From positions 124,001 to 188,000 of the forward strand of contig WHVD01000136.1 in NCBI GenBank assembly GCA_015178975.1: a stretch of DNA of 64,000 nucleotides, in the 5' to 3' direction. The stretch's first letter is position 1. The number at the start of each line of letters is the position of its first letter. This stretch comes from Hysterangium stoloniferum (lineage: Eukaryota > Basidiomycota > Agaricomycetes > Hysterangiales > Hysterangiaceae). Both the position numbers and the translations under genes were made by a program. This document shows positions 1 through 64,000 of the stretch, in pieces. Below the pieces are notes generated by a model. The model did not search any database. It saw nothing but the letters and a program-made list of their open reading frames with translations, and was not told the DNA's origin.

Positions 1-533
1 AACAGAATTAGAACGACCAATTGTAGTTCGTAGAACCCATAATCTGAGGGGAAAGAAGGTCCCGTGGTCATTAGTGCCCAAGCTCGGACAAGTGAGGTTC
101 GAAGTAAGAGTAGTTGGAGCGAGAAACCCGAGAATGACTGATATGTGCTTGAACTCACCAGACACCGGGAAAAGCCCGAGCTCCAATATTTTTTAGGATC
201 CTTAATAGAGGCTCATGTTATATAAACTCCGCCAATCACTCATCGATCATTCAAGCGGCTATTGATTTAAAATGGGTTTCTGGCAGCCGTTCCTGGGAAT
301 CTCCCCTGGTGGTCCTCGGGGACTGCCCCTGCACGCTCATTGCAGGGGCGGCCACGCTTAATCCTGGAAGCTGTCTGTCAACGCAGCAGGTGGAGGATAC
401 TTGGTAGCAACCAGCGTATCTTATGGCAAGCATTCGCACAACGGTGGGCAATAATAGCTAATTTAATATTTACCCCCTGGCTACCACTGCAAGATATAAT
501 TATCCTTGCGCATCACAATTTTTACCGAGAAAG
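1..533. other. Left edge, no gene recognised
   Basis: The first 533 bases contain only short overlapping ORFs on both strands with no recognisable protein signature. This is probably downstream sequence of the convergent uL10m gene and part of an unrelated intergenic region. Confidence 0.5.
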
Positions 534-1424
534 TCAATCTCCCTCACCCCGTTCTGCCATCTCCAAACCCTTCCTGAAACCCTCCAAAGTCCGCGCCAGC
601 TGCCCCCCACCCGCCTGAGCCAGCACCCCTGCAATCTGCATCGCCGGTGCACCGATCAATCCCAACAACTGGGACCTCAACGTGTCCAATGTCGGCAGCC
701 GCGCCACACCCTCCAAGCCCGCCCTCACAAACAGCCTGCCCTCGATCAGCGCGCCCTTGATCTCCAGTTCTGGCGGCAAGTCCGGGCGCACGCGCTTTGG
801 CCGCCGGCCAGGCGTCGGGTTCTCGATAACCGCACGACGGGCGGCCGCCCGCGCCTCCGCGTCCTGCGCGGGTGTGAGCGGGGGCTTCTTCGGCGGCACG
901 GCGCGGTCGAGAGTGCGCATGAGCGCGGCGAGCTGCGGTGGGTGGAGGGAGGGCAGCGCGAGCACCGCCAGCGCCCCCGGCGTGACGAGGCGCGCGAGCG
1001 CGCGTTTGTGTGCCATGTCGATGTCGAGGCGCTCTCGCAGCGCGACGCCCAGTATCCCCGTGCGCACAACCATGAGCCTGGGCACTTCTGGCGCGGCAGA
1101 TACCGGTGCGGGATGCAGCGCGAGCGAGGGCGAAGGGGCGGGCTTGAGAGCTGCGATATCCTTCCGCAGCTTAATCAGCTCGTGCACGGAGAAATTCTGG
1201 TGTGTGAGGAGAAGCAACGCGGCATTCCTCTCGAGCAGCCGGGTGTACTCGTTGAGAAGAAAAGTCTTCCGGGCTGAGTATTCACGAGTTTTTTTCTGGG
1301 GATAAACGCGAGGTGGCGAGACCGATACTACATATGTTCGTGTCTGTATCGATGATATTGGTATTGAAGCCTTTGTTGTCCCTACCGGACGGGGCAGCAT
1401 ATTGAAGACGAGGGTGTGACGCAT
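534..1424 (-). CDS. MRPL11: Mitochondrial large-subunit ribosomal protein uL10m
   Basis: A single open frame of 296 residues from the chosen Met; the frame stays open 21 codons further upstream. The first ~40 residues are rich in Ser, Thr and Arg without acidic residues, as expected of a mitochondrial presequence, ending near TRTYVV. The body shows the L10 pattern: a helix starting KTFLLNEYTRLLERN, a hydrophobic strand (ALLLLTHQNFSV), a basic LRKDI helix, and a C-terminal segment (LRSQLLGLIGAPAMQIAGVL) typical of the family. L10 proteins form the base of the ribosomal stalk that recruits translation factors; this one would act in mitochondria. The middle is GC-rich and Ala/Arg-rich with long-frame shadows on the other strand. 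It is divergent from the next gene, sharing a ~180-bp promoter. The start is my choice; the alternative is a Met eight codons further in. Confidence 0.82.
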   Translation of the reverse strand: MRHTLVFNMLPRPVGTTKASIPISSIQTRTYVVSVSPPRVYPQKKTREYSARKTFLLNEYTRLLERNAALLLLTHQNFSVHELIKLRKDIAALKPAPSPSLALHPAPVSAAPEVPRLMVVRTGILGVALRERLDIDMAHKRALARLVTPGALAVLALPSLHPPQLAALMRTLDRAVPPKKPPLTPAQDAEARAAARRAVIENPTPGRRPKRVRPDLPPELEIKGALIEGRLFVRAGLEGVARLPTLDTLRSQLLGLIGAPAMQIAGVLAQAGGGQLARTLEGFRKGLEMAERGEGD

Positions 1425-1604
1425 GTCACGTCTGTCACAACTCCCATTCAAGTTGTGGCCCTTCAGTGGTCCCATCAAACAGTGCAATTATACTTTTACA
1501 CCTTGTTCTCCCTTTTTGTAAATTAATTATAGCCGGGACGTTATGGCAACATATAAAAGAGAAAACCAAGTGGTTCATGCGTTTCCTTCTGAGCAGCGTC
1601 CAAC
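1425..1604. promoter_or_regulatory. Shared divergent promoter
   Basis: Only 180 bases separate the start codons of uL10m (minus) and the seven-exon gene (plus). A TATA-like ATATAAAAGA lies at 1551-1560, about 50 bases before the plus-strand ATG at 1605. No equally clear TATA element is visible for the minus-strand gene, which is common for housekeeping genes. Confidence 0.5.
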
Positions 1605-3493
1605 ATGTTCTTTAGTATCCCTTACACTATGAACTTGAGCACCATCCTGGGGTCTGCACCAACCATCCATCACCTACCAGTAGTCGATGAGGTACAAATG
1701 GTAGCCTCTGACAACCTGTCCAAGTATCTTTCTGAGGCAGTTTTGCCGCCTATGATTCATGGCTCGAGTGCCCCGCCAGTCATACCTGGAAAGCACAAGG
1801 CGCACGCCAACCATCTCCAAATCCAGCCCGAAAAACACCGCAAGTGGTTCACGACTATTATTCCTTCAAAGCCCGCCAATATGTACCCAGACGAGGCAAA
1901 AGCGTGTATGTCGTCTCTCTGTCATTTCTCGCTATTTTTTCTTAATATGACGCGCAGACTGCACAGAGTCTCTTCCCAGAAGCCCCCTTCATCAGCCGAA
2001 CACCGACATAAATACCGGGTACGCGTTTACCGTCCCAGCAAACCCGTTCGGCATCTCGACCCCGGTGCTCCCGCGGCCCACAAACGTCGACGAAATCGTC
2101 CCGTGGGTCATCGCACTGCCTCTGCAGACCGTCGCCCGCACGCTGCACACCGCCCGTCCCGGCGTCGCCACAAAGTGGGACTTCACCGCCCTGAACCACG
2201 CCGATCCCGACTCCCGCCTGTGGCAGACGCTCGTGTGGCGCGAGGCCCCCGCCGCGTCGACCCTGGAGACGTTCTACCGACGGCCTGTCGATCCTCTGAG
2301 GAACTGCCGGGTGGCGTTTATAGTGCAGCCCCCGTGGGTGCTGTCGAAGGGCGATATCTACTCGTTTATGAGATGCAAGGCTGTGCGTGGCCCGTGATTT
2401 TTTTTGTTCTGAAACGAAGGCTGATGGTTTCTTATGGAATAGCCATTGAGTGCCCACCCCCGTGCGGACGGCGATAATCCCCCGCCAATGAGCAGTGCAC
2501 AGCGTCTCTGGGCAAAGGTATGGCTCCCCGTCTCGCTCATATCCAATGTTATCAAACCCTACGCTTCTACAGCTGTGGGACACCTGTGTCAGACTGAAGT
2601 GCCACCGCTGGGTCATTACCACATATGACACCTGGACCTTCGGTGCTTTCACCCAAGGTACCCATTCTCTCCTGACATGTATACTTCTAATTTATCGTTC
2701 TTGTCGTCAGGCTTCTCAACCGGACAGGTCTACAATACCATGGACTACAACGCATCAAGCCCTACCGTGCTAGAATGTCTGACCTACCACGTCGCAAGCT
2801 CTATCAGCCTCGCCGAGGGTCTTCTACCAACCGTACGCCGAATTTTTTTTTTCACTGTCGATATCACAATTTTAACATCATGCCAGGCCATGGAGACAAA
2901 CAGCCAAAGCGTTCTTTTTGACATCGCACTCCCCCCTCCGCGAGGGTACCCCGCCATGTCGTTCCCAGACTCCGACTCGGAGTGGGAAGGCTGCGACGAA
3001 GGTCAGCCCCCCCCTTTCCCCTTTTCCGCCCACTCTCATTCTCCGCTCACCGCCCGCGCTTGCAGAACCAGGGCTCTGCGCGGAGCCGCTCCTAGATTCG
3101 CTGGGCGTCGTCGTGATATCGCGCATCCCGCCCGCGCACGAGCTCATCTTCGCGCCCCCCGTGATCACGATGTCCACGCCGGGGTACCCGCGGGTGTACT
3201 CGCGCGCATCGAGGCGCGTCACGGACAATGTTATCAGGTGGGGGACAGAGGTGGAGGTGGAGGTGGATTCGGAGGACGAGCCGCCGAGCGAGCGCTCGGT
3301 GTCGCCGGTGCCCTCTGTTAGTGAGATTTCTGCGGCGAGCGTGTATGCGTCCATGGGACAGCCGGAAGAGCCGGAAGGCACCGGGGCATATAAGGAGAAT
3401 GCGATGGATACTTGGGATGGGGAGATAAACGGTACTGGGGCCGTTGGTGGCTACGTTCACGTCGTCGGGAATCAGGGAGCTGTCAGATATTAG
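1605..3493 (+). CDS. Seven-exon protein of unknown function
   Basis: I propose exons 1605-1905, 1958-2382, 2443-2517, 2573-2657, 2711-2832, 2887-3001 and 3066-3493. All six introns are GT-AG and 52-64 bp long. All phases close, giving 1551 nt and a 516-residue protein. The model joins several open frames that look meaningless alone. The central part (exons 3-5) carries an aromatic motif: QRLWAKLWD, then CHRWVITTYDTWTFGAFTQG, then SPTVLECLTYHVASS. I believe this pattern recurs in basidiomycete hypothetical proteins, but I cannot attach a named family. The C-terminal ~140 residues are acidic and Ser/Pro-rich, probably disordered. No signal peptide or membrane segment is evident. Function unknown; the exact ends of exons 2 and 3 are the least certain. 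Confidence 0.62.
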
Positions 3494-4121
3494 TCAGAGA
3501 TGGAGTCCTGGTGTTATTTTTCTTATGTTGGACTATAGGTCTTTGTCCATCCCGGCGTTCGAAATGAAGATTTATTGTGCGAGCCAGAAACTGCATACTC
3601 TGATCCAAGAAGCCCAGTGGAGCAGTGGCCCAGCCACAATTTGATATTCAAGCCGTTGACCAGTCGTAGTAGAGTATTTAATGACGAATTACCCATTATA
3701 TTATGGATCCTATGTTTATAGAAAGCGAGCTCTTCGCCGGCCGGCCCTTGGGCCTCATGTATTATGTAACGAAGTCCCAAAAAAGGGTTTACATGAATGT
3801 CGATGATTTCAATACCTCACATGCATGTACTCGGACGAGAAAAACCCGCTTACTAAAAGTATCTTAATCAATAGTTCTCGCTGCCGAAGCATCTTTGCGT
3901 ATCAACAATTCTTGCTGCCGAAAGTGACGACGCGTTGCGGCGGTGGTGTATAAGCAATGTCTCTCCCGAAGTGCCAACATCTGACGCGTCGCACATTCTC
4001 CCGCCGGCATTGCACTCTTCTCTCTGGCCACGTACGTACGCCCGCCGGTACATGCCTGTATATAAACACTGGACCAGACGGCCTATATGGACATCCAATC
4101 CATTCGACCTGTCCTCATTAA
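3494..4121 (+). promoter_or_regulatory. Intergenic region with TATA box of the AAD gene
   Basis: No coding region is supported here. A TATATAAA box at 4059-4066 lies 56 bases before the ATG of the downstream aldo/keto reductase gene, a normal spacing for a fungal promoter. Confidence 0.55.
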
Positions 4122-5607
4122 ATGTCTTCCATCTTCCAACCGCCACCGCCTCCCCCCACTAAGCTGGGCCGATACAGGATTTTGTCTCCAAATGCCGGTG
4201 TGCGCGTCTCCCCGCTGCAGCTCGGAGCCATGAGCATCGGCGACAAGTGGGGGTCCGGACTGGGAGAGATGAACAAAGAATCGTCGCTCAAGCTCCTCGA
4301 CGCGTATTTCGATGCCGGTGTGCGTATGCACTCACACCACGTTGTATTCTCTGGCTCAAAATATTGCATCAGGGGAATTTCATAGACACGGCAAATGCAT
4401 ACCAAGACGAGACGTCCGAGGCGTTTATTGGTGAATGGGCTGAGAAACGCGGGATCCGGGATCAGCTTATCATTGCGACTAAATACAGCACGAATTATAA
4501 ACGAGCCGACGATGGTGTCGCCATCAAAATGAATTACACTGGTAACAGCAACAAGTCCCTCCATATCTCGGTCGAGGCCAGCTTGAAAAAACTCAGAACG
4601 AGCTATATCGACATCTTATATGTCCATTGTGAGTCACTTGTAAATTGGTATTATACATCAACTTATAACTGTTCTTTAGGGTGGGCGTATGATACCTCTG
4701 TTGAAGAGATTATGAATAATCTCCACAACTTAGTGGTGGCCGGCAAGGTCCTATACTTGGTCAGTCCACACACACGCATTAAATCCCCACACCCTGAGCA
4801 CTCATCCTCCACTAACACAGGGAATTTCGGTACGCATCGTATTTTAGCAGTCATAACCCCAGTGTGATAAACAGCCTGTGCAGGACACACCCGCATGGAT
4901 CGTTGCCAAAGCCAACCAATGGGCCAAGTGCCACGGAAAGACGCCATTCAGCGTATATCAGGGCAGGTGGAGCATCCTCGATAGAAGTTTCGAGCGGGAC
5001 ATCTTGCCGATGGCGAGATCGGAAGGCCTCGCGCTCGCTCCATGGGGTGTCGTCGGGCAGGGCCACATCATGACAGATGCGGAAGAAGAACGACGGAGAC
5101 GCACCGGGGAAAAAGGCCGTGCAATAGGCGGCACGTCGACCTCTTGGGAACGCACTCCTGATGAAGTCAAAGTCTGCCGAGAGCTCGAAAAAATTGCCCG
5201 GGAGATCGGGGCTGAGCATATTACTGCTGTGGCTATTGCATATGTCATGCATGTGAGTTGATCACAGAAACGGACAGTTCATGTTGGCTGACCTTTTGCC
5301 TTAGAAAAGTCCATACGTGTTCCCAATAATTGGGGGGAGGAAAATCGAGCATTTACAAGCAAATATGGAGGCATTGGATCTTACTTTGACACCAGCTCAT
5401 ATTAAAGCTTTGGAGGATGTGCTTCCCTTCGATCTCGGATTTCCACACGCAATCCTCGTATGTAACAATCCCTGTTCATCTTTTCAATTATCGTTAACTT
5501 TGCATCTTTATAAGGGAGATGGAACTACGGATTGTTACTTGATGACGTCGGCCGGCCACTCGGACAGATGGCAACAAGTGCCAGCACTTCCGACACCTTC
5601 CCGCTGA
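4122..5607 (+). CDS. AAD: Aldo/keto reductase, aryl-alcohol dehydrogenase type
   Basis: Exons 4122-4319, 4373-4628, 4680-4759, 4821-4829, 4884-5252, 5305-5457 and 5515-5607 join in frame to 1158 nt, or 385 residues, the usual length for fungal AADs. The AKR catalytic tetrad is visible: Asp and Tyr in [11 protein letters not shown], Lys in IIATKYS, His in DILYVHWW. A C-terminal cofactor-binding signature follows ([15 protein letters not shown]). Family members reduce aryl aldehydes to alcohols with NADPH and are linked to lignin-derived aromatics and detoxification in white-rot fungi; substrate here is inferred only. The fourth exon is just 9 nt (three residues, GIS) and is required to restore the family motif LGISDTPAW. 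A TATA box sits 56 bases upstream. Nothing suggests inactivation. Confidence 0.92.
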
Positions 5608-6445
5608 GATTAATGAGTCTATTCTCGTAGAAAAGTTGTTCTGCATGATAGTTTTATTTATGTAATTCCGAATTCGATCATTAGGGGTGTCCTTTTGTGT
5701 CAGGAAGTACCTACGTGTCCTACATCAAAGGCAGGGGCGATAATCAGGCTCCCCATAGGGCGTTGTCGCTTTCATTAATTTTATCCCGTTCTCCCAAGTC
5801 GATGATGAACCCTAAGATTAGATCACGGCCTGCGCCAGTGTCACACTATTTCTCGGCTAGAACCAAAGTGTATGCGCCATGGAACACCTCTACTGCACTG
5901 TGCTCTGAGCTCACTACCTACCGGACAGATGAGAGCAAACCTGACGTCGACTTCGCTCACGAGGTATCCTCTCCAGAGTCTCACACTGCTAGCTACGGCT
6001 AGCGTGTGGGTAACTGTATTTCCTCGGTGTGGTATGATCATGTCTACACTATGCCTCTAGTCAACATACAACGGAGTAAGGAAAGGCGGCAAGGTCCATC
6101 CCATACACTTGAACCCTAAACCCCAAAAAAAAAAAAACCAACAACCAAAAACCAAAAACAAGAGAAAGCGAGATCTTCGGATCATCATTCTACATTTGAG
6201 CATTACTTTCGGCCCTGAGAAGAAAGGGGCCGCCCATGTTCACGAAAGCCCTGCGGCGACGTGCATGGATGGATACTTGGAGCCAAACCATAATATCGTT
6301 GACTGGGTCCGTGCTCTCACACTATGTGCAAAAAATACAGCAGCGGTGTATATATGCAGGCAGCTGCAGTGTGATTGTGAGACACGGATAACGGTGAAAG
6401 GGAGAAAGACACTTGCAGACTGGCTATTGGGAGAAGCGAAGCGAC
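5608..6445. other. Intergenic, no gene recognised
   Basis: Only short ORFs on both strands without conserved features. A poly(A)-like tract lies at 6123-6137. I see no gene here. Confidence 0.45.
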
Positions 6446-6898
6446 CTAGATGGTATTCGTGTCTCTGCTGGGCTTGGGCCACGGAGGGTACTCCGGTGTG
6501 GACCGGGAGGTGGAATGGCCGAAGATATCGTCAGAATGCGATATAGCATCCACGAATGCACCTTGAAACGCAGACATGGCCAATGACGGTGTCGTCGGGG
6601 CCGATTGGGATTGTCGTAGCATAGGGCGGCGTTTGGGAGGCTGCGAGGGCGGGTTGGCTGTGTGAGGGGGCATTGAATGGGGGGTAGACGAAGAGGTGAC
6701 TTTGTCCAAATTGCCTGGGAGGCTAGGGGTGGGATGTAAAACCTCCGGAGGAGGATCGGAGTGAAGCTTCGGAGGGGATTCTGATTCATCGAAACACGAC
6801 GAGGGGGGCTGTTCACCTGAGTGCGAGCAGTCCGAACAGTCGGATTCACTTGGAGAAGGCTCGTCCTTCAATTCGCTATACTTATCGGGGGCGTCCAT
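6446..6898 (-). CDS. Small Ser/Pro-rich hypothetical protein
   Basis: A 150-residue open frame on the minus strand starting MDAPDKYSELKDEPSPSES. The frame stays open upstream to a Met at 7177. I prefer the internal Met because a TATAAA box (plus-strand TTTATA at 7001-7006) lies about 100 bases before it. The protein is rich in Ser, Pro and Glu, has three cysteines close together (CSDCSHS and SSCFDES), a basic stretch KRRP near the middle, and no membrane segment. It looks intrinsically disordered, perhaps a phosphoprotein. I do not recognise it. Codon composition resembles the neighbouring host genes, so I lean towards a real gene. Confidence 0.45.
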   Translation of the reverse strand: MDAPDKYSELKDEPSPSESDCSDCSHSGEQPPSSCFDESESPPKLHSDPPPEVLHPTPSLPGNLDKVTSSSTPHSMPPHTANPPSQPPKRRPMLRQSQSAPTTPSLAMSAFQGAFVDAISHSDDIFGHSTSRSTPEYPPWPKPSRDTNTI

Positions 6899-7713
6899 GC
6901 AGTCTGGGTTGTTATTGCATTCTTGTTGGGGGGGTAGAGAATGCGGACCATGGAGGTAAGAGTGCTGCACCAAAAAAGAAAGTCTCGGTGTATCGTCCTC
7001 TTTATACCGCACCGAATTGCGGGCATATGCGCGAACCCATGGATGAGAGGAGAGGCACAAGGGTTTGAAAGCCGAGCCCGAAAATAAATGCAAAGTAGAC
7101 GACCGCGGATTGAAAATATACTGGGGCCCAGTGGAAGTCATACTGGCACTACTCTTTGCAGTGAGAATGGGTCCCAACCCTCCTTTTAAATCGAGACCGA
7201 TGAGAATGGGTCCTTTTAAATCGCAAGCTCACATCTCAGATTTATCACAGATGTTTAAGGTTGATCACTTTGTATTATATGGGAAGGGACCGGCCTAAAG
7301 GGAAAAAATGTCTTGAGCCGCCTTGTTCCTTGGCTGGCCCTTGCTAATAAGAAACCCTTCATAAAAGCGGGAATAATGCGAGTCTTGATATCATATTAAA
7401 CCTAAATCACGTACAGCAGTACCCTCCAAGTCATGTAAACGCCCGCTCAGGATTTCCTAATGCGACCCAATGTCCTCCTTCTAATTATAGTTCGGGAAAT
7501 GGGATATCCCAGACTGTGTTGATCCACCTTTGTGATGGAGTGTCTCACCGATCTGTCTCCCCCCGCCAAACCATTTGCAACGCCACCCTTTCCTGCTCCT
7601 GTATTGCCCTAAATCCCACAGTTTACATTGATTTCACATGTATTTACGAGCTGACTCATTAATATATTATCGCGCAACGATCACTTCACAGTCACAGTCA
7701 AGTCACACCTGCT
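6899..7713. other. Intergenic between divergent genes
   Basis: Contains the TATA-like element for the minus-strand gene (7001-7006) and the upstream region of the EF-hand gene. A near-duplicate GAGAATGGGTCC at 7164 and 7202 is a small local repeat. No gene is supported. Confidence 0.45.
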
Positions 7714-9052
7714 ATGTCACGCTTGACTGCCATGCAACCTCTGCTGTTGTTTTCGCTGCTGCTCTTCATCCATATCTCTAGCGCACATGGAGATCACGGT
7801 ATGGCGGTTCAACCGTTTAGTTGTATTATGATTTACAGTATCGTCAAGGTAGAGCTGAGGTAGAGACAAATGAGCAGTATGCTGCTCGACACGTATGTGC
7901 GACGTTGTTTTGCAAATTCAGGCCGTCTGTCTCATACAGTTTGCCTCTAGATGGCTTCCGAGCACCATATGTAGCGTGGTGCTTTTTTCTGTCCCCCGTC
8001 AATTTCGCTGACACAGCCCCCGTCATTGTAGTGATTCTTTCGATACCAAGGCATTTTTCAAACTCCACGATTTGAACCGCGATGGCTTCTGGGATCGCGA
8101 GGAGATTGAAGCCGTCTATGGCGTGCATCATGTCTACTCGCAGAAGCTTTCCGCGGACGATACAGCCCATAAGGAAAAGGCGGATATTATTGTCACAACT
8201 GTCCTTCGAAAACTGGATAAGAACCACGACGGGAAGGTCTCCCCCGAAGAGCTCGAAGCTGGCAGTTTGAACTCCCTACCCAATTTCAAAGAATTAGGCG
8301 CAGAAGGTCATCACTATGACGTTGAAAGCGGTAAGCTGCAGAGACAATTGCCACAAACTAAATTTAATTGAAGCGAAATCACGATAGAGTTTTTCCTACA
8401 CCATGAAGGTATAACATTCCACTTGACCGCACCATCCTGACCTCTCTCACCTCGGGTTTCTGCAAGAGCTCTATCACGCGACTCCCGAGACACAGACCGA
8501 TGATTCCTACAACCACGCCGAGGATCTCGAGCACTTCGCCATGCACGACAAGATCGAAGCCGAGGAAGAGGCGCGTGAGCGCAAGTTCCAAGGCATCCTC
8601 GAGGGCGAATCGCAGGGCCACGACCACGACCATCCCCCGCCTGCACCTGCCGATCCATCGTCACCTCCGGCCGACCCCCCCATCCCAGGCGTGGAGTCAG
8701 CAGCACCCCATGCTTCTCCAGCCGACCATCCTCACGACGACCAAAAGGCCTTTGGCATCCCGGAGCCGCCGCCCGTTCTTCCCCAACGTGAGGTACACCC
8801 GGAAATGCGGCCCCCAGAAGAGAAGTATGGAGAGGCAGCAGCGGAGGGACGGCGTAAGGACGAGTGGGGTCAGGGTCAAGATGGGTACAAGCGTCCCAGA
8901 ACGGCTGCCGACAAGATGCGGAGGAATCTGCCTTACAAGGTCTGTCATTTATCAAGTTCTTGTTCAATCTGGCTATGCTAATGTCTCGTTCCCGCACGCC
9001 ACGTTCTTCAAATGAACAGTACAAATTCCGACGTAACTGGGGTGATTTCTAG
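7714..9052 (+). CDS. Secretory-pathway EF-hand protein (Ssp120/nucleobindin type)
   Basis: Seven exons (7714-7798, 7849-7892, 7951-7970, 8032-8330, 8388-8408, 8467-8939, 9020-9052) give 975 nt, 324 residues. An N-terminal signal peptide is clear (hydrophobic LLLLFSLLLFIHIS ending near SSA). Two canonical EF-hand loops follow: DLNRDGFWDREE and DKNHDGKVSPEE. Then come a charged helical segment (MHDKIEAEEEARERKF), a His/Pro-rich linker and a basic C-terminus. This order matches fungal relatives of yeast Ssp120 and animal nucleobindins, calcium-binding proteins of the secretory pathway. Role here is inferred from family only. The first intron ends in AAG rather than CAG/TAG; the more obvious acceptor ten bases upstream would run into a stop. 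Exons of 20 and 21 nt are present. It is convergent with DOP1, with about 180 bp between stop codons. Confidence 0.85.
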
Positions 9053-9232
9053 GCGAGGAGAGTCCATTTGTTTGCTGCATGTATGTTTAATATCGATGTG
9101 GTATCTATAAAAAGAATAAGTCCACCGATGCAAGTTATTACAATACAGATCGTCAAGGAGGGCAGATTATTAAACACTCAAAAGAGGCAGCCTGGGATAA
9201 AACTACAGGTAGACTGTCTGTGTCCGGAAGTG

Positions 9233-12200
9233 TCATCTACCTTCAAACATCTCTGCTAAGATGCCTTCTTCGATGGCAGTCCAATCGATATTTCCAGCGC
9301 AATGATATACGCCTTCGTAAGATGCTATGCTAACGTGAGAGAAGAAAGGGATGAGATCACGTATGCTTTCAATTTGCTGGACGTGGGTGAGTAGCGGCCG
9401 TCGCATAGGTACAGTAGAGTGCTCCTGGTAAAACAGTGCACTGTTGAGCCTTCCCTGAACACTCGGACTGACGTCCACTGTCGCGGGTTTTGAGTCCTGA
9501 CAAACAATAAATGTTACCAATACACAGAAACAAGGCAAGTATTGTGCATACTCGAGTTTTGGATTGTGGGAGATCGGATATAATCTCTGCTAGTTGATCT
9601 AGGAGAGCTTCCGGAACCCAGGAGTCAGGCCGATATACTGCATCGACCGTGTCCGTAATAAACATCCACTGGTGGCTAGGATAATTGTAAGCATGGATGC
9701 TACCCCGATAGCATCGCCACAAACATTTGAAATTCTTCGGTTTGCAAAGTGAGGACCAAGTCAAGAAATTTTGAAGCGGATAAGATGACATGTAAATCAT
9801 CGGAACCATCTGCGGGAGGATCCATTGTAACTTGTTCGAAGATCCGTAACTGCCGGTCGTCAGTGCCGCCATCAATTAACATACACGTTACTCACCAGTT
9901 CAGTGAGAATAACAGGCCAAAAACTTGATAGATTATGCGGCGATAATCGGCACAAGAGGACACGCAGGCATAAATATACCTAAAAATCACAAAATCAGAG
10001 CGATGCTTCGCTCTTACATAATATCAAATACCTCGCTTTCCATGAGGGGAAGGTTGGGATTGCGCAAAATATCCACCAATTTCTCCTGTATTGAAGGCAA
10101 CTGCGCCAAAAAATGATTCTTTTCAGCTGTGAAAATCGCGTATGACAGTCGTCGTAGATTCAAAGAGCGTAGGAGGGTCTCGTATTCTTTATTTACAAAG
10201 ATATTACTGGAGCCTCCAGAAGCTACCTTGCCTATTTATTATGCACCACGTGTCAGCGTAATTAATAGTCCATATCACACGCCTACCGATTATTTCTTGA
10301 AGAACTTGTCTATCCGAATCCAAAAAGGCTCGTATGATGGGCCGCCATTTTTGGCTGACTTCTGGCGACGCGTTGAAGAACCGGGTATCGTTGAAAGCAT
10401 CAGCGACAGGGGTTTTCCAGGCCTTCACCCCAGGAGGAATCCGAGATAATTCACGTAGCGTTTCGAGGATACCATCCTCGATATCCAACGCACGGCTGCA
10501 AAAATCATAAGATGCTGAACTGGCTCGTAAATATCTAGACGTACGTCGCTTTACTCTTCATCGCAGGTGCAATAATGTAGTAAACGACGTTGGTGCATAC
10601 GCTGGCGACTTTGTCATTATCGAACAAGAACCGCCTTAAATTTGGTAAGACACGGGAGACAAGGAAGCTGTTAACCTGACAGGCATGATCAGTTCTACAT
10701 TCTTATGGATATGGACTAGATATACTTGATCAGGTAGATCCACCGCTATGCTGGATATGGATGGCGAAGCAGATAACTCGGCCTTTTCGTCCGCTTGTTC
10801 CGCTTGTACTAAATAATGTTAGGACAATGTTCGCGGTTGAAAATGGATAATGGAATATAAACATACCGGGAGGCAATGGAGTAGATGTTCCACTATTTGC
10901 AGGGACAGCATCTCTTACGGGTCGCCGCAGCCAGGTTCCTTGATCGAGTGAACGGCCAGCAATCAAGATCGAATTATCTACAAGTTTGATATATACATCC
11001 TATATGGATGTAAGTGAGTTTAGTAATCAACTATCCGGGAAGATATCCCTCACCTGGAGTTCCTTTCGAGTTCGGCGATCCTCAATCGCTGTTGTATTAG
11101 TAACTTTGTCTGCCAGCATTGTAATGCATCTAGGAGATAATTGGAGATCGAGAGCGTATAAATTGACTGTCGCCATACCTCAACATAGGGAATATTTGCA
11201 TCTTGTAGCCGTGGGTGTTGCTCGTTATTTCCTTAGCTATCGCCATACATCGACCCCAGACCTGTACAGCAAGCGGCCCCTCCAAACGTGAAAGATACTC
11301 CTCCAGGAATCCGAATATCACTGCATCAGACCTGTAAAGGGATGAATATCGGCATAAAGAACCCAAGTATTTCGGCTTACAAGTTCGGATTTACTGCTGG
11401 TCGCTTGGTTTTATCTGATGACATTATTCGGAAAGAAATGCTTTCGCATAACATGTGTACAATGGTCTGGGAACTCGACGTCAAGGCGTCAACGATATCG
11501 AACGCGACAACATGATCCGAATTCTCCTATGAGCTGTGTCAGATACTCGGTTTCAAAAAAAAGAAGAAAATGGGGGAAAGGTACATACTAAGTCACCTTT
11601 GTGCCAGCACTCGACGATAGACTCGACGACCTCGGATGACTGCGTTCGGAAGAGACGCTCCAACACTTTTCGACCGCGGGTTCTGCATCGATTGAGTATG
11701 AGAGACAATGTTTCACTCTCGGGAGAGCCCGGTTTAGTCGCTCCCTTCTCGGTCAAACTCCAGAGTGCATAGAGGACTCGAACAGCATCATGTAGGGCAT
11801 GATACCCTGGCGACCGAGCCTGAGTGTATGTGAGCTCATTAATACAACATACAATACGGTTAATAATGTCACCGATAGAAATTCTTCGTTGTTGTTACCG
11901 GTTACTTCGGAACTGAACACATTCGACACAATCCCCATCAATCCACTACCGACAGTAGCGTCCTGAGTTGGACGGTCCAAACCAGAGTCATCCTCTTTGT
12001 CGAGGCCATTGAGATCATAACCTTTTGTCAAGCTGAGAAGGACAAGCCGCTCCAAAGCGTTAAGCAGCATGATAAATTCAGCATCTGTGGTGCCTGACAT
12101 AAAACTGCCCAGTTTCATAGAATTGTGGCCTAGTATGCTTTTGACATCTGCAATTGAATGACGCAATTGTCGACATACGCAGTCGCTTAGAGGAGGTACG

Positions 12201-15200
12201 GTATAACTTAACAGGCGTGGAAACTGCGGTACAGACATTAAAACGAAATCTAACCAATGCTGCAAGCTTGGCCGGCCGGCAGTCCTTGTGATACCATCAA
12301 CGAGTGTTGGAAGTAGTAGTGGATTGATTTGGATGAATGAATGTCCAGATACTCGATCAGAGTCCTCCATATTAACCAATTCCTTTTCTGGCATATCGGT
12401 AGCATCGACGATCTTATTGTTACTAGTCCTCGCATGGTGGGACCCAGATGAAGCGGAAAGGGCCGAGACCAGCGAATGTAGGACATGTAAGAGCTTGTTC
12501 TGTAGATCAACCTTATCCAAGTGAACTGATGAATACAGTTTTTCGATAATCGCAGCTTCCACCAACTTGAGTCTAGGCACGTCAAGCTCGCCTCGAGCAA
12601 CTATGGTTTGAATCATATCAATGACATTGGACTGAATTTGGAGGTTGGCATGAGACATAGATGGCGCAAGTACTTCGGGAGGTTCCGATCGCAGATATCT
12701 GTATTATCATTGAATGTGGGAAGAGAGGTAAAATGGAGACAATCATACCGAAGAAGGATCTCCAATAACACATCAAGATATGATGCGTCAGTAACAACCA
12801 GTTTGGCTGTTTGGTATATCTCATTAACTCCCTAGGTACAGTAGTAAATGATGAATTTCACCTCCGTCGACACGTGCCACGAAACCCGGGTGATTAGACT
12901 TTTTGAACGGTGTGTTGCGAGCAACCCGGCTAAAGCCTTGACCGCCAAATTTGATTACTGATATTAGTATCTCTAGTAAATGGTTCATCCTGTGCTCGTC
13001 GAACCGCAACTCGTATACGAAGCCTGAAATTTGAAAATTATTATATGTTTTAGTAAATGGTTTGCGCCGAATGGCGGGATCTAGTAGGTCGAATAATAAA
13101 GGCTCTAAAACACTGAGGAGCAACATTCGTAAACAATTTCACTTTTACGGACAAATACGAGGAGCTACCGAGTGTATGATTTCAAACTACAACGCATCCA
13201 AGTCTCTCCGATCCGACGGAGGTCAGAATCAGAGTTCTTGAGTGTCTCTAAAACTAAAAGCATGGGGATTTTGAACCGGAAACCCGGAAATAGGGCATCG
13301 TCTTATATAGTGGACAATCAAGATTTGATACAATAATAGAAAAAAAAGGCCATACCGGTCAGACGCCAAAGGACGCCGAAGGCTTCATATGCTTCGTGAA
13401 GACGACCAGATCTCGACGGATTTAAAGACTGCGCAATGAGCGACTCGACATGATTGTGCGCTGTGACGTTATCCAGCATCCATACAAGTTGCACGGCGCG
13501 CACATGATATGGAGCGTAACTGACTCGCAGAAAACGAAGAACCTAAAAGCAGTTACTAATAATCTAGACAAAGACAGGCAGGCACTAACAGCGGTCATCA
13601 TTTTGGACATGATGAGTCGATCGTCGAAAATTAACTGAGGCTGCAAATTGGACGAAACCCCTAGAGCAAGGATCGTGGATATTACCCGATCAGTAACCAT
13701 AAACGACGAATGCTGTGCAAAAAAAAGTCAATACACGATAGATTCCCAGACTAATAAACGTCACCGATTCTAAAGTCCTGAGAACGGCTTTCAGCCATTG
13801 CACCGGCTCCCAAGCCACATTTACGGTATATTCACCTCGCCGACTCACGAGATCACACATTAACGATAATATGGTGATAAATGATGCCGTCGCCTGCTGA
13901 CGCCCTTCAGAATTCTTGGCTAAGACATCTGCGCAGGATATGCTTAATGTTACAAGGTCCTCGAGCGCTGTGACGAATGGTACGTCGCTTCGTGTCATAG
14001 TGTCTTCTTCTTCGACCGAATTATCCTTTCCGATTATCACTCCATAGAAACCACAAGCGCGAGCGTAAGGCCGTTTTGGTAGCGCCGAGTCACCAAGGTC
14101 GTCGTCAGGCTTGTATAGCGGTCTTGTCAACCCAGTGTTAGATATGTGGCGCGATACCTCAGAAAGCACTTCTAAAGTTTCTGAAACGCGATCAGTATGT
14201 ATCCGTTCGATATCTTTAGCGATTATATTCTATTATGATATCAGTATTGATGGATGGGAAATATCCTGGACTGACCTTCAGGAGTTCAACCAACCCTGTA
14301 AAGAAAATGGGAAGGTGTACGTCTTGCACTTCATCCTCTTGAGCTCTCAGACGGCCAAGGATAAATTTCACCATGGACATGGCGTCGAAAATCCGCGCAC
14401 GACCATCGTCAAGTAGTTCTGTGTGCACTGCGGCAAATAACTGCTTCCAAACAAGTAGAGGTTCCACAGCATCATACAACGCGTTGGCTGTCATGAGCAA
14501 CTTCGTAGTTGTTAGCAATCCCCGACTAATAAATGATAACAAATCAACGCCACTCACATCAGCACCACTCTCGCCATCTTCCAGAACACCCCGCTTCAAT
14601 GCTCTGAGAGCATCATACAGAAGTACTTCAACAAGAGGTCCGCCAAGTTCCCATTTATCCAGCAATGTAATGAATATCTTGAATGGTCGTGAATCTGGTT
14701 GCAGGGAGGAAAACATATCTTCGCGTAGAGTTTCGCGTAGTAGATCAAGTGCATTCTTGCGGAAGAATAAGACTTGACTCTCCTCCGGACCGGGCCCAAG
14801 TAACCATCCAAAGAGTCTGCGATTTAAGGATAGGTCCCTGCGCAAAACCACATTGCTGGCTGCTCTCATGAGGATACGTTGATCACTAAGCGGTGCACTA
14901 ATATAAAATGAGCCACTTGGACAAACAAACAAATCATTGTCAAAGCGGCTTACTGTGTTAAGGCACTGCTATTCACTGGGATAGATTGCTCTAGCAAATC
15001 TAAAGCCGAACGTCGAACAAGCAGGTTATCGTCCTCCAAGACTGCAGAGAAGGCCCGAACCATTAAACCGACATCACGCCCAATAATGGGAGTGAAATCT
15101 ACTGTTAGTTTAGCAAGCGAACTTTTTCAGTCTACTATTGTCGACAAACCTTCATCGTCAGAATTCAGTTTTGGTAACCGCCGGGAAAGGAAGTTGAGAG

Positions 15201-16185
15201 ATGTTTGACGGGCAGTGGGTGTGATGATCATGATTAGCCAAACATTTTGGAAAAAGAATGCCGGGGATACAGTCCCGGAGAGCCGGTCGAGGAGAGATAA
15301 GACCTGTTTAAAAATACGTTAGTACATGATACATCACCCGACACCTAAATAAATGACAAGCTACCTTGTCAAAGAATTCTCCCGTTTCTTCTTCGAGACC
15401 AGGCAATAATGCAAGAATAAAAGCTTTCATCACTGGTCTCAGTGCTTCTTGCAAGGATAAGTAGTAAGTATCGAAAAGATTAAGTAGTGTAGGCTGTATC
15501 AACCCTTATGAGACGTGTCTATTGCGAATAAAATAAAATGAAAAAAAGGATACCTTAACCGACGTGGCTGCATACTCAAAGAAAGGAAACAACCCTGCAC
15601 TCCATAGATGGAGATCGCGCTTCAGACCTTCAGTCTAAATGATGTTTGATTCATAATTCATTGATGACATGAAAAGAGGAATTACCCCGAGAACAGCTAA
15701 TATGTGAGTGTACACATCAAGAGCTCGTTGATGGACGCCAGTTGGAAGAGCCGGATTAAGACATTGTGATAAGCGCTTGGCGACAATCAACTTGCGAGGT
15801 ATTTCTTTGAATTGCATGTTGGATTGAAATGCCTAGGTGGCTATAAACATAGGTATATCTGGGATGTGTTAAATTTAGCATACCTTAAGCAACTTTGTGA
15901 GAAATGCGATAAAATCGGCCCATTCATGTACGTTATCGAAAGTTTGAAGGCATTTTTCAACCTGAGCTGTGTACTTTTTAAACTTGGGATCCCCATGCAG
16001 AGCTGTTGTTAACCTTGCTGGTTACATTCTCAGCCTTTTCTGTTCATGCAACCAGGGAATAATAACATACCACGTTCTCCGGAGCGTAGACCCACTGTAG
16101 AAATCGACGTACGCATTTGTGCATTTGCAGTCGCAACATCTCTGTTGAGTTTGGGAGGACTGGCATTCGCGTCTGAGGGATACAT
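9233..16185 (-). CDS. DOP1: DOP1 (Dopey), endosome/Golgi trafficking protein
   Basis: A gene of nearly 7 kb broken by roughly two dozen short introns; after splicing I estimate about 1,800 residues. The start is the ATG at 16185-16183 (MYPSDANASPPKLNRD). Exon 1 (16185-16113) splices to 16017 in frame. The conserved Dopey N-terminal domain follows: FKKYTAQVEKCLQTFDNV, ADFIAFLTKLLK, then FKEIPRKLIVAKRLSQCLNP and PTGVHQRALDVYTHILAVLG. Further conserved blocks are PLLFDLLDPAIRRKPF (near 13090) and LLEILISVIKFGGQGF (near 12950). The C-terminus contains KFLDLVLTLQTEEFQ and HQWMFITDTVDAVYRP. In yeast, Dop1 works with the flippase Neo1 and with Mon2 at endosomes and trans-Golgi; the same is expected here. 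I traced exons through the whole span and saw no disabling break, but did not fix every splice site. Confidence 0.9.
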
Positions 16186-17285
16186 AGCACCTCTGGGCTG
16201 AAATAAGCCTCCAGATATAAAATACTGGGATTCAAGACCCGTATATCGTTGTATTTGTTGTCCTATAACTGTTTAGCAGGTCAATGAAGACTACAGAACA
16301 CTTTCCAGCATGCCTCCAGCAGGTTGACTCCAATCTGACTGACGTAATCAGGCACGTGACTTTAGAGAGACGTGTCACGGTTTACTGTAAAATTAGGATT
16401 GTGTCACGCATCGCTAGAACCATTAATAAAGCAACTATCAAACGTTCTCTGGGTTTTTGAGGTTTTTTCTTGTCTAACAGCTGGTACAAAAAGATTGAGA
16501 AGAGCTCGTATTCAATTTAGTTATGCGTTCCACGTAGTTCGTAGACTTAGTACGCATTTATTAGGACGCTGAGTTTATACTTTTTAAAAAAGAAATTCCC
16601 GCTGACTTTCCGGGTTGTCTCTAAAAGTTATCATAAAGTCATTGAGCGATGAGCACTAATCAGAAAAGAGAGCCATAGCCCTGAGGGCGCACATTATAAC
16701 GTTTCGTAGAATTATTGTAAGTGCAGTGGAATTACTAAAAAATATGAACTTGTGTAAGTTGATTGCAACAAACTGAAGTGGGAATTCCTACTATACAGCC
16801 TTATACTCGAAGGCAGCAAAATATACCAAAATAATGTAGGTGACATTTGTTTCTATGTATTGACGTTGTCGCATAAGGTGCCCGTCTTTAACCAGGTTTT
16901 CCGGCGTCCGTGACTGTTGGATGAAATGTAAATCCCCGGAACCCGGCTTAGTTATAAAGTTGGCGGACATTTAATATTAGTATCACTCCCTCTGTGGGCT
17001 ATAATGAGGGATATGATCCTTGTGCTGTGGTTAAACCGCCTTTATCTTGGTAGTTAATGGGTGTTTCGGATTGTCGCTAAGTATATAATTATCAAGGGTA
17101 CAATATTCAAGTCCGACGGTTGCTTTTTGAAAGGTTGCTGTGTCAACTTCACTCAGTTGGTGCAGACAGGACCAAGATATTTAGCAGTATAGGGAAAATA
17201 CAAGTCATAGATACTTAGTGTTCTGCTCTACTAAGGATTTGATGTGCACTTCATATATCTGTAAAAGGAACAATTGTTAGATCCC
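16186..17285. other. Gene-free boundary between gene space and transposons
   Basis: Upstream of DOP1 for about 1.1 kb there is no recognisable coding sequence. The only open frames are short and AT-rich. From about 17.3 kb onward the sequence consists of LTR fragments. Confidence 0.5.
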
Positions 17286-17800
17286 ATTGTTTCAGAACCC
17301 CACAGCTTGTCCCTTGCTAGAAAACCATTGTTTTCTCATTCTTGGAACCTCCACTCACATCATTGTCCTTGTGGTGCCCCTGATACTTGTTTATAATACA
17401 CTCCTGCCCCGTTCCATCTCCATTCCATCCATTCCTCCATTTCTGTCTCCACATATGTACATAGATTAGCCTCTCTTAATTTTCTGTCTTTCCTCTCACC
17501 ACTATACCTCTCAAGAGTGGTCTTCAGCAAGCTGTGACCCTCTACCTCTTGACTCTTAGTAATTCAGCCCTCTGGTCAATTAAGCTAAGTATTGATTCTT
17601 GTTCATATTGTACTATCTGCTCTGTTTGAAATACCAGAGCACCCTGACAGTTCGTGCAAGGGTCCAACACATATGTTGAAGCCAAGCTCCACTACAGTTA
17701 TAGAGTCAGATCTCCTGACTAGTACATATGATCTCTATTGTCAGCCCTTGTAAGGGCAACTCTCCAGACTGCACTAACTCGCACTATGACTGAGTTGGGG
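17286..17800 (+). mobile_element. LTR fragment, family G
   Basis: This stretch is similar to the reverse complement of 31519-32260. The best-preserved block includes TACTATCTGCTCTG followed by TTGAAATACCAGAGCACC, then TTGAAGCCAAGCTCC, a variant of the motif shared by several LTR families in this window. The ends cannot be fixed and no target duplication is visible. An 18-base direct repeat (CTAGCAGAGGAAATCT core) at 17803 and 17874 follows it. Confidence 0.6.
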
Positions 17801-18411
17801 TACTAGCAGAGGAAATCTAAAGTGAGTTTATACCTGTCTAATTACATACATGTTGAATACAATATTACTTACCTAGCAGAGGAAATCTGAAGAGAAAAGT
17901 CCAAGGAATCCTCGGCTAGTGGGTGACTAACTAAAGGTGCAGCTGAGTTTGAAAATGTGATAACAACAAGGTGCTCCCCTCAGTCTTTACTTATGAAACT
18001 ATATTAAGGAGAGTCAGAAGTGAAATTGGAAAACTTAAGATTGTCCCCTGACAGCCCTCTGATTAGCTCATTTCTTATCATCGGCCCTCTGACTAGAGCA
18101 CTCCTCCAGGCTTAGATCTTGTCACGAACATACAAGCTCAAATTCCAATAATATTCAATTTAACTTTCTTTGACATCCCTTTGACATTCCTTCAACTTTC
18201 TGACTCAATTTCTGACTCAACTTCCGACTCAACTTCCGACTCAACTTCTGACTCAACTATTCTTTGACAATATCTTCAACAATCTCGAATATCTTTGACT
18301 TGTCTCAGTTTGATGTCATTGATGATTTCACTTTGATATCATATTATCATCATAGGTAAATGATATATAGTATAAAAGGGCAATGATAGGAACAAAGGAA
18401 GTCAGTCAGAA

Positions 18412-19638
18412 TGTTACAACCGGAATTCCTGCTGGACTCTGGGCACTAACTTATGTATATGCACCCACACCCTATACGCACCCATTGTCAGTTTACTGGA
18501 ATTCCCGCCAGACTCCGTATGTCAGACTTGTCTACATTTGACTTCGTTATGTTGTGTATCAGTCACTGGACATCCCATGCATCAGTCACCGGACCCCACC
18601 TCGGAAAACCCATCATCCCTCTAACAGAGCCCCATTCCCGTTTTAGTCAAATGACCTGTCACGATTCAGACTCCACTCCCGCTCTGTTTCCCATTATGGT
18701 TTATGATTTGTCATGATTTGGACTCTGCTCCATTCCGTCCCATTCCTAACACCAAATTTGGTGTTTACTATTCCCATTTTATGTTTTGCTAGTTTCGTTT
18801 CATTATTACTGGATTTGGTATATCATTCATTCCATGGTCTATTTAGTCTGGCAGATGTTGTACATACAATTTAGTCAGAAAATTGGCTTAGATTCCCCCC
18901 AGTAATCTAATACATTTTCCGCTCTAAACTCCTACTTGGATCACACTGCTCATGCTAGTCAGAGCCCACGGGTGTCACAACCATCACAAGTCACAACATT
19001 GTCACAAAAAATCAAAGGTAATATTCGACAACTCTTCGACCCATCGAATTCGACTCGACAAACCTGAACATTACTTGATAACATTGAATCTCTTTCGACA
19101 TGTCTCATTTCGACGTCATGTATGATTTTATTATTAGTTCATAACATAGTCATAATGATATGAAGAAAAGCATAAAAGGGCTATGAAAGGAGTGAGGGAA
19201 GTCAGTCAAAATATCTGTATATTAGTGATATTAGTAATCTATCTTGTCGTAACTTCTTCAACAAATACTTCCATGAGTTCTCACGACTGGTAATATCCTC
19301 TTACTTCATCGACAGGGCGAATATATACTTTGTCGAATGAGGCTTTCGAGTTCAATTAGTAGAATATTATTCGACTTTATTGAAGAATAATCAATTCGTG
19401 ACAATGGGCTTCGATGCATCTATCTCTCTTATTTATCTCGACTCCTGACCTCTTGACCCACAACCTCCGACCTATGACCCCTCGACCCATGAAACCCACC
19501 CAGACTCTCCGGGATTCCCATCTGCCTGTCTGAAATTGGACAACATGATCTCGCAAGGGTGCAGCCTATAAGCTGAAGCCAAGTCCTACTAGATATTCTG
19601 TGGGTTTCTCCAGAAACCCGCATGTACGTACCCTAACA
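18412..19638 (+). mobile_element. LTR family C inserted in LTR B
   Basis: Starts TGTTACAACC and ends CCCTAACA, with a perfect 5-bp target duplication CAGAA at 18407-18411 and 19639-19643. It contains the shared motif TAAGCTGAAGCCAAGTCC near its 3' end (19568) and is itself interrupted by a family A solo LTR (18973-19403). Without the inner insertion it is about 790 bp, similar to the LTR at 51268-52060. Confidence 0.8.
18973..19403 (+). mobile_element. Solo LTR family A nested in LTR C
   Basis: A 431-bp LTR beginning TGTCACAACC and ending AATTCGTGACA. It is flanked by ACGGG (18968-18972) and ATGGG (19404-19408), a target duplication that differs by one C-to-T change at a CpG. It is the same family as the 3' LTR of the chromovirus at 20737-21165, in opposite orientation. 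Confidence 0.8.
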
Positions 19639-19870
19639 CAGAAAACCTGTACAATAATTATATTATTAACTATTATACATATAATCATCAAACTTTTCCA
19701 AGCCTTTATTCCACTTAATTATTCATATGAGCCTCTGTGTCCTATATTTGCCTCATACTTTATCAACAGGACAAATTAATACTTCATCAAACAAGGCATC
19801 TGTATTCGATATTGTTGAATATTCTTTGATTGTTTATTTGACTTTATTGAAGGATAATTGATTCATGACA

Positions 19871-20736
19871 AAAGGAATATGAAAACAATAGAGATCTTGA
19901 TTGTGATTGAATGGGGAATAAGGATCTTGATTGGATTGGGGAAACAAAAAGGAGTGAGCAATTAACTGGAACAATAATGTATTGGTGATGAAGTATGTGG
20001 TAGGATGGCTGGGATTTGTTTGGGTAACACTAACAAGGCTACCAAAACACAAAGAAGGAAAGGAAGATAAGACAAGGATGAGAGATAAAGGAATAGAAGT
20101 TCTAATGATTTAAGATCACAGATGTATGTATGCAGTGGAAATCCTAAGATATTGTAACTGGAGTCTAGTTACATATATATATATCTTGAACTACATATTT
20201 ATACTAAAGACAAAACTAAATACTGTAAGGTTTAAACTTACTATTTTGACATGTGTGTATCACATGACAAAATAAACTAAACTAAACTAAACTAAACTAA
20301 TATAAATACAAATTTAAACAGAGATAAAAAAACAAGAAAAATATTCAGAGCCCTGACAGGATTACACCCCTCTGTCAGGAACTGGAAAACCCGCTGGCCT
20401 CCGGGCTCCCGGACCCTGTCCTACATACTCCTGACCCTCTATATTGTATAGTTACAAATGGAGTTCCCGCTGGAGCCCACACGTCAACTTGTTTATGCCT
20501 GACTCTCTGTATGCACCCCACCCTATCTGCCCCCAACTTGACACCTTCTGTTATGACCTGGAATGCATTGGACTCCACCTTTTGACATTAACTTTGTTAT
20601 ATGTTCTTGGTCATCTCCCAAACTGGACTCCGACTGTACTCCCGGGACCTACACGTCACCCTATATGCACCAGTTGTTGGACTCCACCAGACTTGCACCT
20701 CAACCTGTCTATATCTGACACTGTGTCATATACACC
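19871..20736. other. AT-rich degenerate sequence and LTR C-like fragment
   Basis: 19871-20340 is AT-rich with simple runs (an ACTAA tract near 20276-20298) and no gene. 20340-20736 resembles the 5' part of LTR family C (ATGGAGTTCCCGCTGGAGCC), truncated by the family A LTR that follows. Confidence 0.45.
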
Positions 20737-21165
20737 TGTCACGAATCGATTATTTTTCGATAAAGTTGAATAATATTCTATTAACCGAACTCGAAAGCCT
20801 CGTTTGACGAAGTATATATTTGCCCTGTCGATGAAGTAAGAGGCTATTACCAGTCGCGAGAACTCACGGAAATAATTGTCGAAGAAGTTATGACAAAGTA
20901 GATTACTAATATCACTAATATACAGATATTTCGACTGACTTTCCTCGCTTCTTTTGTAGCCCTTTTATGCTTTTCGTCGTATCGTTATGACTATGTTATG
21001 AACTAATTATGAAATCATATATGACGTCGAAATGAGACATGTCGAAAGAGATTCGATGGTGTCGATTAATGTTTGGTTTGTCGAGTTGAATTCGATAGGT
21101 CGAAGAGTTGTCAAAAGTTACCTTTGAATGTTTGTGACAATACGTGACATGTGATGGTTGTGACA
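20737..21165 (-). mobile_element. 3' LTR of chromovirus 1
   Basis: 429 bp. Read on the minus strand it starts TGTCACAACC and ends GATTCGTGACA. Just upstream on that strand is a purine tract (AAAGGGAGAATAC), the polypurine primer expected before a 3' LTR. It belongs to the minus-strand chromovirus whose integrase lies at 22188-23300. Confidence 0.75.
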
Positions 21166-21245
21166 GTATTCTCCCTTTGTGACCGAGCCCACGAGGTCGG
21201 AGTTTGAAAAGTTTTTTCATCGTCTATTTTCGTGTTCTTCAATCA

Positions 21246-22080
21246 ATGTCTGATATAGAAGTCGATCAACTCGAATCAGGGTCCGAGTTTTTGGGTTTTG
21301 AGGATAGGAATGAGATTGTTGATGTGGTTGGTAAGTCATTTCTGGGATTTCTTTAAAATTAGTTAATTAGTTATTTTTTAGAAGAAATTCCCAAAAAACA
21401 GATTGAAGATTGCGAAGAACCATACAATAAGGCGACTTGTAAAGGAATTGGGATGCAATGGGAATTTGAGGCAAAATCGGATAATTCGTAATTTTTCAGT
21501 TTTGTCGAATTTTGTCGAATTTTGCTTATTCATTTTTCCCAGTTGCACAATGTGTTTTAACACGAATTTTGTGTGCAAGAAAAGTAACGCGTCATTGAAT
21601 TGCGATCGGTGCAATTGATTGCATCGGGCTTGTTACTGGACCGTGAATAGGCCAGCCGGAAAACCGCATTGTAATCGAAAAAAGAGTCGAAATGTGATCA
21701 AATAATCGGAAGACAAAAACAAAGATGGTAGTCCAGGAATTCGAAAGCTTGGACAAAGGAAAAATAGTCGTCACAAGGTCATGTCAAGAATGTCGAATTT
21801 TTCTAGATGGTCGAGAAGGTCAGAACATTGGTCGGATAAGGATTTTGAGAAAGAGATAAAATTGATTGGCGAAAGGATGTCAAAATTAGAGGATACCATG
21901 GAAGACTTAATTGGTGAGGTGAAAGCGTTCAGAAAGGATTTTTCGGTTTTGTCGAAGAAATTGGTCGAAAGTGGCGATTTTAGTGAAGAGACTGACATTA
22001 GTGTGAATAGTGGTAGATTTAGGAGGGCGTGGTTTGATAAGATGGAGGAATTGAGAGAGGAAGGAATTGAAGATTTGTAG
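21246..22080 (+). pseudogene. Antisense accessory gene with Zn2Cys6-like cluster (chromovirus 1)
   Basis: This plus-strand gene lies between the end of the minus-strand pol and its 3' LTR. Exons 21246-21330, 21382-21487 and 21543-22080 have GT-AG introns (51 and 55 bp) and phases that close exactly, giving 242 codons. The N-terminus is acidic (MSDIEVDQLESGSEF). Exon 3 opens with a cysteine cluster CX2CX6C-X8-CX2CX6C, the spacing of fungal Zn2Cys6 DNA-binding clusters although the usual basic residues are weak. A basic stretch follows, then a helical, heptad-like region (EKEIKLIGERMSKLEDTMED) and an acidic tail. Two in-frame stops interrupt exon 3: a TGA at 21616-21618 inside the cluster, where CGA is the likely ancestor, and a TAA near 21694. 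So this copy is probably dead. The product could bind nucleic acid; that is inference. Confidence 0.6.
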
Positions 22081-22187
22081 TTACTTTTAAATTTTGATAT
22101 AATTGATGTTTTTTGCGTTTTGATATGTTTTTCGATTTTGTCGAATAGATGTTGAAATAAGTGTCAAAAGATAGTTGAATGAGATTT

Positions 22188-23300
22188 TTAATGTTGTGGA
22201 AGATTTGGATATTTTTGGTGAAATTCTTCGATAAGGTCAAAAGCATGTTCGAGATCTTGAGAGCCTAACCACAAAGTTTCTTCGTCTGTTCCTTCGTAAC
22301 CTAACCAAGCAACTAAATATCGTAATGAATCCTTATATCTTTTATTGAATTTTGAATCCAAAATTTCTCGAATTTCATATTTGGGTTCTTCTTCAACATA
22401 AATCGGAGGAGGAGGAGATTGTTTTCGATTTGGGAAAGTATTGGGATAAAATGGTTCTAACATCGAAACGTGAAAGACGGGATGAATTCCTTTGAGATGA
22501 TTGGGGAGTTTTAATGTATATGAATGAGATACTGGTTGAGCAATGATTTTGAATGGGCCTAATAATTTTTCTGATAATTTTTTCGATGGTCGAGTCGTTT
22601 GAATAAAGTCGGATTGTACGAAGACTTGAGAATGGATCGGAAAGTCGAAAGACTCTTTTCGATGTATGTCAGAATATTTTTGATAATGTATTTGTGCTTT
22701 CTGGATATTTGATTTGAGATGTTTATGTAGAGCTTCGAGATCTGTCATATAATCGCGAGCTAGAGCGGAAGCTAGATCTTTTTCAGGGTGAATTTCTAAC
22801 AATGGATGATAACCTTTATTAGCAAAAAATGGTGTTTCACCAGTTGTTTCGGAAGGTGCATTGTTGTAAGTGAATTCGGCTAAAGGAAGTAATTCGGCCC
22901 AATCGTCTTGTTGATAATTGGAATATATTCGTAAATATTGTTCGAGGGTTTGATTGACTCGTTCGGTTTGTCCATCACCTTCAGGATGATAACCGGAAGT
23001 GAAATGTAATTTCATGTTGAGTGCTGTTCCGAGAGATCAAAAGAAATGCGACACGAATTCGGATCCTCATCAGAAGTTACATGACTGGGGACTCCATGTT
23101 TTGAAAAAACATGTAACACGAAAAGTCGAGCAAGTTCGGGAGCGTTGATCGTAGTATAAGTTGGAATGAATACTGCTTGTTTCGAAAGTCGATCGACGAT
23201 TATGAGTATTGAGTCGTAACCATTCAAGGTCGGTAATTGTTCGATAAAGTCCATCAAAATCGAATGCCATGGTTGAAGAGGGATTGGAAGTTGCTTAAGT
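22188..23300 (-). pseudogene. Chromovirus 1 integrase with chromodomain, truncated
   Basis: Two open frames joined by a frameshift near 23050 encode the C-terminal half of a Ty3/Gypsy Pol. The integrase core is recognisable by SILMDFIEQLPT (first Asp), VTSDEDPN (second Asp, at the frameshift) and NQTLEQYL (Glu). It is followed by the GPF-type segment (KLLGPFKIIAQP), FHVSMLEPF and a chromodomain (YLVAWLGYEGTDEETLW). Chromodomains direct integration towards heterochromatin in this group. The 5' part of the element is missing: similarity stops abruptly at about 23300. Confidence 0.85.
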
Positions 23301-23794
23301 AATCCAACTGATTCACAGTCAAATAGACTATGTAGATAAAATAGAATAAAGGCAAAAGACTGTTAACCTGAAGAAGTAGGATGAGTGAGGAGCACAGTAG
23401 TTGATGAGTGAGTTTGAGTGATGAGCTCTATGCTTCAACTGTAAAAGTACAGAGCAGAGAGTAAGATGTTCAAGTTTAAGTATGGCTATTTGAGATGGCT
23501 GAGACAATACCCCAATCACAACTTGCAGCAGACACTTCAAAGGATGTCTAGCAAGCTGTGGTTTCTGGGTAAAAGTGTCTGATTTGACACTTAGGGCATC
23601 TATTAGTATACACATGTCTATGTGTCCATGAGCATCTACATTTGAACTATTAGGTATCCAATGAATATCTTGGAAGAATAAAAGGAAATAAAATGTAGAA
23701 AAAATATAATCAAATTGGAAATTATATTAGTGATGCAGGTTCTTAGAAACTTAGCTCTATCCTGAAGTGGAAATCTGGGTGTAGGGTGGGGTTG
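23301..23794. other. Unassigned repeat-derived sequence
   Basis: Short minus-strand ORF without recognisable motif (23328-23615). It lies between two truncated retroelements and probably belongs to one of them. Nothing more can be supported. Confidence 0.35.
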
Positions 23795-24685
23795 TTAGGG
23801 AGGCACAGGGTGTAGATGGACTTCTGGGGGAATGAATGTGACTTTGTAATGGCCATCAAAACATGACATAAATTTAGCAACATATTTCTTCCCTTTACAT
23901 CTGTAGTTACAACAGTGGTGGGTGGTAGAGAGCATAACTAGATCACCAACTTTGAAAGGGGTTTCAGGGGCACAGTATTCATTTGCATGATAAGCTTGGT
24001 GGATTTTTGCAGCAGTAAGATTGTCCTGGACTTCCTGGAAATCAAGCTCTAGATGGTGCAGGATGTTGTGTGTAGAAATCTCAGCAGGGGTAGCATCTGT
24101 ACTTAGGGCCACCAGGGGGGGAATAAGGTGGGAAGAGTGACCAGTTATTAATTGGAAGGGGGAGAATTCAGCAGATGCATTTACTGTATTCATCAGTATG
24201 AAGTGAACTCATGGCAGCTATGCCACTCAACGCTTCTAGTTGATGTTGATATGGTAGTGGATCATCTGGTTCAAAGTCTTGTTCATCTGTTCATTGGACC
24301 TGTCACTTTGGGGGTCATAAGTGGTAGACATTTTGAGTTTGACACTAGAGATCTTGTGTAAGACATCCCAGAGATCAGATGTAAAGAGCAGGTCATGGTC
24401 AGAGATGATATTGAGCATCAGACCATTTTCACAGTACCATTCATCAAAGAGGACAACAGTGATCTGTGCTGCAGTGTAGGAGGAATGGACAGCAGTGAGG
24501 CAGATGTCTGCCCCCAAGGTGTCTGTCATTGTCATGATTGTATCTTTGCCATGTTCTTCAGGGAGTGGCCCAACAAAGTCAATGGTGACTGTATCAAGGC
24601 CCCCATCAGGGACCAGGAGGGGGTGTAGGAGGCTAGGAGGGTGGCTGGTGCAATCCTTGTTGCATTGACATTCCATACATGAGGG
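23795..24685 (-). pseudogene. Gypsy element 2: integrase part
   Basis: Two minus-strand frames encode a Ty3/Gypsy integrase of a family different from the chromoviruses. They include the CX2C of the zinc finger (SCMECQCNKD), core start VTIDFVGPLP, middle Asp in NIISDHDLLF, and a C-terminal segment (FKVGDLVMLSTTHH and KGKKYVAKFMSCFDG). The zinc-finger reading frame continues on the far side of the Tc1 element: residues encoded at 29091-29105 join exactly through one TA. Frame breaks near 24210 show that it is not functional. Confidence 0.8.
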
Positions 24686-24687
24686 TA

Positions 24688-24901
24688 CAGTAGGCAACAA
24701 AACCCTTACAGTGTTTTGCACTTTTTGAAAGACATGGCTATTCCTCCAGAAATAAATTCTGTAAATTGCTGAAAATATTATGTAATATACTTCAACATCA
24801 TACCTTCCAGAAATGCACAGCCACAAGGCACCATGTCCTTATTTGGTAAGTCCACATCACACACAAAACCAATAGCTCATTGTAAGGGTTTTGTTGCACA
24901 C
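24688..24901 (+). repeat. Left terminal arm of the Tc1-like element
   Basis: Outer border CAGTAGGCAACAAAACCC, inner border GTAAGGGTTTTGTTGCACAC, so the arm is itself bounded by an inverted repeat. It matches the reverse complement of 28453-28566 plus 28995-29088. Confidence 0.8.
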
Positions 24902-24927
24902 TATTTTGAGACTATTATTACGAGAAA

Positions 24928-25847
24928 TTAGTATTTAGTATGGCCCCCCTTTGCTCTAATCACTGCTGCAAGTCTTCTAGGCATACTCTCAAAAAGCTTC
25001 TGACACTCCTCCTTTGGAATCTCTTCCCACACCTTCTGCACCCTCTCCCACAGTTCATGAACACTATTTGCAGGCTGTTCATACTCCCCCAGCTTCTTTT
25101 TGACATGATTCCACAGATGTTCAATAGGATTCATGTCAGGAGATTGTGCAGGCCACTTGAGGACTGTAACATCATGGTCAGTGAACCATTTCTGGGCCAT
25201 TTTGCTGGTGTGTTTGGGGTCATTGTCTTGTTGAAACACAATATCAGCCACTGTTTTGTTGTAATATTTGAGGTTTTGCTGGTGTTCATCATCCAGGATC
25301 TCCACATAAAGCTCAGCATCCATCCTCCCATCAATTTTGGTTGCAAACCCAACCCCATCCCAGCCCATGCATCCCCACATCATCAGGTTTCCTCCTCCAA
25401 ACTTGACTGTTCCCTCTACTAACCTATCATTTAACCCCTCACCCACATTTTTCCACACATTTTTCCTTCCATCTGATCCCAGCCTATTAATCTTAGTCTC
25501 ATCAGACCATATGACCCTCTTCCAGTCCTCCAGGGTCCATTCCAAATGCCTTTCTGCAAACTCCAATTGAGATTTCCAACGATGAGGTTTGAGAAGTGGC
25601 CTTTTTCTCTTTACCACAGCCCTCATGCCTATGGTTTTGAGGTGGCGATGCACTGTTTGTGAAGTAATAGGAGTGTTGATGATGTCTATAAGTTTCTCAT
25701 TTGCCTGTGTGGCATTATCAACCTTCCCCATGCAAATTATTCTTCTAGCATAGGCAATATTGGCTGTGGTAAGCTTTGTAGGACAGCCACCAGAGCATTT
25801 GGGGAGGTCAGGGCAATGCTCAGAGCAAATACAACTGATGGTGGCAT
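24928..25847 (-). pseudogene. Tc1-like transposase (DD34E), split by an LTR
   Basis: The open frame 24928-25731 carries the catalytic domain: first Asp in VIWSDETKIN, second in FQQDNDPKHTS, Glu in NPIEHLW. There are 34 residues between the last two, the Tc1 spacing. The paired-like part continues in frame to the LTR border (CPDLPKCSGGCPTKL), and the N-terminal helix region lies beyond the LTR at about 28224-28310 (MKKLSSSQIQHV). At the junction the two parts are out of frame by more than the target duplication explains, so an indel predates or accompanies the insertion. The catalytic half looks unusually well preserved. Confidence 0.88.
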
Positions 25848-28218
25848 TGTCATGTATTTTAAAAGGTTTTTCTATTTTTTACAATTTCCCCAAAACGAAA
25901 TTCTTAACAAAAGCTTCTAAATGTACTTATATCGCGATCATAAAAATTGTACAATATTCTCTTAATTTATATTGAATTTATGCAATTTATTTTGCATTTT
26001 TATCTTATAAATTGAGGGAGCTACGAAATTTCTACTTTTTATTCTTTTTTAACTATATATCTTCAAACCGGCCACCTGGCGCTTATTATATAATGCGCGG
26101 GAATACTCGTCACAACAAGTGACCTGTCGTCACAACAAGTGACCGGACGTCACAACAAAGTGACCGGCCGTCACGACGAGTGACCATCGTCACAACGAGT
26201 GACAGTCACAAGAGCGCGCGACAGTCACAAGGGCGCGCGACAGTCACAAGGGCGCGCGACAGTCACAAGGGCGCGCGACAGTCACAAGGGCGCGCGACAG
26301 TCACAAGGGCGCGCGACAGTCACAAGGGCGCGCGACAGTCACAAGGGCGCGCGACAGTCACAAGGGCGCGCGACAGTCACAAGGGCGCGCGACAGTCACA
26401 AGGGCGCGCGACAGTCACAAGGGCGCGCGACAGTCACAAGGGCGCGCGACAGTCACAAGGGCGCGCGACAGTCACAAGGGCGCGCGACAGTCACAAGGGC
26501 GCGCGACAGTCACAAGGGCGCGCGACAGTCACAAGGGCGCGCGACAGTCACAAGGGCGCGCGACAGTCACAAGGGCGCGCGACAGTCACAAGGGCGCGCG
26601 ACAGTCACAAGGGCGCGCGACAGTCACAAGGGCGCGCGACAGTCACAAGGGCGCGCGACAGTCACAAGGGCGCGCGACAGTCACAAGGGCGCGCGACAGT
26701 CACAAGGGCGCGCGACAGTCACAAGGGCGCGCGACAGTCACAAGGGCGCGCGACAGTCACAAGGGCGCGCGACAGTCACAAGGGCGCGCGACAGTCACAA
26801 GGGCGCGCGACAGTCACAAGGGCGCGCGACAGTCACAAGGGCGCGCGACAGTCACAAGGGCGCGCGACAGTCACAAGGGCGCGCGACAGTCACAAGGGCG
26901 CGCGACAGTCACAAGGGCGCGCGACAGTCACAAGGGCGCGCGACAGTCACAAGGGCGCGCGACAGTCACAAGGGCGCGCGACAGTCACAAAAGGCGCGCG
27001 ACAGTCACAAGGCGCGACAGGTGTCACACGCGCACTAGCGCGGGAATATTATGTCATACATTATGTCATTTGGGAATATTAAGTCATATGTTATGTCATC
27101 TGGGAATATTATGTCATACATTATGTCATCATATATGCTACAGTAGAGAATGGCAGAAATGTCTAAAACATTCCAAGTAAAATAGCTAAAATAGGATAGA
27201 AATAAAGTTCAATATGTCTCTAAATGTCTCACATCTCAGTGTATATAAGGAGCTCTGCTCCAGCCATGAAATACAACCAATCTTATCAACCAATTTAACA
27301 CCACATCTGTGTGTCACTGCAGCTAGCAGTATATTGCCACCTCTTAGTTGAGCATCTGGCACCTAGGATTCCCTGTCACCTCTTGTTGAGTAATTTGACA
27401 GTAATTCTACCAATCAGGATTCCCTGCCACCTCTTGTTGAGTAATTTGGCATTAATCCTTTGTACCACAGTCACCTCTTGTTGAGTAATTTGACTGCTTG
27501 TTACATATCTTGTTATTTGTAGTTTAAGACTTCAGTCACCTCTTGTTGAGTAATTTGACTGATTATTACATTGCTAATAATCCTTGTTACATTTCTTGTT
27601 ATTTGTAATCTAAAAACTTCAGTCACCTCTTGTTGAGTAATTTGACTGATTATTATATTACAAATAATCCCTGTTCCCTTGCTCATTTATTGTGAATCAG
27701 TAAAGCATATTCACATAAATAAATACTGAGAATATCCTTGCAAGATCCTAAGACTACATTAAGATCCTGATAAGTTAGTATCACAGTAGACCCTGTAGGT
27801 TAGTGTAAATAAAGCATATATTAGCCAAATAGTGTTTTATTCTATATCTAATCTTTTGACCCGTTTATAAATATTTTTACTGTTTGACAAATAGTATAAA
27901 ATATATATAAACTAGCTAGCATTGAAGTTAAATCTAGCTTTGGAATCAGTAAATTGTTATTCTTATTTTAGTAGTTGTTATCACAGAAAAAGAACAAGCT
28001 TGCACAAGCAGCTCTCAAAACCTTCTTTGCGAAGTAGGGTGCATATATTCAAGTAAACTCTTGACTTCAGGGGTTCTAAGTCTATTTAGGCTGCCACTGA
28101 TTAATATCAAATACTTAAATTATTTTACCTTGTAGTGAATTGAGTATTTGCACACTTTGATAGAGCATTGGACTCCTTTTTCCAGAAAATAATATTATAA
28201 TAAGGCTAATACATTACA
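25848..28218 (+). mobile_element. 2.37-kb solo LTR carrying a satellite array
   Basis: Starts TGTCATGTATTTT and ends TAATACATTACA, with a perfect GGCAT target duplication at 25843-25847 and 28219-28223. It contains an AT-rich 5' part, a 19-bp CpG-rich satellite (about 26202-27018), a TATA box in GTGTATATAAGG (27240-27250), and a 3' half in which CACCTCTTGTTGAGTAATTTG recurs several times between 27340 and 27660. Orientation is taken from the TATA box. A second, diverged copy lies at 61789-63962. No internal coding sequence is present. Confidence 0.85.
26202..27018 (+). repeat. 19-bp tandem satellite, about 42 copies
   Basis: The unit is CACAAGGGCGCGCGACAGT. Nearly all copies are identical; the first has AGAGCG and the last two have small indels. 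The unit contains four CpGs. Because 19 is not a multiple of 3 and the unit has no stop in any plus frame, it produces a 300-codon open frame that I regard as an artefact. The homogeneity suggests recent expansion. Confidence 0.95.
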
Positions 28219-28566
28219 GGCATGCTGAGATGAGTTTGGTAACATATTTGAGCTCCAGAAATGCCAGAGTCAAATAGAGTAAGAACATGTTGGATTTGGC
28301 TGGAGGAGAGCTTTTTCATTGTGAGTAGGGTGATTGTGGGATTCCAACTGGTTGCTATCATCTTATATACATTGAGGAAGAGTGGTCACATGACTTTGTT
28401 GAACTTTATAAACAAATTCATGTGACTAGGACCCATTTTGAACTTTAAAAATGTGTGCAACAAAACCCTTACAATGAGCTATTGGTTTGTGTGATGTGGA
28501 CTTACCAAATAAGGATGTGGTGCCTTGTGGCTGTGCATTTCTGGAAGGTATGATGTTGAAGTATAT

Positions 28567-28994
28567 CCACCATCGTCTTGCTGTATGGACATCGACAAAT
28601 CCGATCCAGCAAGGAAACTTGCTGGCCTCGGTACTCGCTCCCAACCGTATACTACCCACCACTGGGTCACCAAGATTCTCAGAGTTCGATGTATACGTAG
28701 GTCAGCACGAATTGACTATCTTATCACTCCCTTTGGACCAGGCTCAGTAGTAGACTCCTAATCAGTAATTCTGGATGGGCGAAACGGTCGGGGTAGCGGT
28801 ATCCCCCTGATGAGAGCTCTTGTCGGCTTGAAACCGTTACTATCCCATTTCCCCTAGCCACCCTCTACACTAGCTGACAAAGTTCTATCTTCGGAGACAA
28901 CTGTTTGCGGCGAGTGATAAGGTGGTGGTCCGCCCAGCGGCGCTCTGGTGGATGCTGGTGACCATTGTGTTGTCATGGTCACCTGGCTAATTCC
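28567..28994. mobile_element. 428-bp structured insertion in the Tc1 arm
   Basis: Defined by comparing the two Tc1 arms: this block is absent from the left arm. It is GC-richer than its surroundings. It holds a perfect 8-bp hairpin with a GAAA tetraloop (28606-28625), a hammerhead ribozyme motif (about 28771-28848) and a second perfect 8-bp hairpin (28957-28983, stem GGTGACCA/TGGTCACC). No ORF longer than about 60 codons within it looks coding. Exact borders and any target duplication are uncertain by a few bases. Small size plus a ribozyme suggests a non-autonomous RNA-borne element. Confidence 0.65.
28771..28848 (+). ncRNA. Type III hammerhead ribozyme (predicted)
   Basis: All core elements are in the right order. 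Cleavage triplet GTC is at 28787-28789. Stem I is closed by GGGG (28790-28793) and CCCC (28803-28806). CTGATGA is at 28807-28813. Stem II is GAGC (28814-28817) with GCTT (28826-28829), and GAAA is at 28830-28833. Stem III pairs AACGGT (28783-28788) with ACCGTT (28833-28838), then ATGGG (28775-28779) with CCCAT (28844-28848) across an internal loop. The core A15.1-U16.1 and C15.2-G16.2 pairs are present. The one weak pair, G-U at the base of stem II, would be G-C before a CpG deamination (TCGAAA to TTGAAA). Predicted cut: between 28789 and 28790. Confidence 0.75.
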
Positions 28995-29090
28995 ATAATA
29001 TTTTCGGCATTTTACAGAATTTACCTCTGGAGGAATAGCCATGTCTTTCAAAAAGTACAAAACATTGTAAGGGTTTTGTTGCCTACTGTA

Positions 29091-30010
29091 TGTATGCAGA
29101 TTCTAGGTTATGCCACATGTTGGGCCAGTAGTAGGAATATCAGAGTGACTCATAGCTCTTGTCAAAGCCAAAGTGGCCTAAGATGTCATTTGTAAGGTGA
29201 TAGAACATTTTATGGACAGTGGCATCCTGAGGGATGACAAGTTGGCATCCCACATAAAGTAGTCCTCATTTCTTCCTGGCACCCTCAATACTGCTGGCAG
29301 CAATGTCTTTCTCCAGCTGCCTATGGAAATTATCAGTAAGGTAAACTTGATGGATCTGGTCCAGGAGTGAGGGGTCAGTAGTGATACTGAGGGTACCACC
29401 CATTAACTTCTTTGGTGGGGAATGGGTGTAAGCAACTATGCATGCAGCCTGCACCGCATCAGGCTGACCATTGGACATGCACAGCAAGGCATCAGCAACA
29501 CTGTTTTCCTCACCACAGATGTAGATAGTATCAAAATCAAAATTGGCAAGATACATGGACAAGCACATTTGATGGCAAGACACATCTTTCTGGGACTGGA
29601 AATATGGTAGCATCTGGTGGTCAGTGTGGATGTTGAAATGGCACCTGAGCAAGTTGGTGTACCATTTCTTGAGTACCCTGATGGTAGCTAAAAGTTCCTT
29701 CTCATGCACAGGATAGTTCCATTCAGCCTGGTTGAACTGGTAAGAATAATAAGCTACTGGTCATACTATAGCCCAATCCTTGCTGAAGCTGAGTACTGCA
29801 CCTGTGTGCCTGTCACTGTTATCCACAGTTATGAATATCTTGCTTGTGGAGTCATCATAATCAATCTCTCTCAGACAGTAAGCACTTGTTATGAGCTTTT
29901 TTATGGCATCAAAGGCATGCTGGTGCTCAATTGTCCAAGATGGGAACTGGTGGTCACATTCCTTCATGGTGAGAGGGGTGAGGTCACTGGTATGTTCTGC
30001 CAGTGCAGGG
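29091..30010 (-). pseudogene. Gypsy element 2: RNase H and integrase start
   Basis: Minus-strand frames encode a Ty3/Gypsy RNase H: FITVDNSDRHTGAVLSF, then HEKELLATIRVLKKW, NIHTDHQMLPYF, and EENSVADALLCMSNG. The integrase zinc finger follows (LTNDVIGHFG, YYWPNMW) down to the Tc1 insertion at TA 29089. Frameshifts separate the pieces. Together with 23795-24685 it forms one element cut in two. Confidence 0.8.
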
Positions 30011-30099
30011 AGGAATGTGGAAACATATCATATGAGTCCCAGAAAACCATGCGGGCTGTATTCTGCACCTTATGTATGTATACCTTCAACCTCTTTGCC

Positions 30100-30335
30100 A
30101 AAGCATTATACTGGATTATTGTGCACCACATTCCTGCTGCTCTTTGCCACTGTTTGGATGATTTCTTGCTGATCTTTCATCCAGGTACTTCACTGCTCAC
30201 TGCTCATGCCACCAATGACTGGTGTCAAGCCTTTGGACACCAACTTGGCCTCTCCTTTCAACATGAAAAAACCATTTGACCATGCACACAATTAGAATGT
30301 CTTGGCCTGGAACTTGAAAGATTGCAATGGGTGTC
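30100..30335 (+). pseudogene. Reverse transcriptase fragment, plus strand
   Basis: A plus-strand frame contains CHCLDDFLLIFHPG, then CQAFGHQLGLSFQHEKT and LECLGLELE. This is an (L)DD catalytic box followed by the LG..x..KT and FLGI-type segments of a reverse transcriptase. The layout resembles DIRS-type elements more than the Gypsy sequences around it, but the fragment is too short to classify. It is opposite in strand to Gypsy element 2. Confidence 0.5.
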
Positions 30336-31399
30336 AGTATTAGGGGAGAGAGAAGGAAGGGACCAGGAGAAAAAGATCAGGGAAGGGGAGAGGAGGCAGA
30401 GATGAGTGAGCTATGGACCAAGTGACTGGAGATATGTCATTGGGGCTACAGTGGGAAGACAGTGAGGGTAATCTCCTCACCAAGCCATGACCCTAAGTGG
30501 ATTTCTTTGTGGGACAAGAAGTAGCTCCATGTTCAGTGCTATCACACAGCCTGCACTTGTGGACATGGTAACACTTCTCTCATGAACATTTCTGGTAATT
30601 GAAGTCTAGGTAAGCCACATTTTTGGAAGACTCACTTCCAGCATAAGTTGCCATAGGTTTTTCAGGATGGAGATGGGGGTGACCAACAAAATATTTCCCT
30701 TGAAGATAAGAGTTGAGATCATCCCAATGGGAGAAATCACCCCAAGCCATTTCAGCCAAGCGTTTGGAATGAAATGTGAAGTGATAATTCAGGAGAGCCG
30801 TTCAATCATATTCCCAATACCACAAGCAAATCAGGGACAGATAACTGGAAGTGCTGAGGATAAAATTTGTAATGGCAAGGGACAGAGGGCCTGAAAGCAC
30901 ATGGGTGTAAGTAACATGATTCAAAATTAGGAAAATCATTTGTGGACAATTGTTCAGCCTGCATGTAAATGCCATCTCAAAATTTGCAGGTAGGTTTTTG
31001 TGGCTTAGAATGAATGCATCCATCCAACTTTGCAAGTTGGTTAAGCCAAAAGGAGTGCCAAATGATTGCCAGCAGCATCATTTCTTTGATTTCAGGGAAA
31101 AGAGAGGTCAAGGAAGAATACCCAGTCAATCAATGGATTATAGCAGGTGAGTCAGTCATATCCAAGGACAACTGCACAACTCAAATCCAACTGTGTCACA
31201 TAAAATGTAAGCTGCTGAAGAGTTCCACATGGAAAAATGACCACAAGGTTGCAAATTTGTGTTATGACACTATTGCTAGTGCCATCAAAGAGTCAGAGGG
31301 GACTTGGTTGACTGATTGAGTCTTGAGTTTGTGAATGGTGAGGAAATCAGTGAATGGTCAATTTAGAGTCCACCAAGGCTCTAAACTTTGAAGGGGTGA
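30336..31399. other. Degenerate retroelement-like sequence, no gene
   Basis: Only short frames on both strands. Position between an RNase H region and a protease fragment plus LTR suggests decayed internal retroelement sequence. No specific motif can be supported. Confidence 0.35.
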
Positions 31400-31470
31400 G
31401 TGCCAAGGTCAAGAAAATGAAGAGCAAATTGGGGTTTGAAAGAGTAGATGCATTGAGCTGGAAGGCCATA
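31400..31470 (-). pseudogene. Retroviral-type protease fragment next to LTR G
   Basis: On the minus strand the sequence reads LNASTLSNPNLLF and FRALVDS, closely matching the region just before and at the DSG catalytic motif of the chromovirus at 32375-41277 (LNASALSNPDSLF, FRALIDSG). Gag is missing between it and the LTR, so the element suffered an internal deletion. Confidence 0.55.
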
Positions 31471-31518
31471 GTTATGTATGTAGAGGATAAAAGTTTATGA
31501 GCTTGAGTTCTAATATAC

Positions 31519-32260
31519 TGTTAAGATCTAAGCAAAGGGGTAAAAGGGTACCCTATGTTGGGGTTGATGATAGAGATCGTATTAGGCAGGCCTGACTCTA
31601 TAAAATGAGTGGAGACTGGCTTCAACTTACTGTATATGTTGCACTCTCATGTGAACTATTAAGGTGCTCTGGTATTTCAAACAGAGCAGATAGTACAATA
31701 AGAACTAAAGACAACACTTATGTACTCACTCAACCAGAGGGCTGAAATGCTAAGAGTCATGGGATAAAGAGTTGCAGCTTGCCAATGATGTCTTCAAGGG
31801 TATTAGAAAGGGAGTAAGGTGGCTAAAGACTAAATGAGGGTAATCTAAGTCAATATAAGAACTGAAGAATAGTAGCATACATGGTAGGAGCTTTATACAT
31901 ACATATGTAGGTGTAATGGATGAGCAGAGGTCCAATCAAGGAAGTGAGAAGTAGTGATGGATCAAAAGAGGCATGGAAAGGGGTAAGTATCAAACTACAA
32001 GTGAATGTGATGTGATTAGGGTATACTAAAGGCACGAGGTGGCAAGGTATTATTTACAGAATGGGTGATGGGAGGGCATCAGGACAGAGATGGAATGGGA
32101 TGACAAAAAGGGAAAGCTACAGTGAACCAAGTGTTGGGGCACTGCAGGTGGTGACTCCATGGTCAGGGGTACTGATAGTAGGACACCAGAGGGTAAGGAG
32201 GGTAAAACAAGGTTGCAGGGGGCCATTAGAGGCTTGATCTTTCTGAAAGTATTCCATTTA
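31519..32260 (-). mobile_element. LTR family G, minus orientation
   Basis: Read on the minus strand it ends in TCTTAACA at 31519, followed by GTATATTAGAACTC, which resembles the primer-binding site of the chromovirus 3 family. It is similar to the plus-strand fragment at 17286-17800 and to a fragment near 55530-55790. The upstream border (about 32260) is approximate. Confidence 0.55.
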
Positions 32261-32374
32261 TATTTCTAATCATTCAGGTACCATTCTTGAAGCAGTGCTC
32301 AATTCACCTGGTAGCTGGTATGATTTGCATGTTGCTTGTCAATTTATGAGCAATTTCAGGATAATACACCAGAC
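32261..32374 (+). pseudogene. Harbinger-type DDE nuclease remnant, left part
   Basis: Reads ILEAVLNSPGSWYDLHVA, the motif around the first conserved residues of PIF/Harbinger nucleases, then IYEQFQDNTPD after a one-base loss. The frame runs into the CAGAC target duplication and continues at 41278 beyond the chromovirus. Confidence 0.65.
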
Positions 32375-32939
32375 TGTTACGACCCATTCCTGGATGTTTC
32401 AATATCCGATTTCCGATCTCCAACTTCCGACTTCCGATCCCCGACTATGGAACATCATAGTTACCGTATCATCCGCATTCTTCCCTTGTTCCGCATTTGG
32501 TAATTTGTCTGTTGACAAGTATTCACTCATTTGTTTGTTGTATTCCCATTTCGGAATATTGTCTCCCTAATATGTCTTATTGTATTTCCGTTTCAAGAAC
32601 ACTTCCATTTCCGTCTTATTATGGTCTTAGTTTGTAGTACAATAATGAGTAGACTTATATTAGTTTCCGCGAATTTGTACTTTACCTTAGATCTGATATC
32701 GACTTAGTTTCTTATTCCTCCTCCCGTCTTTCTGTACGCTCGATATTCGGAACTCTTCGGAACTCTGAATATCCATATCTTCCGTTGTAAGTTTTACTTC
32801 CGAAATTAAGGACATTGAGCATTTGCATAGAGGCGCAGCACATAAGCTGAAGCCGACGTCTTGACCCTATCCACGAGTTTCCGACTTCCCGGTGACTTTC
32901 CAATAGTTCCGGAATAAGTTCCCGACACGGCACTTAACA
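32375..32939 (+). mobile_element. 5' LTR of chromovirus 3
   Basis: 565 bp, TGTTACGACC to GGCACTTAACA, flanked outside by CAGAC (32370-32374). A TATA-like TTATATTA at 32655-32662 is followed 34 bases later by the presumed transcript start at 32689, where the self-primer sequence begins. Differences from the 3' LTR are all transitions by my count of about 20. Confidence 0.93.
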
Positions 32940-32941
32940 GT

Positions 32942-32952
32942 ATATCAGATCT
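32942..32952 (+). other. Primer-binding site, probable self-priming
   Basis: ATATCAGATCT, three bases after the LTR, is exactly complementary to AGATCTGATAT at 32689-32699 inside the LTR. The latter would be the first 11 nt of the transcript. This is the arrangement known from yeast Tf1, which primes with its own RNA end rather than a tRNA. Confidence 0.65.
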
Positions 32953-32964
32953 CAACTCTGCGAC

Positions 32965-34194
32965 TTGCTCATCATGGGTCCCAAACGCAAAGCTGCCAAA
33001 GGACCATCCCAACTTCAATCCCCGTTGCAACTTTACACCACTCAATCCGAAACCCCTTTTCAGCCGACAACATCAGCTTCAGTCGAAGAAGTTACCGAGG
33101 AGGTTACCGAGGTAACAAAGGACACCAATGTTCCCCACACTTCCGACAACGAAGCAGAAGATCAGCCGGAGACATCGAAAAAGAAATCTTCCGATGAACC
33201 AACTGAAATGTTGTTTATCAACTCCATCGTGAAATTCGCTGACTATTTGAAATCCGCTGAGGATAGTAAAGAATCTTCCCGCACCGGAGTCAAAGAACCC
33301 GAACCATTTACCAGCAAGGATCTGAAAAAATTGAAGAATTTCCTTCTCCAATGCCGTTTCAGTTTCCGTGATCGACCCAATGCTTTTAAATCCGACAGTC
33401 AAAAAGTCAATTTCGCGCTCTCTTATCTCAAGGATACCGCTCAAGATTGGTTTGAACCCGGACTATCTGGAATATCCAACGAGACACCCGTATGGCTCGA
33501 CGACTGGGACGCTTTTGTGGAAGAACTGGAGACTAATTTCGGACCTTACGATCAAACCGGCGAAGCGGAAAATGAATTAATGACGCTCAAGATGAAGGAC
33601 AATCAACGAGTTTCCGATTATCTCGTCAAGTTCAATACCCTCGCCGCACGATGTGGATGGGACGATTCTGCCCTCAAACACCATTTCTATATGGGACTTC
33701 CATCACGCCTTAAAGATGAAATCTGCAAAGATGGAAAGCCGAAAACTCTCCAACTCATGCGGATGAAAGCTCAAACATCCGACGCCCGTTATTGGGAACG
33801 TAAAGCCGAGGTTTCTCAAGAAAATCCGACAGAACGTTCTCAGAACAACAAGGTGTCGACTAGCAAGTCTTCTGGCAACAACTCAGGCAATAACACTGGC
33901 AACTCTGGCACTAATACTGGCAAATCAAACTCTGACCGGAAGAAAGACAAGAAATCCAACAAGGAAAAACAGTCCACTTCCGACAAACCTGACATTTCCC
34001 ATTTGTTGGGTACCGACGGTAAACTCACCCCAAAGGAGAAACAACGACATATGGACAACAACCTCTGCGGGAAAGGCGGACACAAGGTTTCCGACTGTAC
34101 CGTTAAATCTAACTCTTCCAAGGCCCATGCGGCAACTTCCACTATGACTACAACATCCAAGGAAAAACCCGCCATGGAGCTGAAAAAAGAGTAA
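32965..34194 (+). CDS. Chromovirus 3 Gag
   Basis: An intact 409-residue frame. It has an acidic N-terminus, then a capsid-like domain with SFRDRPNAFKSDSQKVNFAL, LKDTAQDWFEPGL and NELMTLKMKDNQRVSDYLVK, typical of Ty3/Gypsy Gag. A Ser/Asn/Lys-rich nucleocapsid part follows. The zinc knuckle near residue 365 reads LCGKGGHKVSDC: the CX4HX4C end is present but the expected additional Cys two positions earlier is missing. The frame ends after a run of six A (GAAAAAAG at 34182-34189) with stop TAA at 34192-34194, and the pol frame (-1) is open across this run. Gag-Pol would therefore need a -1 frameshift. Confidence 0.88.
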   Translation: MLIMGPKRKAAKGPSQLQSPLQLYTTQSETPFQPTTSASVEEVTEEVTEVTKDTNVPHTSDNEAEDQPETSKKKSSDEPTEMLFINSIVKFADYLKSAEDSKESSRTGVKEPEPFTSKDLKKLKNFLLQCRFSFRDRPNAFKSDSQKVNFALSYLKDTAQDWFEPGLSGISNETPVWLDDWDAFVEELETNFGPYDQTGEAENELMTLKMKDNQRVSDYLVKFNTLAARCGWDDSALKHHFYMGLPSRLKDEICKDGKPKTLQLMRMKAQTSDARYWERKAEVSQENPTERSQNNKVSTSKSSGNNSGNNTGNSGTNTGKSNSDRKKDKKSNKEKQSTSDKPDISHLLGTDGKLTPKEKQRHMDNNLCGKGGHKVSDCTVKSNSSKAHAATSTMTTTSKEKPAMELKKE

Positions 34195-37100
34195 GCAACC
34201 CTCCGGAATCTGCACAGACAGAGGGTTGCGTTGACTCTCTCCTTGTTTCCGAGGTTATCCGTCTCAACGCGTCCGCTCTCTCTAATCCCGATTCATTATT
34301 TGTAAAACTCGTTTCTGACTTTCTTGGAAATTTAGTGTTCCGAGCTCTAATAGATTCCGGCTCCACACACTGTTTTGTAGATACCACCTTTGCCACGAAA
34401 CATAATCTGAAACTCCATTCTGTTCCCGCAATTTCCTTGCGTCTGTTTGACGGCACTAGCAATATGGCAATTACTCAAGCCTGCGACATGTCTATCTGGT
34501 TCCCTTGTGGAACATCCCAGACGGTTACTTTTTTCGTAACACAGTTGGACTCTAGCTGTTCGGTAGTTCTTGGATACAACTGGCTCACCCGATATAATCC
34601 ATTGATTGACTGGGTATTGGGCAGTATTAATTTCCGAATTCCCGACACTTCAGTTCCTCCTGCAGCGTCTCTTCCGGCCAACGCCTTTTCGGCATCTACG
34701 GCACCTCTGGCTTCTACCGAAACCTCCACGCCTCCAAAAATCTCTCTTATCAACGCTTCAGCATTTGTTAGGGTGAGTAAACTGGATGGTTCGCAGTGTT
34801 TTTCAATCAGCTTAAAAGTTGATGAAGCATCTGGATGTTTTGCGACTCCAGAATTATCCGAGCTAAAAGCCGACCTGGAAGGAGTTCCCGAAAAATATCA
34901 TGATTTCGCGGACATTTTCAGTAAGCAAAAAGCTGACTGGCTTGCACCACATAGGCCTTACGACCTAAAAATCGATATTGAGCCCGGTTCAAACCCTCCG
35001 TTAGGACCTATTTACCCATTATCCCAATTGGAACTTTCGTCTATTCGGGAGTTCCTGGATGAACATTTGTCGATAGGTTTTATCCGTCCCTCAAAGTCTC
35101 CGTATGGAGCACCTGTCCTTTTTGTCCGAAAGAAGGATGGCTCTCTTCGACTATGTGTTGATTTCAGAGGATTAAATTCCATTACACGGAAAGACAAGTA
35201 TCCACTTCCACTCGTTACCAATTTACTCGATGCCCCACAGAAAGCTCGGATCTACACCAAAATAGACCTCAAACACGCCTATCATTTGGTCCGAATTGCC
35301 GAGGGCGATGAATGGAAAACTGCTTTTCGGACTCGCTATGGATCCTTTGAATGGTTGGTTATGCCGTTCGGCCTTACCAACGCCCCTTCCGCTTTTCAAC
35401 GTTTTGTTAATGATATATTTTCCGACATGCTTGACGTATGTGTTATAGTCTATTTGGACGACATTTTGGTATTTTCCAAGGATCCCGCTCTTCACGACGA
35501 ACAAGTCCGTGAAGTTTTTCCGAAGACTCCATAAAAATGGTCTTTTTGCCAACGGTAAAAAATGCTATTTGACATGGATTCTATTGAATACTTAGGTTTC
35601 ATTATCGGACCTGATGGTTTCCGTATGGATGAAACCAAAGTTCAAGTTGTCCGTGATTGGCCCGAACCACAGAAAGTCAAGGATATTCAGTCATTTTTAG
35701 GTTTTGCCAACTTTTACCGACGTTTTATTCAGAACTACTCAGATATTACAGTACCGCTCACTCATCTTACCCATAAAACTCAACCATGGGTCTTTGACGA
35801 TAAATGCCGATCCACCTTCCAGACTTTAAAAAATGCTTTCACTTCTGCCCGATCCTTTCCCATTGGAAACCTGATGTTCCGATTATTGTGGAAACCGATG
35901 CTTCTGATTATGCAATTGCCACAATTCTTTCCATTCAAGATTCCGACGGTGAAATTCATCCGGTCGCATTTCTTTCTCGGACACTTTCAATATCTGAACT
36001 CAACTACGATGTTCATGATAAGGAACTTTTGGCAATTTTTGAAGCTTTTAAACATTGGCGCCATTATCTCGAAGGTTCCTCAACTCCCGTTGACGTTGTT
36101 ACCGATCACAAAAATCTCGAATATTTTTCTACCACTAAACTTTTAACCTGCCGGCAAGCCCGCTGGTCTGAATTCCTTTCTGCTTTCAATATGATTATCC
36201 GTTTCTGACCCGGACGTCTTGGTGGAAAACCAGATGCCATGACTTGACAATGGGACGTCTATCCTAAAGAGGGGGAAAGTAATTATGCCGTTGTTAATCC
36301 GCATAATTTAAAACCAGTTTTTACAACGCAACAACTTTCCGCATCTATCCGAGCAACTTCCCTCTACTACCCAATTATGCGTAGCGTCATGATTATGGAC
36401 ATTGAGCAATTACATCAAGATATCCTTTCCGCACTCACTTCCGATCCGGTTCTCAAGCCACACCTAGAAGTTCCTGACAATCCGGACCAACCCCGATGGT
36501 CACAGGACTCTCAAGGTTTTATCCGTCTCGATGGACGTATCTACGTTCCAGATTCCAACAATCTCTGACTCCATGTACTTCAGTATAAACATGATCATCC
36601 AATCTCCGGACATTACGGCATTAACAATACTCTTGGTTTAATCCGTAGAGAATATACATGGCCCAACCTCCGAGATTTCATAACCCAGTTCTGTAAGTCA
36701 TGCACCACCTGCTTACGCTCTAAGACCCAGAGGCACAAGCCATACGGCCTTCTCAAGCAACTCCCGATACCAGAAAAACCCTGGAATTCAATTTCCATGG
36801 ATTTTATCGAACAACTCCCGACTTCCGAAGGCTTTACATCCATTCTAGTTGTTGTGGATCAATTCTCAAAACAAGGCATTTTCATACCCACTCATGATAC
36901 AATCACGTCCTTACAATTAGCGGAACTTTTCATTATTCACGTATTTTCCAAACACGGAGTTCCGTCTCACGTAACTTCCGATCGAGGCTCCAAGTTCATC
37001 TCCCACTTCTTCCAGGCCCTTGGAAAAGCCCTCGACATGAAACTACACTTCACCTCGGGATATCACCTGGAAGGTGATGGACAAATGGAACGTGTAAATC

Positions 37101-37879
37101 AAACATTGGAACAATATCTCCACATCTATTGCAATTATCAACAGGACAATTGGAAATCCCTTCTTCCGATCGTGGAATTCGCCTACAATAACTCCCCGAA
37201 TGCAACTACTGGCATATCTCCTTTCTTCGCCAACAAAGGCTATAATCCGAATCTCACCGTACATTCCGAACGAGATTTGGCTTCTGTCCGTGCTCAAGAA
37301 TTTATTACCGACCTCGACGAATTACATCAAGAACTTCGGAAAGCTATTTCTTCCGCACAGGAATATTATCAATGTTCCGCGGACAGAAACAGGATCCCGC
37401 CTCCTAACTTTAAAATCGGTGATCAGGTTTTTGTAAAAGCTCAATTCTTCCGTACTACCCGACCTTCTAAAAAACTCGCTGAGAAATTCTTAGGACCTTT
37501 TGAAATTATAGCACAAGCCGGTTCACTCTCATGGACTCTCCGACTTCCCGATAGTATGCGAGCAGTTCATCCCATTTTCCACGTTTCCATGTTAGAACCC
37601 TGTGTTCCTAACAAAATCCCAGAACGTATTCAACCTCCGTCCCCTCCAGTCATTATTGACGGAGAACCTGAATTTGAAGTTTCCGAAATTTTGGATTCTA
37701 AAATCGACAATTGCCGACGTACTTGTAAATTGCTTTATTTAGTCAAATGGGCAGGCTATGAAGGTACCGACGAGGAAACTTCATGGATATTGGCCACGGA
37801 ACTTGGACATGCTATGGAAATTGTTACTGACTTCCACATGGCTTATCCAAGTAAACCCGGACCTTTATCATCACTCTAA
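34182..37879 (+). pseudogene. Chromovirus 3 Pol (PR-RT-RH-IN-chromodomain), broken
   Basis: Domains in order: protease (ALIDSGSTHCF, ~34350); reverse transcriptase (KKDGSLRLCVDFRGLN, MPFGLTNAPSAFQ, VYLDDILVF with the YLDD box near 35450); RNase H (IIVETDASDYAIA, ~35880); integrase zinc finger (CKSCTTC, ~36700); integrase core with D, D, E in SMDFIEQLP, VTSDRGSKF and NQTLEQYL; and C-terminal chromodomain (LVKWAGYEGTDEETSW, ~37745). Breaks: a one-base gain near 35520 and a one-base loss near 35570 that cancel, a further one-base loss near 35845, and three TGA stops at 36206, 36245 and 36566, each explained by C-to-T in CGA. The element is recent but not autonomous as it stands. Confidence 0.92.
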
Positions 37880-38492
37880 CCCTTTCCTGTTTTCTTTCTG
37901 TTCAGTTTCCGACACTCCCGACACTTCTGATATCACACTCGTTTTAGGTTTTGCAAGTCAAAAAAAAAAATATTATTAGGACTATTTTAAAGTCTCTGAT
38001 ACCCCAAATCCACCTTCCGGCTCTTCAGCAATTTCCGCACTTTCCACCATATCCTGCACCTCTTCATCCTCACTCTCCGATTCTTCCGGTCCATTTCCTG
38101 ACTCCCACCTTTTTTCAACACTTTCCGCCAACAGATCATTAGGCTTTTCCTGTGCCTTATCGGAAAACCTCTCAGATACTGCGATAACACCAATGCTAAC
38201 CATTATCTTCTCCAGGAAATCGTTTTGCCTCCGGAAATCTCAGATTAACGAATGGAAACCTTTCTCCTGGATATCATTATGGCGATCCATTGTGTCCCGC
38301 ATTTTCATGACTTCTGTCCCGATAAAAACCAACACATCGACGGTTTCCTTGAGGAGCTCAATGTCTGTAGTATCCATTTTCGGTGTCTCAGTTTCCGCAG
38401 CTTTGGCCGCTCCTGAACTTCCCGCTGTAAGTTCGTTACTAGGAAAAGACCTAATAACCTGCGTGCAATGGTCAAGTCTTTATGACGGTCAC

Positions 38493-39101
38493 TGACACAG
38501 TCGTTCTTGAAACCAGTCTATAACCAAACACACTCGGAGCGAGAGGCTAGAGATCGGACCTTGGATGACATAAACGAAGATGATATCAAAAGGCTGACAT
38601 AAGCCTAATGTCGAGGAGTGTAGAACTTCAACAATAAGAGACACTACAGTATCCCTTACTGGCCATAGGAGTGAGACTGAGAGTAAAGTAAGACTTAAGA
38701 GATTGTCCTTAAGAATGAGCTTCAAAATGAGATACAACGAAATTGCTTGTTCAATAGTGGGCAAAGGAGAGGCCCTTATATACATGAGGAAGCACAGGTC
38801 AAAACAAACATCTACAAACAATGACACAATAACGATGCAATATGGTGTGAGTCATCTCTGAGTCATCACAATAGGAGTGTTAGTAAAGCTGTGAACAAAA
38901 ATAGGGGGAGGCTGCGCTGAACAATAAGAGAATGACAAACAAAAGATGAGATCAGACATGTGATACGGATAAATGGGGAAACACAATAGAACAATAGGAG
39001 AAGTGAGTCAGACAATAGGGATGATGGAGTAATAGAAGTGATGGCTGATGAAATATCAATGATATGAGTCAGAAACACAAGAATCCCACGATAATGTGTC
39101 A
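38493..39101 (-). mobile_element. LTR-like insertion inside the antisense gene's long intron
   Basis: The block begins TGACACAGTC and ends AATGTGTCA on the plus strand. Read on the minus strand it has a TATATAAGG promoter-like box (38777-38785 region). No clean target duplication is visible at these borders, so the limits are tentative. It explains why the intron is 1.44 kb while all others are about 50 bp. Confidence 0.35.
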
Positions 39102-39219
39102 CCCTCAAATGCTATGCTTGATTTCGAAATATTGACAATATTACCAATCGATGAACCGAGATTGGACGTATTGTGTTCCTAGTTTTGCAGTATAAGGAGG
39201 GGACACAATCAATCACCAT

Positions 39220-39749
39220 TTAGAACCAGGTGGTGAGTAGGCTCCACAACCATGCAAGGAACATGAATTGACGACGACCTCGACGAGGCTCTACTTGACT
39301 TCCCTCTGGAACCGGGGTCCTAAATAACTTGGGTCCTCTGTGATCTCCTACTGGAGTGAACGTTGCCATGTAATAGATTCCCGATGACGGTGGGGAACAG
39401 TCCTGCTGGAACACTCGATCGAATTGATAGTGGAGGATTTCGGAGGAGCCATCATAGTGCTCTATACGAATGAAGACAGGATCGTCTGGAGCATATGGGA
39501 GTCGAATACCTTGTCGACAGAGGAAACGATGGTATTTCTTGGAGGAGCATGAGTGGGCTGGTAGGGGCTTGGAAATGATGTCTGAGGATGAGGAGAAGTG
39601 AGATGTTATTGGCTGGAGTTCTATTTGGGAGTGAAGAGTTGGTTTCGAGTAGGAACTGAGGGTTACTTTGGAGGACGATGCAGTGTTGAACATGATGGAG
39701 TTTTGGTCGTCTTTTTGATGAAACTGATTTGGCTGTGTAGAAGTCATCT
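39220..39749 (-). CDS. Unknown ORF within the long antisense intron
   Basis: About 176 residues from a Met placed some 20 bases after a TTATATATAC box. The first half is Ser/Thr-rich; the second half contains LPYAPDDPVFIRIEHYDG and a basic GRRQFMF near the C-terminus. I do not recognise it. Codon use differs from the surrounding chromovirus, suggesting that it came with the insertion. An acceptor-like AG just before the Met means it could alternatively be an exon. Confidence 0.35.
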
Positions 39750-40702
39750 TGAGTGCCAAAGTATATATAAGAATTTGTGCTGTGACGTGACTTGAAACTA
39801 TAACCATATTAGTCTCTTTCCGATTGAACTCTCTACACCGCATCGTTAGCTTTTGGAGTCTTCTCACCTTGTGGAACCCTTTTCGAGGCGAGGGTGCATG
39901 GAAGTTTGAGAACCGCACAGGGATAACAAGTTCCACCCCATTTTACCTTCTGTTTCCAACATGTCATATTCCGTATGGAACATCGATAACACAGAGTTTC
40001 ATGGACGATTTCCATCCGTTCCGGAGCCTTGACCTTTGGTTTCTGTTTCGGAAGTTAATTCAAATACCGACCTTTTGTAGATGCACTTACTTTAGGACTT
40101 GAAGGTCCAGCCTCTCCCTCCACCTCCATCTCCACAGCTTTTCGCTGTATCAAAAGTTATCGGTCGGAACCATGGAAAATATGGATCAAACTTACTTTTC
40201 CTTCCCTTATCTCTTTCAGTTTTTCCGCCATCTCTGACTCCCGCTGTAACTTTTCCGCCTCTTCCTTCTTTTTCTGAGCCTCCGCTGTTTTCTGGATCCA
40301 CGCTTCTTTTTCCGCTTTCGCCCGCTCCAACTCCTGTTTTTCTGCCTCTTCTGCATCTTTCAACTCCTGCATCAACGCCTTCTCCTCCTCTTCCTGTCGT
40401 CGCTTCAACTCCTCCATCCTTTGTCGTTTTTGTTGAAGTTCTGCAACCTTCAACATCTTTTGTAGAATGGCAATTTCGGTATCTGAGTCTTCCGGGGTAG
40501 TGATGAATAACGGCCGATGAATTGACATACAAGTTGTGGATAAAGAAACAAAAACGTGAATTCGAATATTTGGAGGTTTTTATACTCAGCACATCAGCCA
40601 AAACTCTCACCTCCAGAATTGCGTAAATTTCACGACACATAATAATCAGCCGTCACTTCAATCACTCAGTACCTAATCGCCTCTATGGGATTTCGGCCTA
40701 AC

Positions 40703-40710
40703 AGGGGGGT
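40703..40710 (+). other. Polypurine tract of chromovirus 3
   Basis: AGGGGGGT directly precedes AC and the 3' LTR start TGTTACGACC, as expected for the plus-strand primer in reverse transcription. Confidence 0.75.
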
Positions 40711-40712
40711 AC

Positions 40713-41277
40713 TGTTACGACCCGTTCCCGGATGTTTCAATATCCGATTTCCGATCTCCGACTTCCGACTTCCGATCCCCGACTATGGAACATCATAGTT
40801 ACTGTATCATCCGCATTCTTCCCTTGTTCCACATTTGGTAATTTGTCCGTTGACAAGTATTCACTCATTTGTTTGTTGTATTCCCATTTCGGAATATTGT
40901 CTCCCTAATATGTCTTATTGTATTTCCATTTTAAGAACACTTCCGTTTCCGTCTTATTATGGTCTTAGTTTGTAGTACAATAACGAGTAGACTTATATTA
41001 GTTTCTGCAAATTTGTACTTTACCTTAGATCTGATATCGACTTAGTTTCTTATTCCTCCTCCCGTCTTTCTGTACGCTTGATATTCGGAACTCTTCGGAA
41101 CTCTGAATATCCATATCTTCCGTTGTAAGTTTTACTTCCGAAATTAAGGACATTGAGCGTTTGCGTAGAGGCGCAGCACATAAGCTGAAGCCGACATCCT
41201 GACCCTATCCACGAGTTTCCAACTTCCCGGTGACTTTCCGATAGTTCTGGAATAAGTTCCCGACACGGCACTTAACA
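40713..41277 (+). mobile_element. 3' LTR of chromovirus 3
   Basis: 565 bp, same length as the 5' copy, TGTTACGACC to GGCACTTAACA, followed by the second CAGAC (41278-41282). It contains the shared motif CACATAAGCTGAAGCC at about 41178. Confidence 0.93.
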
Positions 41278-41740
41278 CAGACGGATTTTATTTGGTTGCA
41301 GATATTACTTTTCCCCAAGGTGCTCAAAGCATTCAGAACAAGACCAAAGCTTCACTGAAGTATGGTAATCAATTGCTATCCCACTTGGGACATTTTGTAC
41401 AACTAGCAGTTGATTAGAAACTACTTTCATATCAGCAGACAGCTGAGTGGGGTATGTGAGCATTACAAGATGGTTTTGGTCAACTTCATGTGCCTTTCCC
41501 TCTGGATCCTTCTCAATGTTTACAATTACTTTATGTTATCACTTGAGCCTTCAATCTTTGGGTACATTGTGTTAGTACATGTATAAATCAGGTTCATGCA
41601 GTGTATTGTGATATCTGGCAAGAGGCTGAGGGAGATAATCTTTATTCAAAATTTTCATCAATGCTCATGGGTGATATTCACAAGAATTATCACATGAGGT
41701 GCTTCCATACAATGGCTGTTGAGATACAGCAATAGTGTTA
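41278..41740 (+). pseudogene. Harbinger-type DDE nuclease remnant, right part
   Basis: Continues the frame interrupted at 32374: GFYLVADITFPQGAQSI contains the second conserved Asp region of Harbinger nucleases, and later LLSYQQTAEWGM and DGFGQLHVPFPLDP are typical of the C-terminal part. Several stops show that it is a relic. Its split by an exact CAGAC duplication fixes the insertion site of the chromovirus. Confidence 0.7.
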
Positions 41741-43728
41741 GATCATTAAAAATTTTCTTGGGTCCAGTATAGACAATTACAAACATGTTATAGAGTAGTA
41801 TATAGTGGTACACAAGAATGATTTACAAATGCCAGCTGTACTCCATCTCTCACAACAACTGCACCAACTAAACCTGAGTCATCAGAAATGGACACTGATA
41901 CTGATACTGAACCCACAAAGCTACAACCACACTCCTTGCACTGCAAGTGATTGCCAATGGACATTCAACTCCGATAAATATGCACAGATCTTAGATCAAT
42001 TCTCTACCGTATGCGGTGACAATTTCCAGACAACAAGGACAAAAAATGTGATGCATGTACGAGCATAATAAGTGGATAAAATGAAAAATACAGTCAGAAA
42101 TGTTTAGCCGCGGTCGCAATCGTGAGCTTCCATTGGTGTATCGCAATCAGATAGGATATTCATCGGCCTCCCGTGGAGCATCCGCATGTGCTTGTCCCGG
42201 AAGGATAGTCACGGCCGAAATCTTCTACTGTTACCCTTTGATCCTTCAATATGCATCTGCAGAATTTATAGAGGTGTGACGTATTTTACAATTCCATGTG
42301 CTTTCAATTTGGGCGTGCTCCCGGCAGTGTACTATAGTGTTTCGTGCAACTCTTAGGCCAGAATGTGTTGGTTTTATGCCGATGGTTGTAGAACTTTATA
42401 AACGACCATAATTCACCCTGTAGAGATAAAAGGGCGGGGACTATATAATAGAAGCCTTAGTTAGAACAGTGAGGTGAGCAACTTTACCTATATAATATGA
42501 CTACATGCTATTAAAATACGCGTGTCTCTATCACGTACTCGGGTAGCAGAAAACCCTCGCAATCGCGCAGGGAGCTATATTCGCATGTAGCTACGTATAT
42601 AAACCCTAAGAATAATAGAATGCTATATGGAGAAGACAATGGGAATATGAAAAAAAAGGGGGAATAATGGAACAATAGGGGAAGGGAACAAAGGAACATG
42701 AGCTTGGATGATGCTCGAAATCCAACACATGCACTAATTAATGTGGGTGTCTAAGACTATAAGGAATACGACGCTACTACTTACGCCTTAGTTGGAATCG
42801 TCAGGTGAGCAACTAAGGCGGCAAAACTTTGTTGACTATCCTATTATAGCACTTCGGCGATCCATCGCCTGCCTCCTATACAGTCGGTACTGTTTATTCA
42901 ACATTAATATTTTGAAATATAACAAGTGAAATATTACCTTTCTTGAGCATAAGAGCTGTTTTAAAGGGCTTCCATATTGCTAAACGGGAGGGTATATCAA
43001 TAGAAGCACTGGCTTGCTACCAATCTTGGCATTTTCCTTATTTTAACAACAAATCAGTTCCTATATTTGAAAGGCTCTTAAGGAGAGAAAGGGAATGTGA
43101 CTCATTTAAAGTATAATTACGGTTATTCCGGGACCTTAATGGGTGTAGATGAAGTTACACGAGGATTATTACGCCACTAGAAACCAGATCAAATACGAGC
43201 GTTTTAACAATATATGGAAGCGGGGTCACGTTAATTAGGCTGCAAGCTCTTCAACACCGCTTGTTTTTTGCTTTCAAATATATATACATAAGTGCCATAT
43301 GGCCATCAAACAGCGATGGCAACACGTATGTGAGATAAGCACGCACGCTGCGGACGTCCGCTATGGTTAAGTACTATAAACACGTGCCCTTCCAAGAATT
43401 ATATCCTATACCCAAGGTCCAAGTGGAATTAGCTCACTTGGTGTCCGAGGTAAACGCTGATGTCAGCAAAGAGACAGGAAAGTGCACATAAGGCGATTAG
43501 CTACAACAGTTTATGTGCAAAATTGTGAGAATTGAGTGACATGGACTAGTTTCTACGTGGTTATGAAGGTCTACCGAGTCTTTGAAGTCGTTAAAAGAGT
43601 CATATGATAGCTTCTGAATGCACACCCAAGAAGCCGAGGACTTATCGATATCCGTCGACCAAAATAGGCTGAAGAGGCGCAAGACGAGAGAAAGCATTGA
43701 CACAAAGGATCCGTAGATTCTCACAAAT
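41741..43728. other. No gene recognised
   Basis: A weak plus-strand frame at 41805-42068 is not convincing. A ~30-base near-duplicate (CCTTAGTTRGAA, then GGTGAGCAACT) occurs at about 42451 and 42786. The rest has stops in all frames. This is probably decayed transposon DNA plus the downstream side of the LAMTOR2-like gene. Confidence 0.45.
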
Positions 43729-44396
43729 TCAATAAAACTGGCTGGGAAAATGTTGATCAGGTGGTGGTGGCGGGGGTAAAAGCCGATCTCCGAAAGCAGC
43801 GAGCGGCTCCGCTAGGTGGCTAACGATGCCTCGTGCCTGATTTGAGCATGTGAGGAAGAAAATATGTTGCATATATTAGACGAAGTGAAAGGGAAAAGAC
43901 CTTAATCTGTAATTCAGCCCAATCGACCTCGTCTGTAGCGTTAAGAGCAACGAGCAGAGGTGGTTCATTAGGCCCGTTTGCAGGCATGGATGTGGAAGTC
44001 GACCGAAAATGCGAACGTCCAGTACGTGCGGGGCCACTCGTCCTTGAGTTTCTGTACAAAGGCAGAACAATTATCTTTCCCAGCTGTTTCGAGGGTCACT
44101 TCACAGGTGAAAAGGAGAGCAGAAGGGCCACTGACTTCTCCTTCAACCATCCCTATGCCTTGGGAACCTACCTCAAGCCAAATCTCACTGGCGACGCCAA
44201 CGAGGATGCGAATATTATCTTTGCTATTGTTGGTGGCCTGAGCAATTATGTTTCCTGATGGCGTAAAAAGGATGGCCGTGTGGAGACGAGGGGGGGAAGT
44301 TACTAGTTTTGGAAAAAAGTGAGATAAATTGGAGTTCGTATTGCGCATGACTTTACCTGAGGCCAGGACGTTCCTCAACGTTGGAAGACTTAGCAT
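43729..44396 (-). CDS. LAMTOR2: Roadblock/LC7 protein, LAMTOR2-like
   Basis: Exons 44396-44357, 44302-44136, 44083-43901 and 43836-43729 give 498 nt, 165 residues, with GT-AG introns of 52-64 bp and exact phases. The N-terminus MLSLPTLRNVLAS and the strand TAILFTPSGNIIAQAT, followed by DNIRILVGVASEIWLE, are characteristic of LAMTOR2/p14, a Roadblock-fold subunit of the Ragulator complex that anchors Rag GTPases and TORC1 signalling on late endosomes/lysosomes. The C-terminal helix (EVDWAELQIKARG) is also conserved. A Ser/Thr/Arg-rich insert of ~25 residues (from NSRTSG to ANGPNEP) and a proline-rich tail are additions. It is an intact host gene surrounded by transposon relics. Confidence 0.8.
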
Positions 44397-46207
44397 GGTA
44401 TAAAGATGCAAAAATTGGTTAGAAAACAGTCATAGTAATTTCCACAGATCGGGCGAAGAGCCAAAATATCGGGTTTAATACCGCCGCTACTGAGACTAGT
44501 CTTTGAGGATAAGGTTCAGCGTTAATGGACCAGGAATGTCAATGGGTCGGGGAAGTCAAAGAGAAGTTAGTTCTATTGTTAGAGTGAACTGTAGTCTACG
44601 CCGTCAAATTAAAACTAATATATCTTCTCGATTTGATCATAACAAGTTGTATGCGCGAGGCGCTCTGTCCACATTTTGCTGTTCTCTTCAATGGCTTTGA
44701 ATGATGCTTAGTACGTGGTTTGAAGGAAATACATTTGAGTCAAGGACGTAGACAAGCTTCGGTGGCCAGTAAGTGTTAGGAAGGTGACTCTAATAATAAC
44801 TCAGTCTCGTATAGCGTATTATGGACTACGGTCCACAGGCGCATTATCTACGATATATACGCTTCGAATAACAATAGAAGAATGTGAAAAATGTGAAGTG
44901 GCAACAAAGGGATAGATGAGACATCAAGAACAATGGGCTACGTAGTTAGTCTATATGCGGTCGCCTTTGCTTTGTGACCCCCTGAATGTCTTGGCTATCT
45001 TGGGAGTTCAGCGGTGTTGTCCAAGAGTGAGTGGAAGGGCCCACGATATCGAGGCGAGTCATGTACGTGTTTGAAACAACATGATGGGTGACATGTTTTA
45101 AGTGGTCCACTTGTTAGGATAGCAACATATGCCACAAACCCGATGCCACTATAAGGCACGGATACGTACTTCTTAAGTTATACAGCACTCGTATTAGAAT
45201 GTGAAATTCGCAGACACTGTCCGACTATCGTAATATGGTTATTCGGCATCATCACATTTAATGTGATTTTCTTTTCGATAAGGATCGTCACATACCTTAT
45301 TTCACAGCATCATACTTCTTTTCTCCCACAAGCAATCTTCGAACGCGTAAGTCAACCATCTTCGCCGCCCTCTTTTGACGAACTTCCTCTTTGAATCTTA
45401 CATATTAGGTCGGCACTAGTTTCTAATAGCGTCGATTTTGTGGCTTTTGAACTTCGTGCCATTGATGTCCCAAATATATCCATCTATCGGAGATCTAGAT
45501 CATAGAGACCGCAACGCGCCCATTATCATAAACCTTAGTAAAGGCAGGACGGACTTATAACCAACTTACTACTATTTTCCATAGGTAGGCCTATTGAAAC
45601 GTGGGCAGATGGTAATCTTATATTTTGGTTATTTTTGTATTTTACCAAGTTTTCTTATTTTGCTAAGTGTGGTGGTGGTTTGATATATCTGGAAATATGC
45701 CGAGCGGTGGGCTTAGTTGGGAATGACTGACCTTGACCTTCTGTTGGATTCAGATCTCAGAGAACCATTTATGGTGGTTTGGGTTGTTTCAATACATCCC
45801 ATCACAATATCAAGCCTATAAGTGATAAACCCTGAGGTAGTGCTACTCTCCAATGTTGAAGCCCTTACTCTGCTTTGTGAGCTTGAAAGCGAGCAGCTTG
45901 CCAAAACACAGGCAGCTTCTGAATACTTTGACAGATGTTCCTGAAGATACAGAGAAGTGAATGAGAGACATGTCTGTCCATCATAGAATAGTCACAGCAG
46001 GATATGAATACCAATGATTTGAAGTCTCTTGGATTGCTCCCACGTTTGTACCACCATCTGGAACCGAAACTCTTCAGTACACCCACCCAACGAGTCTCTG
46101 ACCACAATATTAAATAAGTTATATCAAATTATCTATAACATCAATTTTCTGAAAACCAACACTGGCCATTACCACACATCTTGGCTCAGATCATCACTCT
46201 GCACTGT
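44397..46207. other. No gene recognised upstream of the LAMTOR2-like gene
   Basis: About 1.8 kb with stops in all frames. Short ORFs at 44503-44700 and 45713-46107 show no conserved motif. I see no tRNA or other RNA gene. Confidence 0.45.
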
Positions 46208-46540
46208 GTCATGAATCTACAAGCTCAAATTCCAATAATATTCAATTTGATATTCCTTGGACATTCTTTGGACATTCCTTTGACTTTTTGACTCCATTTC
46301 TGACCCAACTATCTTTCGAGATTCTTTGACTACTTTTTGACTAATCTTCAACTTGTCTCAGTTTGACATCATTGATGATTTCATTCTGATATCATATTAT
46401 CATCATAGGTAAATGATAAATGGTATAAAAGGGCAATGATAGAAGCAAGGGAAGTCAATCAGAAACCTATACCATAATCTGTATAATTACTATTGTATTA
46501 TTAATTTGACTTCTATTCATAATATCTTTGACTTTATTCA
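46208..46540 (+). mobile_element. LTR family B fragment
   Basis: Begins TGTCATGAATCTACAAGCTC and follows the family B consensus as seen at 52235 and 18120, including the TATAAAAGGGCAATGATAG promoter-like block near 46421. The 3' end is lost where protease-like sequence begins. Confidence 0.6.
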
Positions 46541-46799
46541 GTCCTCATATTCTTCAGCTTTTACAACCTGGATACATTCCAAACTGCAATATGCTTTCTA
46601 GTTCCCTTCTGGGACATTTTCTGGCTCTTTTCAGTTTCTCTGAGGAGCATTTATTTGTTTCCCTTGTGGAACAAATCTGGATGTCACCCCTTTGACTAGC
46701 AGTATGAGTTGCTTGATTATTTCTAGGATACCACTGTCTCACCCACTATAATCCATTGATTTCTGAGTATTGAGCAGTAAATTTTCCGAAACTTCTGAT

Positions 46800-48310
46800 G
46801 CCTCTCATTTGACTGTATTGGTCTGCTCTGAATCTTTCAGACATCTCTGGCCTTCAGGCAACCCTCAGCCCTTTCTGGGCATTTTCTGGCCTTTTGGTAC
46901 CTCGGGTCCCTTTTGGCATGTTCTACTCTTTCAGTCAACTTTGGATTCTTCAGATTCCTTGGATTTCTGGACTTTCCAGAATCTTCGGACCCTTTGGATT
47001 CCAATTACCTGTTGAGTATATGCTCATGAAGATCAGTTTAATCTGGCTTTTCAGGCATCTCTGTATTAGAATAAACTGCAAGCCTGGGGAGCAAGTTGAA
47101 TGACTCTCTATGTAGGGCAGAGAATGCGACTTAGATAGAGCAGTGTAGAAATAAACCGATGCTATAACTAGGCTTCCAGTTGAGGTTTCTACTCCTCAAC
47201 TGGGGCTAACTATATACTATATTACATGGTTAGTGCATGGGTCTGTGCTCACAAGGAACTCGGAACTCCGTCACTAAACTAATAATACTATCACGGAAGT
47301 CCATGAACCGGTGATAACCTAAGCAGTCACAATACAAGGTATGAGGTCATACTAATAGATGATACCTCATATTCCAACACTCTGGCCTTCGGGCACCCAT
47401 GGCCCTTCTGGGCCTGGCCTTTTTGGCATCTCTGGTCTTTTGGTTTCCCACTCTCTCACTTAAACTCAGATTCCATGGTTTCTTCCGAACTTTCCAGAAC
47501 CCTCGGAACCTTTGGAACTTTTGGATTCTTCAGACTTCCGGACTTTCCGGAATTTCCAGACCCTTTAGATCATACCTGTTTGTTGAGTGATTGTTTGCTG
47601 AGATCAGTTAATCCAGCCTTTCAGGCACTTTTGGCCTTCAGGCAACCCTTAGCCCTTTTCTCCGGCACCCCTGGCCTCTTTTGGCACTCTTGGCCTTCGG
47701 CAACCCTTGGCCCTTTTGGGCACCTCAAGCCTTTTGGCATATTCGGCCCTTTAGGCATTTATGGCTGTTTTTGGTATGTTCAACACTTTCACTTTACTTC
47801 AGATTCCTCAGATTTCTGGACTTTCCAGAATCCTCAGACCTTTCCATTGAGTGTTTGCTTGCCAAAAATCAGTTTAATCCAGCCTTTCAGGCAAACTTTG
47901 GCCTTCGGGCAATCCTAGCCTTTTGGATCCCTGGCCTCTCTTCCGGCCTTTTTAGCCCCTTTGTCCGACTTCAAATTCTGTGAATTTTCGGACCTTCCGG
48001 AATCCTCGGACTTTCCAGAACCTTTGGATTTTCAGAATTTCTTGGACTTTCTGAAATCCTCAAATTTTCCAGAACCCCCAGATTTTCCAGAAATCTCAGA
48101 CTCTCCGAATTTTAACTCTTTGTTGAGTTTTCCTTCTTGCCATGATTGTTTTTATCTCAGCTTTTTAGCATATATGGCCTTTTGTGCCATTCCAACCCTT
48201 TTAGCATACTTGGTCTTTTGGCACCAATGTTTCAACTCAATTTCAGATTTCCAGATTTTCCAATCTCTCTGAACTTTTGGAAACTTCGGATTCTGAAAAT
48301 GCCGTCACCC
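46800..48310 (+). repeat. Degenerate repeat tract in chromovirus 4
   Basis: About 1.5 kb made of imperfect repetitions of phrases such as GGCCTTCAGGCAACCC, CCTTTTGGCA and CTTTCCAGAATCCTCGGAC. It starts where the protease-RT linker of a related element begins, so the linker appears to have expanded. An unrelated stretch at 47040-47390 interrupts it. Confidence 0.55.
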
Positions 48311-48817
48311 AGCCCTTCTCTGAATATCTCTCTGCTTTCAATATGGTAATCCGCTTCTGTCCAGCTGCCTTGGTGGAAAACCCGATGCTATGACTAGACA
48401 ATGGGACATCTATCCTAAAGAGGGGAGTAACGACTATGCCACAGTTAATCTGCATAATTTCAAGCCTATGTGTTCATCAGAACAACTGTCCAAGTTAATC
48501 CAAGCTACTTACCTTATACATCCAGTCATGCACAGTGTTATCCTTATGGACACCAAAAAATTACATCAAGATATATTATCGGCATTTCCATTAGACCCAG
48601 TCACCAAAGCACACCTCAATAACCCATCTGACCCCAATCATACCCGATGGTCACTCGACCTGCAAGTTTTCATTAAACTTGACAACCACATTTATGTTCT
48701 GGACTCAAACACTCTCTGACTTTGAGTTTTACAGCATAAACATGACCACCTGATCTCGGGACATTTCAGTATCAATAAAACCCTTGGACTTATCTGAAGA
48801 GAATATACATGGCCCGG

Positions 48818-49452
48818 TGTGAGAGGTATGGTGAAATATACTCAGGAAATATAGTCTGGATGAGCCCATACTATATTTCCATTATTATTTCTACTTTCTC
48901 TCTATTTTATTATACACTTATATTTAGTTTGATGACCTATGTATGCAGTACATTGACTCTTGTGGGTGCATACATGCCAGACTTATGTATTCTAGCACCC
49001 GTAGTTAGAACTCAGACACTTTTTACCCGGTGACCACGACTTACCCAGACACCTGTTAGTGTCCTGTAAGTTGTGATTGGGGTATCATCTTGACCATCAC
49101 ACATGGGCTTTAACTATCTATGCAATCAGAGTTTCGAACTGTATCAGTTGAAACTCCATCTATATCTCAATCCACGTGGACTACATCCACGCTACTCTAT
49201 TATTCGACTCTCTCGTTACTTTCTTCTACACTTGAGCAGTCATTCGGAATCGTACTTAACAGTTGATTCCCTTTATTTGTTTTAGCTCTCTACTCTACTT
49301 TAGATAGCTATTTCACTCAACCGTATTGAACTAAGTAGTCAATACCTGTTCAGTCTGTATTAGACTTAGACAGTCAATACATCTTTGTGTCATACCTAAA
49401 CGGTCGATATTCTTCATATATAGAACAGTTAGAACTTCCACCACTCTTCACA
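48818..49452 (+). mobile_element. Solo LTR family E
   Basis: 635 bp, TGTGAGAGGT to CTCTTCACA, with a perfect CCCGG duplication at 48813-48817 and 49453-49457. It interrupts the chromovirus 4 integrase between the zinc-finger halves. The same family occurs at 57650-58053. Confidence 0.85.
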
Positions 49453-50949
49453 CCCGGTCTCCAAGATTTTGTCAAGCATTATTGTAAATCATGCACCAAC
49501 TGTGCACATTCCAAATCAAGATGTCACAAACCATATGGCCTACTCAAACAACCCCTAATACCAGAAAAACCCTGGAATTCAATATCAATGGATTTCATCA
49601 AACACCTACCAGCATCCAATGGCCATACTGCAATTTTTGTTGTTGTGGATCGGCTTACCAAGCAAAGTATTTTCATTTCAACTTATGATACAGTAACATC
49701 CATACAGTTGGCTGAATTGTTTGTCACTCATGTATTCTCCAAGCATGGCATTCCATTGCATGTCACTTCCGATTGCAGATCTGAGTTCATCTCTCACTTT
49801 TTTAGGTCACTCGGAAAAGCACTTGACATGAAACTCCATTTCATTTCTGGCTACCACCTGGAAAGTGACAACCAAACCGAATGCACTAATCAAACACTGG
49901 AACAGTACATCTGAGTCTATTGCAACTATTAACAAGACAATTTGAAATCACTTCTACCACTTGCCAAATTTGCATATAACAATGCCCCAAATGCTACTAC
50001 TGGCATTTCGCCTTTCTTCACAAATAAAGGCTACAACCCAAACATCACTATCCATCTGGAACGCAATCTCACTTCAACCTGTGCTCAGGACTTTGTCACA
50101 AACCTCAATGAGCTACACCAAGAACTTCGAAAGAACATCGCATTGGCCCAGGAACATTACCAATACTCTACAGACAAAAATCGGCGGCTGCCCCCAGAAC
50201 TCAAGATTGGTGACTGAGTATTTGTCAAAGCCGAGTTCTTCCGAATGACTAGGCCATCCAAAAAGCTCACCAATAAGTACTTAGGGCCTTTTGAAATTAT
50301 AGCACAAGCAGGCACACACTCTTGGACACTTCGGCTCCCCAAGAATATGTATGCAGTACACTGGTATTTCATGTCTCAATGTTAGAACCTTACGTTGCTA
50401 ACATGATACCAGAATGCATACAACCTCCACCTCCACCCATGGTTATTGACGGGGAACCCAAATTTGAGATATCGGAAATCCTAGATTCAAAGATGGATAC
50501 TCACTGATGTACCTGCAAACTACTATATTTGGTCAAGTGGACAGGTTATGAAGGTACCAATGAAGAAGCATCCTGGATGATTCTTGCCACAGAACTCGGA
50601 AATGCATTGGACATTGTCAAAGACTTCCATCAAGCATATCCGAACAAATCCAGACCCCTATAACCTATGGCACCCTGACATTTTCCGACACTCTCTGCAT
50701 TTTGGCATCTTTGGACTTTCATCACCCCTGTTCCCCTTGCCCTGTTTGTCTGCTCCCACATTTTCAGTGTGCTTGGATCCCTTGGAACTTCCGGACTCTG
50801 TTCTGGACCTTTTCAGACTTTCAGACCTTATTGGATTTTCAGACATTTTTAGTTTTCTGGACCTTTTCAGAGGTTTTGAATTTACATTCAAGTATCCAAA
50901 TATGACCATGGCCTCATCCTGACCTTCATCTTGATCTTGACTTTCTGAA

Positions 50950-51168
50950 TCCTCTCTGAATCCTCTCTGAATCCTTTCCAAACCCTTTCCAAACCCTTTC
51001 CAAACCCTTTCCAAACCCTTTCCAAACCCTTTCCAAACCCTTTCCAAACCCTTTCCAAACCCTTTCCAAACCCTTTCCAAACCCTTTCCAAACCCTTTCC
51101 AAACCCTTTCCAAACCCTTTCCAAACCCTTTCCAAACCCTTTCCAAACCCTTTCCAAACCCTTTCCAG
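50950..51168 (-). repeat. 11-bp tandem repeat before an LTR
   Basis: Roughly 19 copies of CCAAACCCTTT, with a few CTGAATCCTCT variants at one end. It sits between the end of chromovirus 4 pol and its 3' LTR. As 11 is not a multiple of 3, it gives open frames of 11-residue periodicity on the minus strand; coding is not supported. Confidence 0.9.
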
Positions 51169-51267
51169 CACCTTGCCAAATCACATCCCCTTCTGACCTT
51201 CCTGCTTTTACCTTATTCTTCAGCACTTTTTCAGCCTCCTTGGGATTTTGGCCAAATGGGGGGATAC

Positions 51268-52060
51268 TGTTATGACCGTGTCGTAACCTGTGTCGCAACC
51301 CGATGGTTTCTGAGAATACTACTGTCCATCGACATTCCAAGTTATTGATCAAGTCATCATTTCGGCAACTGTCAGAACACCGACGCTGACGTATACCTTC
51401 ATGGTGATCAAACCCCATTTATACCCCTGTCAAAATATACTCGTACCATCTGGTTATGCTTTGATATGTCCCCTTTCATTATGATGATCCATTTTACTCT
51501 ATGTTTCACATATGCCTGTATATACTTGTAGCCTGTGGACTATTCCCTTTTCTTGTAATCCCACTCTCGGCTAAATCTCGGCTTCCGATCTTATTGTAAC
51601 CTTCTGGTTTCTAGTCAAGTCTATTTGTCAAATAGTGTTTCTGCTCTTCCCTTAGTTTGTAGTTTCTAGATGCCGATAACTCGTATATAAGACCCACTGT
51701 AATGTAACTACTAGACAATCAGAATATCAACTTAGATACCTCTCTATTTCTGACTCTGTTATCTATTCACAACCACCACATTCCAACTCGATCCAATTTA
51801 TGATTCAACCTACATTTACGACTTCAACCTCTAATCTCCAACTCTCACTCTCCAACTCTCTGACCCAACCCTCAACTTATCCTTCAGTTTCCGATTGGTA
51901 GTTTACCGAGAGGTTTACTTGACAGGACTAGTTTCTGCCCGCCCGAAATTTAAGGACACCTGACAGTAACTTGCGAGGGCACAGCACATAAGCTGAAGCC
52001 AAGTCCTTCCATTTGGTCCCCATCGGTCTACTGACATCCATAAGTTTTCTGTTCTTAACA
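51268..52060 (+). mobile_element. 3' LTR of chromovirus 4 (family C type)
   Basis: 793 bp, TGTTATGACC to GTTCTTAACA, preceded by a polypurine tract (AAATGGGGGGATAC). Flanking pentamers GATAC and CTGGT do not match, as expected for one LTR of a full element. Contains CACATAAGCTGAAGCC at 51986. Confidence 0.8.
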
Positions 52061-52234
52061 CTGGTTCAATATCTTCACTGAAGCTGAACATATGCATCTA
52101 TTACAAACTGTTGACAAATGGGTTTTCTGAGCAACTTTACATTACTCACAGAACATATTCAGTCATTATCCATACATAGTGTCCCCACCACATCTGACTG
52201 CACCCCTATGGATCTTGATTTTCATGACCTCTTG

Positions 52235-52715
52235 TGTCATGAACGTACAAGCTCAAATTTCGATAATATTCAATTTAATACTTCTTCGACATTCCTTTGA
52301 CTTTCTGACTCAACTTCCAACTCAATCTCCAACTCGACTTCCAACTCGACTATTCTTCAACAATATCTTCGACAATCTCAAATATCTTTGACTTGTCTCA
52401 GGTTGATGTCATTGATGATTTCACTTTGATATTATATTATCATCACGTATATAAGGGCAATGATAGGAATGAAGGAAGTCAGTCAGAAAACCTGTATCAT
52501 AATTATGTATATTATTACTGTATTATATAATTGTCGAACTTTTTCCAAGTCCTTCTTTGACTTATTTATTTGTGAGCCTCTGTGTCCTATCTTTGCCTCA
52601 CACTTTATCAACAGGACGAATTAATACTTCATCGAATGAGGCATCTTTATTCAATATTGTTGAATATTCTTCAATTGTTTATTCAACTTTATTGAGTAAA
52701 ATTCGATTTGTGACA
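52235..52715 (+). mobile_element. Solo LTR family B
   Basis: 481 bp, TGTCATGAAC to GATTTGTGACA, perfect TCTTG duplication at 52230-52234 and 52716-52720. Used here as the reference for the interrupted copy at 18120-19870. Confidence 0.88.
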
Positions 52716-52764
52716 TCTTGTCACAGAATGTCACTATCAGCACTGACCCATCTTACTGTATCAT

Positions 52765-53487
52765 TGTTACGACTGTGTTGCAACCCTTTGCACGCCAATG
52801 GTAACCGATGGTATATCGTCATAGTTATCCTTCTTCAATCAAGACAATATCTCAGAGGCCGTCGGTCCCCCGATGCTGACGTATGCCTTCTGGTCAATCA
52901 AACCCAACTACACTTTTCTGTCTGGTTATGCTTTGATACGTCCCTTTCATTATGTTGATCCGTTCCACTCTATGTTTCACATATGCCTATCTATATTTGT
53001 AGTCCTTGAACTATTTCCTTTTATCGTAATTTCGCTCTCGGTTATCATCGGCCTCCAAACTAATCATAAACTTCCCGTTCCTAGTCAAGCTTATTGTTAA
53101 TGCCGTTTTCCGCCCTTCTCCCCATTAGTATTTTTTAGACGCCTGTTACTTGTATATGAACCCGCTGTAGTTGTAGTTACTAGGCAATCAGAATATCGAC
53201 TCAGAATACCCTCGTACATCTGTAACAGTCTCATACTAAGGATCCCCCCATCCGCCTTCACATGCGCTTGTCCACTCTCGGCCCCAACCCCTGGCCCAAC
53301 ACTCGACTTGTCCTTCGGGTCCCGATCAGTATCTCCCCGAAAGGAACTCTTTAGGATTAGTCTACGCCAGTCCGAAATCTAAGGACACCCTACGGATATT
53401 TGCAAGGGCGTAGCACATAAGCTGAAGCCAAGTCCTTCCGATCGGTCCCCGTCGGCCACTGACATTAGTCAGTTTTAGTTCTTAACA
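52765..53487 (+). mobile_element. Solo LTR, family C type
   Basis: 723 bp, TGTTACGACT to GTTCTTAACA, perfect ATCAT duplication at 52760-52764 and 53488-53492. Similar to 51268-52060. Confidence 0.88.
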
Positions 53488-53689
53488 ATCATATGGAAAT
53501 CATCCTAAGATCTCCATTTGCTCTCTCCAAAACATACTCACCATTAATCCTCCACTTCACTGATCCCACTGTTGTCAATGACTACATAAAACAACACATT
53601 ACAATTGATAGTAAACTTCATCCTGTCCTCAAATTCAAACACAGACCCCCTTAATGCCCCAAACATTAACAGTTTGGTCACTTCTGTTA

Positions 53690-54110
53690 AGCTCTTGTGT
53701 TGGAATGCTTATTGCAGATACTATCAGAAGATAACTTGGGATCTTAAATACTTTCAGATAGGGGTAAGGACTTGGCTTCAGCTTATGTGCTGTGCCCTTA
53801 CACAAACACTCAGATGTCCTTATTTCATGGGGTCAATGTACACTGTGGAGGTGAAGGATATCTGGGGTTCTGAAAAGTTCCAAATATTGAGTGTACAGAA
53901 AGAGATGAGGAATAAGCTAACTAAGTTGATATTAGATCTGAGTTGTACATACATGTCTGTAGAACTAATATAGGTTGTTCTGTGATTGTACTACTGACTT
54001 AGATCACAATAAAATGAATTCAGATAGGGATTGTGAAATGGGAACATAATAAACAAATGAGTGAATACTTGTCAACAGACAAATTACCAAATACAGAACA
54101 AGGATTGTGA
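53690..54110 (-). mobile_element. Degenerate LTR of the chromovirus 3 family
   Basis: The reverse complement follows the chromovirus 3 LTR order: the TTGTAC/AGATC block, the CACATAAGCTGAAGCC motif (inverted at about 53773) and the TTCGGAACTC-like block. Heavily diverged, borders approximate. Confidence 0.55.
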
Positions 54111-54258
54111 TGTGGAATATGTCTGGGAACTAGGTAAGGTTCCAGTGGTGGGAATTATATTGGAGGATTGAGGTATCTGGAGAACAGATTGTAACAACTT
54201 CCTACAGTACATTCCTGCAGAAATCCTCCTGCCTGCTATTTCAACTATTACTCTCATC

Positions 54259-55280
54259 ATGAAAGCTATTTCTCCTCTCAAAAGAGAACAAGCCATCTCT
54301 CTCCTCCAAAATGGACTCTCCAATAGGAATGTGGCTTCTATAACAGGTGTTAGCAAGTCTACTATCAATATAATTGCTCAGGAGATGGACATAGACAAAG
54401 AAAACCTGAAAGGAGGATGTCCTTCCAAGCTTTCTCCTACTGACCAGAGGAGGATCATACATCAAATCACCTCTGGAAAGCTAGATAATGCTGTCCAGAT
54501 CACACACTTCATCAATTCCATCAATGAATCCTATGTCTCATCCAAAACAGTCAGGAGGACCTTGAAACAGTATGGTTTAAAAGCTGTAGTCAAAGCAAAA
54601 AGGCCCTTGCTCAAGGCTCAACATAGAAAGGCCAGGTTAAGCTTTGCCCTCAAGTACCAAAATTAGACTGTGGATGATTGGAAAAAGGTCTTGTGGTCTG
54701 ATGAGACCAATATCAATAATATTAGGTCATATGGACATCAATATGTGTGGAAGAAAGCTGGAGAACTACTTTTTGAAAGGACAACCCAATCTACAGTCAA
54801 GTATGGAGGTGGAAATACAGTATCATAGTGTGGGGCTATATGGGTTGGAATGGAGTGGGAATGCTTGCAGAGATTGAAGGAAGGATGGATTCTGCACAAT
54901 ATGTGGAGATCCTGGCTCAGCATTTGTCCCAGAGCATTGAATATTTGGAGATTTCAGCAGGTGAGGCCATTTTCCAGCAGGATAATAACCCTAAACACAC
55001 ATCCAAGATGGCACAAAAATGGGTTTCTGAAAATCATATTCAGGTGTTAGACTGGCCAGCACAGTCTCCTGACCTGAATCCCATAGATCATCTTTGGTTC
55101 CACCTGAAGAAACAGCTTCAAAAATATCTTTCACCACTGAAGGGAGTTTGGGAGTTATGAGAGAGGTGGAAGTGGAATGACCAAAGATTGAGCCTCAGGA
55201 GTATCAGAAACTTATAGAAAGTATTCCAAAAAGACTAGCTGCTATAATAAAGGCCAAGGAAGGCCATACAAAGTACTAGA
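54259..55280 (+). pseudogene. Tc1-like transposase, second family (DD34D)
   Basis: The frame starts MKAISPLKREQAISLLQ with a helix-turn-helix (NRNVASITGVSKSTINII) and continues through SDETNINN (first Asp) and FQQDNNPKHTS (second Asp). The third position reads NPIDHLW, Asp instead of the Tc1 Glu, still 34 residues away. The C-terminus is IPKRLAAIIKAKEGHTKY. An in-frame TAG near 54664, a frameshift near 54820 and a TGA near 55158 disable it. Confidence 0.85.
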
Positions 55281-55307
55281 ATAACAAGATATCTGATTCA
55301 AAAGGAG

Positions 55308-55517
55308 CAGGGGACAAAACTGTCCCAAGATTGGTTATTTTTAAATATTCACTATGATACCAATTTCCATCAATATTATGTAATAGTTGGGAATATGAAA
55401 GGTAGTATGCTAGGGCATCTGCTAGAATATTTTCACCATTTTAGGAAATTTATATGACCAGTTATACAACATTTAATGGGAATTATCAAAACATTGGGAC
55501 AGTTTTGTCCCCTACTG
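55308..55517 (-). repeat. Right terminal arm of the second Tc1-like element
   Basis: 210 bp bounded by CAGGGGACAAAACTGTCCC (inner) and its inverse ending GTCCCCTACTG (outer), then TA. Same length and same palindromic layout as the arms of the first Tc1 element, although the motif sequence differs. I did not find the left arm. Confidence 0.65.
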
Positions 55518-55529
55518 TATGTATGTATG

Positions 55530-55790
55530 TGTTAGAAAATACTCTTCACATGATTGTCTTTGCCCAAGTGGAGACAAATGTACCAACACACAGTCTTGCA
55601 GTAATACCATACTAAAATGTGCTTTATGCACTGGTGTTAATAGCAAGACTAAAAGAGAAGGGAAATAAAGATGGGGGACTGAAAGGTCAGTATGTACTTA
55701 ACCAGTAACTCCACTATGTGTTGTGCCCTTGCATGAAACCATTGGGTGCTCCAGTATTTCAAAAAAAGCAAGAAGTACTGTATATACGTA
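55530..55790 (-). mobile_element. LTR family G fragment
   Basis: The reverse complement contains GAAATACTGGAGCACCCAAT and ends TTTTCTAACA next to the Tc1 end, resembling the 3' part of LTR G. Too short to delimit. Confidence 0.45.
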
Positions 55791-57649
55791 GTAGGATGTC
55801 TAATGACACTTAGCTGGGATTATATTGTTAACCACCAACCATGAGAAACAATTCTCCATATTACATCCTACACAATTCATAGTCAATTAATAGAACCTAT
55901 TGTATATGGTTTTCCAAGTTATATAAATACCTACTAATACTTTTGTTGGTACATATTTTGTTTTTTAAAAGCTAAACTGTGATCATTTCCCAGTAAAATA
56001 TGTGAGATATCATTGGAGATTTTTCATCCTATGGCTTTCTTTATTAAGTGAAACTACCTATATATTATTGGTATGTTGAATCAAGTAGAAATCTGTTCAG
56101 ATTGACAAATCCATTCCAATGTAATACATATGTATTCAGAGATGTCAATGACATACACATGCATGAAATGGACCATTTGAGGGGATATGCCTTTTAAAAG
56201 TCTTAATGTTTTAATCTACTAAACTCTTTTATAAGATATTCAGCTCCTGAAAGATGCTTTGTTTCATAATATACAAATAATTTTTAAACATTTGCAAAGT
56301 GTGAGAGATCAAATTTGAATCAAATCCCAGATGTTTAAATGACCTTTAGAGTATATTAGAATTTGATACACTTAATATTTTTCCTAAGTAGTACTAACAA
56401 TATTTCAGAATAGTGAAGGTATTATCCTGCAAGCTTCTAAAATATGATAAAAGGGATCTAAGTGGGCATTCTTAATTGTTAATTGTTATTTGAACTAGAG
56501 AGTAGTAGAGTACAGCATGGGGAACTTATACTACAGTAAATAAAAACAAAGACAGGGGGCCAAAGATAGGTTTATTATACTGTATTAGCAGAACAAAGAA
56601 AATCAGGGAAATGGAACAGGGGATCAAGAAAATGGGATACAAGGCAAAAATAAATGATAAATGCTCTCTGATGATTGATGAAGTGATGCAAGGGATAATG
56701 GAATACCATTGAAGTGGAAATGGGATGGAGTGGCTAGAAGAGGAGATCATTAAGTGGATGTATTGTCAGAGCTGCCACTATTGGGAACATCAATGTCAGG
56801 GTGCTGGAGAACAGTATGAGTTGAAAACACATGTGGAGGCAAGGAAGACACAGCTCTAACAGTACTCCCCCACTGTGTAAAGACCCTATGATAACCTTCT
56901 AGAGAATGACATGTGTGACATGCATTCACTGTAACTATTCTTGCCTATCAGTCATGTGCACTTATTGAATATAAAATTCAAGTTTTTATGAATAGTCTTT
57001 TGACCTCTTACCAACACTCCCATGCATTCTCTTCCCCTCTTTTTTATGCTCCAGTGATGATGAGGACACTTTGATGATGACTTCAGGAAGCCAAAGACAA
57101 AAAATGATAGCACAAAGAGTGGAAAGTTGTAGACAAGAAAGTGAAGGAGGTATTAGATTTTTTGGATTTATGAACAATGTTACACATGATGGATGGATGA
57201 CCAGCTATGGTATTGCCAGTGATTAGGTATATATGTAATCTAGTTACTTGTACTACCTACTTCATATGTTTGTAACATATTCTTTGTATCCAATTCAAGT
57301 CAAGCATACTGTACTATGAAATCTTGAAACTCAACACGAACATATATGTAACTTAGCTTGAAGGGCATTATCAAGCACTGCTGAGTGGGGCTGAAACCCA
57401 CTGGACTTGCACAGCTTTGACTAGCCAGTCACTTTATCATCATAGACATTGCTCATTGACTCCTTCCAACACCTGCACTACAAAGTCAAAGCAAACTGCC
57501 ATTGCACCTTGTTGAAAAGCATGCACTGCACCAAATTTTGAACCTGAACTTGTGGACACCTTGTTGAAAAGCATTGCACACTGAACCTGAACTCAAACTG
57601 AAACCAAACTGTAAGCCACACCCAAACTCAACCTGAACTGAACCATTAG
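55791..57649. other. AT-rich decayed sequence, one LTR end
   Basis: No gene. Near 56863 a minus-strand LTR start (TGTTAGAGCTGTG) follows a purine tract (GTGGGGGAGTAC), so a decayed 3' LTR probably lies at about 56520-56863. Repeats of CACCTTGTTGAAAAGCATTG occur at 57505-57600. Confidence 0.4.
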
Positions 57650-58053
57650 TGTGGGAGTATGCTTTTACCACAGTTTCATTGTAGTAAAACACTCCTTTTA
57701 TTTCATTTATATTTTACATATTTTACTCACATTTTCCTATCCTTTACATTCTTCGACTATTGCACCATTTAATTAGTTCAAAGCTCTGTGTATACTTGTG
57801 GGGGCTCTCAGTGCCAAATAACAATAGACACACTTTTCCCCAAGCACCATCACTTGTAAGACATAAACTAGGTCTACAGCAAGTGGTGATCAGGGTAATG
57901 TGTCAGCTACCATATAGGTAGCATTATCTGAGCTATCTAACACTTCTGGCCTTGAACTATATCAGTCAGGGCCTCCACTTGAATCATTCTTCCTCCCTTT
58001 CTACTCATTTCTTTGTATATAGAACAGTCAGAACTTCCACCACTCTTCACAGT
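57650..58053 (+). mobile_element. 5' LTR of family E element
   Basis: Starts TGTGGGAGTATG and ends CCACTCTTCACA, matching the ends and several internal blocks of the solo LTR at 48818-49452. It is followed directly by GTGGTGATCCAAGCC, a likely primer-binding region. Confidence 0.65.
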
Positions 58054-58140
58054 GGTGATCCAAGCCAGACTGTTCTTTCCCTATGAAGAAAATCTTTTTT
58101 ATTTCAACTATCAAATTCTAAGTACAAAAGCTCCACAGGT

Positions 58141-59150
58141 ATGGAGAAATTCACAAAAATGTTCAACAGATCCAACTACATAGCCATGAGGGTGTCAACA
58201 TTCACAACTTCACAAAATGCTGTCTGGAACTCCTCACATGCTGAGTGTCATGAATCTGGTCAAATGGAAGGTAACTCAACCTTCGAGCAGTCGAGTCCCT
58301 TGGAAAGGCAAAATGCTCACACTTTCATGAAGGATATCCTGGTCTTCCTGCTGAGACAAGTTATGCTCAAACACCATGGCCAACTACTTTATGCAGAACC
58401 CATTGATGAAAAGTGGGACATGTATTACACTTCTTGAATCTTGAGGAATGAAGTTGCTGCTGCCACAAGGGACTATAGGACAAGGTACCCATCCATGCCT
58501 ACCATGGTAGCAGCTTGGTTAGGTCATTATCAGACCATCCTATCAGCACAGGATTTATTCACACAACCAGGAACCCTTGAAAATTTGACCTGATCAATCC
58601 CCGAATGGTTGAGTGATGTTACTTCCATCAAGGAAGGGGGAAGAATGATTTTCAAGCGGGAAGTGTTCTCTCTATTCCTCGAGGCACTTCGTACACATGA
58701 TGATGTGCTGCAAATTCTCCATGTCCTGCTCGGTGGGGATTATGTTGTGCCCAAAGTTGACTACCAATATATGTACATTTGAATGCTGGAGGAGTCTCTT
58801 AATGGAGTCACATTGAATGTATCATTTGCATACTTCACTCTAAGGGCCGGTTAAAGTGAAATCAGAGAAGACTCAATAAGATGGTTTTGGAGGTGCTCCA
58901 TCCCTATAATAACTCGATTCAAGCACTCATGTCGCCAGTCTACATGTCTAGTTCCTCCCTTCAAGGAGTTGGAGTTACAATTACGGATGAGCCCACTCAT
59001 TTTGAACTGCCCAATGATGTTACTGTCAAGAAAACATTGTTGCCAATGTGAAACCCGGTGCCAGCTAAAGCTCCCTTTTCAGTGCGTGCAACCTCACTAG
59101 TGACAATTTCCTCTGAAGCCCTGAATTCTCAGGAGGAACATCCTGGGATC
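58141..59150 (+). pseudogene. Gag-like frame of the family E element
   Basis: The frame after the LTR starts MEKFTKMFNRSNYIAMR and continues through three TGA codons (58435, 58591 region and 58780) with phrases such as YPSMPTMVAAWLGHYQ and FKREVFSLFLEALRTHDDV. Length and position suit a Gag polyprotein; no zinc knuckle is visible and I cannot assign the family. No pol was found downstream. Confidence 0.4.
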
Positions 59151-59850
59151 CATGCCAGATCGACCACCAAAAAAGGATAGTTGAATGTGTCTACAGAAAA
59201 GATCACAGTCAAAGTCGACTCCAGTTCCCTATCATCCTCAGGTTGAGATTCACAGTGTCCTGATGAATCTCACCATCCATTGCCTATCCATCGTGGACCC
59301 TCCAATGAATTGTTTAATAGCTCAAACAATTGGGACTGTGATAAAGGCTTGGGAACTGGGGGGCAGAAATCAGATGATGGTTTTGATGATAGAAAAGGCC
59401 CGGGACAGGACTCACCAATGGTAAAGCCATCCCATCTCGCAGAGCTCAACAAAAGCCTTCCCATGGAGACACCACTGGGAATTCATCAATATAAACCCCT
59501 AATCCCAGAATGGGGGGTGCTGATGAAGTTTCTGCAAATGGAAGGCAACCATGGACATGCCACACTGGACACCTCTCAATGGACCAAGCCAAGGACAGAT
59601 ACATTCCCATTTGACCCAGGACACTCCTTTGAAAATTATGTCATGTGGGGGACAATCGTTATGTTGTGAGATCATTCTGGAACAACAATATCACAAAAAG
59701 GGGAAGTATAGGGGGTATAAGAGAAGGCACATATGGATCATCACCTACAGCCAGCAAGAGTGCACAAACGACTGTGTCACCAGTCTTGCTGATGAAACAG
59801 TCGAGAGCTGGGTGCAATGTGTGAGCATGTAGCTGCATAGGTGCAGGTGT
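59151..59850 (+). other. Unassigned frames downstream of Gag-like region
   Basis: A plus-strand frame at 59280-59669 shows no known motif. The block GTGAGATCATTCTGGAAC at 59667 recurs in diverged form at 61517, suggesting that a 1.85-kb interval between was duplicated or inserted. Confidence 0.3.
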
Positions 59851-59854
59851 ATGG

Positions 59855-59965
59855 ATGTGCAGTGTGTGGATGTGGGTGTGCAGTGTGTGGATGTGGGTGT
59901 GCAGTGTGTGGATGTGGGTGTGCAGTGTGTGGATGTGGGTGTGCAGTGTGTGGATGTGGGTGTGG
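59855..59965 (+). repeat. 21-bp minisatellite
   Basis: About five copies of TGTGTGGATGTGGGTGTGCAG. A wider TGCA/GTGC-rich region continues to about 60400 with looser periodicity. Long open frames here are repeat artefacts. Confidence 0.85.
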
Positions 59966-60639
59966 CAGCATGCAAATGACCATGTCACCAGTCTCACCAA
60001 TGAAACGGTTGAGAGCTGGGTGCAGTGCGTGAGCATGTAGCTGCACAGGTGTGCAAGCATGAAAACACACTGTGCAGGCACGCAGGTGTGCAAACATGCT
60101 ATGATAATGCACAAATGCACTGCATGGGTGCGTGAGTGCACTGCATGGGTACGCAAGTGCACAACTGCACTGCACAAGTGTGCAACTGCGATACACAAGT
60201 GCACAATCACACTGCACCAGTGTGCAAGTGCAGTGTGTGGGCGCAGTTTGAAGGTGTGTGGGCACAGCTTGAAGATGCAGGTGTGCCAAGTGTGGCATGG
60301 GTGTGGTTTGAGGGTGCACTGTGCAGTGGTTTGAGTATGCTGTGCAGCAGTTTGAGGGTACACTGTGCAGGTGCACAAGTCAGTGTGTATGGACAGTGTT
60401 GCCAAGCAAGGTGATTCCAGAGAAGGGAACGTACCTTACCCAGTCCTTCCAAACAACAATGGTGTGAGGTTGACAGTGGAGCATGAAACAGAGTTCCAAA
60501 ACCTGTGGATGCACGTGGGCGTAAGGCTGTGTCACCCCATAATGAAGTCTTCACACCATCTCGACTTTCTACATCACCTACTCTTAGCCTCCCCCATGGT
60601 TGGAGCTTCGCACTAAAAAAGTCAGAGCTTTGCCTCTCT

Positions 60640-60830
60640 TGACCTTCACAACTTTCAGGTTCAGTGTGTGACACCTTTCAATAAGGCATGGCTAACGATT
60701 TAGGTTCAGTGTGTGATGCCTTGCAACAGGGTGTCCACAAGTTCAGGTTTGGGTTCAGCATGCAATACTTTTCAATGAGGTGTGGCTAATAGTTCAGTTG
60801 GTTCAGGTTTGGCATGTGACACTTTTCAAT
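60640..60830 (-). repeat. Inverted relative of the 57.5-kb repeat
   Basis: Contains TTCAGGTTCAGTGTGTGACACC and CTTTTCAATGAGGTGTGG repeats that are the reverse complement of the CACCTTGTTGAAAAGC / GAACCTGAAC repeats at 57490-57650. The two lie 3 kb apart in inverted orientation. Confidence 0.5.
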
Positions 60831-60839
60831 GAGCCACAG

Positions 60840-61120
60840 CAATGCACTTGTCGCTCACAGTCAAACTTGTGAGGTATGCCAATGCGCTTGTCGCTCAGGG
60901 TCAAACTTATGAGGCACACCAACACACTTGTCGCTCATGGTCATACTTGTGAGGCATGCCAACACACTTGTCACTTGCAGTCATACTCATGAGGTACACC
61001 AATGCACTTGTTGCTCGTGGTCAAACTCGTGAGGCACACCAATGTGCTCATTGCTCATGGTCATACCTGCGAGGCACGCCAACACGCTTGTCGCTCATGG
61101 TTGAATTCACGAGCATCCTT
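60840..61120 (+). repeat. 40-bp tandem repeat, about seven copies
   Basis: The unit reads GCACTTGTCGCTCACAGTCA followed by AACTTGTGAGGTATGCCAAT. Copies differ mainly by C/T and G/A changes at CpG positions. Confidence 0.85.
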
Positions 61121-61788
61121 CTCATATGCGTTGATGTGCCAGTAGCCCTCTGGTCACACAACACTGTGTCCCGACAACATTTTGCCAACACACATGGACC
61201 CTTTCCCCCCCACCCACTCTGCTTTACTTTTGTCAGTGGTTGACTAACTGCAAAAGGTCTGATAACTCACAGGGAAACACCTAGACTGGATACGTCTGGA
61301 GGGACTGAGGAAAGTGTACACACCCAACCCTGGTGCCATATTTGGGTTCACTATCACAAATTGCACTGAACTCAGTCGATTTTGTGATTTTTTCTTTTTC
61401 CTCTGGACCCACCCACCTACTCACAGCATTTCTGGACACACTCTAGAACCACCACGGGCTAGACCTTTCAGGAACACAGACCACAACCTAACTGTGCATG
61501 ACAATGGTTAATTTGTGAGATTGTTGTGGAACCACAATATCACAAATGGGGGGCAGTATAGGGGGTATAGGGTATACATCCTGGCCAGGAAGGCTCACAG
61601 CATCATGTATGCTGCTAGGTCCCATAGACTAGCAGCATGGGAAGATCCTAATCCTGAGTCTTACACTACCTGGCCACAGCAAAGCATCATGAACCTCCTC
61701 TGGCACTCATTTAAGGAGGAGGAGATTCCGATGGACTCTAATGATAGCTTACCTTCCTAACCCCAAGATGCACTGCCCAATGAGTTAC
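61121..61788. other. No gene recognised
   Basis: Short plus-strand frames without conserved motifs. A local hairpin TTGTGG-AA-CCACAA is at about 61524-61537. Confidence 0.4.
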
Positions 61789-63962
61789 TGTTATGTATTT
61801 TTAGGTTTTTTCCATTTTTTAAAACCAATTCCCCTAACAAATTGCGAAAAAGAGAATTTAAATGTAATTATATTGCAACGATAAAATTGTACAATATTTG
61901 CTTGATCTATCTTGAATTTATACAATTTATTTTGTATTTTTATCTTATAAATTAAGCAAGTTATTGAATTTCTAACTTTTATTCTTTTTTGATTAATATG
62001 TCGGCAACTCAGTGCTTATTCACAATGCATGAGTGATCACGTGATATTCACATGACATTTCAAACTCCGATGCCGACAAAACACGATGTGAAATAATCAC
62101 ACATATTCAAGGCAATATATATATTTATATTATTATAATAAATATTATTATATTTATAGTTAACTAAAAATAAATATAATAATTATATAATAATATCAAA
62201 CCAGCCACCTGGTGTTTATTACACGGCGTGCGGGAAAATTGTCACAACGAGTGACAGCCATCACAACAGGTGACAGTTGTCACAAAGGCACGCGATGGTC
62301 ACAAGGGTGCACAATGGTCACAAGGGTGTGTGACAGTCACAAGGGCACATGATGGTCACAAAGGCGCGCGATGGTCACAAAGGCACGCAATGGTCACAAA
62401 GGCATGTGATGGTCACAAAGGCATGTGACGGTCACAAAGGCATGCGACGGTCACAAAGGCATGCGACGGTCACAAAGGCATGCGACGGTCACAAAGGCAT
62501 GCGACGGTCACAAAGGCATGCGACGGTCACAAAGGCATGCAATGGTCACAAAGGCATGTGATGGTCACAAGACATGAAGGGTATCATGCGCACACACAGG
62601 CACGAGAGCATTATGTCATCATATATGCTATTACAGCAAAAACCGGAAATTCCCTGGAATATTCCAGTGGCTTCCAATGGAATAGTAGATAGTAGGTACT
62701 AATAATAGATAGAATATTGTAGAATATTCTATAAGATTCCAGAAAGTTCTATTATGCCAAGAATATTCTATGAAGTAGTTAGGACCTTCCACAATGCTCT
62801 AGAAAATTCTAGAAAATTCTAAATGACATCATTCCTTCCAGAATGACATTATTCAATCTTCTAGAATCTTCTAAATATCTCAGACCAAAATGTATATAAG
62901 GAGCTCAGCTCCAGCCTTGAATAATATATCATCTTTACTACATTTTATCAGCCACATCAGTGTGCCACTGCAGCAAGCAGTTATTCCACCCCTAGTTGGG
63001 CTGTTGGATAAATATATACAAACACTTAGTCACCTCTAGTTGAGCTGCTGACCTAAGTTATCTCAGGATTTCTTTGTCACCTCTTGTTGAGCTTCTGACA
63101 ATAATCCTACCAATCAGGATTCTCAGTCACCTCTTGTTGAGTAATTTGACTACAATCCTACAATCAGGATTCCCTGCCACCTCTTGTTGAGCTTCTGGTA
63201 TTAATCCTTTATACTATAGTCACCTCTTAATTGAGTATTGATTATTAGTTTTCTTTACATTGTTATTTGTAGTTTAAGACTTCAGTCACCTCTTGTTGAG
63301 TAATTTGACTGATTATCACATTGCAAATAATCCTTGTTACATTTCTTGTTATTTGTACTCTAAGACTTCAGTCACTTCTAGTTGAGTAATTTGACTGTTT
63401 ATTACATTACAAATAATCCCTGTTCCTTTGTTCATTTATTGTGAATCAGTAAAGCATATTCACATAAACAAATACTGAGAATATCCTTGCAAGATCCTAA
63501 GACTACATTAAGATCCTTATTAGTATCACAGTAGACCCTGTAGGTTAGTGTAAATAAAGCATATATTAGCCAAATAGTGTTTTATTCTATATCTAATCTT
63601 TTGACTTGTTTATAAATATTTTTACTGTTTGATAAATAGTATAAAATATATATAAACTAGCTAGAATCGAAGTTGAATCTAGATTCTGAATCAGTGAATC
63701 GTTATTCATATTTTAGTAATTGTTTTCACAGAAAAAGAACAAGCTTGCACAAGCAGCTCTCAAAACCTTCTTTGTGAAGTAGGGTGCATATATTCAAGTA
63801 AACTCTTGACTTCAGGGGTTCTAAGTCTATTTAGGCTGCCACTGATTAATATAAAATACTTAAATTATTTTACCTTGCAGTGAATTGAGTATTTGCACAT
63901 TTTGATAGAGCATTGGACTCCTTTTTCGGAAAATAGTATTAAAATAAGGCTAATACATCACA
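61789..63962 (+). mobile_element. Second copy of the satellite-bearing LTR
   Basis: Starts TGTTATGTATTTT and ends TAATACATCACA, colinear with 25848-28218: same AT-rich 5' part, decayed satellite, TATA box (TGTATATAAGGAGCTC at 62891) and CACCTCTTGTTGAG repeats. The flank GTTAC is not repeated after 63962, so this may be the 5' LTR of an element continuing beyond the window. Confidence 0.8.
62280..62570 (+). repeat. Decayed 19-bp satellite
   Basis: About 15 copies of a 19-bp unit CACAAAGGCATGCGACGGT. It is homologous to the pristine array at 26202-27018, but most CGCGCG cores have become CATGCG, CATGTG or CACGCA, as expected from CpG deamination. Confidence 0.88.
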
Positions 63963-64000
63963 TTTATATGACAGCCTGTCTGCCTACAGGACATCTACTA

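Follow-up and report, generated by a model that had tools for sequence, protein, structure and literature searches.

We find that the window, by which we mean the whole 64,000-nucleotide stretch of Hysterangium stoloniferum DNA that was analysed, contains what its sequence identifies as a genuine type III hammerhead motif. The host of this motif is, by the structure of its ends and of its insertion sites, a Helitron-like DNA transposon that inserts without target duplication. The initial annotation had placed the ribozyme in a mobile insertion and overlooked, as tools are needed to see them, the nature of this host, the occurrence of the ribozyme in a second kind of element and the rod, predicted as the best RNA fold of this copy, that competes with the hammerhead; mobility itself is borne out by a dispersed 425-bp element with sharp ends in its copies and with empty sites. 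Comparisons within the genome demonstrate, as far as sequence can, the module, the ends of the element, its many copies, its duplication-free insertion at the sites that were checked and the presence of the same module in a second element. The explanation that we prefer, and that we regard as reasonably probable, is that a non-autonomous Helitron-like element captured a genuine type III module and amplified it; there the module may travel as a partly active passenger.

The hammerhead motif and its copies

The boxes and stems that had been annotated were all found in their places when the sequence was read directly (Table 1). The topology is also that of type III, as had been claimed, with UH, CUGAUGA and GAAA in order, stems I to III, and loops closing stems I and II. 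We take the cut to follow the C of the GTC box, as the general rule for hammerheads would have it. In a search of 900 bases around the motif against 4227 Rfam families, Hammerhead_3 (RF00008) was the only family listed at E values up to 1; it matches + strand positions 28782-28839 and scores 27.2 bits (E value 0.002). This score lies below the gathering score of 48.5 bits. The best copies in the genome (L003, L004 and L005, which have C at 28829; loci are designated by L numbers throughout) reach 31.9 bits and also fall short of this threshold, and an Rfam scan of the whole window at gathering scores gave no match. When 16.7 kb were compared with the same 4227 families, the E value of Hammerhead_3 was 0.0017. 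Nine of 12 loci compared with Rfam matched at E values up to 1, all below the gathering score; at this limit there was no Hammerhead_3 match in L055 and L056, which hold diverged copies of the motif, or in L061, which holds none.

Table 1. Positions of the motif, of its host element and of associated repeats (window coordinates unless a locus is given)
Feature	Position	Strand	Basis or remark
Non-autonomous Helitron-like element, 425 bp, 5'-TCCACC...GGCTAA-3'	28566-28990	+	Sharp ends in copies; equal-length empty sites
5' terminus TCCACCA	28566-28572	+	Inverted as TGGTGGA at 28946-28952; predicted pairing
5' subterminal hairpin, CCAGCAAG-GAAA-CTTGCTGG	28606-28625	+	40 bases from 5' end
Long stem of predicted rod	28715-28729 with 28912-28926	+	87% complementary; in six-sequence consensus fold
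Outer stem III, 5' strand ATGGG	28775-28779	+	Partner CCCAT 28844-28848; sequence
Stem III, 5' strand AACGGT	28783-28788	+	Partner ACCGTT 28833-28838; sequence, Rfam match, alignment, predicted pairing
C17 of hammerhead	28789	+	Sequence
Predicted cleavage site, after C of GTC	28789/28790	+	Hammerhead rule applied to sequence
Stem-loop I, GGGG 28790-28793 / CCCC 28803-28806	28790-28806	+	Rfam match, alignment
Core box CTGATGA	28807-28813	+	Sequence, copy alignment
Stem-loop II, GAGC 28814-28817 / GCTT 28826-28829	28814-28829	+	GCTC in 37/40 copies (last base)
Core box GAAA	28830-28833	+	Sequence, copy alignment
3' subterminal hairpin, GGTGACCA...TGGTCACC	28957-28983	+	Followed by TGGCTAA; 3 bases before CTAA
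Minisatellite, unit about 96 bp	L061:1150-2420		Upstream of L054 ribozyme

Copies of the motif are numerous. A 200-base query found 181 candidate places, and all 40 that were scored were 96-100% identical to it. These 40 aligned copies take in duplicates as well as a second assembled copy of the window locus: the window locus (L009) and L048, on a near-identical contig, have 4.8 kb in common at 99.7% identity, for which reason contig C231 appears to hold the window locus a second time, as another copy or haplotype. The view that the motif is more than a chance assembly of boxes is supported by a 31-base core pattern which, with up to three mismatches, occurs at 136 places in the genome and, when read backwards, at none. 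Among the 100 listed of these 136 matches, the GTC box is replaced by GTA in many and by GTT in some; C, A and T at the cleavage-site base all satisfy the NUH rule. The boxes are kept in other genomic copies, as anticipated, since 29 of the 33 copies left after removal of seven duplicates from the 40 pass a joint expression for GGTH, CTGATGA and GAAACC. One of the four failures (L038) is due to a single stem base (AGTC), while one box is altered in each of L031, L041 and L045. The one weak pair of the motif had been ascribed to a C-to-T change in a CpG, and position 28829 is indeed C in 37 of the 40 aligned copies and T in three. One exact-pattern scan of viral contigs gave no matches, a result that rules out near-identical relatives only.

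The host element and its insertion sites

Homology between the element and the 40 loci, compared as 6-kb stretches, begins within 10 bases of 28566 in every locus except L041 (28637); it ends within 28989-29002 in every locus except L009 and L048. The TCCACC start, which provides the 5'-TC mark, is present in 39 of the 40 copies; L041 is non-homologous before 28637. The 3' end was scored in 32 insertions (the 40 loci minus L048, L035, L039, L012, L013, L021, L032 and L041, which are duplicate or incomplete), where the base after CTA is A in 17, G in one and T in 14. A CTRR end fits 18 of these 32, the 14 CTAT ends being misfits if the final base belongs to the element; equal-length empty sites identify the terminal A as the element's own in L011, L018 and L036. 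An asymmetric terminal inverted repeat, the mark of Helitron2 or helentron elements, amounts to only 7 bp in the window copy and stands 38 bases before the 3' end. One pair of the 5' subterminal hairpin is G-C in five of six sequences and A-U in the sixth. The 3' hairpin together with the end pattern was found at 102 places in the genome versus none in the control. Of 33 copies the expression could read 31, and in these the inner pair of the hairpin is A-T 15 times, T-A 14 times and a mismatched T-T twice. We interpret the ends, the hairpin and the duplication-free insertion as Helitron marks because they are so described in the accessible parts of two reports (PMC4289320, PMC5148889).

The element at L043 interrupts a sequence that is intact in L041, the break falling between TATTTA and TAAC. 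Uninterrupted sites of equal length are known for five insertions, namely this pair and L011, L018, L036 and L045, and it is because these empty sites are equal in length that we conclude that there is no target duplication at checkable sites; that of L045 equally fits a 1-bp duplication of T by a 424-bp element. A genome search with 20 joined flanks, in which 40 of 410 candidates were scored, gave no spanning match for 15 of the 20 among those scored. The joined flank of L010 has an empty site of 91 versus 93 bases, and L045 has two more sites of 84 versus 90 bases. The base before the insertion is G in 14, A in nine, T in six and C in three of the 32 insertions, and the base after it is T in 15, A in nine, G in five and C in three; the rule that Helitrons insert between A and T is thus not followed in general by this set. 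Inverted repeats across the insertion point have a mean score of 4.81 in the actual flanks versus 4.27 in permuted flank pairs, with one of 200 permutations as high; L043, L027 and L022 score at least 8, and flank inverted repeats around the insertion point also occur at L014 and L044. Hairpins as insertion targets may be taken from these scores as a lead only.

The Helitron Rep domain (PF14214) has at least 151 matches in the genome, several of which lie in open frames about 1900 codons long; the genome is rich in Helitrons, which may be active. A comparison by eye found no RepHel gene within 10 kb, on the same strand, of the element's 3' ends among the matches listed. The element's end words were absent from three stretches 3' of RepHel genes, stretches that may miss the ends and of which one stops at a contig end. 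We write 'Helitron-like' and not 'Helitron' because the sites are not of the A-T kind, 14 of 32 ends read CTAT and no RepHel lies near the listed 3' ends. A retrozyme or other retroposed host was considered and rejected: the copies are single units with sharp ends and with empty sites lacking a duplication, and there is no LTR pair and no tandem unit. Retrozyme insertion is expected to bring a target duplication. Penelope-like elements encode a reverse transcriptase and carry hammerheads in their terminal repeats; a 425-bp element is too short for such a reverse transcriptase.

Several further features were observed in the neighbourhood. Another dispersed repeat lies just 5' of the element (27599-28222) and recurs in L037, L041 and L043 at 93-96% identity. 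Separate open frames for Ty3-type gag, protease, reverse transcriptase, integrase and chromodomain extend over 32938-37879, and Tf2-1 SH3 and chromodomain sequence also occurs on the - strand (22188-23036). Ty3-type elements with a chromodomain, like the Helitrons, are compatible with a fungal genome. The - strand also carries a Tc1/mariner-type transposase frame with DDE_3 and HTH_Tnp_Tc3_2 domains (24928-25878) and the frames of a DOP1 (Dopey) gene (11753-14968).

A second kind of element with the same module

Alignments indicate that one ribozyme module is present in two otherwise unalignable kinds of element in the same genome. The exact core, with a different loop, was matched in another context at five loci (L054 and L057-L060); L054, L059 and L060 are near-identical including their flanks and so may be one insertion that was duplicated. 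When L054 and L058 are compared with the window element, 53 bases align at 92% identity and these are the ribozyme itself, L054 having one further 12-base match; in L062, 50 bases align at 94%, again the ribozyme only. Longer alignments were obtained for L057 (81 columns, 83%), L063 (88 columns, 78%), and L064 and L065 (132 and 125 columns, 82-83%). Its presence in both kinds points to movement of the module as a unit. In L062 and L063 we also observed giant inverted repeats (L062:19-613 and L063:65-911). Their longest arms measure 250 and 289 nt and are 94-96% complementary, and a changed-box hammerhead forms the loop between them.

Upstream of the L054 ribozyme is a minisatellite whose unit starts with GTAAG, contains CTGAC and ends with TTTGTAG, so that it resembles a short exon joined to a short intron; further upstream still is a TATAAA-like stretch. 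Predicted folding also differs between the two kinds of element. The best fold of the window copy has -26.8 kcal/mol versus -20.2 for the hammerhead, a gap of 6.6 kcal/mol, and that of L004 has -31.2 versus -22.4, a gap of 8.8; in eight pieces of the Helitron families the best fold beats the hammerhead by 4.6-14.6 kcal/mol and hides the core. The gap is 1.8 kcal/mol in L054, 1.2 in both a long and a short piece of L057, and 1.8 in a short piece of L058; this result depends on the length of flank that is folded, since a 90-nt piece of L058 gives 6.0 kcal/mol. Because the second element has the signals for transcription and a fold that is better balanced, we infer that the Helitron-like element probably took the module from it.

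Competing explanations and known systems

Under the explanation that we prefer, the ribozyme would be native to the second element, where it would lie downstream of the TATA-like stretch and the intron-like repeats. The Helitron-like element would have captured some 130 bp around the ribozyme, and a RepHel enzyme supplied by a different element would then have multiplied the captured copy through rolling-circle DNA transposition. A transcript in the + orientation may pass through the hammerhead fold during its synthesis and cut itself at 28789/28790, the cut RNA then settling into a rod. The ribozyme in the transposon would most likely be a passenger with some activity and would have no part in the transposition step.

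It is also conceivable, although we think it rather unlikely, that the hammerhead, captured together with its surroundings, is dead, being held inactive under the rod, and that only the hairpin form matters, whether in the transposon's RNA or in its single-stranded DNA. The full 425-nt RNA does have a rod as its best predicted fold, with a z score of -3.61 and none of 100 shuffles folding as well. The rod is retained in a consensus fold of six Helitron-family sequences, in which six of 122 pairs are changed on both sides. Three of the six fall in a hairpin competing with the hammerhead, and the central stem of this hairpin is 99% paired across 12 sequences, all distinct and drawn from five copy groups. 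In the same 12 sequences, however, the hairpin as a whole is 85.8% paired and its outer stem 69.8%, versus 94.0% for the stem cells of the hammerhead. The rod consensus has a covariation term that is slightly unfavourable (+2.54 kcal/mol). The competing hairpin has no covariation above shuffles in these 12 sequences, which are too alike to be decisive. The same is true of the hammerhead, for which two both-side changes were counted versus 1.1 in the shuffles, a number reached by 146 of 500 shuffles of sequences that are again too alike to be decisive; these copies give no sign that compensatory pairs are conserved, both-side changes being no commoner than in shuffles. The fold program, moreover, takes no account of loop-loop contacts or of folding during synthesis, which weakens the case for a rod that silences the ribozyme.

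The opposite proposal, that the ribozyme serves the transposon, seems to us improbable. Transcripts of circular DNA would here be cut into 425-nt units of a retrozyme-like or viroid-like RNA and the Helitron would have an RNA stage; if true, this would open a possible route for ribozymes between unrelated elements and viroid-like RNAs. The rod-like fold of the whole RNA and the retention of the boxes in 29 of 33 copies under the strict expression are consistent with such a role, as is the low frequency of non-CpG changes, which is 0.086 per site in the ribozyme versus 0.52 elsewhere in the 32 insertions. This rate is, however, matched by 38 of 366 overlapping segments of equal length, and when CpG changes are counted 123 of the 366 are as low and the ribozyme is unremarkable; these counts may be read as mild support at best for sequence constraint on the ribozyme. 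Nor is an RNA copy needed, because the transposition of Helitrons reportedly proceeds as single-stranded DNA, according to the available portion of PMC5148889. We consider it very improbable that a conserved hairpin carries the boxes by chance. An Rfam score below the gathering score, the lack of covariation above shuffles and the presence of the overlapping hairpin would all be expected of such a hairpin, but chance was rejected on the E value of 0.0017 and on the boundaries of the module, which are kept across the two kinds of element (in L054, L058 and L062) where sequences are otherwise unalignable beyond 12 bases. A partly active passenger remains the reading that we favour.

The motif resembles the hammerhead type III family (RF00008) in box order, in its three stems and in its looped stems I and II, and differs from it in scoring below the gathering score and in having a strong competing fold. 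Five Hammerhead_3 matches are reported from the genome of a mushroom, Pleurotus ostreatus, in the accessible text of PMC5040776. These are comparable in their type III motif, in their several copies and in occurring in a mushroom genome, but they are only five and come without a named host element in that text. Helitrons of the same species, in the part of PMC4289320 available to us, share the TC start, the subterminal hairpin, the absence of target duplication and, as regards the 18 of 32 insertions that fit it, the CTRR end; theirs insert at AT and measure 1.5-13.7 kb. The capture of foreign DNA by Helitrons is described in the same part, and the word ribozyme is absent from the text of that paper. 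The non-canonical, Helitron2-like Helitrons of Fusarium oxysporum, as presented in excerpts of PMC5148889, are similar in that an inverted repeat of the 5' end lies roughly 40 nt short of the 3' end and in that some have hairpins towards both ends; their ends are ATTTT or CTCCTGT and not CTAA, and their repeat is of at least 12 bp versus 7 here.

The accessible literature on hammerhead or self-cleaving ribozymes together with Helitrons, a scope that leaves out preprints and most subscription papers, yielded no hammerhead inside a Helitron. Hammerheads of plant and animal genomes are tied to retroelements and circular RNAs in the sections of PMC7761336 and PMC6431247 that were accessible. A Helitron-like host is unusual because plant and animal hammerheads have mostly been described from elements copied through RNA and from viroid-like agents. 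Plant LTR retrozymes, in the same sections of PMC7761336, are alike in being non-coding mobile elements with a type III hammerhead, but they have LTRs, whereas the elements described here occur as single units, end like Helitrons and insert without duplicating their target. A DNA transposon of the rolling-circle kind that multiplies a hammerhead would add another way for ribozymes to spread.
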